Assembly (NCBI GenBank): GCA_016932735.1
Contig: JAFGCI010000002.1
Location: 173,383 to 237,382, forward strand
Origin: Candidatus Aenigmatarchaeota archaeon
Lineage (GTDB): Archaea > Aenigmatarchaeota > Aenigmatarchaeia > QMZP01 > QMZT01
Direction of reading: 5' to 3'
DNA length: 64,000 nt
Shown: positions 1 to 64,000 of the stretch, one piece after another
How the letters are laid out: each line of letters begins with the position of its first letter
How positions within the stretch are numbered: the first letter of the stretch is position 1
Translations under genes and position numbers: made by a program
Notes under the pieces: model-generated
What the model saw: only the letters and a program-made list of their open reading frames with translations
Database searches by the model: none
Told to the model about the DNA's origin: nothing

Positions 1-85
1 ATAATTTATTATCACGCCTTAGTATAAATAGCATATTTGAAATTCCATTTAAAAAACGTTCTTTCAATACTATACTGTGATTATC

Positions 86-586
86 ATGAAGACCCCTATA
101 TGTGAAATGTGCCTTCATAGCGACACTCTCTGTCCGGAATGCAAAGAAAAGGTAAATTCTGGAAAGGTCACTGCATGCGATATAAGAATAGCCAGGAACC
201 TTTTTAGCATTTCAAGGGAGGTCAAAGATCTGGACAATGTGGAGATTATTAAATGTATGGAATCTCCAAATCTGATTGTCGTTATCTGCAAGGAGGGCGA
301 TGCGGGCAAGATAGTCGGAAGCAACGGCATAATTGTCAAGAAGCTTGCATCGATACTTCAGAAACAGATACGCGTTGTCGAGGAACCCAAGGACAAGGAA
401 GACATGATAAAGAAACTACTTCACCCTGTACCCGTTCTCGGAATCAATATTTTATATACTCCTCACGGAGAAATGTTAAAAGTGATAATACCGAAAAACA
501 AAAGGCCTCCGGCATCAGACGAACATATGAGCGACATAATGAAAAAGATATATGATCAGGATATGGTTGTTGTCCCTGAAGAATGA
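86..586 (+). CDS. KH-domain (archaeal NusA-like) RNA-binding protein with N-terminal CxxC zinc-ribbon-like motifs
   Basis: CEMC..CPEC motifs followed by KH motif GDAGKIVGSNGIIVKKL; ATG at 86 preferred over the track's GTG at 77. Confidence 0.75.
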   Translation: MKTPICEMCLHSDTLCPECKEKVNSGKVTACDIRIARNLFSISREVKDLDNVEIIKCMESPNLIVVICKEGDAGKIVGSNGIIVKKLASILQKQIRVVEEPKDKEDMIKKLLHPVPVLGINILYTPHGEMLKVIIPKNKRPPASDEHMSDIMKKIYDQDMVVVPEE

Positions 587-595
587 GCTGATTCT

Positions 596-2398
596 ATGGC
601 ATCCAAGAAGCGTATAATAGTGATAGATAAAGAAAAATGCAAATCCGATAAATGCCCTTACCAGTGCATGAAAGTCTGCCCTGTCAACAGGACGGGAGAT
701 GAATGTATAACAATAGATCCCCTGACGAAAATGCCGGTCTTCAGCGAGATAATGTGCATAAGCTGCGGGCTTTGCGTCAACAGGTGCGCAAAGATTGAGC
801 ATAACGCAATATCGCTTGTCAATCTTCCTGAAGAGCTTGACGAAGACCCGATTCACAGATACGGGTCCAATGCATTCGCCCTTTACGGGCTTCCACTGCC
901 GAAAGCTGGTTCTGTGACCGGCCTCATCGGACAGAACGGAATCGGAAAGTCAACAATAATGAACCTGCTCACAGGTTCTGTAAGACCGAATCTCGGTGTC
1001 TTCACAAGGGAATCTTCATGGGATGAAATCATAGAAAGATTCAAAGGGACTGAACTTCAGAACTATCTCGAAAAACTTAGGGACTCCAAAATAAGAAGTT
1101 CTTTCAAGCCTCAGAATGTTGATAAGATTCCAAAGGTTATGAAAGGAAAGATTTCCGGCCTGATTGAGAAGTTTCCTTCGAAAGAGAAGGCAGAAGAGCT
1201 GCTGAAGACTTTCGATATAGAAAGCATCAAAGACAAAAAAACGGACGAGCTTTCCGGCGGAGAGCTTCAGCTCCTTGCAATCATAGCAACGCTTTCAAGG
1301 GAAGCCGATTTTTATTTTTTCGATGAGCCTTCAAGCTATCTTGATGTGAAGCAGAGGCTTCTGATGGCTCAGGAAGTAAGAAAGGCCGCTGAGAATGCTG
1401 TCGTTCTAGTAGTGGAGCATGACCTTGCCGTCCTCGACTATCTTAGCGATTTCATACACATAACATATGGGCAGCCGGCAGTCTTCGGAGTTGTTTCAAA
1501 GCCTTATGGTGTTCGTGTCGGGATAAACACGTACCTAGACGGCTTCATAAAAGAGGAGAATATGAGATTCCGCTCAAAGCCAATAACATTCCCCAAGATT
1601 GCGATAGAATCTGAGAAGAGGAAGAAATTTCTTGATTTTCCTGATTTTGAGAAAAATTTTGAAGGATTCTCCATGAAAACGGAATCGGGGAGCCTTCATC
1701 AGGGCGAGATAATAGGAATTGTCGGGCCGAACGGAATCGGGAAGACGACTTTCATAAAGATGCTGGCAGGGAAACTCAAACCAGATAACGAGCCTGAGAA
1801 TTTCATAAAAGACCTCAATCTCTCTTACAAGCCGCAAAGGATAGTCCTTGAAAAAGACGAGAACTTCATGACAGTCCATGAATTTTTGGAGAAGACCATA
1901 AAGGACAATGTATATGAAACCGAGTTCAAGAACATGGCAAGAAGCCTTGGTGTTGAGAAGAACCTTGAAAAGATGATGAATGTCTTATCCGGCGGAGAGC
2001 TTCAATCGGTCTTTATCCTGCGAGCCATCTGGCAGGAGCATAACCTCATATTATTTGATGAGCCTTCGGCATTCCTTGATGTCGAGCAGAGGCTTCTGGT
2101 CGCAAAGATAATAAAAGACCACATAACAAAAACCGAGGTTTCCGGCTTTGTCGTAGACCATGACTTACAGTTTCTTGATGCGGTCGCTGACAGGATAATG
2201 GTTTTCGACGGGAAAAGCGGAGTTTTGGGGGAAGGCTACAAGCCCATGAGCCTTCATGCCGGCATGAACAAGTTCCTGAAAATTGTCAACGTGACGTTCC
2301 GACGCGATCCTCAGACAGGACGCGCCCGCGCAAACAAGAAGGATTCCCAGAAGGACCAGGAACAGAAAGCCAGCGGGAAGTATTATTATATGGGATGA
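596..2398 (+). CDS. ABCE1/Rli1-type ribosome recycling ATPase
   Basis: N-terminal 4Fe-4S cysteines (CPYQCMKVCP, CISCGLC), two ABC cassettes (GQNGIGKST/LSGGELQ; GPNGIGKTT/LSGGELQ). Confidence 0.95.
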   Translation: MASKKRIIVIDKEKCKSDKCPYQCMKVCPVNRTGDECITIDPLTKMPVFSEIMCISCGLCVNRCAKIEHNAISLVNLPEELDEDPIHRYGSNAFALYGLPLPKAGSVTGLIGQNGIGKSTIMNLLTGSVRPNLGVFTRESSWDEIIERFKGTELQNYLEKLRDSKIRSSFKPQNVDKIPKVMKGKISGLIEKFPSKEKAEELLKTFDIESIKDKKTDELSGGELQLLAIIATLSREADFYFFDEPSSYLDVKQRLLMAQEVRKAAENAVVLVVEHDLAVLDYLSDFIHITYGQPAVFGVVSKPYGVRVGINTYLDGFIKEENMRFRSKPITFPKIAIESEKRKKFLDFPDFEKNFEGFSMKTESGSLHQGEIIGIVGPNGIGKTTFIKMLAGKLKPDNEPENFIKDLNLSYKPQRIVLEKDENFMTVHEFLEKTIKDNVYETEFKNMARSLGVEKNLEKMMNVLSGGELQSVFILRAIWQEHNLILFDEPSAFLDVEQRLLVAKIIKDHITKTEVSGFVVDHDLQFLDAVADRIMVFDGKSGVLGEGYKPMSLHAGMNKFLKIVNVTFRRDPQTGRARANKKDSQKDQEQKASGKYYYMG

Positions 2399-2428
2399 TT
2401 TTTGAATCTAAATTAAGAAGTAATATTA

Positions 2429-3034
2429 TCATTCTTTTTTTCTAATATATTTATCAGAAAAATCATTAAATTTCATGATGTCTTTATAATAATGCTTCTT
2501 TATGTCATCCATATTTCCGTCTAAGTCATCACATGTTACAAAAAGGCATTTGTTCTTTTTTGCCAAGATAATATGTAATAAATCTTGTACGTTCTTTTTT
2601 AATGGAAAATTCATTGATAAAACAGTCAAATGTTTTAAATCGACATTATTATTTTCTATTATTTTTAATCCCAATATATGATCCAGACCTCCCCATAAGT
2701 ATGCTATTTTTCTAACAGGAAAATTCTTTTCCTTCTGTAATTTTCTGAAAATTTCAGCCATAACCATTGATGAAGAATAATAGACTACACAGTTTTCTCT
2801 TTTTATCTTTAACAACTTATCAATTCTGCTATCTTTTTTTATCTTTACACAATAAACCAAATTTTTTTCTCTGATAGGAATTACAGTAGATATATCTGAT
2901 TCTATTTTAAATGCTATCTTATTCGTTTTACATTTCTGGTCGACATGTTCTGATTTCTTAAAACCTTCATCCACTTCTTTTAATAGAAAATTGTAAAATA
3001 CATTGGTATCCAGATAAATTTTTTTGATGTCCAT
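2429..3034 (-). CDS. PIN-domain-like protein (putative ribonuclease)
   Basis: N-terminal IYLDTNVFYNFL and C-terminal CLFVTCDDLDGN resemble PIN acidic motifs. Confidence 0.55.
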   Translation of the reverse strand: MDIKKIYLDTNVFYNFLLKEVDEGFKKSEHVDQKCKTNKIAFKIESDISTVIPIREKNLVYCVKIKKDSRIDKLLKIKRENCVVYYSSSMVMAEIFRKLQKEKNFPVRKIAYLWGGLDHILGLKIIENNNVDLKHLTVLSMNFPLKKNVQDLLHIILAKKNKCLFVTCDDLDGNMDDIKKHYYKDIMKFNDFSDKYIRKKE

Positions 3035-3036
3035 TC

Positions 3037-4380
3037 TTACATCCCGCCGCCCATTCCAAACTGCTTCATCATCCTTGCAAGCGGACCTCTTTTTAATCCT
3101 TTTCCGCCGCCCGCCATCTTCATTACTTTTTTTACCTGTTTGAAGTTTTTTATCAGTTCCTTTATGTCGCTTTCAGAAGTTCCGGAGCCTTTTGCAATTC
3201 TTGCGATCCGCGTGTTTTTGATGATATCCGGATCTTCCTTCTCGGGCTCTGTCATGCTGTCGATTATGTATTTCCATTTCTTCATCTTCTCTTCCTGGAC
3301 ATCCATGAATCCTGCAGGCATCTTTTTCATCATGCCGCTTCCCGAAAGCCCGGGAATCATGTCCATCATTTTCGATAGGGAGCCCATCCCCTGCATAGAT
3401 TTCAGCTGTTCATAAAATTCATTCAGTGTGAATTTCCCTTCCATTATCTTTTTGGCGGCTTTCTCATCAAAGCCTGCGGATTTTGCCTTATCGATGAGAC
3501 CCTGTATGTCACCATAACCGATTAACTTTGAAATGAACCTCTTCGGGTCATATTGTTCAAGGTCTGACGATTTCTCTCCGACTCCGATGAACTTGACCTT
3601 TGCGCCGGATGCTGATGCAGCTGCCAATGCTCCGCCGGCTTTTGCTGTCCCGTCCATCTTTGAAATAATTATTCCTGTGATTCCGACAAGCTTGTTGAAT
3701 TCCTCCGCCTGTTTCCTTGCAGCCTGACCGATATCGGCTGGTATGACCAGCAGGACCTCGTCGGGCTTTATGATTTCACCGAGATTCTTCAGCTCCTTCG
3801 CAAGCTCTGCGTCCAATGCATCGCGGCCTGCAGAATCAAAAATCATGACCTCCTCTTTGGATTCTTTCAGAGCCTTTTTTGCGGTGGCCTCTGCCGTCTT
3901 TTCATCAGCGTAAACAGGAACGTCTATTTTTGCCGCAATCTGTCTTAACTGGTCGCGTGCTGCCGGCCTGTGGACATCACATCCGATAAGAGCGGGTCCC
4001 ATTCCCCTCGTTTTGAACCATTTGGCAAGCTTTCCTGCGTGAGTTGTCTTTCCGGATGCGAAGAGACCTATAAGCAGGATTTTTTGCGGTTTCAGAGAGA
4101 ATGTTCCGGGCTCTTCGCCCAAAAAAGAAACGAGCTCATCATAAAGTATCCTTATGAAATATTCCTTTAATGTCAGTCCTGTGGGCGGTTTTTCTTTCAG
4201 TATTTTTTCTTTTATCCTGCTGGAGAGCTCAAAAACCAGTTTAACGTCCACGTCGCTCTGGAGAAGGACCCGCTGAAGGTCGCGGATGACCATCTCCACC
4301 GCTTCCTTATCGACAACGCCAAGGCCTGCTATTCTCTTGAACGTGTTCTTCAGGCCAGAGCCTAATCCGTCTAAGACCAT
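3037..4380 (-). CDS. srp54: Signal recognition particle 54 kDa protein
   Basis: NG GTPase domain (LIGLFASGKTTHAGKLA, DSAGRD, SKMDGTAKAGGAL) and Met-rich M domain. Confidence 0.96.
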   Translation of the reverse strand: MVLDGLGSGLKNTFKRIAGLGVVDKEAVEMVIRDLQRVLLQSDVDVKLVFELSSRIKEKILKEKPPTGLTLKEYFIRILYDELVSFLGEEPGTFSLKPQKILLIGLFASGKTTHAGKLAKWFKTRGMGPALIGCDVHRPAARDQLRQIAAKIDVPVYADEKTAEATAKKALKESKEEVMIFDSAGRDALDAELAKELKNLGEIIKPDEVLLVIPADIGQAARKQAEEFNKLVGITGIIISKMDGTAKAGGALAAASASGAKVKFIGVGEKSSDLEQYDPKRFISKLIGYGDIQGLIDKAKSAGFDEKAAKKIMEGKFTLNEFYEQLKSMQGMGSLSKMMDMIPGLSGSGMMKKMPAGFMDVQEEKMKKWKYIIDSMTEPEKEDPDIIKNTRIARIAKGSGTSESDIKELIKNFKQVKKVMKMAGGGKGLKRGPLARMMKQFGMGGGM

Positions 4381-4419
4381 ACAATCATTTTATAGTATTA
4401 TATTTAAAACAGAAACCGC

Positions 4420-5196
4420 TTACTTTCTCGCCCTGCTTTCAACTTCGAATGAGGCAACGCCCTGGTTTTTCTCTATTTCCTTTGATATTCTCTGGCTCTC
4501 GGCCTCAAGGGAAGACTGAATTTCCTTGAAATTCTTCCCGGATTTGGATATCGTGTATTTAGGAGCTGAAATGTATTTGACTTCAAACCCCGATTTCTGG
4601 GAAGCGAGAAGCACCTTCTTTATTATTTCGACACCTTCTTCTTTGTATGTTATGAGGTTAAGCTCTGACTTGAGTATATAGACTTTCTCCGAATAGTTCC
4701 TTTTGACCAAATCAATAACAGCGTCTGACCATTTCTTTTCCAGTTCGCTTCTTTTCCTGAAAAGGTCTTCATTTTTGAATGCAATATCAAGTGCCTTGGA
4801 AACGGATCCAAAGCTTTCCTGCAATGGGTATCCTATATTATCCTGAATCTTTTCAAAGTCTATATGCATGTTTTTTGCGAGAATTTCAAGCATTTTCAGG
4901 GATTTCTGCTCTCTTTTGAATTCGTTCATCTTTCTTGATGCCTGTTCGTCAGAGACGCGTTTTGCAGAAAGAGATATGTGATTCCCGTCTATTTTCATTA
5001 TTGTGCATACAAGATACTGGTTCTCTTTGAGAAATTCCCTTATGTTTCTGACCCATCTTCTGGCGACTTCAGAAACATGTATCATTCCGGTCAGGTTTTC
5101 ATATTCGACGAGTTTTGCGAAAGCCGAGTTGGGGTTTATCGTAGTTATTCTGCAAACAACCAATTCGTTGAATTCCGGCTTCCCTGATTTTTTCAC
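4420..5196 (-). CDS. Translation initiation factor aIF2 alpha subunit
   Basis: S1 domain start (ELVVCRITTINPNSAFAKLVEYENLTGMIHVSEVARRWVRNIREFLKENQ), aIF2-alpha C-terminal region; GTG start overlapping S27e stop. Confidence 0.94.
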   Translation of the reverse strand: MKKSGKPEFNELVVCRITTINPNSAFAKLVEYENLTGMIHVSEVARRWVRNIREFLKENQYLVCTIMKIDGNHISLSAKRVSDEQASRKMNEFKREQKSLKMLEILAKNMHIDFEKIQDNIGYPLQESFGSVSKALDIAFKNEDLFRKRSELEKKWSDAVIDLVKRNYSEKVYILKSELNLITYKEEGVEIIKKVLLASQKSGFEVKYISAPKYTISKSGKNFKEIQSSLEAESQRISKEIEKNQGVASFEVESRARK

Positions 5197-5363
5197 TCGG
5201 CAACACCGATAATTTTATCCTTATCGATTCTGGCCTTTCCGCCCGACGGCTGCGCGATGACCTCATCGCAAACGAGGCATTTCACAACCGTAGTTGGTTT
5301 TTCAAATACCACCTGTTCATTGTGGCATTTCTTGCATTTCACTTTAAGGAATTTTGATGTCAT
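5193..5363 (-). CDS. rps27e: Ribosomal protein S27e (eS27), 56 aa
   Basis: Translated by eye: MTSKFLKVKCKKCHNEQVVFEKPTTVVKCLVCDEVIAQPSGGKARIDKDKIIGVAE; zinc-ribbon cysteines; absent from the supplied ORF track (<60 aa); GTGA overlap with aIF2-alpha. Confidence 0.95.
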   Translation of the reverse strand: MTSKFLKVKCKKCHNEQVVFEKPTTVVKCLVCDEVIAQPSGGKARIDKDKIIGVAE

Positions 5364-5372
5364 AATTATCAC

Positions 5373-5669
5373 TTATGTCAATTCAAACTTCTTGACCTTG
5401 AAACCGCTTCTTGTGGAAGCCTTTCCACATTCCTTGCATGTATATCTGAGGTCAAGCCTTTTTGTCGGCTTTCCTTCTCCCTTGGGATTCGGTCTGGGGA
5501 ACGAGCCGTAACCTTCCAGTTTTCTCTTGAATCTTCTCTGCGCCTGGCAGTTTGGATGCGCCTTACCCCTGCCCTTTTTCTTTGCCTGCTTTACTGTATG
5601 TTCTGTGTGTTTGTTACATTTCGGGCAGAGCATTTTCTTTGATTTGGGGAATTTCATGATTATCACCAT
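5373..5669 (-). CDS. rpl44e: Ribosomal protein L44e (eL42)
   Basis: MKFPKSKKMLCPKCNKHTEHTVKQAKKKGRG...CKECGK; likely ATG is the second Met (at ~5657). Confidence 0.96.
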   Translation of the reverse strand: MVIIMKFPKSKKMLCPKCNKHTEHTVKQAKKKGRGKAHPNCQAQRRFKRKLEGYGSFPRPNPKGEGKPTKRLDLRYTCKECGKASTRSGFKVKKFELT

Positions 5670-5739
5670 TAACTATACATAAAGTATGTTAATAGTCATT
5701 GAGCCTTAAATTTATAAGCTTTCCCAAGAAATGGTGTTT

Positions 5740-6357
5740 TCAGGCATCTTTTCCGGATGCAGCAGACCTTATAATAACGCCTTTCTTGATTTTTTCTATG
5801 ACTTTCGCATTTTCGGTGGGTACAGTGGCTATATCTCCCTTTTTGAAAGGTCCATACGGCTTAAGGTCTGTTCCCATGAACTCATGCATATCGTCTATAA
5901 AATCAACAACGCTGTCTGTTGGCTCTTCGTTCGGTTTTTCATTATTAATCGGCTGTTCTGGGGTGGGTGTTTCCGGCACCTCTTCTGATGGTGGTATTTG
6001 ATTTGGTTTTGATGGAGCCAGTTTATGAGCCATTTCATCTCTGAATCCGGCAATATTATTAACAATTTCCCTGAAAAGCATTTCTTCGCTCTCAATCAGG
6101 TTCTGAGGCTCAACATCGCTTCTTACAAAATCTAGAGCGGCGTTGACTATCTTTCTTTCGCGCAGTTCAAATATGGATTCCAGACGCCTCTTGGCCGTTT
6201 CCAGCTCATCAGAGCTTTCGCCCTCAGAGACTGCCCTTTTCTTGCTCCCTATGTAAGCTTTAATCTCTTCAAAAAAACTGTCCGGTAATTTAGCTGGTAT
6301 GGTTGAATTCTTCTTCTCTTCTTCGTAAATCTTTCTTATTCCTTCGAAAGTTATCAT
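5740..6357 (-). CDS. Archaeal GINS complex subunit (Gins51-like)
   Basis: C-terminal FIDDMHEFMGTDLKPYGPFKKGDIATVPTENAKVIEKKG typical of Gins51 B-domain; start MITFEGIRKIYEEEK preferred over the track's longer ORF, which overlaps PriS. Confidence 0.85.
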   Translation of the reverse strand: MITFEGIRKIYEEEKKNSTIPAKLPDSFFEEIKAYIGSKKRAVSEGESSDELETAKRRLESIFELRERKIVNAALDFVRSDVEPQNLIESEEMLFREIVNNIAGFRDEMAHKLAPSKPNQIPPSEEVPETPTPEQPINNEKPNEEPTDSVVDFIDDMHEFMGTDLKPYGPFKKGDIATVPTENAKVIEKIKKGVIIRSAASGKDA

Positions 6358-6401
6358 AAGTACCTGATTATAATAGAATATCTGTAATTTAAGAAGTATG
6401 C

Positions 6402-7715
6402 TCAGAAGTCCATATCGGTCGGATAGCTGCTCTTTATTTTCCTCTTCCTCTTCTTTGGCTTCTTCTGTTTCTCTATGAATGTCTTGAGGACGTATGTTGC
6501 GGGATTCCTGTACTTCTCGCACTCATCAGGCTCGCATGCACCGACATCCATGTACCAACCATCTTTCCCGCAGTTAGGCGGCAGGACATCCGGCTTTCTT
6601 CTGTGATTCCTTATATGCATGACTATGGTATTTCTCGGAAGAGGCGGCGTATTCATTGAATTCCATAAATGGAGCCTGTTTTCGATGACGTCCCAATCCC
6701 ATTTAACCGACCTGAGAAAAGATGTGAGAATGAACATTGCCCTTTTTCTGCCGTCGCTCATTCCTTTCAGGATGTTATGGATGCATGCAGGGAAATAATC
6801 CTCCTGTATCGCTCCTTCTATTTCATAGTCAATGACATTTCCGCTCCTGATCTCTTCGTCCTTTCTCTTTTCTTTCAATTCAAGAGCTCTGGAAAACAAT
6901 GATTCGGCCTCGTTTTTCCTATGCCTGTCCATAAAGCCCATATCAGTCCTCACGTTTTCCGGCTTCGCCCATTCCTTATCGAACTTATCTATATCATCTA
7001 TACAGAAAGGCACCGATACGAGCATTGATTTCATATTGAGGGAATAAGGCATCCTGAAAAGGTGCCTCGGCGAAATCAGAATAGGGTCTATATCGACTAT
7101 CTTCCAGGGATTTATCGTGCCGTCCTTATTCTTAATATCCTCAATTTTTATTCCGGCCGTCTTTGCCATCTCTTCCCAGGACCATCTTTTTTCCAGATTT
7201 GATATCAGTCTTTCCCTTGTGAACTCTCTAAGGTAATCGGCAACAGCCCTCGGAAGCTGCGGGAACCTGCTTTTTACGGGCTCGAAATTTATTTCCTTTG
7301 GGAATGATTCCCACGGGATTCCCATATGGAATCCGGTTCCGCCCGTGAATTTTATCGATATGTTTTCAATATCATGTTCATTCAGAGCCCACTTCAATGC
7401 TTTCGCCGCCTCTTTTCCGTGTTCAGTATCCTTGCAGTCGAGGTCAAGGATTATGTCCCAGCCTTCCCTGATATCATCATAATTATCCTGCCTGATGGAC
7501 ATTGGATTAGTCCATCTCTCTATGGAGCAATGGAATTCTATCGCGCCCTTCTTCACCATTTCGAGTATGTCCGAGGGGTTCTTTACCATGTCAGGCCTTG
7601 ATGAAAATCCGCCTCCATCAAAAACTCCGGCAATTTCTCTTTTTCTGGCGGCTTTAACCATTGCTTCCCTTACATCGTCCCTGTAGTAATACCTGAAAAC
7701 GGGATTAATTGCCAT
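6402..7715 (-). CDS. priS: DNA primase small (catalytic) subunit
   Basis: IILDLDCKD catalytic motif, IKFTGGTGFHMGIPWESFP, SPRHLFRMPYSLNMKS. Confidence 0.94.
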   Translation of the reverse strand: MAINPVFRYYYRDDVREAMVKAARKREIAGVFDGGGFSSRPDMVKNPSDILEMVKKGAIEFHCSIERWTNPMSIRQDNYDDIREGWDIILDLDCKDTEHGKEAAKALKWALNEHDIENISIKFTGGTGFHMGIPWESFPKEINFEPVKSRFPQLPRAVADYLREFTRERLISNLEKRWSWEEMAKTAGIKIEDIKNKDGTINPWKIVDIDPILISPRHLFRMPYSLNMKSMLVSVPFCIDDIDKFDKEWAKPENVRTDMGFMDRHRKNEAESLFSRALELKEKRKDEEIRSGNVIDYEIEGAIQEDYFPACIHNILKGMSDGRKRAMFILTSFLRSVKWDWDVIENRLHLWNSMNTPPLPRNTIVMHIRNHRRKPDVLPPNCGKDGWYMDVGACEPDECEKYRNPATYVLKTFIEKQKKPKKRKRKIKSSYPTDMDF

Positions 7716-7763
7716 GGTTAAGAATGGAAAAGTTGAAATTTATACTAAACTGGTCACTTTGAG

Positions 7764-8576
7764 TCATCTGAAACCTATAGCCTTGTATGTAACTACGGAC
7801 CTATAATTCCTGAGAACGTCCCCGGAGGAGGATTCGTGTAAGATTTCGATTGTATTCAGTCCCATTTCTTTTGCCGCGGACATAAGGACAGCGATTGGGG
7901 CGTATCCACAGACAGAAGCGTCCATGGTCTCAAGAACCGCGAAGAAATTCTTTATATCAAGTGAAAGTATGTTCTCGACGGCTTTGCTGTCCTTCTCTTT
8001 GGCCTCTTCGAGAGCAATGTAATGGGAGAAGTCGGAGCTTGCAACAATATTTATGTCCTTCTTCTTCGCTATTTCTGCAATCCTTTTTCCCAGTTCAATG
8101 CATTTCTCCAGCAAATTTGCTGAATAGTCTATATTGAGAATTGATATCGGCACAATGCTGAAACCCTTGAACTTCTTCTGAAGAAAGGGGAGCTGGACCT
8201 CTATTGAATGCTCATTGAGATGAGCCATGCTATCGTTATCTACGACACCCGTTTTTTCAAGGTGGAATGCGATATCATCATCAATCTTAATTTCGCCAAG
8301 AGGTGTCCTCCAGACGCCCTTGCACATCACCGAGAACTGCGCCCCGATACCCGTGTGATTTGGTCCCAGTATAATGAAAGTCTTTGCCCCCTTAAGGGAG
8401 TTTATTGCGGCAGCCGCCGTCTTTCCGGAATAGACATAACCGGCATGGGGGGACACAACCCCGATGTTTTTACCCGGCTTCGTCTCTTTAATAAAATTGT
8501 CAATCGTGGAAGAAAGTTTGCTTTTATCATCTTCATAAAATGCGCCAGCAACAGCCGGATATCTTATCTCTTCCAT
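7764..8576 (-). CDS. MEMO1-family protein (AmmeMemoRadiSam system protein B)
   Basis: RYPAVAGAFYEDD, GVVSPHAGYVYSGKTAAAA, LGPNHTG, NEHSIEVQLPFLQ, SSDFSHY. Confidence 0.95.
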   Translation of the reverse strand: MEEIRYPAVAGAFYEDDKSKLSSTIDNFIKETKPGKNIGVVSPHAGYVYSGKTAAAAINSLKGAKTFIILGPNHTGIGAQFSVMCKGVWRTPLGEIKIDDDIAFHLEKTGVVDNDSMAHLNEHSIEVQLPFLQKKFKGFSIVPISILNIDYSANLLEKCIELGKRIAEIAKKKDINIVASSDFSHYIALEEAKEKDSKAVENILSLDIKNFFAVLETMDASVCGYAPIAVLMSAAKEMGLNTIEILHESSSGDVLRNYRSVVTYKAIGFR

Positions 8577-8644
8577 GTGCTTAATTTATATTACAGTGAT
8601 TTAAATTTAGAGTAAATTAATTCATTTTTACGGGGTGATTTTTA

Positions 8645-9307
8645 ATGAGGGTGCCAACAGGAATTCCAGGTCTTGATGAGCTTATTGAAGGCGGTTTTGA
8701 GGAAGGCAACATTACTCTCGTTACAGGCGGAACCGGAACCGGAAAATCCACTTTATGCATGCAGTTCATATATAACGGGATAACACAGTACAATGAAAAG
8801 GGAGTATATATCACGACTGAGGAGAACGTCCTGAACATCAAAAGGCAGTCTGCAAAGTTCAACTGGAATATCGAAGAGCTTGAAAAGGACGGATCGCTGA
8901 GGCTGATAGAAATGGAGCCCTTTGACATTGATACTATCTCGGACCGTCTCTCTGAAGTCGTTGAAAAGATGGATGCGAAAAGGATAGTAATCGATTCTGT
9001 AAGCATGTTTGAGATGTACATACATGACCCTTTCAAGATAAGGAAGACGTTGTTCAAGATCCTTCAGAGAATCCGTGAAATGAACCGCGTCTGCATTGTA
9101 ACCGCCGAGATACCCGAGGACAGCAAAGGACTTTCCAGAGAGGGCGTAATAGAATTCATGGTAGACGGCGTAATACTCCTAAAATACCTGGGCATCGCGA
9201 AATACAAAAGGTCTCTTGCTATACGAAAGATGAGAATGACAGACCATTCATCGGACATACATCCCTTCGAGATAACACAACAGGGAATAGAGGTTTATTC
9301 GGTTTAG
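8645..9307 (+). CDS. KaiC-like RecA-superfamily ATPase
   Basis: RVPTGIPGLDELIEGGFEEGNITLVTGGTGTGKSTLCMQF Walker A, IVIDSVSM Walker B. Confidence 0.9.
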   Translation: MRVPTGIPGLDELIEGGFEEGNITLVTGGTGTGKSTLCMQFIYNGITQYNEKGVYITTEENVLNIKRQSAKFNWNIEELEKDGSLRLIEMEPFDIDTISDRLSEVVEKMDAKRIVIDSVSMFEMYIHDPFKIRKTLFKILQRIREMNRVCIVTAEIPEDSKGLSREGVIEFMVDGVILLKYLGIAKYKRSLAIRKMRMTDHSSDIHPFEITQQGIEVYSV

Positions 9308-9409
9308 AATATCCTGTCGCATTTCTTCAGTTACGGTATTATTTTACATAATCAGAAAATGTTTAAACATATTACGAAAGCTTATTAATCTTTCGGAGAA
9401 TTTTTCAAA

Positions 9410-10447
9410 ATGGTTTATCATGTCAGGATAACTTTAAAAGGAGAATATGAAGATATCTTATCTTTGGATCTGACAAAATATTCATTGCTTAAAAAAATTG
9501 TTAATAAATATCACGATGGAAAGAAATTTACTGTTGGGGGTCATGTAATCAATCCACATAAAATAGAACAAATAAAAATAAATGAAACTGAAGAGACATC
9601 TTCACAAATTATCCCGCAAATTAAAGCTAGAAGAATGAAAAATAAAGTTATCGTTCCAATCAGCGATGAATGGTATGTGACTAAAGAGGGCATCGATGTC
9701 ACGGATAAATTTATAAAAAATCCGCCAGGGAGAAAAAATATTGATGAAAATCTTGAAACTAAGATTCTGGAATATATAAACAGTACTGTGGAAAAAGATA
9801 ATATTGATATTAGAAATCTAAGTTTTAATCATCTCAGAGAGCACTTTAAAGTAGACAAAAAAAGATTAGAAAATGTTTTGGGTCGGTTAGAAAGAGGAGA
9901 TTTAATCTCCGAGAAGGAAAGTGGAATTAAAATATATATACCTTCAGAGGCCCAGTTAAAGCCTGAAGTTAGAAAATTAAAATTAAGAAGCCCATATTAT
10001 TGGGTTTTATATTATTTTTTAGGACTGGGCATAATTTTCATACTTTCCAAATTAATTCCTTCGATTGAAACTCTCATTCTCAATTATCCAAGATTGACAA
10101 ATTCGATTGATAATATAATAAGTATAGGTTTCATTTGGGGATTTTTCTGCCCTATTATGATAGGTCTTATCATAAATAAGGCGTATCAATATTTGTCTTC
10201 AATCATCATTGACAAAACTACATTTAATAAAATAAAATTTAACCGAGCTGCACTTCTAACAATAATCTTCTCCATGGGAGTGTCTTTGATAATATATATA
10301 CTCCTAACGCAATATCTCGGCGAGCAAGTAAACAGCACAGGTATATCTGGTTTCGTTTTTGGAGGAGCAGTGGTAGGTGGTTTATTATGGCAATTCGTCT
10401 TCAGGGGGAAGGACTCCGCAGATTTAAATAAAAAAAGAGGTGTTTAA
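9410..10447 (+). CDS. Hypothetical protein: winged-helix-like central region plus C-terminal transmembrane helices
   Basis: Intact 345-aa ORF; internal LSFNHLREHFKVDKKRLENVLGRLERGDLI looks like wHTH; 3-4 hydrophobic segments at the C-terminus. Confidence 0.6.
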   Translation: MVYHVRITLKGEYEDILSLDLTKYSLLKKIVNKYHDGKKFTVGGHVINPHKIEQIKINETEETSSQIIPQIKARRMKNKVIVPISDEWYVTKEGIDVTDKFIKNPPGRKNIDENLETKILEYINSTVEKDNIDIRNLSFNHLREHFKVDKKRLENVLGRLERGDLISEKESGIKIYIPSEAQLKPEVRKLKLRSPYYWVLYYFLGLGIIFILSKLIPSIETLILNYPRLTNSIDNIISIGFIWGFFCPIMIGLIINKAYQYLSSIIIDKTTFNKIKFNRAALLTIIFSMGVSLIIYILLTQYLGEQVNSTGISGFVFGGAVVGGLLWQFVFRGKDSADLNKKRGV

Positions 10448-10449
10448 TC

Positions 10450-10638
10450 ATGAGTATGAATATAGAAGAAATATTTGCAACCGTTGTTGGTACAATTCTA
10501 ACAGTTTATGTAGCTTTTGTAATTATATCTCAATTGTCTCAGAATACACCGGCTTTTGCCTATTATGGATGGGTACTGTTCTCGGCGTTGATTGTGGGCG
10601 TTGTAGCATTTTTCAAATATGGGCTTTTTAATAAATGA
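10450..10638 (+). CDS. Small two-TM membrane protein
   Basis: 62-aa hydrophobic ORF immediately after the previous CDS. Confidence 0.55.
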   Translation: MSMNIEEIFATVVGTILTVYVAFVIISQLSQNTPAFAYYGWVLFSALIVGVVAFFKYGLFNK

Positions 10639-10652
10639 GTCGATAATAGCTT

Positions 10653-12332
10653 CTACATCTCTTCCGGCCCTTCAATCCCGAGAATCCACATGCCGTTGCC
10701 GAGGACCTGCTTTACTGCTTCAATGAGTCCGATGCGCGCTTTCTTAACGTCCTCATCGGCTTTTATTACGGGCACGAACTGGTAGAACTCGTTGAACTTC
10801 GATGCAAGCTCATAGACATAATTAGTTATGATAAGAGGCTTCAGTTCGCGTCCTGCATCTTCGACAATCTGCCCGAACTTTGAGAGATGCCGAAGAAGCG
10901 ATATTTCCTTTTCGTCCTTCAGAAGCGATGCGTCTATCGTTCCCCCCGCTTCCGCTTTTCTTAATAATGAACAAATCCTTGCGTGCGTGTACTGGATATA
11001 CGGGCCTGTCCTTCCCTGCATGTCAAGGGCTTCGTCCCAGTCGAACTTGATGGGCTTGACATTATCGATATTTAGCATTGTGAATTTCATCGCCCCGAAT
11101 GCCACTATTCTTGCGATTTCATCCTTGTTCTCCAAATCAGGATTCCTTTTCTCTATCTCTTCTTTCGCGCGCTTTATCATCTCGTTTTTCAGGTCTTCAT
11201 AGACTATGACGTTCCCGAGGCGGGACGCCATCTTGCCTTCTTTAAGGGTCACCAAACCGTATGAAATATGGATATTATCATCCGGCTTCGAGAACCCGGC
11301 AAGCTCGTAAACTTTGAAAAGCTGCTTGAAATATAATTCATGCTCAGATGCGACAACATAAAGGAATTTATCGACTTTATGATCCTTCTTTTTTATATGA
11401 AGAAGGCCCGCATCCTTGGCTGCATAAAGAGGCGTCCCGTCATTACGCATGAAAACCAGAACGCCAAGGTTGTATTTTTCGAGGTTTGCAATGTAAGCTC
11501 CGTCGCTTTCTTCCAGGATTCCTTTTTCAATAAGCTCTTTGACGACCTTCTTTCCTTCGGCGACAGTCTCGCTTTCCGGATACCATTTCTCAACGCTGAC
11601 GCCTAGCTCATCCTTTATTTTCTTCAAATCGTCATAACATAGGTCACGTATATTTTTCCATAAATCCATAATAGAAGAATCCTTTCTGTCGACCAAACGG
11701 TTTATCTCGGCGACTTCCTCTTTGTATTCTTCCTTTTCTTCGGCCTTCTCGCATGCGCTTGCATAAATTTCCCCTGCCCATTTGCTGAAATCCTCCTTCG
11801 GGATTTCATCTTTATAGAATTTTTTGAAGTACCATAACCACTTTGCTACGTGCGTTCCGACGTCCCCGCTGAAATTGACCGTTATTGTCTTAAAACCGTT
11901 GAACAAAAGAATCCTGTTAATCGCTTCGCCGAAAACTGCGTTCTTAACATGACCTATATGAAACGACTTGAACGGATTCGCCTGAAAAACTTCAAGCAGA
12001 TATGTCAGGCCGCCTTCGCCCTTTCCGTAATCGTTGCCGTCGTTCTTTATGGATTCCAGAATATTTTTACCTAGCTTTTCCCAGTCTGCGAAGAAATTCA
12101 GATAAGGACCAACAGGTTTCACTTCATCAATCATGCCACTTGGCCTTATTTTATCCGCAAGCTCTTTTGCAATATTGACCGGTGATTTTTTCATTTTCTT
12201 TGACAAAGTAAAACACGGAAAGGCAAAATCGCCCATCTTTTCATTTGGTGGTGTTTCTAAAGCTATATCTTTCTCATCTACTTCTTTCTTCAGAATATTC
12301 CTTACGGCTTTTTCAAGTTCGGCTGAAACCAT
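10653..12332 (-). CDS. argS: Arginyl-tRNA synthetase
   Basis: FQANPFKSFHIGHVKNAVFGEAINRIL (HIGH), KEGKMASRLGNV, C-terminal anticodon-binding domain; start MVSAELEKAV preferred. Confidence 0.95.
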   Translation of the reverse strand: MVSAELEKAVRNILKKEVDEKDIALETPPNEKMGDFAFPCFTLSKKMKKSPVNIAKELADKIRPSGMIDEVKPVGPYLNFFADWEKLGKNILESIKNDGNDYGKGEGGLTYLLEVFQANPFKSFHIGHVKNAVFGEAINRILLFNGFKTITVNFSGDVGTHVAKWLWYFKKFYKDEIPKEDFSKWAGEIYASACEKAEEKEEYKEEVAEINRLVDRKDSSIMDLWKNIRDLCYDDLKKIKDELGVSVEKWYPESETVAEGKKVVKELIEKGILEESDGAYIANLEKYNLGVLVFMRNDGTPLYAAKDAGLLHIKKKDHKVDKFLYVVASEHELYFKQLFKVYELAGFSKPDDNIHISYGLVTLKEGKMASRLGNVIVYEDLKNEMIKRAKEEIEKRNPDLENKDEIARIVAFGAMKFTMLNIDNVKPIKFDWDEALDMQGRTGPYIQYTHARICSLLRKAEAGGTIDASLLKDEKEISLLRHLSKFGQIVEDAGRELKPLIITNYVYELASKFNEFYQFVPVIKADEDVKKARIGLIEAVKQVLGNGMWILGIEGPEEM

Positions 12333-12442
12333 ATCAAAACCTTTGTAATTAAGATATATAATCACCGACACAATTAAATTTAATGTGTCGTTGAAATATA
12401 GTGAACGACCGGATTCTAAAAGATATACCCTTCACTATAAAT

Positions 12443-12964
12443 TCATCTTCTTTTGAGTTTATCGTTCCACTGCAGCCAGACAATCCATATCAATATTACG
12501 AGAACTACCAGAAAGGCTTTCCAGAAATAATCATGCAAAGCCATCGCGAAATCATAACTTATGAATTGCTCTGTCCAGACGATGTAGAATATCCTTGCCA
12601 GATTTCCTATCCATAAGACTATGGAACCGGCAAACATTCCAAGAAATCTTCTTTTGACGGAGATTGCCGGGACCGCTATCATGAGAGCTATAAGAAGCCA
12701 TATAGATTTCCATGGTGTGCAGTCCTCTGAAATTGCAAAAGTGAATTCATGTGTTTTACTAATAGTAATGAAGAAACCTTCCCTTGCCGGGCTGAAGCCG
12801 GCAATATTAAAAATCAGAAATGACTGTCCTGTTACAGCTTCCTGCAGCGGGTATAATGATATGCCAAAATGCAGAACCATGTATATAGGGAAGACGAGAA
12901 TAATCATTTTGATTAGGAATATGAGAACAGAAAGCATTTCTTTCTGTTTTTTGGTCAGCTTCAT
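12443..12964 (-). CDS. Exosortase/archaeosortase-family transmembrane protein
   Basis: Polytopic protein with candidate Cys-Arg-His triad in order: SEDCTPWKS, GNLARIFY, ALHDYFWK. Confidence 0.72.
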   Translation of the reverse strand: MKLTKKQKEMLSVLIFLIKMIILVFPIYMVLHFGISLYPLQEAVTGQSFLIFNIAGFSPAREGFFITISKTHEFTFAISEDCTPWKSIWLLIALMIAVPAISVKRRFLGMFAGSIVLWIGNLARIFYIVWTEQFISYDFAMALHDYFWKAFLVVLVILIWIVWLQWNDKLKRR

Positions 12965-12998
12965 ACTTATTATTTGTCTGCCCTGTTTTTAATGAAGA

Positions 12999-13277
12999 TT
13001 AATTGGATTGGGGCTGATTATATAATTCCTTGCTCTTCATTATTGCTTTTGTTTCCTCAAGGTCAATCTCTGTTTCTTTCGTCAGTCTGGCAACATCAAC
13101 ACGTCCCAGACGCTGTTCTTCCAGACTCCTTATATTAAGCTCTATCTGGTCCATTTTTTTAAGGACGTTGGTCCTCAGGGGCTCTTTTAACTTAAGGGCT
13201 TTCTCCCTTTCCCTGTCCCATTTTTTCCTGAGTTTTCTTATCTTTCTTCTATGTCCGAAAAGCCCTGAAAATAACAA
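12999..13277 (-). CDS. Small charged coiled-coil-like protein
   Basis: 92-aa ORF in a colinear minus-strand run. Confidence 0.45.
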   Translation of the reverse strand: MLFSGLFGHRRKIRKLRKKWDREREKALKLKEPLRTNVLKKMDQIELNIRSLEEQRLGRVDVARLTKETEIDLEETKAIMKSKELYNQPQSN

Positions 13278-13281
13278 CCAA

Positions 13282-13572
13282 TCACCGTCTTTTAACAGCT
13301 CCTTTAGTTATGACTTCTTTCACTTTTGGACCTTTCATGCCGGCAGATCTAAAGAGTTCATTCTCAAGGTATTCCCTGCTTTCGACATATATCTCCCTTG
13401 CTTTGTACTCAAATATAGAGAGGGCCAGAAGAACGGCAATCGTAAGTGTTATTGCCATGTTATTTGCATGAATTATCCCCATAACAAGCCCGAGCATGGA
13501 GAATCCGACCATTATTGAAACGACTAATGACAGACTATTCCATTCATTTACAAGTGTTGAATATTTCGTCAT
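13282..13572 (-). CDS. Small membrane protein (two TM)
   Basis: 96-aa ORF with two hydrophobic segments, 4 nt from the next ORF. Confidence 0.5.
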   Translation of the reverse strand: MTKYSTLVNEWNSLSLVVSIMVGFSMLGLVMGIIHANNMAITLTIAVLLALSIFEYKAREIYVESREYLENELFRSAGMKGPKVKEVITKGAVKRR

Positions 13573-13602
13573 GAGAGCACTTTGTTCCTTAATGAAATCA
13601 CC

Positions 13603-14178
13603 TCACTGTCCTTTATTTAAATTGGCATTATTATTAGTAATTGTGTTATTGGCAGTGTTCCTGTTATTATTGCTGTTAAATCTTCTAATGGGCCTTCCGC
13701 CGGTTGTATTGTGATTCGGAAGAAGCTCTACAAAATCGGCTGCATTCTGCAGGGCTTTTGAGAAGCCTGGTTTTGTTCCGACTGAAAAAAATATTTTACC
13801 CTGTCTCTTTATAGCCTGCACAGCCGGCAGGTAATCCGCGTCCCTTGATACTATACATACTATATCTATGTTTTCATCGTATGCCGCTTCAACAGCAGCA
13901 ACGGCAACCGAAACATCAACATCAGCATCTATCTCCCCGGCAAGCATGACTCTTGTTTCCAGTCCTTCATTGCCTACGGCCTCAATTAGTTTTTCAGGAG
14001 CGTGCTGATTCAGGAAAACCTGACCCGTGATGACCCTTCCGTAATTCTTGACAATTCTCATAAGGTCGTCCAAATCGACTCCAAATTCTTTTCTAAGAAT
14101 ATTGGGCCCATCAACGAACATTGCGATGTTCCTGTCGGTGCCTTTTCTCACTTTTTTACCAAACAACATTGGTATCAC
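13603..14178 (-). CDS. NYN/PIN-like (LabA/DUF88-type) nuclease domain protein
   Basis: NIAMFVDGPNILR, EIDADVDVSVAV, IVCIVSRDADYLPAVQAIKRQGK. Confidence 0.85.
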   Translation of the reverse strand: MIPMLFGKKVRKGTDRNIAMFVDGPNILRKEFGVDLDDLMRIVKNYGRVITGQVFLNQHAPEKLIEAVGNEGLETRVMLAGEIDADVDVSVAVAAVEAAYDENIDIVCIVSRDADYLPAVQAIKRQGKIFFSVGTKPGFSKALQNAADFVELLPNHNTTGGRPIRRFNSNNNRNTANNTITNNNANLNKGQ

Positions 14179-14220
14179 CTATTCTATATTTTGTTAGAAC
14201 TAGTATATTACTTAAACTAT

Positions 14221-14988
14221 TTATTTGGTTAATAGAGGCAGAGAAAAGAATTTTATAGCATTTATGGCCGCAGCTTCCATTATTTCAGATTCTGAAACCT
14301 TTCTTATTTCCGCCATTTTTTTCGCTGTCAGCTTAATGTTCCACGGATAATTTCTCGGGTCTTCTTCTCTGTTTGGAGAAAGGAATGGAGCGTCCGTCTC
14401 AAGAGTGAACTGCTCGATCGGAACGTCTCTTGCAACCTTGCGTATGGTTTTTGAAAAGAGAAGACCGGTTGAAATTGATATATAATAACCTTCATCCGTT
14501 ATCTCTTTTGCAAGCTCATTCTTTCCGGTAAAGCAATGAAAAATAACTTTCTTCATTCCGTGCTCCTTAACAATCTCAAAGCATTCCCTCTCGGCATCCC
14601 ATGTATGAAGAAGCAGGGGAAGTTTGGTTTCCTTTGCGAGTTCTATGAACTCGAGAAATATTTCTTTCTGTTTCTCCCTTTTGGAAGAATCGGATTCCCA
14701 GTGGAAATCAAGTCCGACCTCGCCTATTCCGACAATCCTTTCCTTATTTTCCCTGATGAGGGCTATTACATCTTTGTAATTCTCTCCTCCGTCTGTCGGA
14801 TGGAAGCCAAGCGTCGGGAAAAGGAATCCTTTGTATTTATCACAGAATTCAAGAGCTTCAATGCCCTCGTCAAGCCTTGCTGTTCCGACAATAACTGCTT
14901 TCATGCCTTCTTCGGCCGAACGCTTTGCGACCATGTCCTTATCATTCCCGAAATCCTCAAAACAAAGATGGGCATGAACGTCTATCAT
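14221..14988 (-). CDS. TatD-family metal-dependent hydrolase
   Basis: MIDVHAHLCFEDF, GIGEVGLDFHW, LLLHTWDA, FHCFTG, LETDAPFLSP. Confidence 0.94.
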   Translation of the reverse strand: MIDVHAHLCFEDFGNDKDMVAKRSAEEGMKAVIVGTARLDEGIEALEFCDKYKGFLFPTLGFHPTDGGENYKDVIALIRENKERIVGIGEVGLDFHWESDSSKREKQKEIFLEFIELAKETKLPLLLHTWDAERECFEIVKEHGMKKVIFHCFTGKNELAKEITDEGYYISISTGLLFSKTIRKVARDVPIEQFTLETDAPFLSPNREEDPRNYPWNIKLTAKKMAEIRKVSESEIMEAAAINAIKFFSLPLLTK

Positions 14989-15042
14989 GCCTAAACATTG
15001 GAATCAAATGTATTTATAAGCCTTCACTTTCAAGAATAATTT

Positions 15043-15087
15043 ATGTTTACCAGCACGACAACAACGGGAACGACAGGTTCTTGTTAG
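15043..15087 (+). CDS. Putative Thr-rich leader peptide MFTSTTTTGTTGSC upstream of thrS
   Basis: ATG TTT ACC AGC ACG ACA ACA ACG GGA ACG ACA GGT TCT TGT TAG; 7 of 14 codons are Thr; ~25 nt downstream of TATTTATAAG; followed by an inverted repeat. Coding status unproven. Confidence 0.35.
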   Translation: MFTSTTTTGTTGSC

Positions 15088-15097
15088 TCGGGAATAT

Positions 15098-15132
15098 GCT
15101 GGGGCTTGTTTTGTTTTGATTTTCGCCCCAGC
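15098..15132 (+). promoter_or_regulatory. Inverted repeat with U-rich loop in the thrS upstream region (candidate attenuator/terminator)
   Basis: GCTGGGGC - TTGTTTTGTTTTGATTTTC - GCCCCAGC perfect 8-bp arms. Confidence 0.45.
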
Positions 15133-15182
15133 CAAAGCTATATAGTCCATAGGTTAAATAAAAATCAAAGGAGTGTGGGAAA

Positions 15183-16898
15183 ATGAAGATACTAATGCTT
15201 CACTCGGATCACATCGAATGGGAGCCGAAGAAAAAAGCAATAAAATCTGCTGAAGAAGTTGAGAAAGGCGTCAGCAGGATGGAGGAAGCTCTGGTCGTGT
15301 TCTCGGCCGTTGAGAAGGTCGATGAGCCAAATCCGCAGAGCTGTGTAGAAAAGACTGTTGAAAGCATTGTAAAAAATACTGAACAGCTTAAAGTTGAGAA
15401 TATTGTAGTATATCCTTATGCTCACCTATCATCTTCATTATCAAACCCGGCAGTAGCTCTCGAAGTTCTTAAAGGAATTGAGAAAGCGCTAAAAGAAAAG
15501 GGATTCAATGTCAAGAGAGCTCCGTTTGGCTGGTACAAGGCCTTCGAAGTGAAGTGTAAAGGCCATCCGCTCTCGGAACTTAGCAGGGAAATACTTCCTG
15601 AAGGTGTAAAGAAAGAAGAGAAATCATCAGTTCCCGAAGAGGTTTACGACCCTAAAAAACTTCTGAGAGAAGTCTCGAAATCGAAACTTGACAGGGAGCT
15701 TCTAAAGGATAATGACCATCGCATAATCGGCCAGAAAATGGACTTATTCAGTTTTAGTGATGTCGCTCCTGGAATGGTCTTCTGGCACAACAACGGACTT
15801 ATTATTTACAACGAGCTAGTCGATTTCTGGAGAGAAGAGCACAGAAAAGCGGGTTATCAGGAAATATCAACCCCAATGATTCTTGATAAGAAACTATGGC
15901 AGATATCGGGCCACTGGGAAAAGTACAGGGACAACATCTTCCTCACAAAATATGAAGGAAGAGAATTTGCAGTGAAGCCAATGAACTGCCCAGGCGGAAT
16001 GATGGTATACAAGTCAAGCCGCAAATCATACAGGGACCTTCCGCTCCGTGTCGGAGAGCTTGGAGTCGTTCATCGTCAGGAGTTATCAGGAGTCCTGACT
16101 GGTCTATTCCGCGTCATAAAATTCACTCAGGATGATGCACATATATTCTGCACAGAAGAGCAGCTTGAGGATGAAATCAAGGCAATCATGAACCTGACCG
16201 ACAGCTTCTACAGAAAATTCGGTTTCGATTATCACATGGAACTGTCAACCCGTCCTGAAAAAAGGATAGGCGACGATGCTCTTTGGGATAAGGCTGAAGG
16301 CATACTCAAAAATGTGCTTGATTCGACTGGATCCAAATTCAAGGTCAATGAAGGGGACGGTGCATTCTACGGACCTAAAATAGATTTCCATATAAAGGAT
16401 TCTCTTGGAAGGACATGGCAGTGCGCAACTGTGCAGCTCGATTTCGCGATGCCCGAAAGATTCGAACTGGAATACACCGGCGATGACAATGCACAGCATA
16501 GGCCGGTAATGCTTCACCGGGTCGTCTATGGGTCGCTTGAAAGATTTATCGGCATCCTTTTAGAACACCTGAACGGAAACCTTCCGATATGGCTTTCACC
16601 GGTCCAGGCAAGGGTCATCTCATTCACCGAAAGAAACGAGGAATTGGCAAAAAAAATACAGAAGATGCTTTCAGATAATGGCATAAGAACTGATATAGAC
16701 ATAGGAAGCAACACTGTCGAATACAAGGTTCGCGATGCCGAGATACAGAGGATTCCTTACATAATCGTAATGGGCGATAAGGAAGAAGAGAAAGGAACAA
16801 TAGCGCTACGAACCCGTGGACAGAAGAAGGTTGAGTTCGGCATGAAACCGGAGGACTTCCTAAAGAAGATAACAGAAGAGATTAAGGAGAGGAAATAA
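15183..16898 (+). CDS. thrS: Threonyl-tRNA synthetase, archaeal type with N-terminal editing domain
   Basis: MKILMLHSDHIEW...RAPFGWYKAFEVKCKGHP (archaeal editing domain), class II motifs, MNCPGGMMVYKSS; SD-like GGAGTG upstream. Confidence 0.96.
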   Translation: MKILMLHSDHIEWEPKKKAIKSAEEVEKGVSRMEEALVVFSAVEKVDEPNPQSCVEKTVESIVKNTEQLKVENIVVYPYAHLSSSLSNPAVALEVLKGIEKALKEKGFNVKRAPFGWYKAFEVKCKGHPLSELSREILPEGVKKEEKSSVPEEVYDPKKLLREVSKSKLDRELLKDNDHRIIGQKMDLFSFSDVAPGMVFWHNNGLIIYNELVDFWREEHRKAGYQEISTPMILDKKLWQISGHWEKYRDNIFLTKYEGREFAVKPMNCPGGMMVYKSSRKSYRDLPLRVGELGVVHRQELSGVLTGLFRVIKFTQDDAHIFCTEEQLEDEIKAIMNLTDSFYRKFGFDYHMELSTRPEKRIGDDALWDKAEGILKNVLDSTGSKFKVNEGDGAFYGPKIDFHIKDSLGRTWQCATVQLDFAMPERFELEYTGDDNAQHRPVMLHRVVYGSLERFIGILLEHLNGNLPIWLSPVQARVISFTERNEELAKKIQKMLSDNGIRTDIDIGSNTVEYKVRDAEIQRIPYIIVMGDKEEEKGTIALRTRGQKKVEFGMKPEDFLKKITEEIKERK

Positions 16899-16911
16899 TT
16901 CCTCCTTTCTT

Positions 16912-18192
16912 TTATGAATACTCACCTTTAGTCACATACTCGCTTTTCTGTGTGTACTCGCTCTTCTCCGAGTATTCGCTGTCAAGAGACATTCCGATGT
17001 TAAAATTTATTCCATATTTTTCATCAACAACTTCGTCCTCATAATCTTCGTGTTTGTCTATCTGGACTTCGATGGGTGAATAGTCCTCAACCTCTGCTGG
17101 TTCCTGCGAGAGCAGGCGTGCAGAAAATCTCCAGACTTCTTCGCCTGTTTTCCCGTCAATACAGTATAAATGACAATCTTCAGAACCATAATAGACCTTT
17201 CCTTTATAGAAAAGGCCGGTAACCCAGAAAGAGCCCTCGGCTTTGAATTCCCATTTCTTTTTTCCTTTATGATCCAGACAATACACTCTTCCTGCCGATG
17301 AACCTATGAATATTGAATCTTCTCTGATTATTGGCTGTGAAGCGCCGAAACCCGATGCTGTCGGAACTCCGTGCTCGCTCTGGAATCGCCAGATTTCCTT
17401 TCCACTTATTTTATCAAGGGCGTACAGGTTGAAATCGCGAGATGCGACCAGTAAAACATTTCCAATTATTGAAGGGACTGCTGAATCTCCTCCGCCTGAT
17501 TTGAACCTCCATACCTCTTGACCTGTATTAACTGAAACTGCGTAAAGAAAATTATCCTGAGAACCGAAGTAGATTATATCGTTTTCTATCAGCGGATTAT
17601 CGAGAAACGATACATTTCCCCCCGTCTTGAATCTCCAGATTTCTTGTCCAGTCTTCTTGTCAAGACAATATAAGTAGCCATCATAGCTTCCGAAAAGAAT
17701 TTTTTTACCTAATATTCCGGGCTTTGAATTGATTATATCCCCTGTCCTGAATCTCCATAAAATTTCTCCATTCTCTGATTTAAGTGCATACATATAGCTG
17801 TCTCTTGAACCACAATAAACAATACCGTCAGAATAAGTACATCCGCTTGTAATCTTGTCACCAGTCCTGAATTTCCAAAGAAGTTTACTGGATTCTATAC
17901 TGACTGCATAGATGCATTGGTCATAACTCCCGAAATATATGACACCGTTATTAATCTCAGGACTTATGTTTATCAGCCCCCCGTCAGTTCCGAATTCCCA
18001 GACTTTCTTTCCCGTTTCCGGCTCAATTCCATAGACGAAGAAATCGTTAGAGCACGTAAAAAGAGTGCCATCATGAAGTATTATAGGACTTCCGAAGGCT
18101 CCTCCCTGTTTGTACGTCCATACCCTTCTGAAAAGACCGCCTTCTTTCTTCTTAATTGTCATTAATTCCGTTGCAAAGTCGTCAAAATCCAT
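16912..18192 (-). CDS. PQQ-like beta-propeller repeat protein, no signal peptide, C-terminal SEYxxK repeats
   Basis: Repeated blades (GxxxWxFxTGD...YCLDxKTGQEIWRF); tail SEYSEKSEYTQKSEYVTKGEYS. Confidence 0.88.
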   Translation of the reverse strand: MDFDDFATELMTIKKKEGGLFRRVWTYKQGGAFGSPIILHDGTLFTCSNDFFVYGIEPETGKKVWEFGTDGGLINISPEINNGVIYFGSYDQCIYAVSIESSKLLWKFRTGDKITSGCTYSDGIVYCGSRDSYMYALKSENGEILWRFRTGDIINSKPGILGKKILFGSYDGYLYCLDKKTGQEIWRFKTGGNVSFLDNPLIENDIIYFGSQDNFLYAVSVNTGQEVWRFKSGGGDSAVPSIIGNVLLVASRDFNLYALDKISGKEIWRFQSEHGVPTASGFGASQPIIREDSIFIGSSAGRVYCLDHKGKKKWEFKAEGSFWVTGLFYKGKVYYGSEDCHLYCIDGKTGEEVWRFSARLLSQEPAEVEDYSPIEVQIDKHEDYEDEVVDEKYGINFNIGMSLDSEYSEKSEYTQKSEYVTKGEYS

Positions 18193-18293
18193 ATCAATCT
18201 CTGATTTTTGAATTGTGAGTAAACTCTATAAACATATGCAAATAATCTCTGGGTTTATTATAGGCAGGGGGCTAATTATATATTTATGAAATA

Positions 18294-18314
18294 ACTCCCC
18301 CTTAAAGGGGGAGT
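18294..18314. promoter_or_regulatory. Near-perfect palindrome in a divergent intergenic region (candidate operator)
   Basis: ACTCCCCCTTAAAGGGGGAGT just upstream of TATA-like AAATTATATAAAG and the TrmB gene. Confidence 0.45.
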
Positions 18315-18348
18315 AAAACGTAAATTATATAAAGCATAATATTATACT

Positions 18349-19122
18349 ATGAATCGAAGGGATCTGGAACGGCATCTCGAGGATGTCGGCCTGACGAAAT
18401 CAGAAGCAAAAGTATACCTAGCCCTCCTTGAACTAGGAGCTTCCACCACGGGTCCTCTTGTGACCTTGTCGAAAACGGCCGACTCCAAGATTTACGTCGT
18501 TCTGGAAAAGTTAGTAAGCAAAGGAATGGCAAGCTCGTTCAAACGGGGGGGAGTGCGGCTTTTCAAGGCCGCACCACCCAACCAAATTCTAAGTTATCTT
18601 AAGGAAAAGAAGTCTTCTATCGAGAAGCAGGAACAAATGATGACTTCTGTTCTTCCGTTTCTGAGCTCTCTTGCCGGGAGCCGTGAAGAGGAGAAAGAAT
18701 CAGCTGTCTTCTCCGGGCCAAAAGGTATGAAAGCCGCTTTCGCTGATGTCATAGATAGTCTGGATGGAGGAGAAACTGTCTGCATACTGGGAGTTCATTC
18801 ATTCGGCGAGAAGTTCAAGAGGCTCGGAATAAATTTCCACAGGAACCGTTCTGAGAAAGGCATCAAAGTCAGGTTCCTTGTGAATCATAACGCAACAAAT
18901 ATAGCAGATGAGTTCCTAAAATATCAGCCAGCGACAGTCAGGCTCATGGACGAAAGCATCTTCACTTTAGCGATATTTCTCATCTACAAGAACAAGGTCA
19001 TAATAAGCCTTGCCGACGAGATGACAATGTTTATGATAAAGAGCCAGAGAGCGAAGGATTCGTTCCAGTCATATTTTGAAAAAATATGGAAGCTGTCAAA
19101 ACCTTACAGAAAGAAGAAATAA
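18349..19122 (+). CDS. TrmB-family transcriptional regulator
   Basis: N-terminal HTH (LTKSEAKVYLALLELGASTTGPL...SKIYVVLEKLVSKGMAS) and TrmB C-terminal-like region. Confidence 0.85.
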   Translation: MNRRDLERHLEDVGLTKSEAKVYLALLELGASTTGPLVTLSKTADSKIYVVLEKLVSKGMASSFKRGGVRLFKAAPPNQILSYLKEKKSSIEKQEQMMTSVLPFLSSLAGSREEEKESAVFSGPKGMKAAFADVIDSLDGGETVCILGVHSFGEKFKRLGINFHRNRSEKGIKVRFLVNHNATNIADEFLKYQPATVRLMDESIFTLAIFLIYKNKVIISLADEMTMFMIKSQRAKDSFQSYFEKIWKLSKPYRKKK

Positions 19123-20385
19123 CTACTTGTAATTGGATTCGGATGCATATTCACTTTTATGGATGTACTCGCTTTTTGTTCTGTAGAAATCCTCGAACAC
19201 TTCAATTGTTTTCCTTTCAATGTATTTCTCTTCTTTATCGTCTATTTCTTCCTTCCTCTCGATTTCCAGTTCTATTGGTGTTTCTTCTTCGACGGTCTCG
19301 GGAGACTGAATTTTCGTGCTTGTCACGAATCTCCATATTTCTTTACCATTGTCGCCATCTAATGCATAGACATGACAGTCCCATGAACCGAAAATGACCA
19401 TGTTTTTATAAAGAGAAGCCCCGCACCAAACTGGACCGTCTGTACGGAACTGCCATATTTCCTTCATGGAATCCTTATCGACCGCATAGAAATTTCCTCT
19501 GGATGAACCAAAATAAATTTTATTTTTATAGACAAAACGGGAGACATCTCCGGATTCTTTTTCTATCGTAAATCTGTTCACCTCTTTATGGGAATTGATA
19601 TCTATCGCGTGGATAGTTCCGTGTTTTGGGTCATTTGTAGCTATGAAAAGCGTTTTCTCATGAAGGAATGGGACTTCCGTTGCTCCGTGACTCATGCGAA
19701 ACCTCCAGAGCTCGCTACCGCTTTTCGAATCAGCCGCATAAACAAATCCGTCATAGGAGTGAAAATATATTACGCCGTCTTTTATTGGAAAACTGTGATT
19801 TAACGTGTTCAATATCGCTCCTCCTGTTTTGAACCTCCATATTTCTTCACCGTTATCGGCGTCAATTGCATAAAGATATCCATCGTGACTTCCTATGTAG
19901 CAAATCCCTCCGTTCACGACGGGACTTGACATTATTATACGACTCGTCTTGAATCTCCAGACTTCCTTTCCTTTCATATCGAGGCAATAAACATAGTTAT
20001 CCAGGGAACCGAAACAAATCCTGTCTTCATGAACACATGCAGAAGCGGATATCTTGTCTCCTGTTTTGAATTTCCAGATTAGTTTCCCTGCATCTTTATC
20101 AAGCGCATAAAGATGCCCGTCATAATTTCCTATGAAGAGCATATTTCCCGCAAAAACTGCTGAACCGTTGGAAAAACTCCCATCACCCTTAAACTTCCAT
20201 TTTGCTTTTCCGGTCTCAGCATCAATGCAATAGAAATAGTTGTCATCGGAACCTATGTATATTCTGCCACCGGAGATGGAGGGTGTACTTGCTATGCTTC
20301 CTCCGAATCCATGAATCCATACAATACTGTGGAGTTTTTTGGGGTTCTTTCTGATGTCCATTGTAACAACATTATCAAAATCCAT
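19123..20385 (-). CDS. PQQ-like beta-propeller repeat protein (paralog of 16912..18192), C-terminal SEY repeats
   Basis: Same blade repeats; tail KSEYIHKSEYASESNYK. Confidence 0.87.
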   Translation of the reverse strand: MDFDNVVTMDIRKNPKKLHSIVWIHGFGGSIASTPSISGGRIYIGSDDNYFYCIDAETGKAKWKFKGDGSFSNGSAVFAGNMLFIGNYDGHLYALDKDAGKLIWKFKTGDKISASACVHEDRICFGSLDNYVYCLDMKGKEVWRFKTSRIIMSSPVVNGGICYIGSHDGYLYAIDADNGEEIWRFKTGGAILNTLNHSFPIKDGVIYFHSYDGFVYAADSKSGSELWRFRMSHGATEVPFLHEKTLFIATNDPKHGTIHAIDINSHKEVNRFTIEKESGDVSRFVYKNKIYFGSSRGNFYAVDKDSMKEIWQFRTDGPVWCGASLYKNMVIFGSWDCHVYALDGDNGKEIWRFVTSTKIQSPETVEEETPIELEIERKEEIDDKEEKYIERKTIEVFEDFYRTKSEYIHKSEYASESNYK

Positions 20386-20406
20386 TATTTAGAATTCGAT
20401 AAAAGA

Positions 20407-20679
20407 TTAAAATTGTTTGATTATTCTTTCAATTTCGTCCAGACTTCCTTTAATTAGTATTATTTTATCCTTTGATTTCAAACCTCTTACTATCTCTATA
20501 TCGGTTTTGAATAATTTTCTCATTCCTTTTATGATTTCTTTATTTGCCTTTCCTTCAACGGGAGAGGACGAAACTTCTATTAAAAATTTTTCTTTATCCT
20601 TTTTTATGGAAAAGGAATTACAGTTGGTTTTAATTCTAGCTTCAATCAAGATTCCGTCAAGTGTTTTTTGGTAAGTCAT
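20407..20679 (-). CDS. DUF167 (YggU-like) protein
   Basis: IKTNCNSFSI...EVSSSPVEGKANKEIIKGMRKLF...GLKSKDKIILIKG. Confidence 0.85.
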   Translation of the reverse strand: MTYQKTLDGILIEARIKTNCNSFSIKKDKEKFLIEVSSSPVEGKANKEIIKGMRKLFKTDIEIVRGLKSKDKIILIKGSLDEIERIIKQF

Positions 20680-20701
20680 AAAAAGAAAAAGTTTTCAGGA
20701 T

Positions 20702-21904
20702 TTATAACAGTTCCTTTGCGAGTCTTATCATGCCGGGCTTTTTCATCATTATCGTTGCGAGCTTCTTTAATGCGGAGCCTCTTGTGAATTCGACAAGGTC
20801 ATCTCCGGATAGCTCTTCTGCCAAGAAGTTCAGCTCCTCGTCCTTTAATTTCTCCGCGACCTTTCTTAACTTTTCGACATTCTTCATCTTGCTTCCGCGA
20901 AGGTCCCACCACATCTTGTTGTACTTGGAAAGATATTTTGCTGAGATGTCCTTATTGAGGAGAGCGTCCACCACTACTTCTCCCGCAAGCTTTCCTCCGA
21001 TATATGCTTCAGCAATCCCGCCTCCATGTATCGGATTCGTATGGTGCGCTGCATCACCGGCGACTATCAGATTGTCTGCGACCATGTTCTCAAGAAGCCC
21101 GCCAACCGGGACTCCTCCTGTATTATACTCTATAATCGAGCCGTCCTTGAGTTCAGGCCTCGATTCTATGAATCTCATAAGATAATCCATCGCGCACATG
21201 CTTTCCTTTCCGTAAGGGTGCCTTATACCTATTCCAACATTTGCGACATCATCTCCTTTCGGGAAAATCCAGATGTAACCTCCGGGTGCGATATCATTTC
21301 CAAAATATAATTCAATTCTGTCGGGGTCAATCTTTATATTAGACATCTCGAGCTGGGCGCCCTGTGCAATGTCGTTCAATTTCATTGTTGTGTTGAGGCC
21401 CATAATCCTCGCTATCTTTGTCTCGACGCCGTCGCATGCTATAATCATCTTTGCTCTTGTTTTGTATGGAGTGCCAGCATAATTTATTGAGACGTCGACT
21501 TTGCCGTCATCTGCTCTGACGAGACCGGTCACTTCAGCTTTCGCTACAATCCTCGCACCAACCTTTGAAGCCTGGTATGCAAGTTCCTTGTCGAAGACCT
21601 TCCTTTCAATGACCCATCCCTCGGGTCCGTCATAATTAATCCTGACAAACCTTCCGTTTGGCGCGTAACATGTAGCGCCGATGATTTCCCTTGTCACCCA
21701 CTTGGAATTGAATTCCACTCCCATCCTTCCCAGGGAGTTCTTTCCAAGGCCTTCGCCGCACCTTTTAGGGGAGCCTATCTCCTGCCTTTTTTCAAGGACA
21801 AGAACGGATAAATCGTGTTCAGCACATATCTTTCCCGCAGCGGTTCCTGCAGGGCCTGCGCCCACGACGACGACGTCATATTCAGCATCAAACATAAGAA
21901 TCAC
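20702..21904 (-). CDS. Geranylgeranyl reductase family FAD-dependent oxidoreductase (archaeal lipid biosynthesis)
   Basis: YDVVVVGAGPAGTAAGKICAEHDLSVLVLEKRQEIGSPKRCGEGL; GDAAHHTNPIHGGGI. Confidence 0.93.
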   Translation of the reverse strand: MILMFDAEYDVVVVGAGPAGTAAGKICAEHDLSVLVLEKRQEIGSPKRCGEGLGKNSLGRMGVEFNSKWVTREIIGATCYAPNGRFVRINYDGPEGWVIERKVFDKELAYQASKVGARIVAKAEVTGLVRADDGKVDVSINYAGTPYKTRAKMIIACDGVETKIARIMGLNTTMKLNDIAQGAQLEMSNIKIDPDRIELYFGNDIAPGGYIWIFPKGDDVANVGIGIRHPYGKESMCAMDYLMRFIESRPELKDGSIIEYNTGGVPVGGLLENMVADNLIVAGDAAHHTNPIHGGGIAEAYIGGKLAGEVVVDALLNKDISAKYLSKYNKMWWDLRGSKMKNVEKLRKVAEKLKDEELNFLAEELSGDDLVEFTRGSALKKLATIMMKKPGMIRLAKELL

Positions 21905-21907
21905 AAT

Positions 21908-22108
21908 CTATTTTTCGTCTTTTTTAAGCGATAAAGCATGCACGGGGCAGAACTTTACACAGGTGCTACAATTTATGCATTTCTTGTCACATTCAATCCC
22001 GTGCTCGGTAAGCGTCAGGGCACTTACCGGACATACGGATACACATCCACCGCATCTTGCGCATTTATCCCTGTTTACAGTAATCATAAATCCACCAGTA
22101 GTTATCAT
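21908..22108 (-). CDS. 2x[4Fe-4S] ferredoxin-like protein
   Basis: CARCGGCVSVCPVSAL...CINCSTCVKFCPVHAL. Confidence 0.92.
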   Translation of the reverse strand: MITTGGFMITVNRDKCARCGGCVSVCPVSALTLTEHGIECDKKCINCSTCVKFCPVHALSLKKDEK

Positions 22109-22153
22109 TAGTAGTATGAACTTTTAATTGTTATTAAAAGTTATAAAAAGGTT

Positions 22154-22465
22154 TTATTTCTTCTTTCCCTTTCTGCTGAAGGCATAGTGTATTATCTTCC
22201 ATCCTCCCCTTATGAGGAAATATATGAAATACAGAGCGATAGCGGTGATTACAAACCATAATACAGAGTCTATTGTCACCGGAATATTCATATTAAAAAT
22301 ATAATTCGCAACGAAAGGGAATATGGCGGCTATGACCGCTATTATTATAGTTTTTACAATAATCTTGAAGACTTTGAACGCGAGAATAATGAATATCACA
22401 AATATTATAAGGACTAGAAGAAGGCTTCCTCCGCTACCGAACAAACCTCCCATTTGGTCAAGCAT
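22154..22465 (-). CDS. Membrane protein of unknown function
   Basis: 103-aa hydrophobic ORF with basic tail. Confidence 0.55.
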   Translation of the reverse strand: MLDQMGGLFGSGGSLLLVLIIFVIFIILAFKVFKIIVKTIIIAVIAAIFPFVANYIFNMNIPVTIDSVLWFVITAIALYFIYFLIRGGWKIIHYAFSRKGKKK

Positions 22466-22495
22466 ATTTATTATTTGGACCGCCCTAATTTAAGC

Positions 22496-22741
22496 ATGAG
22501 TAAGGACTATGAAAATGAATTAGCAGAGCAGACAAAAATCTGGTCAGATAAGATAAAGACGGAGATGCAGGGAATAAAGCTCCTTAACAGGGATAAGAGA
22601 ACATTCCTCGAGAATGTCCAGGCATATATACAGGACTCCGAATACTTCGTTGAGCAGGGCGACCTTGTCCGTGCGTTCGAAGCCATAATATGGGCATGGA
22701 GCTGGCTGGAAATCGGAAAGGAAGAAAAAATTCTGGGCTAA
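22496..22741 (+). CDS. DUF357 family protein
   Basis: KIWSDKI...AYIQDSEYFVEQGDLVRAFEAIIWAWSWLEIG; start at MSKDYE. Confidence 0.83.
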   Translation: MSKDYENELAEQTKIWSDKIKTEMQGIKLLNRDKRTFLENVQAYIQDSEYFVEQGDLVRAFEAIIWAWSWLEIGKEEKILG

Positions 22742-22854
22742 CCAAGTACAACAGCCGCATAGAAAAGCATAACAACTAGTACTATCGATCCCATCATAAG
22801 GCCTGACGTGAGGGAGAGTCTTATTATCTCCTCTTTTCTTTTCAGTGTGTGCAT
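22738..22854 (-). CDS. 38-aa single-TM small protein
   Basis: Translated by eye: MHTLKRKEEIIRLSLTSGLMMGSIVLVVMLFYAAVVLG; convergent 4-nt overlap with the DUF357 gene; not in the ORF track. Confidence 0.5.
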   Translation of the reverse strand: MHTLKRKEEIIRLSLTSGLMMGSIVLVVMLFYAAVVLG

Positions 22855-22907
22855 ATACGTGGATTAATTGGCGGATTACCCTTATATACTAACGCTGTTC
22901 CAGCGTT

Positions 22908-23687
22908 TCACAGGCCTGCCGATTCAAGCGCATTGGAACATATGCATTTTCTTTCGAACGGTATCCTTATTATGACATCCTTTATTATCTTTTCGGTCTT
23001 CTCGGAATTCTGTTTCATGACTTTGACGACTTCCTGCGCATCCACAGGCTTGTCAGCCCACACGTCATAGTCTGTTATCGTTGCAATCAGGCCGAAACAT
23101 ATCTCTTTCTCTCTGGAAAGTATCGCTTCAGGAATCGCTGTCATTCCTATTATATCGCCATATTTCCTGAACATTTCCGATTCTGCACGCGTCGAGAATC
23201 TCGGGCCGGCAACTCTGATATATGTTCCTTTATCATGGTATGCTATACCTAGTGACTCGGCGCTCTTCATAAATAGGTAATTTATGTCAGGACAAAGGGG
23301 GTCTGCAAGAGAGACGTGCCTGACTTCCGGACCATCATAAAATGTAATTACATCCTTTCCCATGTCGATGAACTGGTTCACAAAAACTATGTCTCCGGGC
23401 TTATATTCTTCCTTGAGAGAGCCGACTGCGGCGGTGGCTATTATTCTTTTAACCCCCAATTTATGAAGAGCCCAGATATTAGCGCGAAAGTTTATCATGT
23501 GCGGCGGTATCGTATGCTCCTTTCCATGTCTTGGCAGAAGTGCTATCTTCTTCCCGCCGTAATTGCCTATCTTTATTTTGTCGGAAGGCTTGCCGTAAGG
23601 AGTGTCCATATAAACCGTCTCCAGCTCCTCTATGAAATCGTAACCATAAACTCCCGTTCCGCCAATAATTCCTATCTCGGCTTTCAT
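22908..23687 (-). CDS. S-methyl-5'-thioadenosine/inosine phosphorylase family
   Basis: IGIIGGTGVYG, LPRHGKEHTIPPHMINFRANIWAL, GDIIGMTAIPEAILSREKEICFG. Confidence 0.94.
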   Translation of the reverse strand: MKAEIGIIGGTGVYGYDFIEELETVYMDTPYGKPSDKIKIGNYGGKKIALLPRHGKEHTIPPHMINFRANIWALHKLGVKRIIATAAVGSLKEEYKPGDIVFVNQFIDMGKDVITFYDGPEVRHVSLADPLCPDINYLFMKSAESLGIAYHDKGTYIRVAGPRFSTRAESEMFRKYGDIIGMTAIPEAILSREKEICFGLIATITDYDVWADKPVDAQEVVKVMKQNSEKTEKIIKDVIIRIPFERKCICSNALESAGL

Positions 23688-23763
23688 AAAAACACCTCAT
23701 TTATATAACAACTCTTTAATAATACATTATTCTAAAATCTTTTAAAAGATACAAGGCGACAGG

Positions 23764-24798
23764 ATGGCAAAAACAGAGAATCTCCTTATACTTAATGTAG
23801 ACAGGGACAATGACCTGGGAGAGAAGGCTAAGGTGAAAGGTCCTCTCATAGGAAGGCATAAGCTGTTGGATGCAGCCTTAGCTCTTGGAGTCGCCGATCC
23901 GGAGGACAGCGACTGCAATGCAATATTCCAGACAGTCAAGATTGCGGATGATTTGAAGAGCAAATACACCACGGAATCCGCAATAATAACCGGCTCTCGG
24001 AATGTTGGTATAGAGAGCGATAGGGAAATACAAAAACAGCTCACATCAATATTAAAAAATTATAAGGCTGACTATGTGGTTCTTGTGGTCGATGGCAGCG
24101 AGGATGAGTCTGTGATCCCTATAATACAGTCTAAGGTTCCTATACTTTCTGTTAAGACCGTCATAGTCAAGCAGTCCCACAATCTCGAATCCAGTTACTT
24201 CAAGATAAGGGAATTCCTGAGCAATACTATGGAAGACCCGAAGATGTCAAAGATAATATTCGGTCTTCCGGCTGCGGCCCTTATATTGTATGCACTGTTC
24301 GATTACAATGGATGGAGATTAATATTGGGTCTTCTGGGCACGTATTTTTTCATCAAGGGCTTCAAGCTTGAGGATATTGTACTGAATGCTTTTGATGAGT
24401 TCCGGGAATCCCTTTTCAGAAGAAAGATATCCTTCTTCACTTATGTCGTGGCCTTCCTCATCTTCGGGCTGGCGGCTTACCGCGGATATACAGAAATGAA
24501 TAACTGGATTAATGTGGGCCTTTTTGAAGGTGTCGGCGCTTTCCTTGCGGCTTCCGTCTATGTAATATGGCTCGGAGTTTCGATAGCGACCATAGGAAGA
24601 ATTCTCGGCAACAGAAAGCATAAAAGAAGCGGCCTCGTCTATATTCCAATGTTCACATTTGCGGTCGCTTTCGTCATACATAGTGCAAGTTCCATGCTAA
24701 TGAAGCTCACATTTCCTTTTTATGATTTCATGCTCGCAATAATAGCGGGATTTGTAATAGCCATGCTAGCGTTGGTAATAGAGAAAAAGTGGAAATAG
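23764..24798 (+). CDS. DUF373 family membrane protein
   Basis: LLILNVDRDNDLGEKAKVKGPLIGR...ALGVADPEDSDCNAIF plus several TM segments. Confidence 0.9.
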   Translation: MAKTENLLILNVDRDNDLGEKAKVKGPLIGRHKLLDAALALGVADPEDSDCNAIFQTVKIADDLKSKYTTESAIITGSRNVGIESDREIQKQLTSILKNYKADYVVLVVDGSEDESVIPIIQSKVPILSVKTVIVKQSHNLESSYFKIREFLSNTMEDPKMSKIIFGLPAAALILYALFDYNGWRLILGLLGTYFFIKGFKLEDIVLNAFDEFRESLFRRKISFFTYVVAFLIFGLAAYRGYTEMNNWINVGLFEGVGAFLAASVYVIWLGVSIATIGRILGNRKHKRSGLVYIPMFTFAVAFVIHSASSMLMKLTFPFYDFMLAIIAGFVIAMLALVIEKKWK

Positions 24799-24831
24799 TT
24801 TCTTATATTATTTGGCAACAAAAAAAATCTT

Positions 24832-25386
24832 ATGGAGAATTTTAGGATATTTCTTGACACAGAGACAACGGGGCTAAGCCCTCATAAGCACCAGATTCTT
24901 ATAATTGGCATTGTTATTACAGACAATAAACTAAATCCTGTATTTGAAAAAGAATATCTTATCAGAAAAGAGTTATGGAGCGATGTTAATCCGGTGGCTT
25001 TAAGGATAAACAAAATAAATCTGACAACTCATAACATAAGGGCTTCATCTGAAAAGACTGTTTGCAAAAGAATAACAAGGGATATCAGGAAACATACAGG
25101 CTCTGCGACACAAAATAAAGTGATAGGCCATAATCTCGGGTTTGACATGAACTTTCTTGGTGCAATGTTTGAACGCCATGAAATAGATTTTCCATTCTCA
25201 TACGAGTTTGAGGATACAATGTATATGGCGAAAGGTCTTATCGCTTCAGGTAATCTATGCACTCCAAATGCAAAACTAGGAACACTTTGTAAACATTTTG
25301 ATTATAAGACAGGTTTTCATAATGCCCTAAATGATACAAAAGCAACAGTACATCTATACGAAAAATTAAATAAAATCAAATCCTAG
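24832..25386 (+). CDS. DnaQ/PolC-epsilon-like 3'-5' exonuclease
   Basis: FRIFLDTETTGLSP, VIGHNLGFDMNFL, FHNALNDTKATVHL (DEDDh motifs). Confidence 0.88.
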   Translation: MENFRIFLDTETTGLSPHKHQILIIGIVITDNKLNPVFEKEYLIRKELWSDVNPVALRINKINLTTHNIRASSEKTVCKRITRDIRKHTGSATQNKVIGHNLGFDMNFLGAMFERHEIDFPFSYEFEDTMYMAKGLIASGNLCTPNAKLGTLCKHFDYKTGFHNALNDTKATVHLYEKLNKIKS

Positions 25387-25759
25387 AATTAATTTCTTTT
25401 GCAATTGATTCCATATTAGATTCATCTTGTTGTTTTTCGGTTTCACTGAGATTCTTAGACTCTAATCTTTTATCACCAATAAATCTTACGTAGGATCCGT
25501 CCGGTTTCACAATATAGAAAACATTTCCATTTCTTATTGTTCTTAATTTAGAGCCGAATGTATGAAGAGTTGCTCTATGACCATCAGGAAATTCAACTCC
25601 GTAAACAGTCTGTGAATTAGCGAATATTTCATTTTCCGGTTTAAAGTTAGATGCCTGTATATTATTCCAAAGAGAATTAAGATTATCTCCGGCATAAGAT
25701 AATAAAGGAATAGCAGCTATCAAATAAGTGAGTGCCGTTTTTTTCATATCAATCAACAT
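25376..25759 (-). CDS. Secreted hypothetical protein
   Basis: Signal-peptide-like N-terminus MKKTALTYLIAAIPLLSYA. Confidence 0.5.
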   Translation of the reverse strand: MLIDMKKTALTYLIAAIPLLSYAGDNLNSLWNNIQASNFKPENEIFANSQTVYGVEFPDGHRATLHTFGSKLRTIRNGNVFYIVKPDGSYVRFIGDKRLESKNLSETEKQQDESNMESIAKEINSRI

Positions 25760-25832
25760 GAGATTATTTGATAAAAGACTTAAAAATTGGTATTATGCCA
25801 AGGGTGAAAATAAAAAAGCGCCTCGGCCGGGA

Positions 25833-25976
25833 TTTCCAATTGGAACAGTTTGCTCAAGGGCAAACAGGAACACAAATCATCTGATCTTGACAAGCTGTTT
25901 ACTCGCGTTGTCAAGACATTGCACTTTAGTGCACATGATTTCTTGTTTCCCACATTTTATGCGTGGGTTTCCAATA
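25833..25976 (-). other. tRNA-Asp intron 2 (~144 nt, T-loop; exact ends ambiguous by a few nt)
   Basis: Flanked by ATTGGAA/TTCCAAT pairing; internal hairpins TCTTGACAA/TTGTCAAGA, GTTTGC/GCAAAC, CCCAC/GTGGG. Confidence 0.7.
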
Positions 25977-26008
25977 TTTGAACCCGGGTCCAGAGAGTGA
26001 CAGTCTCT

Positions 26009-26044
26009 GATGACTAGTCCTCAAGACGCACAAAATGTGCGTCA
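26009..26044 (-). other. tRNA-Asp intron 1 (~36 nt, between D-arm and anticodon arm; exact ends ambiguous by a few nt)
   Basis: TGAC...GTCA closing 4-bp helix at the ends and internal GACGCACA/TGTGCGTC hairpin, BHB-like. Confidence 0.65.
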
Positions 26045-26121
26045 AGTGTTAGACCACTACACTACCGAAGCATTAATAGCTAATATATTAATGGCATATA
26101 AATAAAAACGTATAGAAATAT

Positions 26122-26231
26122 ATGGCGGCGTTCTACCCTTCCCCTGGAAAGAGTACAAAGTAGACCGCGGGAAAGCTTAACTTCTGTGTTCGAAATGGGA
26201 ACAGGTGTTCCTTTCCGCTTTGGCCGCCTAG
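26122..26231 (-). rRNA. 5S ribosomal RNA
   Basis: GGCGGCCAAAGCGGAAAGGAACACCTGTTCCCATTTCGAACACAGAAGTTAAGC...AACGCCGCC; terminal helix pairs. Confidence 0.94.
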
Positions 26232-26399
26232 ATTGTATATATGGAGCGTTTATTTTATAAACTTATGCTTCATTTTCATATCGTCAAAAGTCGAATTATA
26301 AATCGTTTTTTTGATTTAAAGGAAATTAAAAATCCAAAAAAACGTCAGATGACAAAAAAATGAAGAAAAATATTTATATGCATTGTTTCTTAATTTATA

Positions 26400-26690
26400 A
26401 TTGATAGTATGACATCCGGGCCCATCGGCTGGAATATGAAGCATGATATGACGCTCAGATGCATCTATTCGGTATTCTCTGTATGTTGCATCCTTGCATA
26501 ATCGGGGATGATTCTTTTTTCGTTCTTTTTTCCGCGGATGACCCGAATACCGACGCGCTAGAAGGGTCAAAAGGTAGAGGATTGCGGGGACATCAAGGAC
26601 TAAGTTCCGGGAATGTGCTCCTTAGAAGATTTTTGCGTCCCTCTGATGTTTCCCCCGCGATCCAGCTTATAGAAGTATTCCAATTATTAG
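26400..26690 (+). ncRNA. Structured RNA A of unknown family (paralog of RNA B)
   Basis: TATA-like AATATTTATATG ~25 nt upstream; 33-nt block AGGTAGAGGATTGCGGGGACATCAAGGACTAAG identical to RNA B; closes with CTGATGTTTCCCCCGCGATC; distal TTTTTT; ends approximate. Confidence 0.65.
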
Positions 26691-26796
26691 CTATTTTTTC
26701 ATAATATTCTTAATAATATAAATAAATTTAATTTTTTTGTATAATAAAATTAGCGTAATATAGTAATGTTTATAAATATTGGCTGCAATAAATTAA

Positions 26797-27068
26797 TTGA
26801 TGGGTATGAAAATTCTTGGAATACCACTAATGGAAGTGTGGAGTGGCTCTGAGTCGGTTTATTCCCATCAGAAAAAGGAGTTCACCTGTATACATGCATC
26901 TTAGGAGGTGAATAACCCATAGTTCGAGAAAAGGAGGTAGAGGATTGCGGGGACATCAAGGACTAAGCCTAAATCTCTGCTACTTCGGGCAGAACCCGAA
27001 GAGAGAGGGTAAAGAGCGTAATCTTTGAAAATTTTGAGTCCCGCTGATGTTTCCCCGCGATCATCATA
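26797..27068 (+). ncRNA. Structured RNA B of unknown family (paralog of RNA A)
   Basis: TATA-like GTTTATAAATATT at ~26768 upstream; shared 33-nt block at 26935..26967 and 3' strand at 27038..27062; hairpins TTCACCT/AGGTGAA, CTTCGGG/CCCGAAG; ends approximate. Confidence 0.68.
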
Positions 27069-27171
27069 AAGCCGATAAGAAGCTATTTATTCCCTTACAT
27101 TTATAAATATTTGCATAATTTCTGGTATCTTTATATCAATTAATATAAAAACAATCTCACATTAGTTGTTT

Positions 27172-28653
27172 ATGGCTGAAGATTACGACAGAATACAGAA
27201 TCTGGCAGATCAGAGAGGAATATTCTTCCCCGCGGCAGAAATTCACGGCTCGCTTGCCGGTTTCTGGGATTTCGGGCACACCGGCTCTAACATAAGGAGA
27301 AAGATAGTGGAGCTCTGGAGGCGTGATATAGTAAGAGGTCTTGGTTCCATCGAGATGGACGGATGCATCATACTTCCAAAGCAGGTTTTTCAGGCTTCAG
27401 GCCATTTGAAATCATTTGCGGATCCAGTTGTCCTCTGCACTAAATGCAAGAAGAGCTACAGGGCGGACAAGGTAGTAGAGGACGTCCTTAAAACGGAAAT
27501 CCCTGAAGCTATGCCTTCCGAGAAGTTTGACGAGATGATAAAGGATAACAATATAAAATGCCCATCATGCAAAGGTTCTCTGGGCAAAACAGACAAATTC
27601 AATATGATGATAGGCGTCACAGCCGGCGTCGTTGCCGAAGGCTATAATGCTTATTTAAGACCTGAGACATGCCAGTCGATCTTTGCGAGTTTTATGAAGC
27701 TTGTGAAAACGTCAAGGGTCTCATTGCCACTTCCTATTTCCCAGGTGGGAAAATCCTTCAGGAATGAGATTTCACCGAGGCAATCCCTTCTAAGGAGCAG
27801 GGAATTCACGCAGATGGAAACCGAAATCTTTTTCAACCCTAAAAAAATTGATGAATGCCCTGATTTCGATTCTGTCAAAGACTACAAGCTTAAGATGAAA
27901 CTCCTTAGCGAAAAGGACGTTAAAGACATGACAGTTGAAGAGGTCTATACAAAAAAGATAGTTTCGGGTAAATCTATTGCATATTATCTTGCAGTCTGCC
28001 AGAAGTTCTTTGAGCATTGTGGAATTCCTGTTGAGAAAATGCGATTCAGGGAGCTTGAAGATGATGCACGTGCTTTCTATTCTAAAGAGACATGGGATTT
28101 TGAGGTCCTGACATCGACAGGATGGCTCGAGCTCGTTGCAAACAACTACAGAACTGATTATGATTTGAAATCACACTCTGATGTCTCAGGAACTGACTTA
28201 TCTATTACAGAAGATGAAGAGAAGTTCGTCCCCCATGTCTGGGAAATATCAATGGGTCTTGACAGGACGTTCTATGCGGTCTTTGAATCTGCTCTCGGAG
28301 AGCGCGACGGCAAACCGCTTCTTTCGCTTCCAAGATATCTTGCACCATATGATGCAGTGGTCCTCCCGCTTGTAAGAAAAGACGGAGTCGATGACAAAGC
28401 GAGAGGGGCGTTCAATTTGATAAAGCTGGACTTTGATGTCAAATATGACGAGAAGCAATCCATCGGAAAAAGGTATCTTATCTATGATGAACTCGGCGTT
28501 CCTCTCGCAGTAACGATAGATTATGATTCTCTTGAAAAGAACGACTGCACTATCCGCGACAGGGATACGGCAAAACAGAAAAGAGTCCAAATAAGCGAAC
28601 TGCCTGAAATCCTTGCAAGAATGAAAAAAGGGGAAGATATATTCAATGATTAA
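27172..28653 (+). CDS. glyS: Glycyl-tRNA synthetase (archaeal/eukaryal class II type)
   Basis: GFWDFGHTGSNIRRKIVELWRRD, RPETCQSIF, FRNEISPRQSLLRSREFTQMETEIF, EISMGLDRTFYAV; own upstream TATA. Confidence 0.96.
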   Translation: MAEDYDRIQNLADQRGIFFPAAEIHGSLAGFWDFGHTGSNIRRKIVELWRRDIVRGLGSIEMDGCIILPKQVFQASGHLKSFADPVVLCTKCKKSYRADKVVEDVLKTEIPEAMPSEKFDEMIKDNNIKCPSCKGSLGKTDKFNMMIGVTAGVVAEGYNAYLRPETCQSIFASFMKLVKTSRVSLPLPISQVGKSFRNEISPRQSLLRSREFTQMETEIFFNPKKIDECPDFDSVKDYKLKMKLLSEKDVKDMTVEEVYTKKIVSGKSIAYYLAVCQKFFEHCGIPVEKMRFRELEDDARAFYSKETWDFEVLTSTGWLELVANNYRTDYDLKSHSDVSGTDLSITEDEEKFVPHVWEISMGLDRTFYAVFESALGERDGKPLLSLPRYLAPYDAVVLPLVRKDGVDDKARGAFNLIKLDFDVKYDEKQSIGKRYLIYDELGVPLAVTIDYDSLEKNDCTIRDRDTAKQKRVQISELPEILARMKKGEDIFND

Positions 28654-29747
28654 TGCCTGGTCTTTCTGATGCTTCTTCTCTTTTCCTTGTCCTTTTCGAC
28701 CGCAGTAAGTATCTTGTCCATTGCTTTCTTTACACACAGAGAAACGTCCCAGTCGGTTTCATCTGCAATGAAGAGTCCTAGGTTCGTTCCGAGGCGGGCG
28801 CTCACCGTGTAGAGGGACTTTACCGAACCCTTGCTATGCTGTTCAATATGCATTACTGCGTATGTTACGTTGACCATCTTTTCCAGTTTCTCAAGGGTCT
28901 TTTTTGCAGTTTCTTTTATGTGCTCATATTCCATCGAATCTTCCGGTCTGTAGCCGCTCAGATTTATGAAACCTCCCTTCTCCGGTTTTCCGACCAGCTT
29001 CAGAATGTCCTTTGGTGTTATGATTCCCGTAAGCATTGAATTTCTTTCGACAAGAATACATGTCATCCCGCTATTAGAAAACTTTTTTATTATTTCTGAA
29101 AGGTCAGTGTCTTCACCGACAATCGTGATTTCCCTGTCCATGAAAGACTCGACTTTGATGCCTTCAAGACCTATCTTCTCGCCCATAATCTCGCCGGGCT
29201 TTTTCTTGCTTATTATCGTATTGAGCAGGTTCAGAGCATCAACAGTTCCGATAACCCTATTTTCCTCGTCCACAACAGGCGTCTTCGAGACATTAAGGTC
29301 CAGAAGAAGCTTCTTTACGCTTGTCAGATTGTCATCATTAGAGACAAAATATGGATTGCTCATAATGTCCCTTGCTGTTTTTCCCGAAAAGATATTCTTG
29401 TCAAGCAGGCGGAACATGCTCGCTTTGGACAGGGTTTTTATATCACCGTCCACCAAAAAAGGCATTTCTGAAAAATCCCCGGCAAGCATCATGCCCGCAA
29501 GTTCTTCATATGACCTTTCTACATCGGCCAGGTTGACCTTCCTTGACAGTGTATCTATCTTTACCTTGTCGGGGCTTGCAACGTCCTTTCTGAGAATATC
29601 TTTTGCATCAACGATTCCTGTGAATTCGCCGTTCTTTGTGACAATAATTTCCCTTTTACCGGAACTTTCCATTGCTGATATCGCCTTCGATAACGGGGTT
29701 TCAGAATCAATCAAAACAGCATCACTAAGCATTTTTTTAATGTCCAT
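28650..29747 (-). CDS. CBS-domain protein (about four CBS repeats) with basic C-terminus
   Basis: Repeated CBS signatures (e.g. FSGKTARDIMSNPYFVSNDDNLTSVKKLLLDLNVSKTPVVDEENRVIGTV). Confidence 0.88.
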   Translation of the reverse strand: MDIKKMLSDAVLIDSETPLSKAISAMESSGKREIIVTKNGEFTGIVDAKDILRKDVASPDKVKIDTLSRKVNLADVERSYEELAGMMLAGDFSEMPFLVDGDIKTLSKASMFRLLDKNIFSGKTARDIMSNPYFVSNDDNLTSVKKLLLDLNVSKTPVVDEENRVIGTVDALNLLNTIISKKKPGEIMGEKIGLEGIKVESFMDREITIVGEDTDLSEIIKKFSNSGMTCILVERNSMLTGIITPKDILKLVGKPEKGGFINLSGYRPEDSMEYEHIKETAKKTLEKLEKMVNVTYAVMHIEQHSKGSVKSLYTVSARLGTNLGLFIADETDWDVSLCVKKAMDKILTAVEKDKEKRRSIRKTRH

Positions 29748-29849
29748 ACAATAACACCTCTAAAGAAGATTTAGCGTTTCCATTATATTATCTATTCTAT
29801 CCTTTTAATTCATATAACCTATATATTTGGCCTTTTGGAATAACTATAT

Positions 29850-31886
29850 ATGAAAGGAAAAGTCTGTCTCTTCTGTGTTTTGATGGTTTTGTTCACTTTC
29901 GGTTCTTTTGCGGTCGCTGGTGCCCTGCCAGAGCCCAGCATTACCATCTTTCCTAATGCATTATCGCCTAACTCTTCGTTCGTGATGATAGTCGACCCTA
30001 TGACAACACTGGCACCGATAAGAATGGGCTGGGCCGTCTATAATCCGAATATGGATGGTAATTACATAATGGGACAGCTTCCGAAAGACAACGGCAAAGG
30101 CGTATGTTATTTTTCAAACACTGATGGGAATGCAACTTGCGGACCAACGCCTTTTATGGGAACGGGAAAGATGGAAATAGATATATTTGTAACAGCTACA
30201 AATTCACAAGGATTTCAGGAATATATCAACGGTTCAAGAATTGTGGAACTTGGTGACATAATAATCAATGGAGGTCCATATCTTGATGAAAATGTCAAGA
30301 ACAAGGTGTTGCTCACTTATTATATGACACAGAGCCAGGCAGATGTCATTACATATTCTGTTTATGATAAAGATATGAAGACTGTAAGCGGACTTGATAA
30401 CAGGGCTGCTATCTTCAATACGACCCCGACCCCCGGATTCTATGCAGGGCTCAGCCTGCCTCCCGGAATATATTTCATTTCATCAGTTGCCCAAAAAGGG
30501 CAGGACTATGGCGGCAAGATGGACAGAATAGTAGTTCCTGCAATAGATTTGCTGACATTGAGTTGCTGTGCGAACTCCTTCTATTTTGGCGAGATGGTCA
30601 ATTTCACCGGATTTACGGCAGATGATAGTGTTGAGATAAAGGTCTACTATCCCAACGGAACCCTCCTCAAAGCGAGGACGGTAAATATATTTGGTGAGGA
30701 GTTTGAATATTCATTCCTTGCAGACCCTTCATGGCCTGAAGGAGACTACAATATAACGGCCGAAACAGATAATCTTCTAAGGTACAAGACTATATCTATG
30801 TCCCAGCTCGTTAAGGCAACGCCGTCCAAAATAGCAAAAATAATTTCATCCGGTTCGGACGTTTCGGAAGCAATCTCGCTTAAGAATAAAGGAAATAACG
30901 TGGCAATTGTAGAATATTCAGCATATGGCGGCGTTGATGAAACTGACGTTGCGCTGGACAAAACAGAAATAGACCCCGATGATACGGCTACTCTCAGCTT
31001 CAATATGAAAAGCGTCTCTTCCGACGTGACAGGATATATACTCGTTAAAAGCGGTGATAAGGAAACGAAGATACCTGTTGAAATAAAGATATCCGGTTCA
31101 CAGACAGGCTGTCCGCCTTGCCCCCCCGCGCAAATTGAAGGATGCGGTAAATTCTCTTTATCGCCTGTTTCATGGTCATCAAACTATATTGTGGATGAAG
31201 AGGCAGCAGTGTCTTTAGCTATCAGTAATGATGACAATAAAACTATAAACGGCTTCTCATATGAATTTATTCCTGACTATTCCAGTGAGAATGAAGATAT
31301 GAGTTATTCAAGCACGAGTCCTTCTTTTAATAGCCTAAGCATAGATTCCGGTGATTCTGAAACTGTCGTATTCAGTTTCACTCCGGACTATACCGGCACT
31401 TACACAGGAAAGCTGAAGATTTCCTCTTCTGCGGGAAGCGCCTATATCATTGTGAATCTTGAAGTTTTCAACGATGTAACAGAAGAAATTGAAACTGAGA
31501 AAGAGAATATCAAGCTATACGAAGATGAGCTTGCTTATGAAGTTTACAACGAACTCGAAAAATATGTCAGCAATGCTGAAAGCAAGGTCTCGTTAGGCGA
31601 TATGGAAGGAGCCCGCACCGAACTTGAAAAGGCTAAGGCCGTGAGAAGCTTATTATCCAATTACGGAAGTTCGCTGGGAGGCTCCGGAAGCGACTGTCCG
31701 CCATGCAACTGTGCGTCCGGCGGAGGGGATATGACGATGATAATAGTCATAGTTGTAATAGTCATTGTCGTTCTCGGAGGCGTCGGCGCTGTCCTTTATC
31801 TCAGAGGAAAATCAGGCGGCGGGAATCCTCCGGAAGAAGCTTCCGAAGAGGGGTACACAGACGAGGGCTTCGACGAATATGAATAA
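29850..31886 (+). CDS. Secreted surface protein with C-terminal TM and acidic cytoplasmic tail
   Basis: Signal peptide MKGKVCLFCVLMVLFTFGSFAVAGA; C-terminal MIIVIVVIVIVVLGGVGAVLYLRG then EEASEEGYTDEGFDEYE. Confidence 0.75.
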   Translation: MKGKVCLFCVLMVLFTFGSFAVAGALPEPSITIFPNALSPNSSFVMIVDPMTTLAPIRMGWAVYNPNMDGNYIMGQLPKDNGKGVCYFSNTDGNATCGPTPFMGTGKMEIDIFVTATNSQGFQEYINGSRIVELGDIIINGGPYLDENVKNKVLLTYYMTQSQADVITYSVYDKDMKTVSGLDNRAAIFNTTPTPGFYAGLSLPPGIYFISSVAQKGQDYGGKMDRIVVPAIDLLTLSCCANSFYFGEMVNFTGFTADDSVEIKVYYPNGTLLKARTVNIFGEEFEYSFLADPSWPEGDYNITAETDNLLRYKTISMSQLVKATPSKIAKIISSGSDVSEAISLKNKGNNVAIVEYSAYGGVDETDVALDKTEIDPDDTATLSFNMKSVSSDVTGYILVKSGDKETKIPVEIKISGSQTGCPPCPPAQIEGCGKFSLSPVSWSSNYIVDEEAAVSLAISNDDNKTINGFSYEFIPDYSSENEDMSYSSTSPSFNSLSIDSGDSETVVFSFTPDYTGTYTGKLKISSSAGSAYIIVNLEVFNDVTEEIETEKENIKLYEDELAYEVYNELEKYVSNAESKVSLGDMEGARTELEKAKAVRSLLSNYGSSLGGSGSDCPPCNCASGGGDMTMIIVIVVIVIVVLGGVGAVLYLRGKSGGGNPPEEASEEGYTDEGFDEYE

Positions 31887-31914
31887 TATATTAAAGGGAC
31901 AATAATTATTACAT

Positions 31915-33417
31915 ATGAAACTTTTTGCTTTTGTTACGGTATTTTTTATTTTGATTTCTATAGTATCGGTTTCGGCTATTGAGGACAACAATTACTTTTC
32001 AGTCAGCGAGAACGGCACATATTCCTGCATCTTCCTTAACCTTCCGCAGGATCTCGATATTAACAGGGTCGATGAGCCCCTTGTCTCAAAGATATTATCA
32101 GACAGGGAGAAAAGCCCATGGATAGACATAACCGATAATGAGGTTCTGATAAACCCAGGAATGCTAACAAGGACCCCTGTATGCTTTTATCATGAGGGTC
32201 AGAGAGAGGGCTCGTATTCTTTTTATGAGCTCAACGTCTCCTCAGATTATCTGGGCGTCAACAAGGGCGTAAAGGGAGGAATATGCATTACCAAGTATGA
32301 GGACATGGACGAATCAGATAATGCCAGTGCGACAACTAACATATGCGACCTTCTCAACAGCCAGGCTGATATATTCGATGCACAATTCCGGTACCCTTTC
32401 ATTGAAGCAAGGCCGGGTGAAGTCATAAAGAATTCTGTATACGTAACTTCCTATGCTAAAATCAGGATAAGCTTCTCTATGGAAACGGACATGGACAACG
32501 ACCTCAGCCAGTGGACTGAAACAGCGGACCCGAGAAGTCCTATGAACTCTAAAAGTTTCAGTATAAAGGCCCCTGATTATGAGGGCACTTATAACATGAT
32601 ACTTAGAGCTGAAATTGTCGGCTGCGGTCTGGATTTATGCAGGAGCACGACCATAGGAAGGGTCAAGGTCTCTGAAAATGCCACAAGAACCGGATTTGTG
32701 GCAAATGTCGTCCCGAAAAACCTTAATATAAAAGACGCATCAAACGTCTCCCTGAAGCTGCTTATAACCAACTATGAAGAGGAAATGGACTTTTCAATAA
32801 GCGTTTCATCGGAGCCGGGCATGAAGATGACTCCCGAGACTAAGAGTATCATAATTAAACAGAACAGCTTTGCATCAGTGGATTTTGTAGCTGAGCCTAC
32901 TGCAGGCAGCGACACTCTTTATGAAATATCGTTCAATGTTCTTTCCGAGAACAATGAGGAACACGCTGCCACCGCCTACATATCCTTCGGGGAGCTTTTA
33001 ACGGACGCGAAGAGGGAAGCTGAGCAGATAATAAACGATGCCCGTGAAAACGGCGACAAGGAAACCGAAACATTTGTCCTCGAAAGACTGAATGAATGGG
33101 AAGAGGAGAGGGAGAACTACGACTATGGCGAGGAACTTGGAAGTTATGAGGACTTCAAAAAGTCTCTGGACGAGGCCAAGAAAGGCAATATACCGGATAA
33201 AAACACAGGCGTAGACAAACCACTTAACAAAACAACAAAGGGTAATGATTCACCTCCGCCGGAGCCGGCAGAGTTCAACTGGCTTATAGTGATAATCCCC
33301 TTAATTATAATTATAGCAATTGTGGCATTTTTTATATACAAAAGAACACAAAATATCTCCGAAAAATATGAATATCCGGGCTTTGACGAGAAGGGGTTTG
33401 ATGACGGGGATGTTTAA
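31915..33417 (+). CDS. Secreted surface protein with C-terminal TM and acidic tail
   Basis: Signal peptide, extracellular domain, TM LIVIIPLIIIIAIVAFFIYKR, tail EKYEYPGFDEKGFDDGDV. Confidence 0.72.
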   Translation: MKLFAFVTVFFILISIVSVSAIEDNNYFSVSENGTYSCIFLNLPQDLDINRVDEPLVSKILSDREKSPWIDITDNEVLINPGMLTRTPVCFYHEGQREGSYSFYELNVSSDYLGVNKGVKGGICITKYEDMDESDNASATTNICDLLNSQADIFDAQFRYPFIEARPGEVIKNSVYVTSYAKIRISFSMETDMDNDLSQWTETADPRSPMNSKSFSIKAPDYEGTYNMILRAEIVGCGLDLCRSTTIGRVKVSENATRTGFVANVVPKNLNIKDASNVSLKLLITNYEEEMDFSISVSSEPGMKMTPETKSIIIKQNSFASVDFVAEPTAGSDTLYEISFNVLSENNEEHAATAYISFGELLTDAKREAEQIINDARENGDKETETFVLERLNEWEEERENYDYGEELGSYEDFKKSLDEAKKGNIPDKNTGVDKPLNKTTKGNDSPPPEPAEFNWLIVIIPLIIIIAIVAFFIYKRTQNISEKYEYPGFDEKGFDDGDV

Positions 33418-33419
33418 TC

Positions 33420-33914
33420 TTATTCATCTTTTGTTGATTTCATTTCATACATCTCTTTTATCTTTGCGATAAACCTGTCTGCATAATCCTGACATAATGC
33501 AAGATGCATCTGCCTTGACTTCTGATAAAAAGAGTACCAGTAAATCCAGAAAAGAGCCTTTACGAGCCAGTTCGTCTTGTCGAATTTATGTTCAAGCATG
33601 GCCTCTACTTCCATCTTGAAATTGCCTTCATTTTTTGTCTTGTATTTGAATGCTACGACTCTTATAGCAAACCACATGTTTGTAAACCTGCTGAAGTCCT
33701 TCCTTGCAACTCTATGGGAAAAAAGCTGTATAGGGTCTCCTGTCCAGTCCCACATGAATCTCGGCTCTCCTGTCTTGGAAGTGCTTATCTCGAATATTTT
33801 CTTCAGAAGTGTGCCGGTCTTATTATAGAATTTTAATGGGTCAGGACCCTCATAATTTACTATCTTGAACTTCCTCGGTGCAAAGCAGTCGTCAACTATA
33901 GTCACTGATGCCAT
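33420..33914 (-). CDS. Hypothetical protein (Trp/aromatic-rich; likely paralog of next)
   Basis: Intact ORF; resembles 33926..34504 in order of motifs (MAS..DDC, ALFWIYWYSFYQKSRQMHLALC / SLFYEMIRTFWHRTFYHKKRVQYLVDC). Confidence 0.6.
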   Translation of the reverse strand: MASVTIVDDCFAPRKFKIVNYEGPDPLKFYNKTGTLLKKIFEISTSKTGEPRFMWDWTGDPIQLFSHRVARKDFSRFTNMWFAIRVVAFKYKTKNEGNFKMEVEAMLEHKFDKTNWLVKALFWIYWYSFYQKSRQMHLALCQDYADRFIAKIKEMYEMKSTKDE

Positions 33915-33925
33915 TTAATCAGCCG

Positions 33926-34504
33926 TTATTTATTGCTCTTATTTTCAGATGAATGGTGTACAACAGGATTTGGTTGGGGTTCACTGCCTGAATTCTCCTG
34001 CATTTCCCTGAATTCCTTCAGAACAGTTTTCATGAAATGACTTGTCACGTTCCTGCAGTCGACAAGGTACTGGACCCTTTTTTTATGATAAAAGGTCCTG
34101 TGCCAGAAGGTTCTTATCATCTCATAGAATAAAGACCTCTGCCATAACGTATCCTGCGGAAACTGTGTCCTCATAATAGATTTTATCTTTACAGAAGCCT
34201 TTCCCGTTTCCTCGCTTCCCTGCCCCTTCAGGTCTATTCTTAGGTAAAAAAATGAGAAATAATCGATATCCTTATGGACATACCATCTGACATTGAATTT
34301 CTCAGTGTTCCCGCTTTTGCCCCAAGTAAAGTCCTCTTCCTCTATTTCATTATCTAACACGCTGAAGCAGTTCTTCATTGCATCATAAACGGCGTGGTAA
34401 AGCTTCGGGACATTGGAACCGACAAGATTTATGGCGGGAACTTCCGGTTTGTCGGGGTAACAATCATCCTGAAATGTCATTTTTGTTCTTGCAAAAGACG
34501 CCAT
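33926..34504 (-). CDS. Hypothetical protein (paralog-like pair with 33420..33914)
   Basis: Intact ORF, colinear with the previous gene. Confidence 0.6.
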   Translation of the reverse strand: MASFARTKMTFQDDCYPDKPEVPAINLVGSNVPKLYHAVYDAMKNCFSVLDNEIEEEDFTWGKSGNTEKFNVRWYVHKDIDYFSFFYLRIDLKGQGSEETGKASVKIKSIMRTQFPQDTLWQRSLFYEMIRTFWHRTFYHKKRVQYLVDCRNVTSHFMKTVLKEFREMQENSGSEPQPNPVVHHSSENKSNK

Positions 34505-34554
34505 AAAATCACCATTTAATAACTATTTTATATATTTGCGAGACGGAATTATAA

Positions 34555-34737
34555 ATGAGTTACATGTTGGTGTGGCTGCTGCTTAAGATTATTGGCATAG
34601 TTCTTGTCCTCCTGGGGGGCTTCTTCATATTCCTCGGACCTGGTGTATTGACGCATCAACCACAGGAACTTGGTATAGGGACGGTTATTGTTGGTGTTAT
34701 AATGTTCCTTGTGGGGCTTTATCTTGTTCTGGCCTGA
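34555..34737 (+). CDS. Small two-TM protein
   Basis: 60-aa hydrophobic ORF with TATA-like upstream. Confidence 0.5.
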   Translation: MSYMLVWLLLKIIGIVLVLLGGFFIFLGPGVLTHQPQELGIGTVIVGVIMFLVGLYLVLA

Positions 34738-34792
34738 AAAGAGAAAATATAAGAAATAGGTATAAAATTAAGGGGTGTGCCGGTTTTCCGGC

Positions 34793-35584
34793 TTACTTCC
34801 TGAATGCGCCCGAAAGGACCGGCTCCGCCATATTCTTTACCGCATGCGGCGAGTTTGCCCAGAAAACGACATCCTGTGTTGCATGGACTTTCTTGCCGTC
34901 AGTCAGTGACATCATAAGATGGTCTGCGTCAATGACGAGGAGCCTGTGATCAGATTTTGCGTTTCTGACATCAGCAATCTGTGCGAATGCCTTTGAGGGT
35001 GTGTTGTCGCCCGTCGGAGCTGCAATCTGGAGCTTTATTCCTTTCTTCGTGAGCCTCTTCAGAACGTTGTAATGGTTTGAATAAAGCTCATTTAAACCTT
35101 CTTCGGTTGTCATTATCTTTATGTTCTTTTTGGCCTGCTTGAACAACGAATGCATATGCTGATTTATCGAATGACGACCCTTCAATGTTCCTGTCATTTC
35201 GAATGGCTGGACCATGTTGAACCCTTCCTTGTAAATTGTTTCCATCTCCTTCACTAAAGAAGAGTCTGAAAGCTTGTCAATCCTTGCCATCATTTCTTCG
35301 TGTTTGTTCGTAAGGTTTCCTTTGGTTCTTTCCAAAGCATCCTTTGGAGCCAAAGCGACGTACTTTATCGGCTTTGAAGGCTGTGCAACAACGAAGCCTT
35401 TCTCAGCAAGCGACTCGAGGATATCGTAAGAACGAGATCTTGGGACATTTGCAATCTGAGAAAGCTCACCGGCTGTCGATACGCCTTTTGCTAACAAAGC
35501 TATGAAAATCTTCCTCTCGTAGAGGTTCAGTCCGATGCTTTTCAGGGCATCCAGAACGTCTGTACTTGCTAACATTTTTTTCAC
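34793..35584 (-). CDS. TrmB-family transcriptional regulator
   Basis: LKSIGLNLYERKIFIALLAKGVSTAGELSQIANVPRSRSYDILESLAEKGFV. Confidence 0.87.
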   Translation of the reverse strand: MKKMLASTDVLDALKSIGLNLYERKIFIALLAKGVSTAGELSQIANVPRSRSYDILESLAEKGFVVAQPSKPIKYVALAPKDALERTKGNLTNKHEEMMARIDKLSDSSLVKEMETIYKEGFNMVQPFEMTGTLKGRHSINQHMHSLFKQAKKNIKIMTTEEGLNELYSNHYNVLKRLTKKGIKLQIAAPTGDNTPSKAFAQIADVRNAKSDHRLLVIDADHLMMSLTDGKKVHATQDVVFWANSPHAVKNMAEPVLSGAFRK

Positions 35585-35790
35585 CCCTTAATACTATAAC
35601 TTTTAATTTTTTGTTAGATTTTTACTTTACCTCTTTAAAAAGGTTTTATACACAATGCAAATCTTTATATTGATAAATAGAATTATGCGGCAAAAGATTT
35701 ATAAAGGTTTCGTGTGTTTTGTCACTTTTTGGTAACATTTTATGTATTTTTACGGCATTTTGTTAATTTATTATTTTATTATAGATAAAG

Positions 35791-37767
35791 CTATTTAGCC
35801 TCTTCTTTCCGGCCTCTTTGAGCATCAAAAAGCGATTTTATCCTTTCCGTCGTATCGCAGTCATCGGGAGACCTGTCACTCCTGACTCTGACCAGCCTCG
35901 GGAATCTTAGCGCATATCCTGAATCGTAGTTAGTTGATTTCTGGATTTCCTCATAAGCTACTTCCAGAATCACGTTAGGCTTAACAGAAACGGCGTTCTC
36001 CTTTTCCGATATAATGTCATCCTTTATCATATCTGTCAACTCTTTGAAAGTGAAGTCGTTCTTGTTAGCCTTCTTTTCCTTGATGCCGGTCCCCATCATT
36101 CCGCATTCCTTAAGATTGCCTTCGGAATCTACGCACGACAGGAGGAATGAACCGAACCATCCGGCTCTTTTTCCGGTGCCCCAGACGGCTCCTGTAATTA
36201 CGAGGTCAAGAGTCTCCATTATCGGCTTCACCTTCAGCCATCCGCCGGCAACCCTTTTTCCGGGCTGATAAACAGCGTCCAAATTCTTCACCATGACGCC
36301 TTCCTGACCCATTTCAAGGGCTTTCTGGTAGAACTTCTGGGCTTCCTCAAGGTTTTCGGTCACGAGCTCCTCGGCAAGCTGGAACTTTCCTTTCTCTTCC
36401 CTTACAATCTTCACAAGGAGATTTCTTCTCTCCCTGAAGGGCTTATCAAACAGCATTTCGTCATCAAGATAAAGAATGTCAAACACGTTCACCTGAACAG
36501 GAATTTCTTCTGCCAATCTCTGTATATCATATTTCCTGTGTATTCTTTGCGACAGCCTCTGGAAAGGTATAGGCTTTCCTGACTTGGAATCAATGCCAAG
36601 ATTCTCTCCTTCAATAACACAGGTTTTTGCTTTGACGTGCTTTTCGACCATCTCAACTATGTCCGGGAACATCTTCGTGACGTTCTCCATCCTTCTTGTA
36701 TAGAGCCATACCTTCTCTCCGTCCTTATGTATCTGGAGGCGCATTCCGTCATATTTAACCTCAATAGCAGGTTTTCCGTATTCCTCTATTGCTTCTCTCA
36801 ACGAAGGAGCCTTGTCTGCAAGAAGAACCTGTACAGGCCTCCCCAGTTTCACTTTTGCTTCTTTAAGGCCACTAATTCCCTTATTCCTGGCCAACAGGGC
36901 AACTTCGCTGTAGTCCGGGCTCAGGAACCATGCCCATTCAATATAATCGGTGATTTTCTTCGAGAGCTCATTCCCGATAGAATCGTCGTTGGTTATTATG
37001 AAATCAATCCCGCTTTCCTTTTTCCAAAGCTTCTCCTCATTGAATTTCTTCAGGTCTTCTACGATGACTTTGTTTCTCTTTTCCAGCTCTTCAAGGGAGA
37101 GCCAGTTTTTAGCGGAGATTGCTTCTCTTGCTTCTTTGTCAAAGATTATCTTCTTTTTGTCCGCCGACTTAAGGGTTTCAATAATCCTATCTCTCTTGGC
37201 GGGGTTGGTGAGCCATTCCACATCGGAGAACCATGCACTTGCAATCGAGTCTCTGACAACCCCCTCAGCAACTCCTATTCTCAGGTCTTCGGAAATCGTC
37301 CGTATTATGAATTTGGCCTCTTTCGGTGAAGCCGATGAAATGAGCTCCGAGATGAGCTTTGCCTTCCTGTCCGATGAGCCTGTTCCCCCGGTCTCCGCCA
37401 GTCTCCGGAAATTCTCGAATACCTTTTCCAGAGAAAGCTTCTTGGAGAAGAGGACCGTCTGTGTCTTCCTTCCTATGAATTTCTCGGCAACAAGACCCAA
37501 ATCGCCTGTTTCCGAGAATTCCTTCATAACCTCTCTGTCCGAGATGCCGGACATGCTGGAAATTATCTTTGCCGCAGTCTTTGAGGCCAGTCCAATCTCC
37601 TTTTCAGACCATCTGGGAAATACCTTTCCCTGCAAAAGGAGGATTGACATCCTTATGTCTTCATCGTCGGCTTCCGTCAGGAAATCAGAAATAAGCGAGA
37701 CTTTGTCCAGCCTTGACGGTGTATTTTCCAATTTTTCGTAGAGCTCGACAAGTTTTGAATAGTTCAT
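35791..37767 (-). CDS. lig: ATP-dependent DNA ligase
   Basis: AIEVKYDGMRLQIHKDG (KxDG), EGVMVKNLDAVYQPGKRVAGGWLKVKP. Confidence 0.95.
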   Translation of the reverse strand: MNYSKLVELYEKLENTPSRLDKVSLISDFLTEADDEDIRMSILLLQGKVFPRWSEKEIGLASKTAAKIISSMSGISDREVMKEFSETGDLGLVAEKFIGRKTQTVLFSKKLSLEKVFENFRRLAETGGTGSSDRKAKLISELISSASPKEAKFIIRTISEDLRIGVAEGVVRDSIASAWFSDVEWLTNPAKRDRIIETLKSADKKKIIFDKEAREAISAKNWLSLEELEKRNKVIVEDLKKFNEEKLWKKESGIDFIITNDDSIGNELSKKITDYIEWAWFLSPDYSEVALLARNKGISGLKEAKVKLGRPVQVLLADKAPSLREAIEEYGKPAIEVKYDGMRLQIHKDGEKVWLYTRRMENVTKMFPDIVEMVEKHVKAKTCVIEGENLGIDSKSGKPIPFQRLSQRIHRKYDIQRLAEEIPVQVNVFDILYLDDEMLFDKPFRERRNLLVKIVREEKGKFQLAEELVTENLEEAQKFYQKALEMGQEGVMVKNLDAVYQPGKRVAGGWLKVKPIMETLDLVITGAVWGTGKRAGWFGSFLLSCVDSEGNLKECGMMGTGIKEKKANKNDFTFKELTDMIKDDIISEKENAVSVKPNVILEVAYEEIQKSTNYDSGYALRFPRLVRVRSDRSPDDCDTTERIKSLFDAQRGRKEEAK

Positions 37768-37834
37768 GAATATTATTGGAAAAGAGCCTTTAAACTATTA
37801 ACAAAATCAAAAAGAAATAGGAAAGGAAATATAC

Positions 37835-38437
37835 TTATTTCTTCGGCTCTTCTGTTTTTGGTGCTTCCGTGCCACCGCCACTCTTTGTCATTCCCCAGAA
37901 TGCTATTGCTATTATTGCGATGACAAAGACAGCTGTCCAGAAGTCGGAACTCATGCTTATGTATGGAATCGGTATGAGCCATCCAGCCCCGGAACCCATA
38001 AGAACCAAGATAAGGAAGAATACTATTAGCAATATTCCTCCATATTTGAACCAGTTGTTCTTTTCTGAAAGATCTTTGAATGGGTCAAATCCTATAAGTC
38101 CCGCAAGCAACAGGATGAACAGGATTCCCGAAGCCAGTACAAGGAATGTCCCGCCCATATTGGCAAAGAATGTTGAAATCATCGGGTTCCAGCTGCTGTA
38201 AAGCATCACGAAGAACGCGAGGATTATTGAAATCATGGCCTTTGCCGGTTTTGGGAATTTGGTCTTTACGCCTGGTACATTCTCGAATAAGCCGTATAAA
38301 ATCGCAAGCGCAAGAAGGAACGGGAACAGATACTGGAAGAATCCCATACTCTGCATGTTATTGATTATCGCCTGAAAATTCATTGCCATAATAAATAATT
38401 GCCTTAGAACGCTTATAAATGTTGTTTTTGGCCCCAA
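37835..38437 (-). CDS. Polytopic membrane protein of the envelope locus
   Basis: Several TM segments; GFFQYLFPFLLALAILYGLFENVPG; likely start at MAMNFQA; C-terminal charged tail. Confidence 0.6.
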   Translation of the reverse strand: MGPKTTFISVLRQLFIMAMNFQAIINNMQSMGFFQYLFPFLLALAILYGLFENVPGVKTKFPKPAKAMISIILAFFVMLYSSWNPMISTFFANMGGTFLVLASGILFILLLAGLIGFDPFKDLSEKNNWFKYGGILLIVFFLILVLMGSGAGWLIPIPYISMSSDFWTAVFVIAIIAIAFWGMTKSGGGTEAPKTEEPKK

Positions 38438-38457
38438 AACGTATTATACAATCTATT

Positions 38458-38802
38458 TTATTTCTCTTTCCCGAGGACGTTGAAATCCATATAATGCCCG
38501 AGAAGGATTATGATAAAGAAAACGAACACGAATATGAAGAATATCCCTATGATGAGCCCGAATGCGTAACCGAAAGCTGTCGTCTGCAGGGTGAGCCAAA
38601 GGACTGCAAGCGAGACTGCTATAGAGAGAGCCCATCTAATGACCACGAAAACCTTTTTGCTCTTCTTCATTTTATCTTCAAAGAGCCATTTAAAGAAATA
38701 GACAGATATTACCAGAACCAGAAGGAACGGAAGGAAAATGGTAAAAAAGCCGATGTCCCATAATGCTTTGATGACATAATCAAAGGTGTTCATATGAATC
38801 AT
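38458..38802 (-). CDS. Polytopic membrane protein of the envelope locus
   Basis: 114-aa ORF with three hydrophobic segments. Confidence 0.55.
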   Translation of the reverse strand: MIHMNTFDYVIKALWDIGFFTIFLPFLLVLVISVYFFKWLFEDKMKKSKKVFVVIRWALSIAVSLAVLWLTLQTTAFGYAFGLIIGIFFIFVFVFFIIILLGHYMDFNVLGKEK

Positions 38803-38804
38803 AT

Positions 38805-39311
38805 CTACTGTGTTTTACCGCCGCCGCCTCCGATAGGGTCCTTGAAGTATGCGAAAAGAAGAATCAGAACAATCAGTCCTATGCCAAGAATTGCCATAAG
38901 ACCCTCGTCTATATTGGAAACGAATGGAATGTCTATAAGAGCTGACTGATTGACATTTCCAAGGAAGACGAAGATAAGCATCAGGATGATTATGACAAGA
39001 GAGAAGTCGACCCCTTTGCCGCCCCCGACTTTTCCTATACCTGCAAAGACTGTCTTCTTAAGGAACATTATTGCGAAAATTATTATGAATGCTATTGTCG
39101 CGTATGGGATTATGGAATATATAAACTCGACCATGCCGTAATTGCTCATGGCAATTATTGCAACAGCCGCCGCTATGACGAAATTTACGCCTCTGTTTCC
39201 TTTGAATACATTTGCAACCTCAAGGGAGCCGTAAATGACCCCGAAAACGAATAAGAAGGGGATGATTGGACCCATGCTCGCGATGGAAGTGAAGTCTATC
39301 ATGTGTATCAC
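38805..39311 (-). CDS. Polytopic membrane protein of the envelope locus
   Basis: GPIIPFLFVFGVIYGSLEVANVFKG, multiple TMs, GGGGGKTQ tail. Confidence 0.6.
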   Translation of the reverse strand: MIHMIDFTSIASMGPIIPFLFVFGVIYGSLEVANVFKGNRGVNFVIAAAVAIIAMSNYGMVEFIYSIIPYATIAFIIIFAIMFLKKTVFAGIGKVGGGKGVDFSLVIIILMLIFVFLGNVNQSALIDIPFVSNIDEGLMAILGIGLIVLILLFAYFKDPIGGGGGKTQ

Positions 39312-39314
39312 GTT

Positions 39315-39920
39315 CTATTTCCTTGCCAGGGCCTCTAATTTTCTTAAATCATTCTTATAGACCGCTCCTCTGGGATCATTATCTATCAATCCTCTTATCT
39401 GAGCCATTCTGGTGCTTATCGACTTGTTAAGTTCGTTTGCACCTCCAGGATTCCGCTGGACCCTCACTAAATCAACCTCAAGCTGAGCTATCTCACCCTT
39501 TATCCCGAGAGGATCTCCTTTAGCAAGGTTCATGACTTTGCCAAAACCAGTAGCATTTCCACCAAATCCCGGCATCTGCTTGCCACCACCTCCACCATTC
39601 GATTTCGATGTGTGATGGGTAATGACGTATATTGCACCCAAGAATATCAGAAGGTAAAGCCAGTAGGTGCTCATCCAGACGAAGTATTTGTAATAGCCGC
39701 TCATCAGTATGAATGCATAAATGGACACTGTTATAAGCATGTCAAGATCCTTTCTTCCCGTTCCGCGCTTGTTCATCAGTATCATGACGAACATGATAAG
39801 GAAAACTGTGGGGAAGAAGAACAAATGGAAAATGCCCTGCATGACGCCCTGATTCATTGCGCTGTCAACGGTCGCCTGATCTATCTTTAGAAACTCAGCA
39901 ACGATATCTATAATGTCCAT
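39315..39920 (-). CDS. Membrane protein with Gly-rich cytoplasmic domain (envelope locus)
   Basis: N-terminal TM segments, then SKSNGGGGGKQMPGFGG and a helical soluble C-terminus. Confidence 0.6.
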   Translation of the reverse strand: MDIIDIVAEFLKIDQATVDSAMNQGVMQGIFHLFFFPTVFLIMFVMILMNKRGTGRKDLDMLITVSIYAFILMSGYYKYFVWMSTYWLYLLIFLGAIYVITHHTSKSNGGGGGKQMPGFGGNATGFGKVMNLAKGDPLGIKGEIAQLEVDLVRVQRNPGGANELNKSISTRMAQIRGLIDNDPRGAVYKNDLRKLEALARK

Positions 39921-39962
39921 ATAGAAATATTTGGGGAAGGTTGTTTAAATTTGGAAAAAGGA

Positions 39963-40748
39963 TTAATTTAGATATTCAAAATCCTCTCTGATTCCGAATA
40001 AGGCGTTTGTTGTTTTCTGTGCCATGGTATTTGCAATTTCTATTACAGGATCATATTCAAGACCCTTGACACCATTTTGTTGTAAGGCTTCTATACCTCT
40101 TCCGGCAAGGTCCATCAATGGTGTGAAAATGCCTCTGTTTAGGATCGATTGAACCGCTCTAACGCCGATTCTTCCAAGTTCGTGGTTATAAGGATTTACT
40201 ACGCCGAAAACGCCTTCCTTTGTAGGTATATCTATAACATCGATTCCAGTATAAGCTCCGTTTTTTGTTAATTTTGTTCTTTTTGATTTGCTTACAGAAT
40301 ACGCATCTTCGTTTCGCATGATACCTGATATCAGTCTTGATTTATCATGAAGTTTATCCGATGTGGAATAAGGAACCAATCTTTCCATTGCACCACTTGT
40401 CTGGTAAGACTGATCAAAATTTTTAACATCGACACCATGTACAAATTTACCTTTTTTAACGCCTTTAATACTTCCGCTGTTCTGATCATAAACAATATCA
40501 TTAAAGTTTTTGACACGGTCTTCGTCTTTTCCAAAAAATCCGTAACCAAGAATTACGTCATTGCCTTCTGCTGTTCTATGAACATACATCTGCTGCCATG
40601 TGCCGGCACCACCAGAACGACCCATGCCGCTGTAGTCCGTAAGCAGATTTGTAACAGGGTTTTCCTGAAGAGCTATATCTACATAGGTTTCGACAAACTT
40701 CTCCCCCGCTCTTCTTAAAGTATTAGTAATTGCACCCATATTAACCAC
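39963..40748 (-). CDS. Hypothetical protein of the envelope locus
   Basis: Intact 261-aa ORF; promoter element shared with 40883..41383 and 54660..55553. Confidence 0.55.
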   Translation of the reverse strand: MVNMGAITNTLRRAGEKFVETYVDIALQENPVTNLLTDYSGMGRSGGAGTWQQMYVHRTAEGNDVILGYGFFGKDEDRVKNFNDIVYDQNSGSIKGVKKGKFVHGVDVKNFDQSYQTSGAMERLVPYSTSDKLHDKSRLISGIMRNEDAYSVSKSKRTKLTKNGAYTGIDVIDIPTKEGVFGVVNPYNHELGRIGVRAVQSILNRGIFTPLMDLAGRGIEALQQNGVKGLEYDPVIEIANTMAQKTTNALFGIREDFEYLN

Positions 40749-40882
40749 ACACCACGATAACTATGAATAACTGATTATTACTATATAGTAATTAATTTGA
40801 GTATTTATAAACATTTGTCTTCTTTAATATATATATTTAAATTAAAAATAGGTTCTCTTGTTACTGTTTTTATTTTTGGACT

Positions 40883-41383
40883 TTAATTGTTCATCTGAGC
40901 AAGATTTAATGCATGATTGTAAAATTCATGCCCGGTTGAAGCTCCTCTCTGAAGATGGGCTTGGTAGGCTTCGTATGCTTCCGGGTCTGTTTTCATCATT
41001 TCGTACTGAGCCATCCTGTCGACATGAAGATGTTCTGCAAGCTGATTAGGTGAGTTGGGGTCTCTTTTTGAGAGTGCCTCGTATTTTTCATGTATTCCTA
41101 TAGCTCTTCCGAGAGGAGTTCCTGCAAGGGCCCTATTCAGGTATATGTCAGCGCCGTTCTGGTCGTGGACGCTTCCATAAGTAGTAGCAAGAGCTCCTTC
41201 TCTAAGGTCTTTAACCGTTGAAGGGTCAACATAATGAGTTCTCATCTTCTGATAGAAGCTAGAATCAGGAACAGTGGAATCGTAGGATCCTGTTCCGAAC
41301 AGCTCTGAAAGAGCCTGATATTTGATATCATTCATCTTCTCTTTCAACTTTGCTTGACCATATTGCAGAACTGTACCGAACAT
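40883..41383 (-). CDS. Hypothetical protein of the envelope locus
   Basis: Intact 166-aa ORF with shared promoter element; GIHEKYEALSKRDPNSPNQLAEHLHVDR. Confidence 0.5.
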   Translation of the reverse strand: MFGTVLQYGQAKLKEKMNDIKYQALSELFGTGSYDSTVPDSSFYQKMRTHYVDPSTVKDLREGALATTYGSVHDQNGADIYLNRALAGTPLGRAIGIHEKYEALSKRDPNSPNQLAEHLHVDRMAQYEMMKTDPEAYEAYQAHLQRGASTGHEFYNHALNLAQMNN

Positions 41384-41585
41384 AAACCCACACCTTTTAC
41401 TACTAAATAATTATTAATTTTAGTATATATAAGCTTAATGGTTGTTCTCTTGTTATCGATTATGACGTCTAGAACTGTTATTATATTAATAAATAGTTTT
41501 CACTTTATAGTTGTATTTTAGCTTTATAAACATTTCTATACTCCGCTACAGGTATTTTTTATTCAGGCTTCGCCTATATCATAAT

Positions 41586-41981
41586 ATGCGGGGGCAGATG
41601 TTCGTTATTACCATGGTTTTCATGCTGGGCTTTCTGGCTGTCATCCAGCATTCTCTTCTCATGTACTCTCAGTTCGACATGTCGGCTCCCTCAAGGGAGA
41701 GCCGGAACGTCCTAATGGACAATATAGAAGGCGTTATTGATGAGACTGTCCGTACGTCCTCTGCGTGCGGCAACGCCAAGAATGACCTTGAGAACAACTT
41801 TTACGAGGTCGTCGATTATATAAGGAAATCGTCCATAGAGGAGGGCACGATAGTCAATATGGACAGATCCAGAATCGATTGCGGGGCATGGGGCACCGAA
41901 AATCCTGTGCTGATAATATCGCCGGTAAGGATACTCAGAGGGGGGTATATAATCGAGAAGAACCTTGAAGGTCGCAGATAA
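41586..41981 (+). CDS. Pilin-like membrane-anchored protein
   Basis: Start MRGQMFVITMVFMLGFLAVIQHSLLMYSQF: short basic leader, hydrophobic N-terminal helix, globular remainder. Confidence 0.5.
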   Translation: MRGQMFVITMVFMLGFLAVIQHSLLMYSQFDMSAPSRESRNVLMDNIEGVIDETVRTSSACGNAKNDLENNFYEVVDYIRKSSIEEGTIVNMDRSRIDCGAWGTENPVLIISPVRILRGGYIIEKNLEGRR

Positions 41982-42020
41982 TGTTTATAAAACCTCAGAA
42001 CTAACCAAATATCCCCATTT

Positions 42021-42602
42021 ATGGTGGTTTTTATGGTTCGCAGGTTATTCAGTGGAAGGGAGATTCTGATATCTTTCTTGGCCATTAGCATGATATTCGC
42101 ATATCCCGCCTTCCTAAGCGACCCTTCATCATTATTTATATACTTTGTAGTTCTTGGCGTAGCTTTCATAGGGCATGAATTGTCCCATAAATTCACTGCC
42201 ATACGCCTTGGGTACTGGTCAGAATACCGAATGTGGAAAGAAGGCCTTTTAATGGCTTTGGTGTTCGCTCTTGCAACGGGTGGTTCAATCGTATTTGCAG
42301 CTCCCGGAGCAGTATATTTTGCGCTGCGCTCACCTTTTCAGAGGATGACTAAAAGGCATGTGGGTCTTATAGGCATTGCTGGCCCGCTCTTTAACGCTGT
42401 GGCGTTTTCAGCGTCGGCTGTTCTCTTCCTGGCGACAGGTTCTACTGTGTTCTATATTCTTATGATAGCAAACGCCTTCCTTGGATTGTTCAACATGCTT
42501 CCATTCGGACCGCTTGACGGCAGGAAAATAAGAATGTGGAACCAGAAAGCATGGATAGTCCTGTTCAGCTTTCTCGTAGTCGCTCTATTAGCAACAATTT
42601 AA
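42021..42602 (+). CDS. Site-2-protease-like (M50) membrane metalloprotease
   Basis: VAFIGHELSHKFTAIRLGY (HExxH) and LGLFNMLPFGPLDGRKIRMW (NxxPxxxxDG-type). Confidence 0.88.
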   Translation: MVVFMVRRLFSGREILISFLAISMIFAYPAFLSDPSSLFIYFVVLGVAFIGHELSHKFTAIRLGYWSEYRMWKEGLLMALVFALATGGSIVFAAPGAVYFALRSPFQRMTKRHVGLIGIAGPLFNAVAFSASAVLFLATGSTVFYILMIANAFLGLFNMLPFGPLDGRKIRMWNQKAWIVLFSFLVVALLATI

Positions 42603-42850
42603 GAATCAGAATTGTCTCTCTGTGACCTAAAATCTGCCCTTCTGGAGAGCCTTTCCTCGTTGCTTTTGGTCTTTTTCATCTCGTTTGTTATGTAGCCTGC
42701 GACAAGGTTGAGCGTCTTTTTTGACTTTATTTCCCTTGCTTCCCTGATGACAGACTTGTTCTTTGTAAAGTCGAGACTGTATTTGTCTTTGCTCTCCTTT
42801 ATGAGCTCGTTCCCGAGCTTTTTGACCGGTGTGCTCTTTATTCTTCCCAT
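42599..42850 (-). CDS. rps17e: Ribosomal protein S17e (eS17)
   Basis: MGRIKSTPVKKLGNELIKESKDKYSLDFTKNKSVIRE...KTLNLVAGYITNEMKK. Confidence 0.9.
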   Translation of the reverse strand: MGRIKSTPVKKLGNELIKESKDKYSLDFTKNKSVIREAREIKSKKTLNLVAGYITNEMKKTKSNEERLSRRADFRSQRDNSDS

Positions 42851-42853
42851 AAT

Positions 42854-43114
42854 TTAACCTTCAACAGAAATCTCTTTCCCGAGAGCCGTTCCCGGAAGCC
42901 CCTTCTCCATTACAGCCTTGACAGCCCCGCTGTTGCCGTGAACCTTTTTGACTTCGCCGTTGATTTTCTTTCCTGCAGGAGATGTCCAGACAATCTTCCT
43001 TCCAACAATCTTGGAGGCCGCATCCTTGGACTTGACTCCTGCAAGCTCGACAACTACATGATTTCCTTTCTTCGAGGTCTTGCCTCCGCAAAAGTTCACA
43101 ACAACTGCTTTCAT
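42854..43114 (-). CDS. rpl35ae: Ribosomal protein L35Ae (eL33)
   Basis: GRKIVWTSPAGKKINGEVKKVHGNSGAVKAVMEKGLPGTALGKEI. Confidence 0.88.
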   Translation of the reverse strand: MKAVVVNFCGGKTSKKGNHVVVELAGVKSKDAASKIVGRKIVWTSPAGKKINGEVKKVHGNSGAVKAVMEKGLPGTALGKEISVEG

Positions 43115-43207
43115 ATCAAAACCTATCGGTTAAGAGTGTATAACTATATGGTGGGTTACTTTTAAAAGGTTTCTTGTATTTTGTGTTAGATTTATGTCAA
43201 TTTAACG

Positions 43208-44086
43208 TTAGACAGGGAAAATTATGCTCGCTAAATCAAACTGGGCCGAAATTACATATAGTGCATAGCCCAAGACTGTAAGGATTATTGAATGTTTTGC
43301 CCCGGCTACAATTGATGCCTCTGCCATCTTGCCTGTGGCAAGTCCTGCGAATATCCCCTCTATCAGGATGAAATTCAGGAATGCAGCGGAATAAACGCTG
43401 CCCTGCATCTGCCTTTGTGCCTCGCTTGTCTCCTGAAATCCTCCCACATCCCCCATACCCGGAACAGTGACGTTAAGGGCAGGGATAAGGAAAGTCTGAA
43501 GAACAATGAGTATGAAAACAAAAACAAAATATATCAGGTACAATGTCATGACCTGGGACTGTACAGAAGCCGACCTTTCCTTCTTTATCTTGTTGATTTC
43601 AATAAGCGACTGGCTTATTGCTTTAAGGGTGTCAGCTATTTTACCGCCGACCCCATAGGTCTCGATTATAGTCGTTACCGACCTGGAAATGTTCCTGTTC
43701 TGAAGCTTCTTGGCAAATATCCTCAGAGCATCCTGGAATGGGACTCCCCACTCGACCTTGGCCGCCATCTCCTTTATGTAAGGGCTAAGATACCTGTAGT
43801 TCTTATCTGATATGCTGGCAAGCCCTATGGGAAGAGTCATTCCGGCATTTATCGATTCCGTAAGGTCTGCCATGAACATGATGAACATATCCTCCATCTC
43901 CCTGTTCCTCAGGTAACGGGAATAAAATATGAGGAAGGAGGGAACTATGGCAATGAGGCCTCCGACTATATCCACGAACGTTCCAAACGGCACTATTATA
44001 GGTGACAGGTACAGCGTATTGAATAGCACTATCAAAGCCCCAATCGAGACAAAAACCATCTCCTTTAAAAGTTCTTTCCTTAGCAT
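43208..44086 (-). CDS. TadC/FlaJ-like type II/IV secretion inner-membrane protein
   Basis: T2SSF-like YIKEMAAKVEWGVPFQDALRIFAKKLQNRNISRSVTTIIETYGVGGKIADTLKAI between TM blocks. Confidence 0.82.
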   Translation of the reverse strand: MLRKELLKEMVFVSIGALIVLFNTLYLSPIIVPFGTFVDIVGGLIAIVPSFLIFYSRYLRNREMEDMFIMFMADLTESINAGMTLPIGLASISDKNYRYLSPYIKEMAAKVEWGVPFQDALRIFAKKLQNRNISRSVTTIIETYGVGGKIADTLKAISQSLIEINKIKKERSASVQSQVMTLYLIYFVFVFILIVLQTFLIPALNVTVPGMGDVGGFQETSEAQRQMQGSVYSAAFLNFILIEGIFAGLATGKMAEASIVAGAKHSIILTVLGYALYVISAQFDLASIIFPV

Positions 44087-44089
44087 ATC

Positions 44090-44977
44090 TTACACATTCG
44101 GGTATGTTATATGGATGAAGGCTATGAATGCCACATTCAGTAATGGCAATACCAGCCATGTTATGACGAACATGAGGTCCTGAATGCTCATTCCCATGAT
44201 TTCCCCGCCGATGATGCTCATCGTGGCCAACAATGAAATCATCATGAGCGGTGCCGCCACAAGAAGGACAGTATAAATATCAGCATATGTTGCCAGCGTT
44301 TTCACGTATTTCTCCCTCTTTATCCTGTAGTCGAATAATGCTTTTTCCGCCATTGAATTCAGGTAAGTGACAAGGTCTCCGCCGCTCTGGACAGTCGATA
44401 CTATTCCGCTAAGAAGCGATTTGAAGTCAGTTGAGGGTGTTTTATTCTCAACATCCTTTATGGCATCGATATAGTTCATTCCGAAGGTCTTGATGTTCCT
44501 CATTATTGTCTTGGCGTCCTCAGACACCTCGCCGTATTCAGTAAAACTGGAAATGAGACCGAACATGAAATCTATCGGAATTCCTGCAGAAGCGACAGCC
44601 GACATATGTATTGTTGCAAAGGGGAGGTTGTTATCAATGGATTTTCTCCTGCTGTCTTCCCTTTCAATCGGATATATATAGAATAGTAACAGGGTCGTCG
44701 ATGTTGTAAGGACGCACATGGAGAACAAAAACACGTAAAAATAAAGGGCCTCAATTATGAAAATCTGGCTCATTGCATATACTCCCAAAGCCGTTGCAAA
44801 AAGAACAAGAATGGCTGTCAGGGCTGACATCGATACCCATGCCTTGACAAGGATTCCCATGTTCGCGTTTCTCATGTGTTCCTGCAGATGGTCGAAAGTC
44901 TTCTTGTTCTTATCATAAGCCCATCCGAAGAATAGGACCGATATCCGCTTATATTTGGAAAAGAACAGATTAGCCAT
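44090..44977 (-). CDS. TadC/FlaJ-like type II/IV secretion inner-membrane protein
   Basis: LPFATIHMSAVASAGIPIDFMFGLIS...FKSLLSGIVSTVQSGGDLVTYLNSMAEKALFDYR; TM segments. Confidence 0.82.
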   Translation of the reverse strand: MANLFFSKYKRISVLFFGWAYDKNKKTFDHLQEHMRNANMGILVKAWVSMSALTAILVLFATALGVYAMSQIFIIEALYFYVFLFSMCVLTTSTTLLLFYIYPIEREDSRRKSIDNNLPFATIHMSAVASAGIPIDFMFGLISSFTEYGEVSEDAKTIMRNIKTFGMNYIDAIKDVENKTPSTDFKSLLSGIVSTVQSGGDLVTYLNSMAEKALFDYRIKREKYVKTLATYADIYTVLLVAAPLMMISLLATMSIIGGEIMGMSIQDLMFVITWLVLPLLNVAFIAFIHITYPNV

Positions 44978-45054
44978 GTTAAATTATTGAAAATCGGCGA
45001 ATATATAATTAGAAAATATTGCTTCTTTTAAAAACTATTATTCAAATTATTACT

Positions 45055-45327
45055 GCAGAGGCTGGATCGGGGGGCCAGGCGTACCCTGTTACTGCAAACC
45101 GTCTTTATGGCAGGATCGAGACCTTCGGGCGGCAGCAATCGTATATGGATGCCCGCTGATTTGACGTTGAGGCCCTGTCCTGCCGGATCGTTATCATGGT
45201 GAAACGGGTCAGGCCCTGACCGGAGCAGCCCTAAGCTATGGCATTGATGCTGGCGGGGTCGCAGGGAAGAGAAGAATCGGCGATCAGCTGAAATGTATGA
45301 TACTGTCCACCGAGGGACCGCCTCTGC
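45055..45327 (+). ncRNA. ffs: 7S signal recognition particle RNA
   Basis: Terminal helix GCAGAGGC/GCCTCTGC; S-domain core GTGAAACGGGTCAGGCCCTGACCGGAGCAGCCCTAAGC; no credible CDS. Confidence 0.88.
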
Positions 45328-45360
45328 TTTCACAATTATGTTATTTGTTTTTGTGAAAGC
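45325..45360 (+). terminator. Inverted repeat after SRP RNA with T-rich loop
   Basis: GCTTTCAC...TTTGTTTTT GTGAAAGC. Confidence 0.5.
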
Positions 45361-45474
45361 TCTGCCCTGCTAATTGATTATATCGATTATTTTATCTACT
45401 CTCAGGTTTCACCTGTGGGATTACATATTAAATTGTATTTATCAACAAATTCTCCCATATTTAAAACAGGTATT

Positions 45475-46221
45475 ATGATGGACAAAAAAATCATTGCTGT
45501 TGTGGTTTTTCTTATAATAGGGTTCTTCATGGGCTTCATGGCTAACTCAAAGACCACTGTTATTTATGAGGAGATAGATGCTCTCAGTTCATTGAGCTTC
45601 AGTTACGATAAGCCCATGAAAACAGCTTCCATAAGGGTTCCCGCCGTTGATGAGAACAAGGAAGGTCTGACAACCATCCTGAAGGTCGAAATAATCCCCG
45701 GGAAGGGCCGTATTTTAGCTAATATTGACAGGATGCTGTACGAGCCGGACACGCAGAATTCCGTGCGCATAGCCTATAATGTTGCCTCGGAAAGGATCGG
45801 GATTGACCTTTCCAACTATGACATAATTTACACTGTTGAAACCGATGCGACCGCTATAGAAGGCCCTTCAGCGGGAGCTGCTGTCGCTGCGGCCACGATT
45901 GCCGCTCTTCTGGGAAAGGGCATAAAAGAAGATGTCATGATAACAGGGGCAATAAACCATGACGGGACCATTGGTCCTGTCTCCAATGTAATGGAGAAGG
46001 CACATGCTGTTGCAGATATGGGCATCCATACGCTTCTTGTCCCGTTGACACAAGGATCAATGGATAAGTTCGAGACGACCAGATACTGCGAGGAGATTGG
46101 TAATTCCAGCATCTGCATGGATGAGGAAATCCCCCAGAAGTCAAGCCTTAGTGATTTAACCGGAATAGAAGTCATAGAAGTCGTTGATATTGATGATGCT
46201 CTGGAATACCTTCTGGAATGA
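45475..46221 (+). CDS. Membrane-anchored Lon-like (S16) serine protease domain protein
   Basis: N-terminal TM; TDATAIEGPSAGAAVAAATIAAL (catalytic Ser region) and GTIGPVSNVMEKAHAVADMG (catalytic Lys). Confidence 0.88.
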   Translation: MMDKKIIAVVVFLIIGFFMGFMANSKTTVIYEEIDALSSLSFSYDKPMKTASIRVPAVDENKEGLTTILKVEIIPGKGRILANIDRMLYEPDTQNSVRIAYNVASERIGIDLSNYDIIYTVETDATAIEGPSAGAAVAAATIAALLGKGIKEDVMITGAINHDGTIGPVSNVMEKAHAVADMGIHTLLVPLTQGSMDKFETTRYCEEIGNSSICMDEEIPQKSSLSDLTGIEVIEVVDIDDALEYLLE

Positions 46222-46222
46222 T

Positions 46223-49200
46223 TTATAATGGTTCAGGTTTCTTTGTCTGAAGATTTATTTTCATATTATCTGATATTGTCACAGTTCCTCCTCCCGGAAC
46301 TTCTGTCAGGGTTCCTGATATAGTCACCGTCTGCCCGTCGGTTAGTGGAAGGTTTCTGAATATCGTTGTTGTGTCTGTAGTGATTATAATGTTCCCGCTT
46401 GAGCCGCTGAATCCTCCGGGATAAGAAGTTCCACTTACATCAACATTGAAATTCGCAGGGTTCGCCTCAAGCTTTACGCCCTGCGTTATTGTCTTGTACT
46501 TTACTTTAAGCGTGTAAGCGCCTGCTGAACCTGTTATCTCAGTACTGGAACTTCCGAAATCCGGCTCAAATCTTATCGAAGCAGAGTCACCTGCAACCAT
46601 GTCGTTTGACGTGTTTTCAAGTTTTGCAAGCGATACGGATTGATAGTTTATAGACCAGTGCGGCGGATTCACAGTCAATATGGTTTCATATCCGGCTATG
46701 AACGAGTATTCGTTTCCCGTTGAAGGGTCTCTTACCATGACCATTTTCTCCCCTGTCATGGGTATGTAACTGCCAGCGATTCTCGGTATCGGTACGGGGT
46801 CCGGAACATCCGTCCATATTACCTGATAAACAGGGACTGAGAAGCCTTGAATCGGGTTGCAGCCGGAGATACAATCAACTGGTATTCCAGTAGTCATCCA
46901 CATAGTGATGGTTTTACTGTTAGGCTCATAACCTCCTATAGTAATGTTGTTGACAGTTTGCACGGGCTGCGGTTTGAGCTTTTCAAGTGTGTCTTTTGTA
47001 GGCTCTGCGACATATGTACACTCAAAATCCATGATTTCTATGAATATGGGCCAACCGTTGGTATCAGTTTCAAACCACATGACAGCCTCAAATTCATTTC
47101 CTTCGTAATCTTTGAGCCCTATTGTTGTCTTTGCCCTTATCTTGTTGTAGCCCCCTGTTCCGTTCGGCTTCAGGACTACATTGTACCATTCGTTACTATG
47201 ACGCAGGCCATCTGTTGTAATCGTCTTGCAGTTTATGAAGTTGTTTGTATCACACATAGCGTGTATTGCTGTCGTGAATTCCACTGTGGATGTGTTGGTA
47301 GCAGGATCGCGGTCGTATGTAGTGTTATCTACTTTGGGAAGAAGCCTTCTTTCAAGCCTTTCCCTGACGTAATCCTCCTCGCCGAAGCAGGCGGTCTGGA
47401 AAGACGTTCTTGTATCGTAGTTCTCCCATGATGTTATAGAGTAGCTTGCGTTGGCTTCTATTGTGAATGTCTTCTCCGGTCCGGTCATTTCGAATATGCC
47501 TTTATCAAAGTAGCAGAACACGGACCTCTGGTTATTGTCTTTTCTGAATCTCCATGTAGCCTCAACGCCCTGCGTCCCGTCCCCGACATCATATCTGTTC
47601 ATGAATACGGGTTTGACTGAGCATTTTTCATTAAGGATTGCTATATCGGTTATATAGAAGGGAAGTTTGAGTGTGACCTCTGCTTCGTTTATCTCGGTTC
47701 TCTGCCTGGTGATGGTAAGGTTGAAGCCGACGAAGAATGGAGTTCCTGCAGGTATAGGCTGTTCCATCGTCCCTAAGTTGAGCTTCACGGGTCCGGTCGT
47801 CATTGTCGACTGCACAGAGCTTCTTGAGAATTTGCTGTCCCTTGAAAGCTCTCTCCATTTTTCATCGCTTATGAACTTTATCTGCATTGCGGAATCTGTC
47901 GAGTATCTGTATGTCTCCCTAACCCTGAAAGATATGTACCTGAGCGCATCGGCCCAGCCCTTGAGCCTGTCCATATCCATCTCATATATCTCCCTTGCTG
48001 TAACGGTGCCCATTTCATTCTTCGGGAGCTTGTTTGCGATGGAATCCATCTTGCCTTTAATCAGGATGGATTCTGTCGTTCCGGAGTAATCAAAGAATAT
48101 TTTCTGAAGCATCGAACATGTCATTTCTCCTATTATGAAGACGGGCTGTATTTCTCCGCGTGCCATGTCAGTTGAAGCGGGAATGTAATCCCACTTGAAG
48201 AATTCTTTTCCTGTTTTCTTGTCGTTTTCAATAGGTTCCGGATTCCTCGAAATTATGACCCCGTTCTCATCCCTTAGAAGGAAGCCATCAAGAGTGCTCA
48301 TTATCTCCAGACTTTCAAGGGTCGCGTCTCTTACACCCTTGTTGTTTAGCTCAAAACGGATGGTGAATGGAGCCCCTGGGTATATGACATCTGCCTGGAG
48401 TCCTGATATCTCCAGTCCGTACGCTCCGGTAGAGCCGTCGGGATTCTTTGCATACCCCCCGTCCATAATCTGGGTGGCAAATCCCATTGGATTTGTTACC
48501 ATGGTGTATGAGGAGCCGAAAGTATTGGACAGCCCTCCGAACATATCTCCCAAAGGAGAGAGCGTATTTTGCATAGTATTTTCAACTGTAGGCCACCACT
48601 GTCCGAACATGGCCATTCCTATCGCATCCCCACCCGGTCCTGTGGTACCGAACAATATAAGAGCTACAACAAGTAGTATAGTTCCTATTTTCGGTATATC
48701 TTCAACCGCCGAGAAGAGTCCTGAAAGGAACGACATCCCCCATATCAGGTAGAATACCAGCATTGACGTCTGGCCGAGGCCCCATCCGGCCTCTCCGAAT
48801 ATTGTAAGTGTTCCCGTGACCATCAGGAATATCATGACCATTCCCACAAGGAATATTATCTTGTAGAACATATCCTCGCCGCCGGACCTGATAGCATCCG
48901 TCGCCTCGCCCCTTCTTATGGGAGGCACCGCAAGGAACAGTATCCCCATGAACATAAGAACCGTCGACTGGAAGAGATTGCCGAAAACCCATATAGAAAG
49001 GACAACGACTCCGAGGAACATCCTCATGAAGGATTTGATGAAATCGTCCGACCTTCCTTCCTTGAATTCGACCGGAAGGGCGCTGTAGCCGGCAAATCCC
49101 ACTATAAGCATTATCAGTGCCGAGAACGGCAGGTTGGATGTATAAAGCGCATACATTCCAAGTACCAGTGCAACCAGCTGCATCTGTGCCTTCAGGATGG

Positions 49201-49750
49201 ACGAAGTCCGTCCTTTCCAGAGCATCAGCTGCCTTCCCATTCCCGTGGTCACATACTCGCTTTCCGCCCCGGGAAGTATTATGGACAATGCATATACGCC
49301 CAGAGCTATTGAAACAAGCTGGGACTGTATGAAAGCCCCGAAAAGTATGCCGAATACGCCTGTGACGAAGGCTCCTCCTACCCTCGGCTTCACTGTGTTG
49401 GAGCCGCGCGCCATGTCCCAGAATCTTCCTGTCTTTGCGACGTTAGGAAGGCCTCCAAGGCCCTGAATTCCGTATGAGATTGGATTGGTTCCCCAGTGCT
49501 TCTTTATCTTTGGCGGGACGCTGCCTTCAGGGGCGTATCCCTGTCCGACTGCCCTATTATCGAACCTCCTTTTGGCTTTTGTTGCGAACCACTCGCTCCT
49601 GGCGGCATCATGCATGTCCATTCTTTGAAATACGTGGCCTGTCATGTATCCGATAGGCCTGTCAATGAACATTTTTACTGCTACGTCTATGGGGGTCAGA
49701 GCCTTATCTAACAATTCGCCAATTTTCTTACCAAACGCTCCGCCTGGCAT
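46223..49750 (-). CDS. 1175-aa multi-TM protein with large extracellular beta-rich region
   Basis: N-terminal ~100 aa soluble, ~10 hydrophobic segments, then Ig/CARDB-like extracellular segments. Confidence 0.65.
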   Translation of the reverse strand: MPGGAFGKKIGELLDKALTPIDVAVKMFIDRPIGYMTGHVFQRMDMHDAARSEWFATKAKRRFDNRAVGQGYAPEGSVPPKIKKHWGTNPISYGIQGLGGLPNVAKTGRFWDMARGSNTVKPRVGGAFVTGVFGILFGAFIQSQLVSIALGVYALSIILPGAESEYVTTGMGRQLMLWKGRTSSILKAQMQLVALVLGMYALYTSNLPFSALIMLIVGFAGYSALPVEFKEGRSDDFIKSFMRMFLGVVVLSIWVFGNLFQSTVLMFMGILFLAVPPIRRGEATDAIRSGGEDMFYKIIFLVGMVMIFLMVTGTLTIFGEAGWGLGQTSMLVFYLIWGMSFLSGLFSAVEDIPKIGTILLVVALILFGTTGPGGDAIGMAMFGQWWPTVENTMQNTLSPLGDMFGGLSNTFGSSYTMVTNPMGFATQIMDGGYAKNPDGSTGAYGLEISGLQADVIYPGAPFTIRFELNNKGVRDATLESLEIMSTLDGFLLRDENGVIISRNPEPIENDKKTGKEFFKWDYIPASTDMARGEIQPVFIIGEMTCSMLQKIFFDYSGTTESILIKGKMDSIANKLPKNEMGTVTAREIYEMDMDRLKGWADALRYISFRVRETYRYSTDSAMQIKFISDEKWRELSRDSKFSRSSVQSTMTTGPVKLNLGTMEQPIPAGTPFFVGFNLTITRQRTEINEAEVTLKLPFYITDIAILNEKCSVKPVFMNRYDVGDGTQGVEATWRFRKDNNQRSVFCYFDKGIFEMTGPEKTFTIEANASYSITSWENYDTRTSFQTACFGEEDYVRERLERRLLPKVDNTTYDRDPATNTSTVEFTTAIHAMCDTNNFINCKTITTDGLRHSNEWYNVVLKPNGTGGYNKIRAKTTIGLKDYEGNEFEAVMWFETDTNGWPIFIEIMDFECTYVAEPTKDTLEKLKPQPVQTVNNITIGGYEPNSKTITMWMTTGIPVDCISGCNPIQGFSVPVYQVIWTDVPDPVPIPRIAGSYIPMTGEKMVMVRDPSTGNEYSFIAGYETILTVNPPHWSINYQSVSLAKLENTSNDMVAGDSASIRFEPDFGSSSTEITGSAGAYTLKVKYKTITQGVKLEANPANFNVDVSGTSYPGGFSGSSGNIIITTDTTTIFRNLPLTDGQTVTISGTLTEVPGGGTVTISDNMKINLQTKKPEPL

Positions 49751-49855
49751 TAGTCTACCTTCCTCTCCATAACGCTATCTATTAATTCTTGAATTTCATC
49801 CGATATAAGGGTTTTGGATTGAATTGGAAATTTAAGAGAAAGAGGCTGTTATAAG

Positions 49856-52800
49856 TTAAATAGGCAAAAGGCTTGTTAAAAACCGCCTAAAAATTTCCAA
49901 TATGGTTCCTGGCAGACTTGGAATGAAATTAACAATAAGTCCTAGCGTAGCTGCCACCAATTCAGTCAGAATATCTTTTGTTACATCGAGTATGGGTGAG
50001 AGTATATTATCAATAACGGGTCTGAATGTTATTCTAATGACCTCCTTATTGGCGTCTATAACAATATTTGTCCAGTCCTTCGCAACCGGTGTTACATAAT
50101 CGACGATTATTTTACTTCCCTCTCCTTTAACGACATGATATGTAGCCATTATCGGACCGTCCTGACCCTGGCCGTCAGACCCGCGCATCAATACTATATA
50201 GACCTCCATGCCTGAATCAAGTGCAGTGTTTATCCTGTCTATGTTCTTTTTCATGACCTCTCTTTCGACCCAGGGGAAACATTTTTCAAAAAGCTCCGCT
50301 CCGGTAATTGCCACCTTTCCAGTTCCTGAAATAGCTTTATCGACAACCACATTGCCTCCTTTCCACATACTATTCAGCGCCTGGTCAAGTCTTGGAGTTA
50401 TCTTGGCCTTGAGAATGTATTCGGCCATCGGAACGTACAATTCGGTTACCTTCCTCATTGCCTCGTTGGGCTCGTTGCCTATCAGGGGGACGGGCTTATA
50501 ATTATTGTCAAGAATAACCAGGTCTACCATTGAGTCGAAGAGCCATACCGGAAGCTCTGAGACAGTGGTGTTGGATCTTTTCATGTTGAGCCTCTTGTCA
50601 ATGGTTGCCATTACAACAAGCCTTCTTAACTCCCAATCAGACATGCCTCCTATTGTTATAGTTTTGCCGTCGACCGTCGTTATAATGGTGCCTAAAGTCA
50701 TCATTACATTGTTGCCGCCAGTGTTGCCGTTGGTCGTCGTAAGGCCAACGCCCCCTACGGCGCGCTTCTTATTGTCTTGATTAATGAATGTGACGTAAGA
50801 GTCGAAAAGCATTTCTTCCACGATTTCTATCTCAAAATTGAAGCTGAAATTCTCTGTGTTCAGGTGCGTCTCGAGTGCAGGGACAACTGTCGGGTCGCCG
50901 AGAAGGCTCCTGTCAGAGGGGAACCTTATATGGAGCTTGGTGATAGGTATCTCGAACATCTTGGTGTCCATAAGAGCTTTGCCTGTGCTTATCTCATCCT
51001 TCAGGATGTTCACAAGGAACAAGTTCCCGAAGTTGGAGTCCCTGTAGAAAAGCGTGTCATATCCTATCGTTTTCGTAAGGCCTACAGGACCTATGTGGGC
51101 AGAACCGCCCCTCCTCATCACATTTGCCCCGAAAAGCTCCGTGCCGTAGGCCCTGTAAAAGTCATTGGATAGGCAGCCTTCGGTCACTCCTATAGTTGAA
51201 TGGAGTTCGGGTATATCTTCTGAAGATATCATCGAATAGCCAAGCAGGTTCGATGTCCCGTGCTCGGTGTCTATGTATATATCGGAATCGAGTATGTCCT
51301 GGTGGACTCCGCCCCATTCCGAATATCTGCATATACCGTTAATGTCTTTATACGAGACAGAGCATTCAACTGAGAAGCCCTGGGCTTCAAGACCATCTGC
51401 AATCGTCTGCGTATAGTATGGTTCCCCGCCCGTTATGTAATTCAACATTGAAATGTCCGATAACGCTGTCAGATTGCCGTCTCTGGGGAAATATAATAGC
51501 CCGCCTGATTCGAAGCTCAGCAGCCTGTTTATGTATGATGATGAATCGGAAACCGTTATCCCCGTAATCCTTCCGACCGGTATGTCTTCGTAGCCGGATT
51601 CGCCGAAATCCTCATATACAGGCTTCAGGTTCGTAAGGAATGTGGTTCCGCCGAAGTTCGCATAATATGAATCAAGAGGCATCCTGTATTCGGTCTTTTC
51701 AATTGTCGGGCTCCTGACGTAGTATATGCTGTAAGGTATGAAATTCGGAGCAGCTATGACTGTCAGGCTTCCATTGGTCTGGTTTTTCACCAGGTCCGCC
51801 ATGCCGTTCTGCTCTATGAAGGAATCAAGCTGCCTTTTGACCTCTTTTGCATTATTCCAGACACTGTCTTCCCATTCTTTCCGGGCTTCAAAGGACACAT
51901 CATGCTCTCCCTGAAGTGCGTTGCTCATTCTTTCAGCAGCCCTCATTATCTCCTTTGCCGGAAGGTCATAAACGAGATAAATGTCATTGAATTTCATGAG
52001 TTCGTTCAGGCAGAAATCCGTATCGTTGCAGGGATTCTTGAGCCCGTTCTCAATGGCCTCAAGCACTGCCTTCTGCATATCAATGTCAAGAACATTGTTT
52101 TTGGCCACTTTTTCGGAAAGCATCACGGCATACTCCCTCACGTCCTCGCCGGAAGCTCCCGCAGATTCGTTTATGCTCTCTATATAGGATTGTATACTCT
52201 TTACCAACCTCTTGCTGTACAGGTAATCCTGCATCGAGAGAAGAGGTTCCACATTTGCGAAAACAATTATTTCGTTTTTGAGGATCGCAAGAAGGGGCGC
52301 ATTTATCGAATCGCCGCAGTAGGGCTCTGTTATCTTCCCGAAAGCTGTGTTTAAAGTGGAGTTGATGCAGTATCCATAATAAATGTCTGCCGGATTGACA
52401 AGTATCATCCTTCCGGTCTCGTTGGCCTTTGTAAGATACAGAAGCGTTTTCTGGAGTTCGTCTATTGAGCCGAAATATGTTTTATTCCCTTCGAATCCTT
52501 TATAGAGTTCTGAGAGATGCCCGTTCTTTCCTGCAAAATAGAGCATCTTGCCTTCAGTTTCATATCCTTCTATCGATTTCCTGAAAGACTCTGAAGAATC
52601 GTCTGTGAATATGAGGGGGGTGTTGATGAATGATGCAAAATGAGCTGCCAAAAGACCCATATCATAATCTACTGAGCTCGCGATTACAATGGAATCATAT
52701 CCCCTGCCCTCCCATATGATTTTGTATTCGGATGGCGTCATGAAAGACACCATATCTCCATTGAGGCCAAGGCCTGTCTCTTTGTCCAGAAGCGCGAAGC

Positions 52801-53743
52801 CCAGGTTCTTCGGTATTTCCGAGTCTGAAATCACTACTATTTTTTCCGGCTTCACCGAGTCTATGGATAAGAGCTGCCTAAGGTATATCAGAGAGGATTC
52901 CATGTCGACATTATCGAATTCCCTATAATAAACAAGCCAGGGATTCTTCACTATATTGGTCAATGGGTTCTCTTTTCCATGATAAACAGCTATCGGTAGA
53001 AGGGACAGCGTATCTCTCCAGTCATTATTGTCAATTATATATACGGTTTTGTCCGAAAGATTTTCTATCTCAGCCATCTCTTCTATTCCGAAACCTTTCT
53101 CATAAAGGCACTTTATCTCATTCTTTCCATTGAAACACGAATAGTCTTTTCTGGGCTCGTTGAGATTAAATTCATCGCAGGAGAACCCTTTATAACGCGG
53201 GTCCTGATCATTGTCTATGAGCTCGCATATGTGAAGCAGACAGTCCTCTCCCGAGATATCAAATGCATGGCCTATTACTTCCAGGGCATCTTCAACCAGG
53301 CTCTTCATTCTCGAACCGGAGAAGTCGTCCAGAGCTCCGGAAGAAGCCTTCTGCATCTGCTTTGCTAATATATCGCATTCGTAGGAATAGAAATACCCTA
53401 TATGCTCCTCGAAGTTATCCTCTGTTCCAACCTTCGCATATAATATGAAAGTATTATACATTGGCATTGCATCGTTCTTTAATCTCTCGACATATTTCCT
53501 CCTGCCATAATCTTTGAATGAATTGATATCAGGAAAGATCTCATCGGATGCTTCTACGTCGACTCTTATTCCTGTGTCCTGCTGAAAGCTGTCCACATTG
53601 TTCTCGATTACGTTTCTGAATGTTCCCAGAATATTGGTCTCATCAGTAACTTCAGCAGCGTTTGCCGAAGACGCAAGCAACAGAAAAAGGATTGAAAAAA
53701 GCGCAATAATAATTAAATGCGTCTTTCCTTTCATAGCGACCAT
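49856..53743 (-). CDS. Secreted C25 (gingipain-like) peptidase-family giant protein, intact His/Cys dyad
   Basis: Signal peptide MKGKTHLIIIALFSILFLLLASSANA; DTEHGTSNLLG and IGVTEGCLSNDFYRAYGTELFGANVMRRGG; SLLGDPTVVPAL. Confidence 0.75.
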   Translation of the reverse strand: MVAMKGKTHLIIIALFSILFLLLASSANAAEVTDETNILGTFRNVIENNVDSFQQDTGIRVDVEASDEIFPDINSFKDYGRRKYVERLKNDAMPMYNTFILYAKVGTEDNFEEHIGYFYSYECDILAKQMQKASSGALDDFSGSRMKSLVEDALEVIGHAFDISGEDCLLHICELIDNDQDPRYKGFSCDEFNLNEPRKDYSCFNGKNEIKCLYEKGFGIEEMAEIENLSDKTVYIIDNNDWRDTLSLLPIAVYHGKENPLTNIVKNPWLVYYREFDNVDMESSLIYLRQLLSIDSVKPEKIVVISDSEIPKNLGFALLDKETGLGLNGDMVSFMTPSEYKIIWEGRGYDSIVIASSVDYDMGLLAAHFASFINTPLIFTDDSSESFRKSIEGYETEGKMLYFAGKNGHLSELYKGFEGNKTYFGSIDELQKTLLYLTKANETGRMILVNPADIYYGYCINSTLNTAFGKITEPYCGDSINAPLLAILKNEIIVFANVEPLLSMQDYLYSKRLVKSIQSYIESINESAGASGEDVREYAVMLSEKVAKNNVLDIDMQKAVLEAIENGLKNPCNDTDFCLNELMKFNDIYLVYDLPAKEIMRAAERMSNALQGEHDVSFEARKEWEDSVWNNAKEVKRQLDSFIEQNGMADLVKNQTNGSLTVIAAPNFIPYSIYYVRSPTIEKTEYRMPLDSYYANFGGTTFLTNLKPVYEDFGESGYEDIPVGRITGITVSDSSSYINRLLSFESGGLLYFPRDGNLTALSDISMLNYITGGEPYYTQTIADGLEAQGFSVECSVSYKDINGICRYSEWGGVHQDILDSDIYIDTEHGTSNLLGYSMISSEDIPELHSTIGVTEGCLSNDFYRAYGTELFGANVMRRGGSAHIGPVGLTKTIGYDTLFYRDSNFGNLFLVNILKDEISTGKALMDTKMFEIPITKLHIRFPSDRSLLGDPTVVPALETHLNTENFSFNFEIEIVEEMLFDSYVTFINQDNKKRAVGGVGLTTTNGNTGGNNVMMTLGTIITTVDGKTITIGGMSDWELRRLVVMATIDKRLNMKRSNTTVSELPVWLFDSMVDLVILDNNYKPVPLIGNEPNEAMRKVTELYVPMAEYILKAKITPRLDQALNSMWKGGNVVVDKAISGTGKVAITGAELFEKCFPWVEREVMKKNIDRINTALDSGMEVYIVLMRGSDGQGQDGPIMATYHVVKGEGSKIIVDYVTPVAKDWTNIVIDANKEVIRITFRPVIDNILSPILDVTKDILTELVAATLGLIVNFIPSLPGTILEIFRRFLTSLLPI

Positions 53744-53798
53744 GAATAATTATTGGAAGAGGTTCTTTTAATATAAACGGTGTCTGTCCTCACTGAAA

Positions 53799-53954
53799 TC
53801 AGCGCCTGACCCTTTTTGAAAGATATCCGTTCCGGGCTTCATCGTGTGCATCCAGCCTTTCAAAAACGTGGCCTGTCATGTATCCGAGAGGACGGTATAT
53901 GAATGTTTTTATGGCCACATCCAAAGGCGCCAGAAGATAATTTATCAGTTCCAT
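53799..53954 (-). CDS. 51-aa stand-alone homolog of the N-terminus of the 46223..49750 protein
   Basis: Translated by eye: MELINYLLAPLDVAIKTFIYRPLGYMTGHVFERLDAHDEARNGYLSKRVRR vs LLDKALTPIDVAVKMFIDRPIGYMTGHVFQRMDMHDAARSEWFATKAKRR. Confidence 0.7.
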   Translation of the reverse strand: MELINYLLAPLDVAIKTFIYRPLGYMTGHVFERLDAHDEARNGYLSKRVRR

Positions 53955-53957
53955 CCA

Positions 53958-54605
53958 TTACCAGCCTAATTTAAATTTGGGCTTGTTTTTATCTCCCTGC
54001 TTCGGTTTCTCCTCTTTCTTTTTTCCGCCGAACAGGCTCTTTATTTCGCCGACATATTTTGTTCCTTTCTCAACGGCGTTTTTGTACTGAAGGGCCTTCT
54101 TGTACAAGTCTTGAGCGGTTGTTCCCGGAGGGAGTCTGCCTTTCATGCTTTCATAAAACTCATTGACGCCTCTGCGCAGGGCTTCTTCAGTTGTTCCCGA
54201 GCCTATATCGATTCCTCTTTCTTTAAGAAAACTGAGAGTCTTTTTTGTCTCTTCGTCTACCGGTACTTCTTCATTTCCTAAGTTAAGCGATTCTAATGAG
54301 CCTGCATATCTTCGGGATTTCTTTTTCTTGGGCGGTATAACGCCCTTCGCCTTCTTTAGTTCCTCAAGCCCGTTTGTGAACTGCTTTTTCTCAGATGAAT
54401 GACCGAATCCATAAGCTGCGGCCGTTGCCGAATCAGGCAGACTCGAATACAGCACTTCGCCGGATGAGGTCACGGTTCGCGTCATAATAGGAGGTCTGGC
54501 AGAACTGGTCCTGCTGCCCGTGCTCTGCCCCTCTGCATGCCCGTAAGCGAAAAGCGTGGCTAGCAATGTCAGATACAGTGCAGGATTTCTTCTATAGCCG
54601 CTCAT
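53958..54605 (-). CDS. Secreted/basic hypothetical protein of the envelope locus
   Basis: Signal-like N-terminus; Lys-rich tail KKKEEKPKQGDKNKPKFKLGW. Confidence 0.5.
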   Translation of the reverse strand: MSGYRRNPALYLTLLATLFAYGHAEGQSTGSRTSSARPPIMTRTVTSSGEVLYSSLPDSATAAAYGFGHSSEKKQFTNGLEELKKAKGVIPPKKKKSRRYAGSLESLNLGNEEVPVDEETKKTLSFLKERGIDIGSGTTEEALRRGVNEFYESMKGRLPPGTTAQDLYKKALQYKNAVEKGTKYVGEIKSLFGGKKKEEKPKQGDKNKPKFKLGW

Positions 54606-54659
54606 GCATTAACCTCCATAATCATATTATATATAAAATGAATAAAAAATTAAAAATTA

Positions 54660-55553
54660 TTAACTTTTTCGTCTTGTTTCTTCCAGTAATGTCATGTATT
54701 TTGTCTTGTATTCTTCTGCTTCCATTCTGGCTTTATCTCTCTCTCCAGTAAGGTTCCTTATTCTTGTTTTCTTTGTTTTCAGAATTGTTTCGTATCTTTC
54801 GGCTGATGGACGTGCTGAATTGCCGTCTAGGGGTCCTGAAGGAGCTGCTGTTGAAGCAGCTTTAATAACTGCTTCAGGCTGTACAGCTCCGGTTCCTGTA
54901 TTGGCTATTTGCTGTGCCCTACCGTCCGTAGATACTGCTACTGAACTTCCAACCCTTGATTTAAGGTCTTCTTTGAAGCCTTTTTTACCATCTCTTGACG
55001 CCGAATAATTAGGCTTTCCTGCTTTTACTGCACCTTTGATAAAGTTGATTGCCCACGGTATGGCGAAGGGCGCGGCAGTATAAACCGCAAGTTTGGTTAA
55101 ACCGATTGGCTCCCCAGATGCTGCCGCTTCTCTTATAGCCTGTTGATACATTAAAATCGGACCGCCATATCTGAGAACGGTTCCCCAGAACTTCTTCGAT
55201 GCCCTGCCCTTTTCTACAACACCATTATAATTTGTTTTTGCTTTGACAGGCCATGGTATGGATTCATACCAGGCACGTTTGGCTCCTTCATGTACTCTTC
55301 TTTTCGTGCTGGTTTTTGCTAGTTTTGCTGAATCCGAAGCTTCAAAAGACGAATTTCCGTCATTATTATAAGTAAGAATTCCTTCTTCATACCTGCCTGT
55401 AGTGGCATTTTCTCTTGTAGCAAGGAACTCCTGCCTCTTTCCTCCTCTGCTTATATGGAATTCGCCGAAATTTCCTATCCCTGCTTCCTGCATTGCCCTG
55501 TATACAGCTGCAGGATTCTGTATCTTTGTAACATCAGTCAGATATTTCCCCAT
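54660..55553 (-). CDS. Hypothetical protein with central hydrophobic region (envelope locus)
   Basis: 297-aa ORF; shared promoter element; SD-like GGAGGCG upstream. Confidence 0.5.
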   Translation of the reverse strand: MGKYLTDVTKIQNPAAVYRAMQEAGIGNFGEFHISRGGKRQEFLATRENATTGRYEEGILTYNNDGNSSFEASDSAKLAKTSTKRRVHEGAKRAWYESIPWPVKAKTNYNGVVEKGRASKKFWGTVLRYGGPILMYQQAIREAAASGEPIGLTKLAVYTAAPFAIPWAINFIKGAVKAGKPNYSASRDGKKGFKEDLKSRVGSSVAVSTDGRAQQIANTGTGAVQPEAVIKAASTAAPSGPLDGNSARPSAERYETILKTKKTRIRNLTGERDKARMEAEEYKTKYMTLLEETRRKS

Positions 55554-55713
55554 AAAATCGCCTCCAAATCACTAACAAGTATAAAATAACGATTATTTAG
55601 TAATAAAATATTGATTTTAGTATTTATAAAGGTTACTATTACCCGATGCATATCTCTTTCTGGAGAAAAAAGGACCATTTTCGCCTTAGATGACATGGGA
55701 ATCTTTAAAGAGG

Positions 55714-58700
55714 CTACTGGACGGTTTTCTTGAGATTGGTATCATCGTAATTAAAGCTTTCTTCTAAAATTCTTTTGGCAACTTCCTCGTTTATAGCTTC
55801 CTTCGCCTTATCAACTACTCCTTCTACGAGTTCTTTCAGTGCTGGCTTTACAGTCGGGTCTCCGAGAATCATGTAATTCGATATCGAGTAATATTTATAA
55901 TTTACAAGAGTCTGCCTTACCGCTCTGGCAAAACCTGACATGTTATTATAGGTCCATTTGGCATTCTTAAGGCTCTTTCCGAGGTCATATCCCTTGAGCA
56001 TATTATAGAAAAGTTCCTCAAGAATGTCTTCCCTGCCTTGAATCGAGCTGAATGTGAATGAAAGGCTTACGGGAGCTATAAATCCTATGCCTCCTCTTCT
56101 TATCATATTGAGCCCGAAGAGGTCAGCTCCCGAAGATGAATAGTAGTCGTTATTAAGTAAAGTGCTTGTGAATCCTAAAGTTGAGGGGAGTTCCGGGAGT
56201 TCGCCTCCCTTTATTACGGGGTAGAATATGTTGTCTGAAGAAGCTCCGTGCTTATCCGCATAAAAGAATATGTCATAGCCGAGTATATCCGGCTCAATAG
56301 ATTCCACATCAGCAATGCTGCACGCACCGCCTACTGAACCCTGCTGGCTTTCTGTTTCAATGTCGTCCCCCAAAAGGGATAGAATTTTTTTAATTGATTC
56401 CTGCCAGCGCTGCTTCAAAGTCTTGTCATTTATGAACTCGTAGGGTCCCCTGAAGCATCTTACATTGTAACCAGCCCTTTTTAATATAGGGGAAAACACT
56501 GAAACGTAATAATGCTCATATGGGGAGTTCGCCGTAAGCAATGTTATGTCATTTGCGACTCTTAGCTTGTTGGTGCCGGTGAAATAGTTCAGCCCGCCGT
56601 TCGAGAACGAAATCCTCCTGTTTATGTAGCTGGAGGTGTCGGATGTCGTGGCCCCGAAGATTCTTCCGACGGGAACGTCCTCTATGTATATTGTCGACCC
56701 GGGTAACCACGAATCGGATGATACGTAATAGGAATCCAGCGAAACTCTTATATCATAACCATTGAAGTCTTTCTGAAGTTTGCTTAAAGGTATCGCAGTG
56801 GGGCTTGCTATTATAGTGAGAAAACCGGTATCTGAGAAGTCTATTTTATCTTTGTTGTCTTTGACAAAATCCATGAGGTTTTCCTTGGTCTCCTTGGCTT
56901 TATCCCATATATCGTCTTCAGCTTTGTCCTTTGTTTTCTCGGTAATTGTCAGGCCGAGCGCGATCATCATACCGTCGGGCAGGTCTGGTGTGCATCCCCT
57001 TAGGCTGAAAGCCGGTTCTTTAAATGTTGGCACATATTTATAATCAGCAAAGTCCTCTATATCGGATTTTCCTTCTTTAAGTCTTACCAGGATATCGCCG
57101 CCCAATACAAACAATGCTTCATCCTCATTGGAATTGATGAGCAAAGGCCCCATAAGGAATTCCTTTCCGCCCGTATTCGCTTCCTCAAGGAAAGGCGGTA
57201 TGCGCGCGCTCTGGGCTTTACTCTTTCCCATATCGAGTGTTATGATTTTATAGCCGCTGACTTCCTGCTCGTTCCCATTCGAAAGTCTTCTTGGCAATTC
57301 CCCCACTATCACGCCTTTATTGGCGTATATTATGTAAATCTTCCCGTTCTCATCGTAGGTGTAATAGAACCCGTTGTTTAGCCCATCGGTTAGCGTATAA
57401 TGGCCTATCTCTGCGTCTTTTAGCCAGTCATCGTCCGGGACCGAGGGAGGATTTTTGTATTTGTAGGACACGAAATAGCAGGTATTTCCAATGTTGCACT
57501 TTGACGGTTTGAAATTGATTATTATGTCGCCTGTCTCTTCATAACGATAGAAGGAAATGGTCCTGGCCATGCCTACTCCTCCGCCCAGAATCCCCGTCTT
57601 TTTGTTTTTTGTGGTCACGACTTCTATATCAAAAAAACTGTTGGCATCGCTGTCTCCGCCCTGCTTTCCCATATACTCAGCGAAATTCGCATTGTCCTCT
57701 TTATTCAGGAAATCGGTCAGGCCGTTTCTATCTTTCATAAGAGTAAAGCTTTTGCCTTTTCCATCGAACATATCGAGCTTGAGAGCTCCTTTAATATCAG
57801 AATATATAATCCATACGTTGCCGAAGCCGTCAATAGCGATGGATTCGAACCCTTTCTTGTTCAATGTTCTTTTACTGTAGCCTTCTCCGAGCGCGATTTG
57901 TGGTGTTGAGAATTGATCTGCTGTTTCTTTATTCTGATTATTATCTATATCTCCAAAGAATCCTTCGGGAATTGTTATTTCTCCTAAAGTTCTAATGACT
58001 CTGCCACTACCATCAGTTGCTTCCAGTTTTCTAACTACGTATTCAAAAACTACTGTATTTTGTGATGAAGGTATCAAAGCAGGGTCGTCTAAATATTTTT
58101 TTGGAACCGTTTTTATACCCAGAGTCCTAATGACTCTGCCACTACCATCATTTGCTTCCAGTTTTCTAACTACGTATTCAACTTCTACCAAATCCCCACT
58201 GTCCAAATCCTCCTGGTCTATAGTCTGCACTGAAGACGACTGTTCATTCTGGGAATTCTCCCTTTCTGTGGGTCTGTCCAGAACAGTAAACTTTATCTCA
58301 TATTGGTCTTGACCCTGGTCATTTTTTCCTGCATATCTCTCAACATAGAAATACGTCCATTCCTTCTCAGGCGACTGGATTATCCCTGTCCTTTCCGAAG
58401 AGGAATATGACGGAAGAGATATACTGTCCAGATATTTCTTCTTTTCATAATCGTATACTTCTATCATATTATCTTTCCTGATGAAAAGCCTGTGGTTGTT
58501 GACTATGTACATATCGGGCATATCTTCCTGGTATCCGGCAGCGCATTTCTCTCCCCGATTCAATGTCGCGGCGGGTTCCGTTTCAGAGAAAGTTATTATC
58601 TCGTCAAGCATTGAAGCCAGAAGAGGCGCATTTATCGAATCCCCGCAGAATGGTTTTTCAATGTTTCCGAAGGTCGTTCTCAGGCCGAACTTCTCACAAA

Positions 58701-60414
58701 ACTCGGGTTTTATATCATTCGGATTTACTAGTATGATTTTATTAGGCATCCCGATTATCTGTATCAATTCTTTTTGAAGGGTGGAAAAATCGTTTATGTA
58801 ATCAGTAATAGTTGCAGAACCCATATCTTGTATTTTTTGCTTCAGGTTTTTCGCCTTCGGACCCAGCAGATATACCTGCTTTCCCTGTATATCGTATTTG
58901 TCTTGAATATCTTCAATATTGTCTGTGAAAATAAGAGGCGCGTTTTTTATTGAAGCAAGATGGGCTGCAAGAAGCCCCATCTTGTAATCGTTAGGGTCGG
59001 AGATTACAACCGTGTCATATTGGTCATCTTTGGCTTTCCAGAGGATGTGATAATCGGAGGGGCTGATATGCTTTATTCCGACTTTCTTGTTCTCTATAAG
59101 CTCTCCTATTCCTATTGATTTGTCGTTCAATGCCAGTTCCAGATTCTTTGGCACTGCTCCCTCGCTGGCTATTATTATACCTTTCGGGCTTATGCTGTCT
59201 ATAGAAAATAATTGCTTCAGATAAATCATGATGGATTCGAAGTCTATTTTGTCGCCTTCCCTGTGGTAGACAATCCATGGATTATGTACCGGAATCGTCT
59301 GTTGCCCGGCTGTCTTCCTGTATGTGGCTATCGGAAGGAGTGAAAGCGCGGCTCTCCAGTCATTGTCATCGACAATGAATACTGTTCTTCCGTTGACAAA
59401 ACCGTCATTATCTGTCATTTCTTCGGAAACATAAGCACCTGCATAAAGGCATTTTATTATAGTCGCCCCTTTCCTGCATTCATGGGGTTTTTTCGGATTT
59501 CCTGTATCCATGGGATCGCATCTGAATCCTTCATATCTGGAGTCTTCATCATTCGATATGAGCTCGCATACATTCAGGATGCATTCCCTTCCTGCTATGT
59601 CAAGGGTGAACTCCACATTTTCTATAACAGAATTAACAATGGCCAGAATCTGAGCAGATGACAGCCTGCCCGATGATGATAAGACCGCTTTTCCTGTTAT
59701 ATCAAGAAACTGTTCCATAGTGACAATAGGAGCACTGAAAGGTGTAAACGGGCTGCTCCCCGAATCTGATGAAGGACTTGATGCGGAACTTCCGGAAGAA
59801 CTTGACGTCCCTTTGGATGCGAGTCCCGTCATCTGGCCAGCGAAAATGCTGCAGTCATATGAATGGAAATAACCGACTTTCCAGCTGGCTCCGACTTTTG
59901 CATATAGAATAAGTACATTGAATTCTGGAATTCCTTCCTTATTCATGGAGTTGTCAAGATACACTTCCCTTCCAAAGTTGGAGAACTCTTCGTCCGTATC
60001 AAATGTTAGCATTTCGGTCACGTAGAGTTTCACTATCACGCCCCTGCTCTCAAAAAGTTTTCCGGCTTCGCTTGTCACCTGGTCTGCGACATTACCCAAC
60101 TGGCCGTTCTCATCATAGACATAGCCAGAAATTTTCTGATCAGGGGAACATTCTATCTTCCTGTTATCTTTTTTGACCTGTTCATATGTATAACGAGGAG
60201 CATACCTGTTCGAGCAGAAACCGCCTATATCCGCGCAATTGCTTCCTTCCTTTATCTGGACTGAGTCAGGGAGGCAGCAGACCTCCTGTCCCGGACAACT
60301 CAGGCCAGTCACAAAATGGTATGTTTCAGAATATGCAGAGCAGGAAATGAACAATATAGATAGAAAAAGCGATAAGAAAATCAAATGATGTTTAGTGTAT
60401 AACGAAGCATGCAT
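55714..60414 (-). CDS. Secreted C25-like giant protein, predicted catalytically inactive paralog of 49856..53743
   Basis: Signal peptide MHASLYTKHHLIFLSLFLSILFISCSAYS (start preferred over the track's 60507); YADKHGASSD keeps His; LGFTSTLLNNDYY at the Cys position; LGDPTVKPAL. Confidence 0.72.
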   Translation of the reverse strand: MHASLYTKHHLIFLSLFLSILFISCSAYSETYHFVTGLSCPGQEVCCLPDSVQIKEGSNCADIGGFCSNRYAPRYTYEQVKKDNRKIECSPDQKISGYVYDENGQLGNVADQVTSEAGKLFESRGVIVKLYVTEMLTFDTDEEFSNFGREVYLDNSMNKEGIPEFNVLILYAKVGASWKVGYFHSYDCSIFAGQMTGLASKGTSSSSGSSASSPSSDSGSSPFTPFSAPIVTMEQFLDITGKAVLSSSGRLSSAQILAIVNSVIENVEFTLDIAGRECILNVCELISNDEDSRYEGFRCDPMDTGNPKKPHECRKGATIIKCLYAGAYVSEEMTDNDGFVNGRTVFIVDDNDWRAALSLLPIATYRKTAGQQTIPVHNPWIVYHREGDKIDFESIMIYLKQLFSIDSISPKGIIIASEGAVPKNLELALNDKSIGIGELIENKKVGIKHISPSDYHILWKAKDDQYDTVVISDPNDYKMGLLAAHLASIKNAPLIFTDNIEDIQDKYDIQGKQVYLLGPKAKNLKQKIQDMGSATITDYINDFSTLQKELIQIIGMPNKIILVNPNDIKPEFCEKFGLRTTFGNIEKPFCGDSINAPLLASMLDEIITFSETEPAATLNRGEKCAAGYQEDMPDMYIVNNHRLFIRKDNMIEVYDYEKKKYLDSISLPSYSSSERTGIIQSPEKEWTYFYVERYAGKNDQGQDQYEIKFTVLDRPTERENSQNEQSSSVQTIDQEDLDSGDLVEVEYVVRKLEANDGSGRVIRTLGIKTVPKKYLDDPALIPSSQNTVVFEYVVRKLEATDGSGRVIRTLGEITIPEGFFGDIDNNQNKETADQFSTPQIALGEGYSKRTLNKKGFESIAIDGFGNVWIIYSDIKGALKLDMFDGKGKSFTLMKDRNGLTDFLNKEDNANFAEYMGKQGGDSDANSFFDIEVVTTKNKKTGILGGGVGMARTISFYRYEETGDIIINFKPSKCNIGNTCYFVSYKYKNPPSVPDDDWLKDAEIGHYTLTDGLNNGFYYTYDENGKIYIIYANKGVIVGELPRRLSNGNEQEVSGYKIITLDMGKSKAQSARIPPFLEEANTGGKEFLMGPLLINSNEDEALFVLGGDILVRLKEGKSDIEDFADYKYVPTFKEPAFSLRGCTPDLPDGMMIALGLTITEKTKDKAEDDIWDKAKETKENLMDFVKDNKDKIDFSDTGFLTIIASPTAIPLSKLQKDFNGYDIRVSLDSYYVSSDSWLPGSTIYIEDVPVGRIFGATTSDTSSYINRRISFSNGGLNYFTGTNKLRVANDITLLTANSPYEHYYVSVFSPILKRAGYNVRCFRGPYEFINDKTLKQRWQESIKKILSLLGDDIETESQQGSVGGACSIADVESIEPDILGYDIFFYADKHGASSDNIFYPVIKGGELPELPSTLGFTSTLLNNDYYSSSGADLFGLNMIRRGGIGFIAPVSLSFTFSSIQGREDILEELFYNMLKGYDLGKSLKNAKWTYNNMSGFARAVRQTLVNYKYYSISNYMILGDPTVKPALKELVEGVVDKAKEAINEEVAKRILEESFNYDDTNLKKTVQ
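57987..58191 (-). repeat. In-frame internal duplication in the C25-like giant protein
   Basis: Two near-identical segments: FEYVVRKLEATDGSGRVIRTLG and VEYVVRKLEANDGSGRVIRTLG, near-identical at DNA level. Confidence 0.85.
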
Positions 60415-60454
60415 AATGATATTTGGGGATTTATAGTTAAATTGGTTATACAAA

Positions 60455-60937
60455 TCAGGAGATGGTCCCATTACTTTCAAAAAGGAAAGCATCGATGATT
60501 TTTTCACTTTCGTCAGAAATTGTAACCTGAACCATTACCGGTACAAATTCATAATTCTTGGCTTTTATTAAGAATTCCTTTTCAGAGCCTTTTGAAAGAG
60601 TGAATAATTCATCTGAGACTTCATTTTCCGTTTCATCAAAAACTCCTGCATCGCCCCATGGGAGGGAGTCCGTACTGATCTTTACTCTTATATCTGTATC
60701 GGGGAGCCCGTTAAGAGTTATAGTCCCAAGTACATAATCTTCGCCTTTCAGAAAGATGTCAATAAATTCACCTTTGGGCTCTTTCAGGACTTTAATTACA
60801 TATCCCGATATCTCTATTATCGGTTCGTCTTCGGCTGGCCCGGATTCTGCCGTTTTTTCAGAAACCGGATAAAAAATAACAATTAATAAAATAACGAAAA
60901 TAAGAACCGTGGCAAATAAAAACGATTTATACTTCAT
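60455..60937 (-). CDS. Membrane-anchored extracellular protein
   Basis: N-terminal TM KSFLFATVLIFVILLIVIFYPV then beta-rich domain. Confidence 0.55.
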   Translation of the reverse strand: MKYKSFLFATVLIFVILLIVIFYPVSEKTAESGPAEDEPIIEISGYVIKVLKEPKGEFIDIFLKGEDYVLGTITLNGLPDTDIRVKISTDSLPWGDAGVFDETENEVSDELFTLSKGSEKEFLIKAKNYEFVPVMVQVTISDESEKIIDAFLFESNGTIS

Positions 60938-60942
60938 ATCAA

Positions 60943-63900
60943 TCAGCTGAAGGTTGCCCCGGAACTTGCTCCATAGTTTATTGTCTTTTTGTCAGATGGG
61001 GTATTTGAATTCTGTATTTCAATTTTCACTGGTACGATGTTGGATCCAGTGAAAATTACAGTATATGTCTCTTGCTGTCCCGAGTTAATTGTTTGTTGGG
61101 AAGTAACTTTGCTGCCTCTCAAGTAAACTGCATACTCGTTGCTTGGAATAGCCAATATGGTGAACTGAAGAGCACCGCCGTCAGCCTTTACAACGAAGGT
61201 TCCGAAATCCGGATTGGCTAATAATTGAGCGTCGGTCTTTTCGTTATGAAACGGAGTAAGGATTTGGATTTTACCGTTGTATGTGACAGTTGCAGGTGAT
61301 GTCGCAGCACTGCAATCGTCTCCCATACTCACACCTCTGGCTGTTTTGCACGTGCCAAAGTTTTTGGTGACACATGCATTTGTATTCCAATATTTCTGCG
61401 CTGCTGTATTAGCTTCATTTCCATTCATGGAATCTGCCCATGCATCACCGAATCTGGCTTTCACCACGCAGCAAACACCGGACTTGCATAACCCGGTTAC
61501 ATAACAACTAGCAAAATTACATGCGGGAGCCTGTGATGATGTATACGTTGGCTGTGCAGCAGGCGCAGTCTCTTTTTCAAAAGTAACGTTTATGTCCTGG
61601 CATGTCGATTCAACTTTATTATTTCTGTCTACAGAAGTGCTTCCGCAAACCTTCACTATACCATCGTCTTTTGCATATGGGTGGGTTCCTAAAAAGATCT
61701 TTATGCTTGAGCCTTGGCTGTATTGGGTTGCAATATCAGCATCTTTACTTGGAGCCGTTTTTATCCAATCTTTTGTTACACTATCGACTAAGAAATGGGT
61801 TATACCGCCACCGGCTGCTGATATTATAACATAAAAATTCGGTTCTCTAGCTTTTAAATCTACAGTCTTCACGGATAGCGTCATTGACGGCATGTCTACT
61901 CCCGCCGGCGTTCCGGTAGTTGCTGGTTTTTCTTTGATTGTAATAGTTAATTGTGACGGATCTGTGGATGAATCTGTATCTGCTATATTTATTGTACATG
62001 TGCCTTTGCTTTTTCCTTTAACTTTTACTATCCCAGGACTTTTTTGAAGAACATTAAATGTTTCTGGAGTGAGCATTTCCACAGTTCCTGTCATATCACA
62101 TGTCTTTGAAACTCTTACTGAAATGTCTCCGGCTTTACTTTCAATTTTGATTTCCTTGATTGCGTCTATTTCTGCATCTATATTTCCGTCGTTACCCGTC
62201 TCTACCCAAATAGCAGTCAAGCTGTCTGATATTCCTGAACCCCTGTCTCCGGCACAATTATTGTAGTATGTACCAACATTAAGCTTCTCGCTGACTTTGC
62301 CTTTATCATTCTCGAGATATATCCAAATCTGTTTTCCGTTTAAATCTCCCTGTTTGACTCTTCCGGATTGATCAATAAACATGTCAGGTAAATGCTGCCG
62401 GAATGTTAGTTGTGCAGTTCCTGTGTATTTGCCGCCTCTCATTTCAGTAAGTTGCGGCACTACCTTCCTGTTTAATTCCTCGGCTAATACATTTTCTCCA
62501 TCTTTAACAACAAGATAAGCAAACCTATACTCTTTGTCTCCTCTTCTTACCTCCTTGAAATATACTGTTATTGCAGCGTCATTGGGTCCGCATAAACCTC
62601 TATTTGTTGTATATATCTGTCCTCCGCTTCCACCTCCCAAATCGGCAGCCGCATCCTCGACTGCCTGATAAAGCTGCTCGGCTTTCTGGGCAGTGGCTTC
62701 GAGGTTGGCCACGCAGCTTGCAAGCGACTGCATGACGTTTATTCCCTGATAAGCCGCGTTGACCTCGCCGACAGGCTGCGCCTGCTCGACCTGCCTCTGT
62801 ATATTCTCAAAGCATGCCTGAAGCTGAAGGAAATCAAGATATATCTGCGCAACGAGTATCAGGATTCTCCAGTTCTTCAAGAGGACTCCGCAAACATCAC
62901 CAAATGCACTTGCTGTGCCTTCAAGGACGTCTTCTCCAATTACATCCGCTACGCCTCCGCCTAGTCTTTGTATGATTTCTCCGAGGAGTCTTGCAATAAG
63001 GCAGGAAAGTCCCCAAGTTGCTCCTTTCTTGAAATGGCCGAAAAGGTCATTTTTTGGATCCGTATCCAGGACTCCTCTGAGAGCGCTGTCCCTGTCAAGG
63101 AATTTGACTAACAGATAAATGACTCCAGCCAAAGATATCATTGCAACTGCAAAGCTGCCCCAATCAAACTTGGAACCATCAGCAAAAAATATCTTTTCCT
63201 GAATCTCTGGCTGATATGAGAAATCATTCAGGCCCGATGTCGATGTATGTGCTTCAGATAAATAATCTATAGTTCGTATATCATTTATCTGTTCCATAAG
63301 AACTTCATTGTCAGCCCATGCAACTTGACCACCGGTTCCTGCGGGTGGGTTTGTAGGTTCAGGACTGTCAATCTTGTTCTCAATCCCGTCTATCGCCACA
63401 TCAGAAACATAGCAGACTATGCAGAAGCCTGTTACCCACATAACCTTCCTTATTATGCTCATGAACAGGTCTGTTAGTTTCTTTGCGTCCTCGAGCTGTT
63501 TCTCCCAGTTGAGGAGCGCGCTTGTCTTTATTCTCTTTATGTACGTGACGCCGGGCAGTCCCTGGACCTCGAGCTTAGAGACACCCTTGCCGTTGCCGTA
63601 CGTGAACGTCATCATCACTTGAGGCTGTCCGAGCCTGTAGGGCGGCTCGACAACCTCGACTGCGGATGTCCTTTGAGTGTCGTTCAGAGGCTTCCCCTGG
63701 ACAGTCTGCGGAAGTATGACATTGCAGAAGTATTCCCTCTCATACTCTATGCTGCCTGCGGGAAGCTGCGCTGACTGCTGGGTGCAGCTTACCTGCGCGT
63801 TGAGCTCATCTTCGCCTCCGGTAAGGACGGCTGTAGTTGATGAGAATGTGAATCCTGTCGGCAGCGGCTTGCTATGAATATCATGGACAGTCACTGTGAA

Positions 63901-64000
63901 ATTGGTCGGGTTTCCTCCCATGAGATAGCATCTGCCGTCGTACTGCTGGACCTGGCACTGCTTGGGCCATACAGGAGATGTCGCCTGCGCCTCAAGATTG
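60943..64000 (-). CDS. Partial giant membrane/extracellular protein running off the right edge
   Basis: Frame stays open upstream of the track's Met at 63921 (NLEAQATSPVWPKQCQVQQYDGRCYL|MGGNP); TM helices in the middle, beta-rich Cys-containing C-terminus. Confidence 0.65.
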   Translation of the reverse strand, partial: NLEAQATSPVWPKQCQVQQYDGRCYLMGGNPTNFTVTVHDIHSKPLPTGFTFSSTTAVLTGGEDELNAQVSCTQQSAQLPAGSIEYEREYFCNVILPQTVQGKPLNDTQRTSAVEVVEPPYRLGQPQVMMTFTYGNGKGVSKLEVQGLPGVTYIKRIKTSALLNWEKQLEDAKKLTDLFMSIIRKVMWVTGFCIVCYVSDVAIDGIENKIDSPEPTNPPAGTGGQVAWADNEVLMEQINDIRTIDYLSEAHTSTSGLNDFSYQPEIQEKIFFADGSKFDWGSFAVAMISLAGVIYLLVKFLDRDSALRGVLDTDPKNDLFGHFKKGATWGLSCLIARLLGEIIQRLGGGVADVIGEDVLEGTASAFGDVCGVLLKNWRILILVAQIYLDFLQLQACFENIQRQVEQAQPVGEVNAAYQGINVMQSLASCVANLEATAQKAEQLYQAVEDAAADLGGGSGGQIYTTNRGLCGPNDAAITVYFKEVRRGDKEYRFAYLVVKDGENVLAEELNRKVVPQLTEMRGGKYTGTAQLTFRQHLPDMFIDQSGRVKQGDLNGKQIWIYLENDKGKVSEKLNVGTYYNNCAGDRGSGISDSLTAIWVETGNDGNIDAEIDAIKEIKIESKAGDISVRVSKTCDMTGTVEMLTPETFNVLQKSPGIVKVKGKSKGTCTINIADTDSSTDPSQLTITIKEKPATTGTPAGVDMPSMTLSVKTVDLKAREPNFYVIISAAGGGITHFLVDSVTKDWIKTAPSKDADIATQYSQGSSIKIFLGTHPYAKDDGIVKVCGSTSVDRNNKVESTCQDINVTFEKETAPAAQPTYTSSQAPACNFASCYVTGLCKSGVCCVVKARFGDAWADSMNGNEANTAAQKYWNTNACVTKNFGTCKTARGVSMGDDCSAATSPATVTYNGKIQILTPFHNEKTDAQLLANPDFGTFVVKADGGALQFTILAIPSNEYAVYLRGSKVTSQQTINSGQQETYTVIFTGSNIVPVKIEIQNSNTPSDKKTINYGASSGATFS

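Follow-up and report, generated by a model that had tools for sequence, protein, structure and literature searches.

A tandem RNA pair from an archaeal family not described before, in which a short ORF typically ends just before a kink-turn

The window, the whole stretch of 64,000 nucleotides analysed in this study, contains two neighbouring segments, copies A and B, that share a 100% identical 33-nt block (26572-26604 and 26935-26967) and whose 3' strands (26631-26655 and 27032-27056) show 92% identity. Folding places a long stem in both copies, GATTGCGGGGA-CATCA-A-GGAC / GTCC-NNC-TGATG-TTT-CCCCGCGATC. A preliminary description of this DNA had reported the block, a long bulged stem and the matching 3' strands, and had read the copies as paralogous structured RNAs of an unassigned family. 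Alignment and folding confirmed the block and the stem, and the 3' strands indeed match. The paralogy holds for the 3' domains but does not extend to the 5' domains, which are of differing design. The fold of copy B beats those of shuffled sequences (z -3.2); copy A, folded together with its flanks, gives a weaker value (z -1.2, with 9 of 100 shuffles equally good).

At the 5' end of each copy lies a short ORF whose translation is very probable, judging from the sequence comparisons below. This ORF, a kink-turn in copy A and a phylum-wide family all go beyond the preliminary description, whose transcripts began too far downstream; the predicted transcripts start further 5' and include the ORF. 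On the plus strand, RNA A has a TATA-like box (TTTATATGC, 26373-26381); the succession of TATA-like box, a few nucleotides and ATG recurs in relatives, and we infer that transcription of RNA A starts at about 26402. Its ORF (26409-26501, encoding MTSGPIGWNMKHDMTLRCIYSVFSVCCILA), supported by a frame test over 45 relatives, ends with the stop TAA at 26499-26501, at a distance of 3 nt from the kink-turn box. It is followed by the kink-turn stem-loop (26502-26546) and by a 3' domain (26577-26664), recognised from folds and comparison, in which the long stem surrounds the hairpin GGA-AUGUGC-UCC. The T6 tract noted previously near the end of copy A is at most a putative terminator. RNA B, on the same strand, has a TATA-like box (TTTATAAAT, 26769-26777) that is kept in the same-genus genome and an ORF (26806-26904, encoding MKILGIPLMEVWSGSESVYSHQKKEFTCIHAS) that is also found there and whose stop TAG overlaps an SD-like AGGAGGTGA. 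In the folds, a hairpin around this stop (26881-26912) pairs TTCACCT (26881-26887) with the SD-like AGGTGAA (26906-26912). The 3' domain of RNA B (26943-27062) has the long stem around AAAGA-GCGUAA-UCUUU (27011-27026) and an additional CTTCGGG/CCCGAAG hairpin.

We searched 26380-27180 with the covariance models of Rfam 15 and obtained zero matches even at E<=10; in the corresponding loci of 12 relatives, tRNA alone reached the gathering threshold. The archaeal RNase P RNA model (RF00373), which the preliminary description had singled out for this check, did not match at the locus of the pair. Its sole notable match was a full-length one on another contig (C1), which at 79.8 bits falls below the gathering score of 84. 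A 5S RNA lies just upstream of the pair on the opposite, minus strand (26120-26231), and SRP RNA, previously placed at 45.1 kb, was found at 45055-45327, separate from the pair. Adjoining the 5S RNA is a tRNA-like sequence (GCTTCGGTAGTGTAGTGGT...GGACCCGGGTTC, 25984-26074, minus strand) that is apparently split by an insert, and a shorter version of it occurs in the same-genus genome (L069); ARAGORN found no tRNA over the window.

For comparison, the one same-genus genome available was searched with a model built from the two window copies. The model recovered the same tandem pair (E about 1e-13), with a spacing of 368 nt versus 363 nt in the window, so the pair did not arise by chance. Covariation in related genomes had also been proposed as a check, and two double-sided changes were present in the stem of the same-genus genome, G26584-C26658 to A-U and A26590-U26649 to G-C. 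Together with the empty Rfam search, these changes bear out the claim of a structured RNA pair of unassigned family, and conservation of the tandem pair is well supported. ORF B is unchanged there in length and frame (MKLLGIPLIEVW...KKEFTCIHAS, then the stop), five of the six substitutions outside its variable middle fall at third codon positions when counted by eye, and the sequence of the stop hairpin is conserved within the genus. Except for a single match that is short and weak, no DNA similarity to the 5' domain of B extends beyond the genus. In the same-genus genome the 3' domains of the two copies are almost identical while the 5' domains differ, suggesting that 3' domains are homogenised within a genome. 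Positions 1501-1598 and 1869-1966 of that locus (L078) show about one difference over some 90 nt, which suggests gene conversion between them.

The same comparison bears on glyS, which lies directly downstream of copy B in the window. This position could indicate that A and B form a leader regulating glyS. However, the same-genus pair is flanked by an RNase Z-like gene upstream and a small Zn-ribbon gene downstream, and glyS lies there on a different contig (L037) behind a different gene, so the association with glyS noted previously is not conserved. In none of the other relatives examined does glyS follow the RNA, and tracts 5' of glyS in the window suggest that it has a promoter of its own. 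We therefore regard a glyS leader as very unlikely.

The family proved to extend well beyond the genus. BLAST of the core against 61 relatives found nothing outside the source genome except short chance matches, and exact core patterns were absent from the viral and genome collections searched. A four-sequence model (R2) gave a weak match in another family (L080) that is homologous in layout and proved real, sharing GGGATGATTC...GGATGACC with copy A; two further weak R2 matches (L079 and L083) were rejected because they lie inside coding sequence. We then used the kink-turn pattern GGGATGATTCN{12,36}GGATGACC, from which the upstream region was left out. It matched once in each of 17 of the 156 genomes of the class and never in the reversed control, and the named carriers of a stricter form were mostly Candidatus Aenigmatarchaeota. 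A bacterial (L129) and a viral (L132) sequence had the kink-turn pattern and no ORF, and were taken as chance matches. A model of the module found matches at E<=0.001 in 38 of the 156 phylum genomes, assigned to Aenigmatarchaeota by named matches, and in two genomes outside the phylum, where about 0.4 false genomes are expected among the 392 searched. In the two outsiders, too, a short ORF precedes the box and stops 3 nt or 0 nt short of it. The majority of the genomes searched gave no match at this threshold; genome incompleteness and strict filters may account for part of this. Five weak matches of a later model, R3 (L168, L170, L171, L173 and L179), were left out of all counts. In the pattern search a genome usually held one copy. 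As a separate observation, one genome of family f12 has four copies; extra ORF-kink-turn copies of f12 (L155, L163, L164 and L165, in genomes G053 and G076) were seen, some of which precede unrelated small genes without Pfam matches. On this sequence evidence, the locus holds, in tandem, two representatives of an archaeal RNA family that has not been described and is absent from Rfam, and the family itself is well supported.

Members share a common anatomy, in which a promoter is followed by an ORF of about 20-40 codons beginning a few nucleotides past the presumed start site, and the stop codon usually lies exactly 3 nt before GGGAUGAUUC...GGAUGACC, the segment that shows the covariation of a kink-turn. 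Among the 17 pattern matches, an in-frame stop was located exactly 3 nt upstream of the box in 15, at 2 nt in one and not at all in one, and an ATG-started ORF ended at that stop in 16. We also compared reading frames in 45 loci from model R3 plus two others. In these, the frame closed by this stop had a mean open length of 36 codons versus 14 and 17 in the other frames, and it was open for at least 20 codons in 40 of 45 loci versus 8 and 13. A stop was present at 37 of 45 loci (TGA 17, TAA 15, TAG 5), a count that is partly biased because R3 includes 14 nt 5' of the box (A9 being fitted to the model); the pattern-based 15 of 17 and the open-frame test are free of this bias. The ORF and its stop spacing are thus well supported by sequence. 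In a crude scan, 16 of 34 loci had a TATA-like box at a distance of about 28-42 nt from the ATG on its 5' side, which makes leaders of a few nucleotides likely. We also considered a second ORF that would restart at GGGAUGAUU (MIP...) and dropped it, as its frame is not maintained.

The peptides show no conservation beyond close relatives. Most short ORFs have a Cys codon near their end and several downstream proteins, the Zn-ribbon targets, are Cys-rich, as might be expected of classical attenuation in which the short ORF encoded a leader peptide that responds to one amino acid, cysteine. However, several members lack Cys (L164, L165, L172 and L174), and the codon often belongs to GCURAUUKGGG, a stretch conserved around the stop, which means that its conservation may be at the RNA level. 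We consider attenuation of this kind improbable.

The kink-turn of copy A, as drawn on the window sequence, consists of a C-stem (TCGGG/CCCGA), a GAU bulge (26507-26509), tandem G.A pairs (26510-26511 with 26540-26541), a U.U pair (26512/26539) and a short inner stem with a pyrimidine-rich loop. In the family element the inner stem reads UCC/GGA, and the covariation score of the kink-turn helices was 0.165 against 0.078 ± 0.021. In a larger set it rose to 0.281 against 0.141 ± 0.015, a value reached by 0 of 500 shuffles, with 39 cells changed on both sides. Both helices covary, the inner C-G becoming U-A in 14 sequences, for example. The outer stem is short (2-5 pairs), and roughly one quarter to one third of the members leave its third position unpaired. 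With a 3-nt bulge, tandem G.A/A.G pairs and two covarying helices, the element has the features of an L7Ae-type kink-turn, and its pairing is well supported. Rules have been published for kink-turns of l7ae leaders that fold only upon L7Ae binding (PMC6298567), and the GAU bulge, tandem G:A/A:G, G:C at -1b:-1n and a 3b:3n pair without C or G agree with them. The source genome encodes L7Ae-family proteins, and L7Ae is predicted to bind the kink-turn of copy A. In copy B the ORF and 3' stem are kept, and the SD/anti-SD hairpin overlapping the stop codon replaces the kink-turn. The geometry of the element (AUGAU ... AUGA with U.U) also agrees with a box C/D guide sRNA lying behind a short ORF by chance. 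We find this extremely unlikely: where RUGAUGA (box C) and CUGA (box D) would be expected, members have AUGAUUC and AUGA, inspection showed no C'/D' pair in them, conserved guides are absent, and the inter-box loop of 9-34 nt is unconserved between families.

What follows the module differs among families. In f12, f6 and f28, an SD followed by a small Cys-rich gene lies within about 45-145 nt downstream of it, the f12 proteins matching the RPB9 zinc ribbon (PF02150), and in f29 a TFS-like gene lies downstream. No gene directly follows in f1, f4, f5, f14 and f24, where a stem with an NRGA-G-loop-UCYN hairpin recurs; the variable pair of this hairpin is A-U, U-A or G-C. The hairpin, found by inspection and a regular-expression search without shuffle control, is missing from some members. 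In one genus, a conserved basic peptide of about 21 amino acids (such as MGNKTWVRLVLTKYRSRKDRK) occurs after the RNA (L133, L134, L136 and L182), and the one tested had no Pfam match. The module does not lie in the l7ae 5' UTR, its neighbours being glyS, Zn-ribbon and other genes. Of the marks of a uORF leader, the ORF signature is present, and a downstream gene occurs in f12, f6, f28 and f29 but not in the window lineage, where no gene is cleanly positioned for regulation and a long stem bearing the NRGA-loop-UCYN hairpin is found instead. For this reason, A and B are probably stand-alone RNAs derived from a leader design.

This arrangement allows for a housekeeping role, in which A and B would be non-coding RNAs forming an RNP scaffold together with L7Ae, and their short ORF would be a by-product or merely protect the 5' end. 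The usual single copy per genome, the long conserved 3' stem and NRGA-loop-UCYN hairpin recurring in families without a downstream gene, and the missing coupled gene of the window lineage all fit such a role. However, a fixed 3-nt stop spacing with any of three stops, together with the open frame, requires translation to matter, and in several families the element leads into an SD-bearing gene. As the stop spacing holds whichever of the three stop codons is used, we favour a regulatory use and judge a housekeeping scaffold rather unlikely.

The occurrence of the family across the phylum, in some species before small zinc-ribbon genes, points to a translation-sensing control RNA. With some confidence, we propose from the sequence evidence that it is a regulatory RNA gated by translation, a ribosome that completes the ORF competing with L7Ae for the same stretch. 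Each transcript would open with a near-leaderless ORF of about 30 codons. Judging from ribosome footprint size, a ribosome terminating at the stop would sit over GGGAUGAUU, the kink-turn's 5' strand, and L7Ae binding would lock the alternative state, the kink-turn itself. Complementarity between segments of the ORF and this kink-turn strand (mean z -1.32; below -1.64 in 19 of 44, about half) could give about half of the members a third conformer. Translation of the uORF and L7Ae availability would then jointly set the conformation of the RNA and hence downstream accessibility, in several families that of the SD belonging to a small gene of Zn-ribbon or TFS-like type. Copy B would use its SD/anti-SD hairpin at the stop codon in place of the kink-turn. 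For the gene-less form, it is a tentative possibility that a stand-alone RNA has its fold gated by translation of the ORF it carries, with termination and L7Ae competing for a single kink-turn; such an RNA would report the balance between translating ribosomes and unbound L7Ae and act in trans through the 3' stem.

Kink-turn leaders regulated by L7Ae have been described in l7ae and nop5 mRNAs (PMC5539422, PMC6298567). The present module resembles them in the GAU bulge, the protein-dependent -1b:-1n and 3b:3n positions, its place in 5' regions and, in several families, the nearby SD. However, a short ORF is not described in these papers, whereas here the kink-turn lies 3 nt past a stop codon, the targets are others and many members have no downstream gene. 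As in bacterial uORF and leader-peptide regulators (attenuators and translation-coupled leaders), translation of the short ORF would remodel the RNA downstream. Unlike them, the module is archaeal, has an L7Ae-type kink-turn instead of a terminator hairpin, encodes unconserved peptides and occurs in gene-less versions. In the open-licence PMC literature we found no archaeal leader-peptide control coupled to an L7Ae-type kink-turn and little about structured RNAs in the phylum. The family adds a conserved RNA missing from Rfam and would provide a defined, testable link of translation termination to an RNA-protein switch in uncultured archaea.
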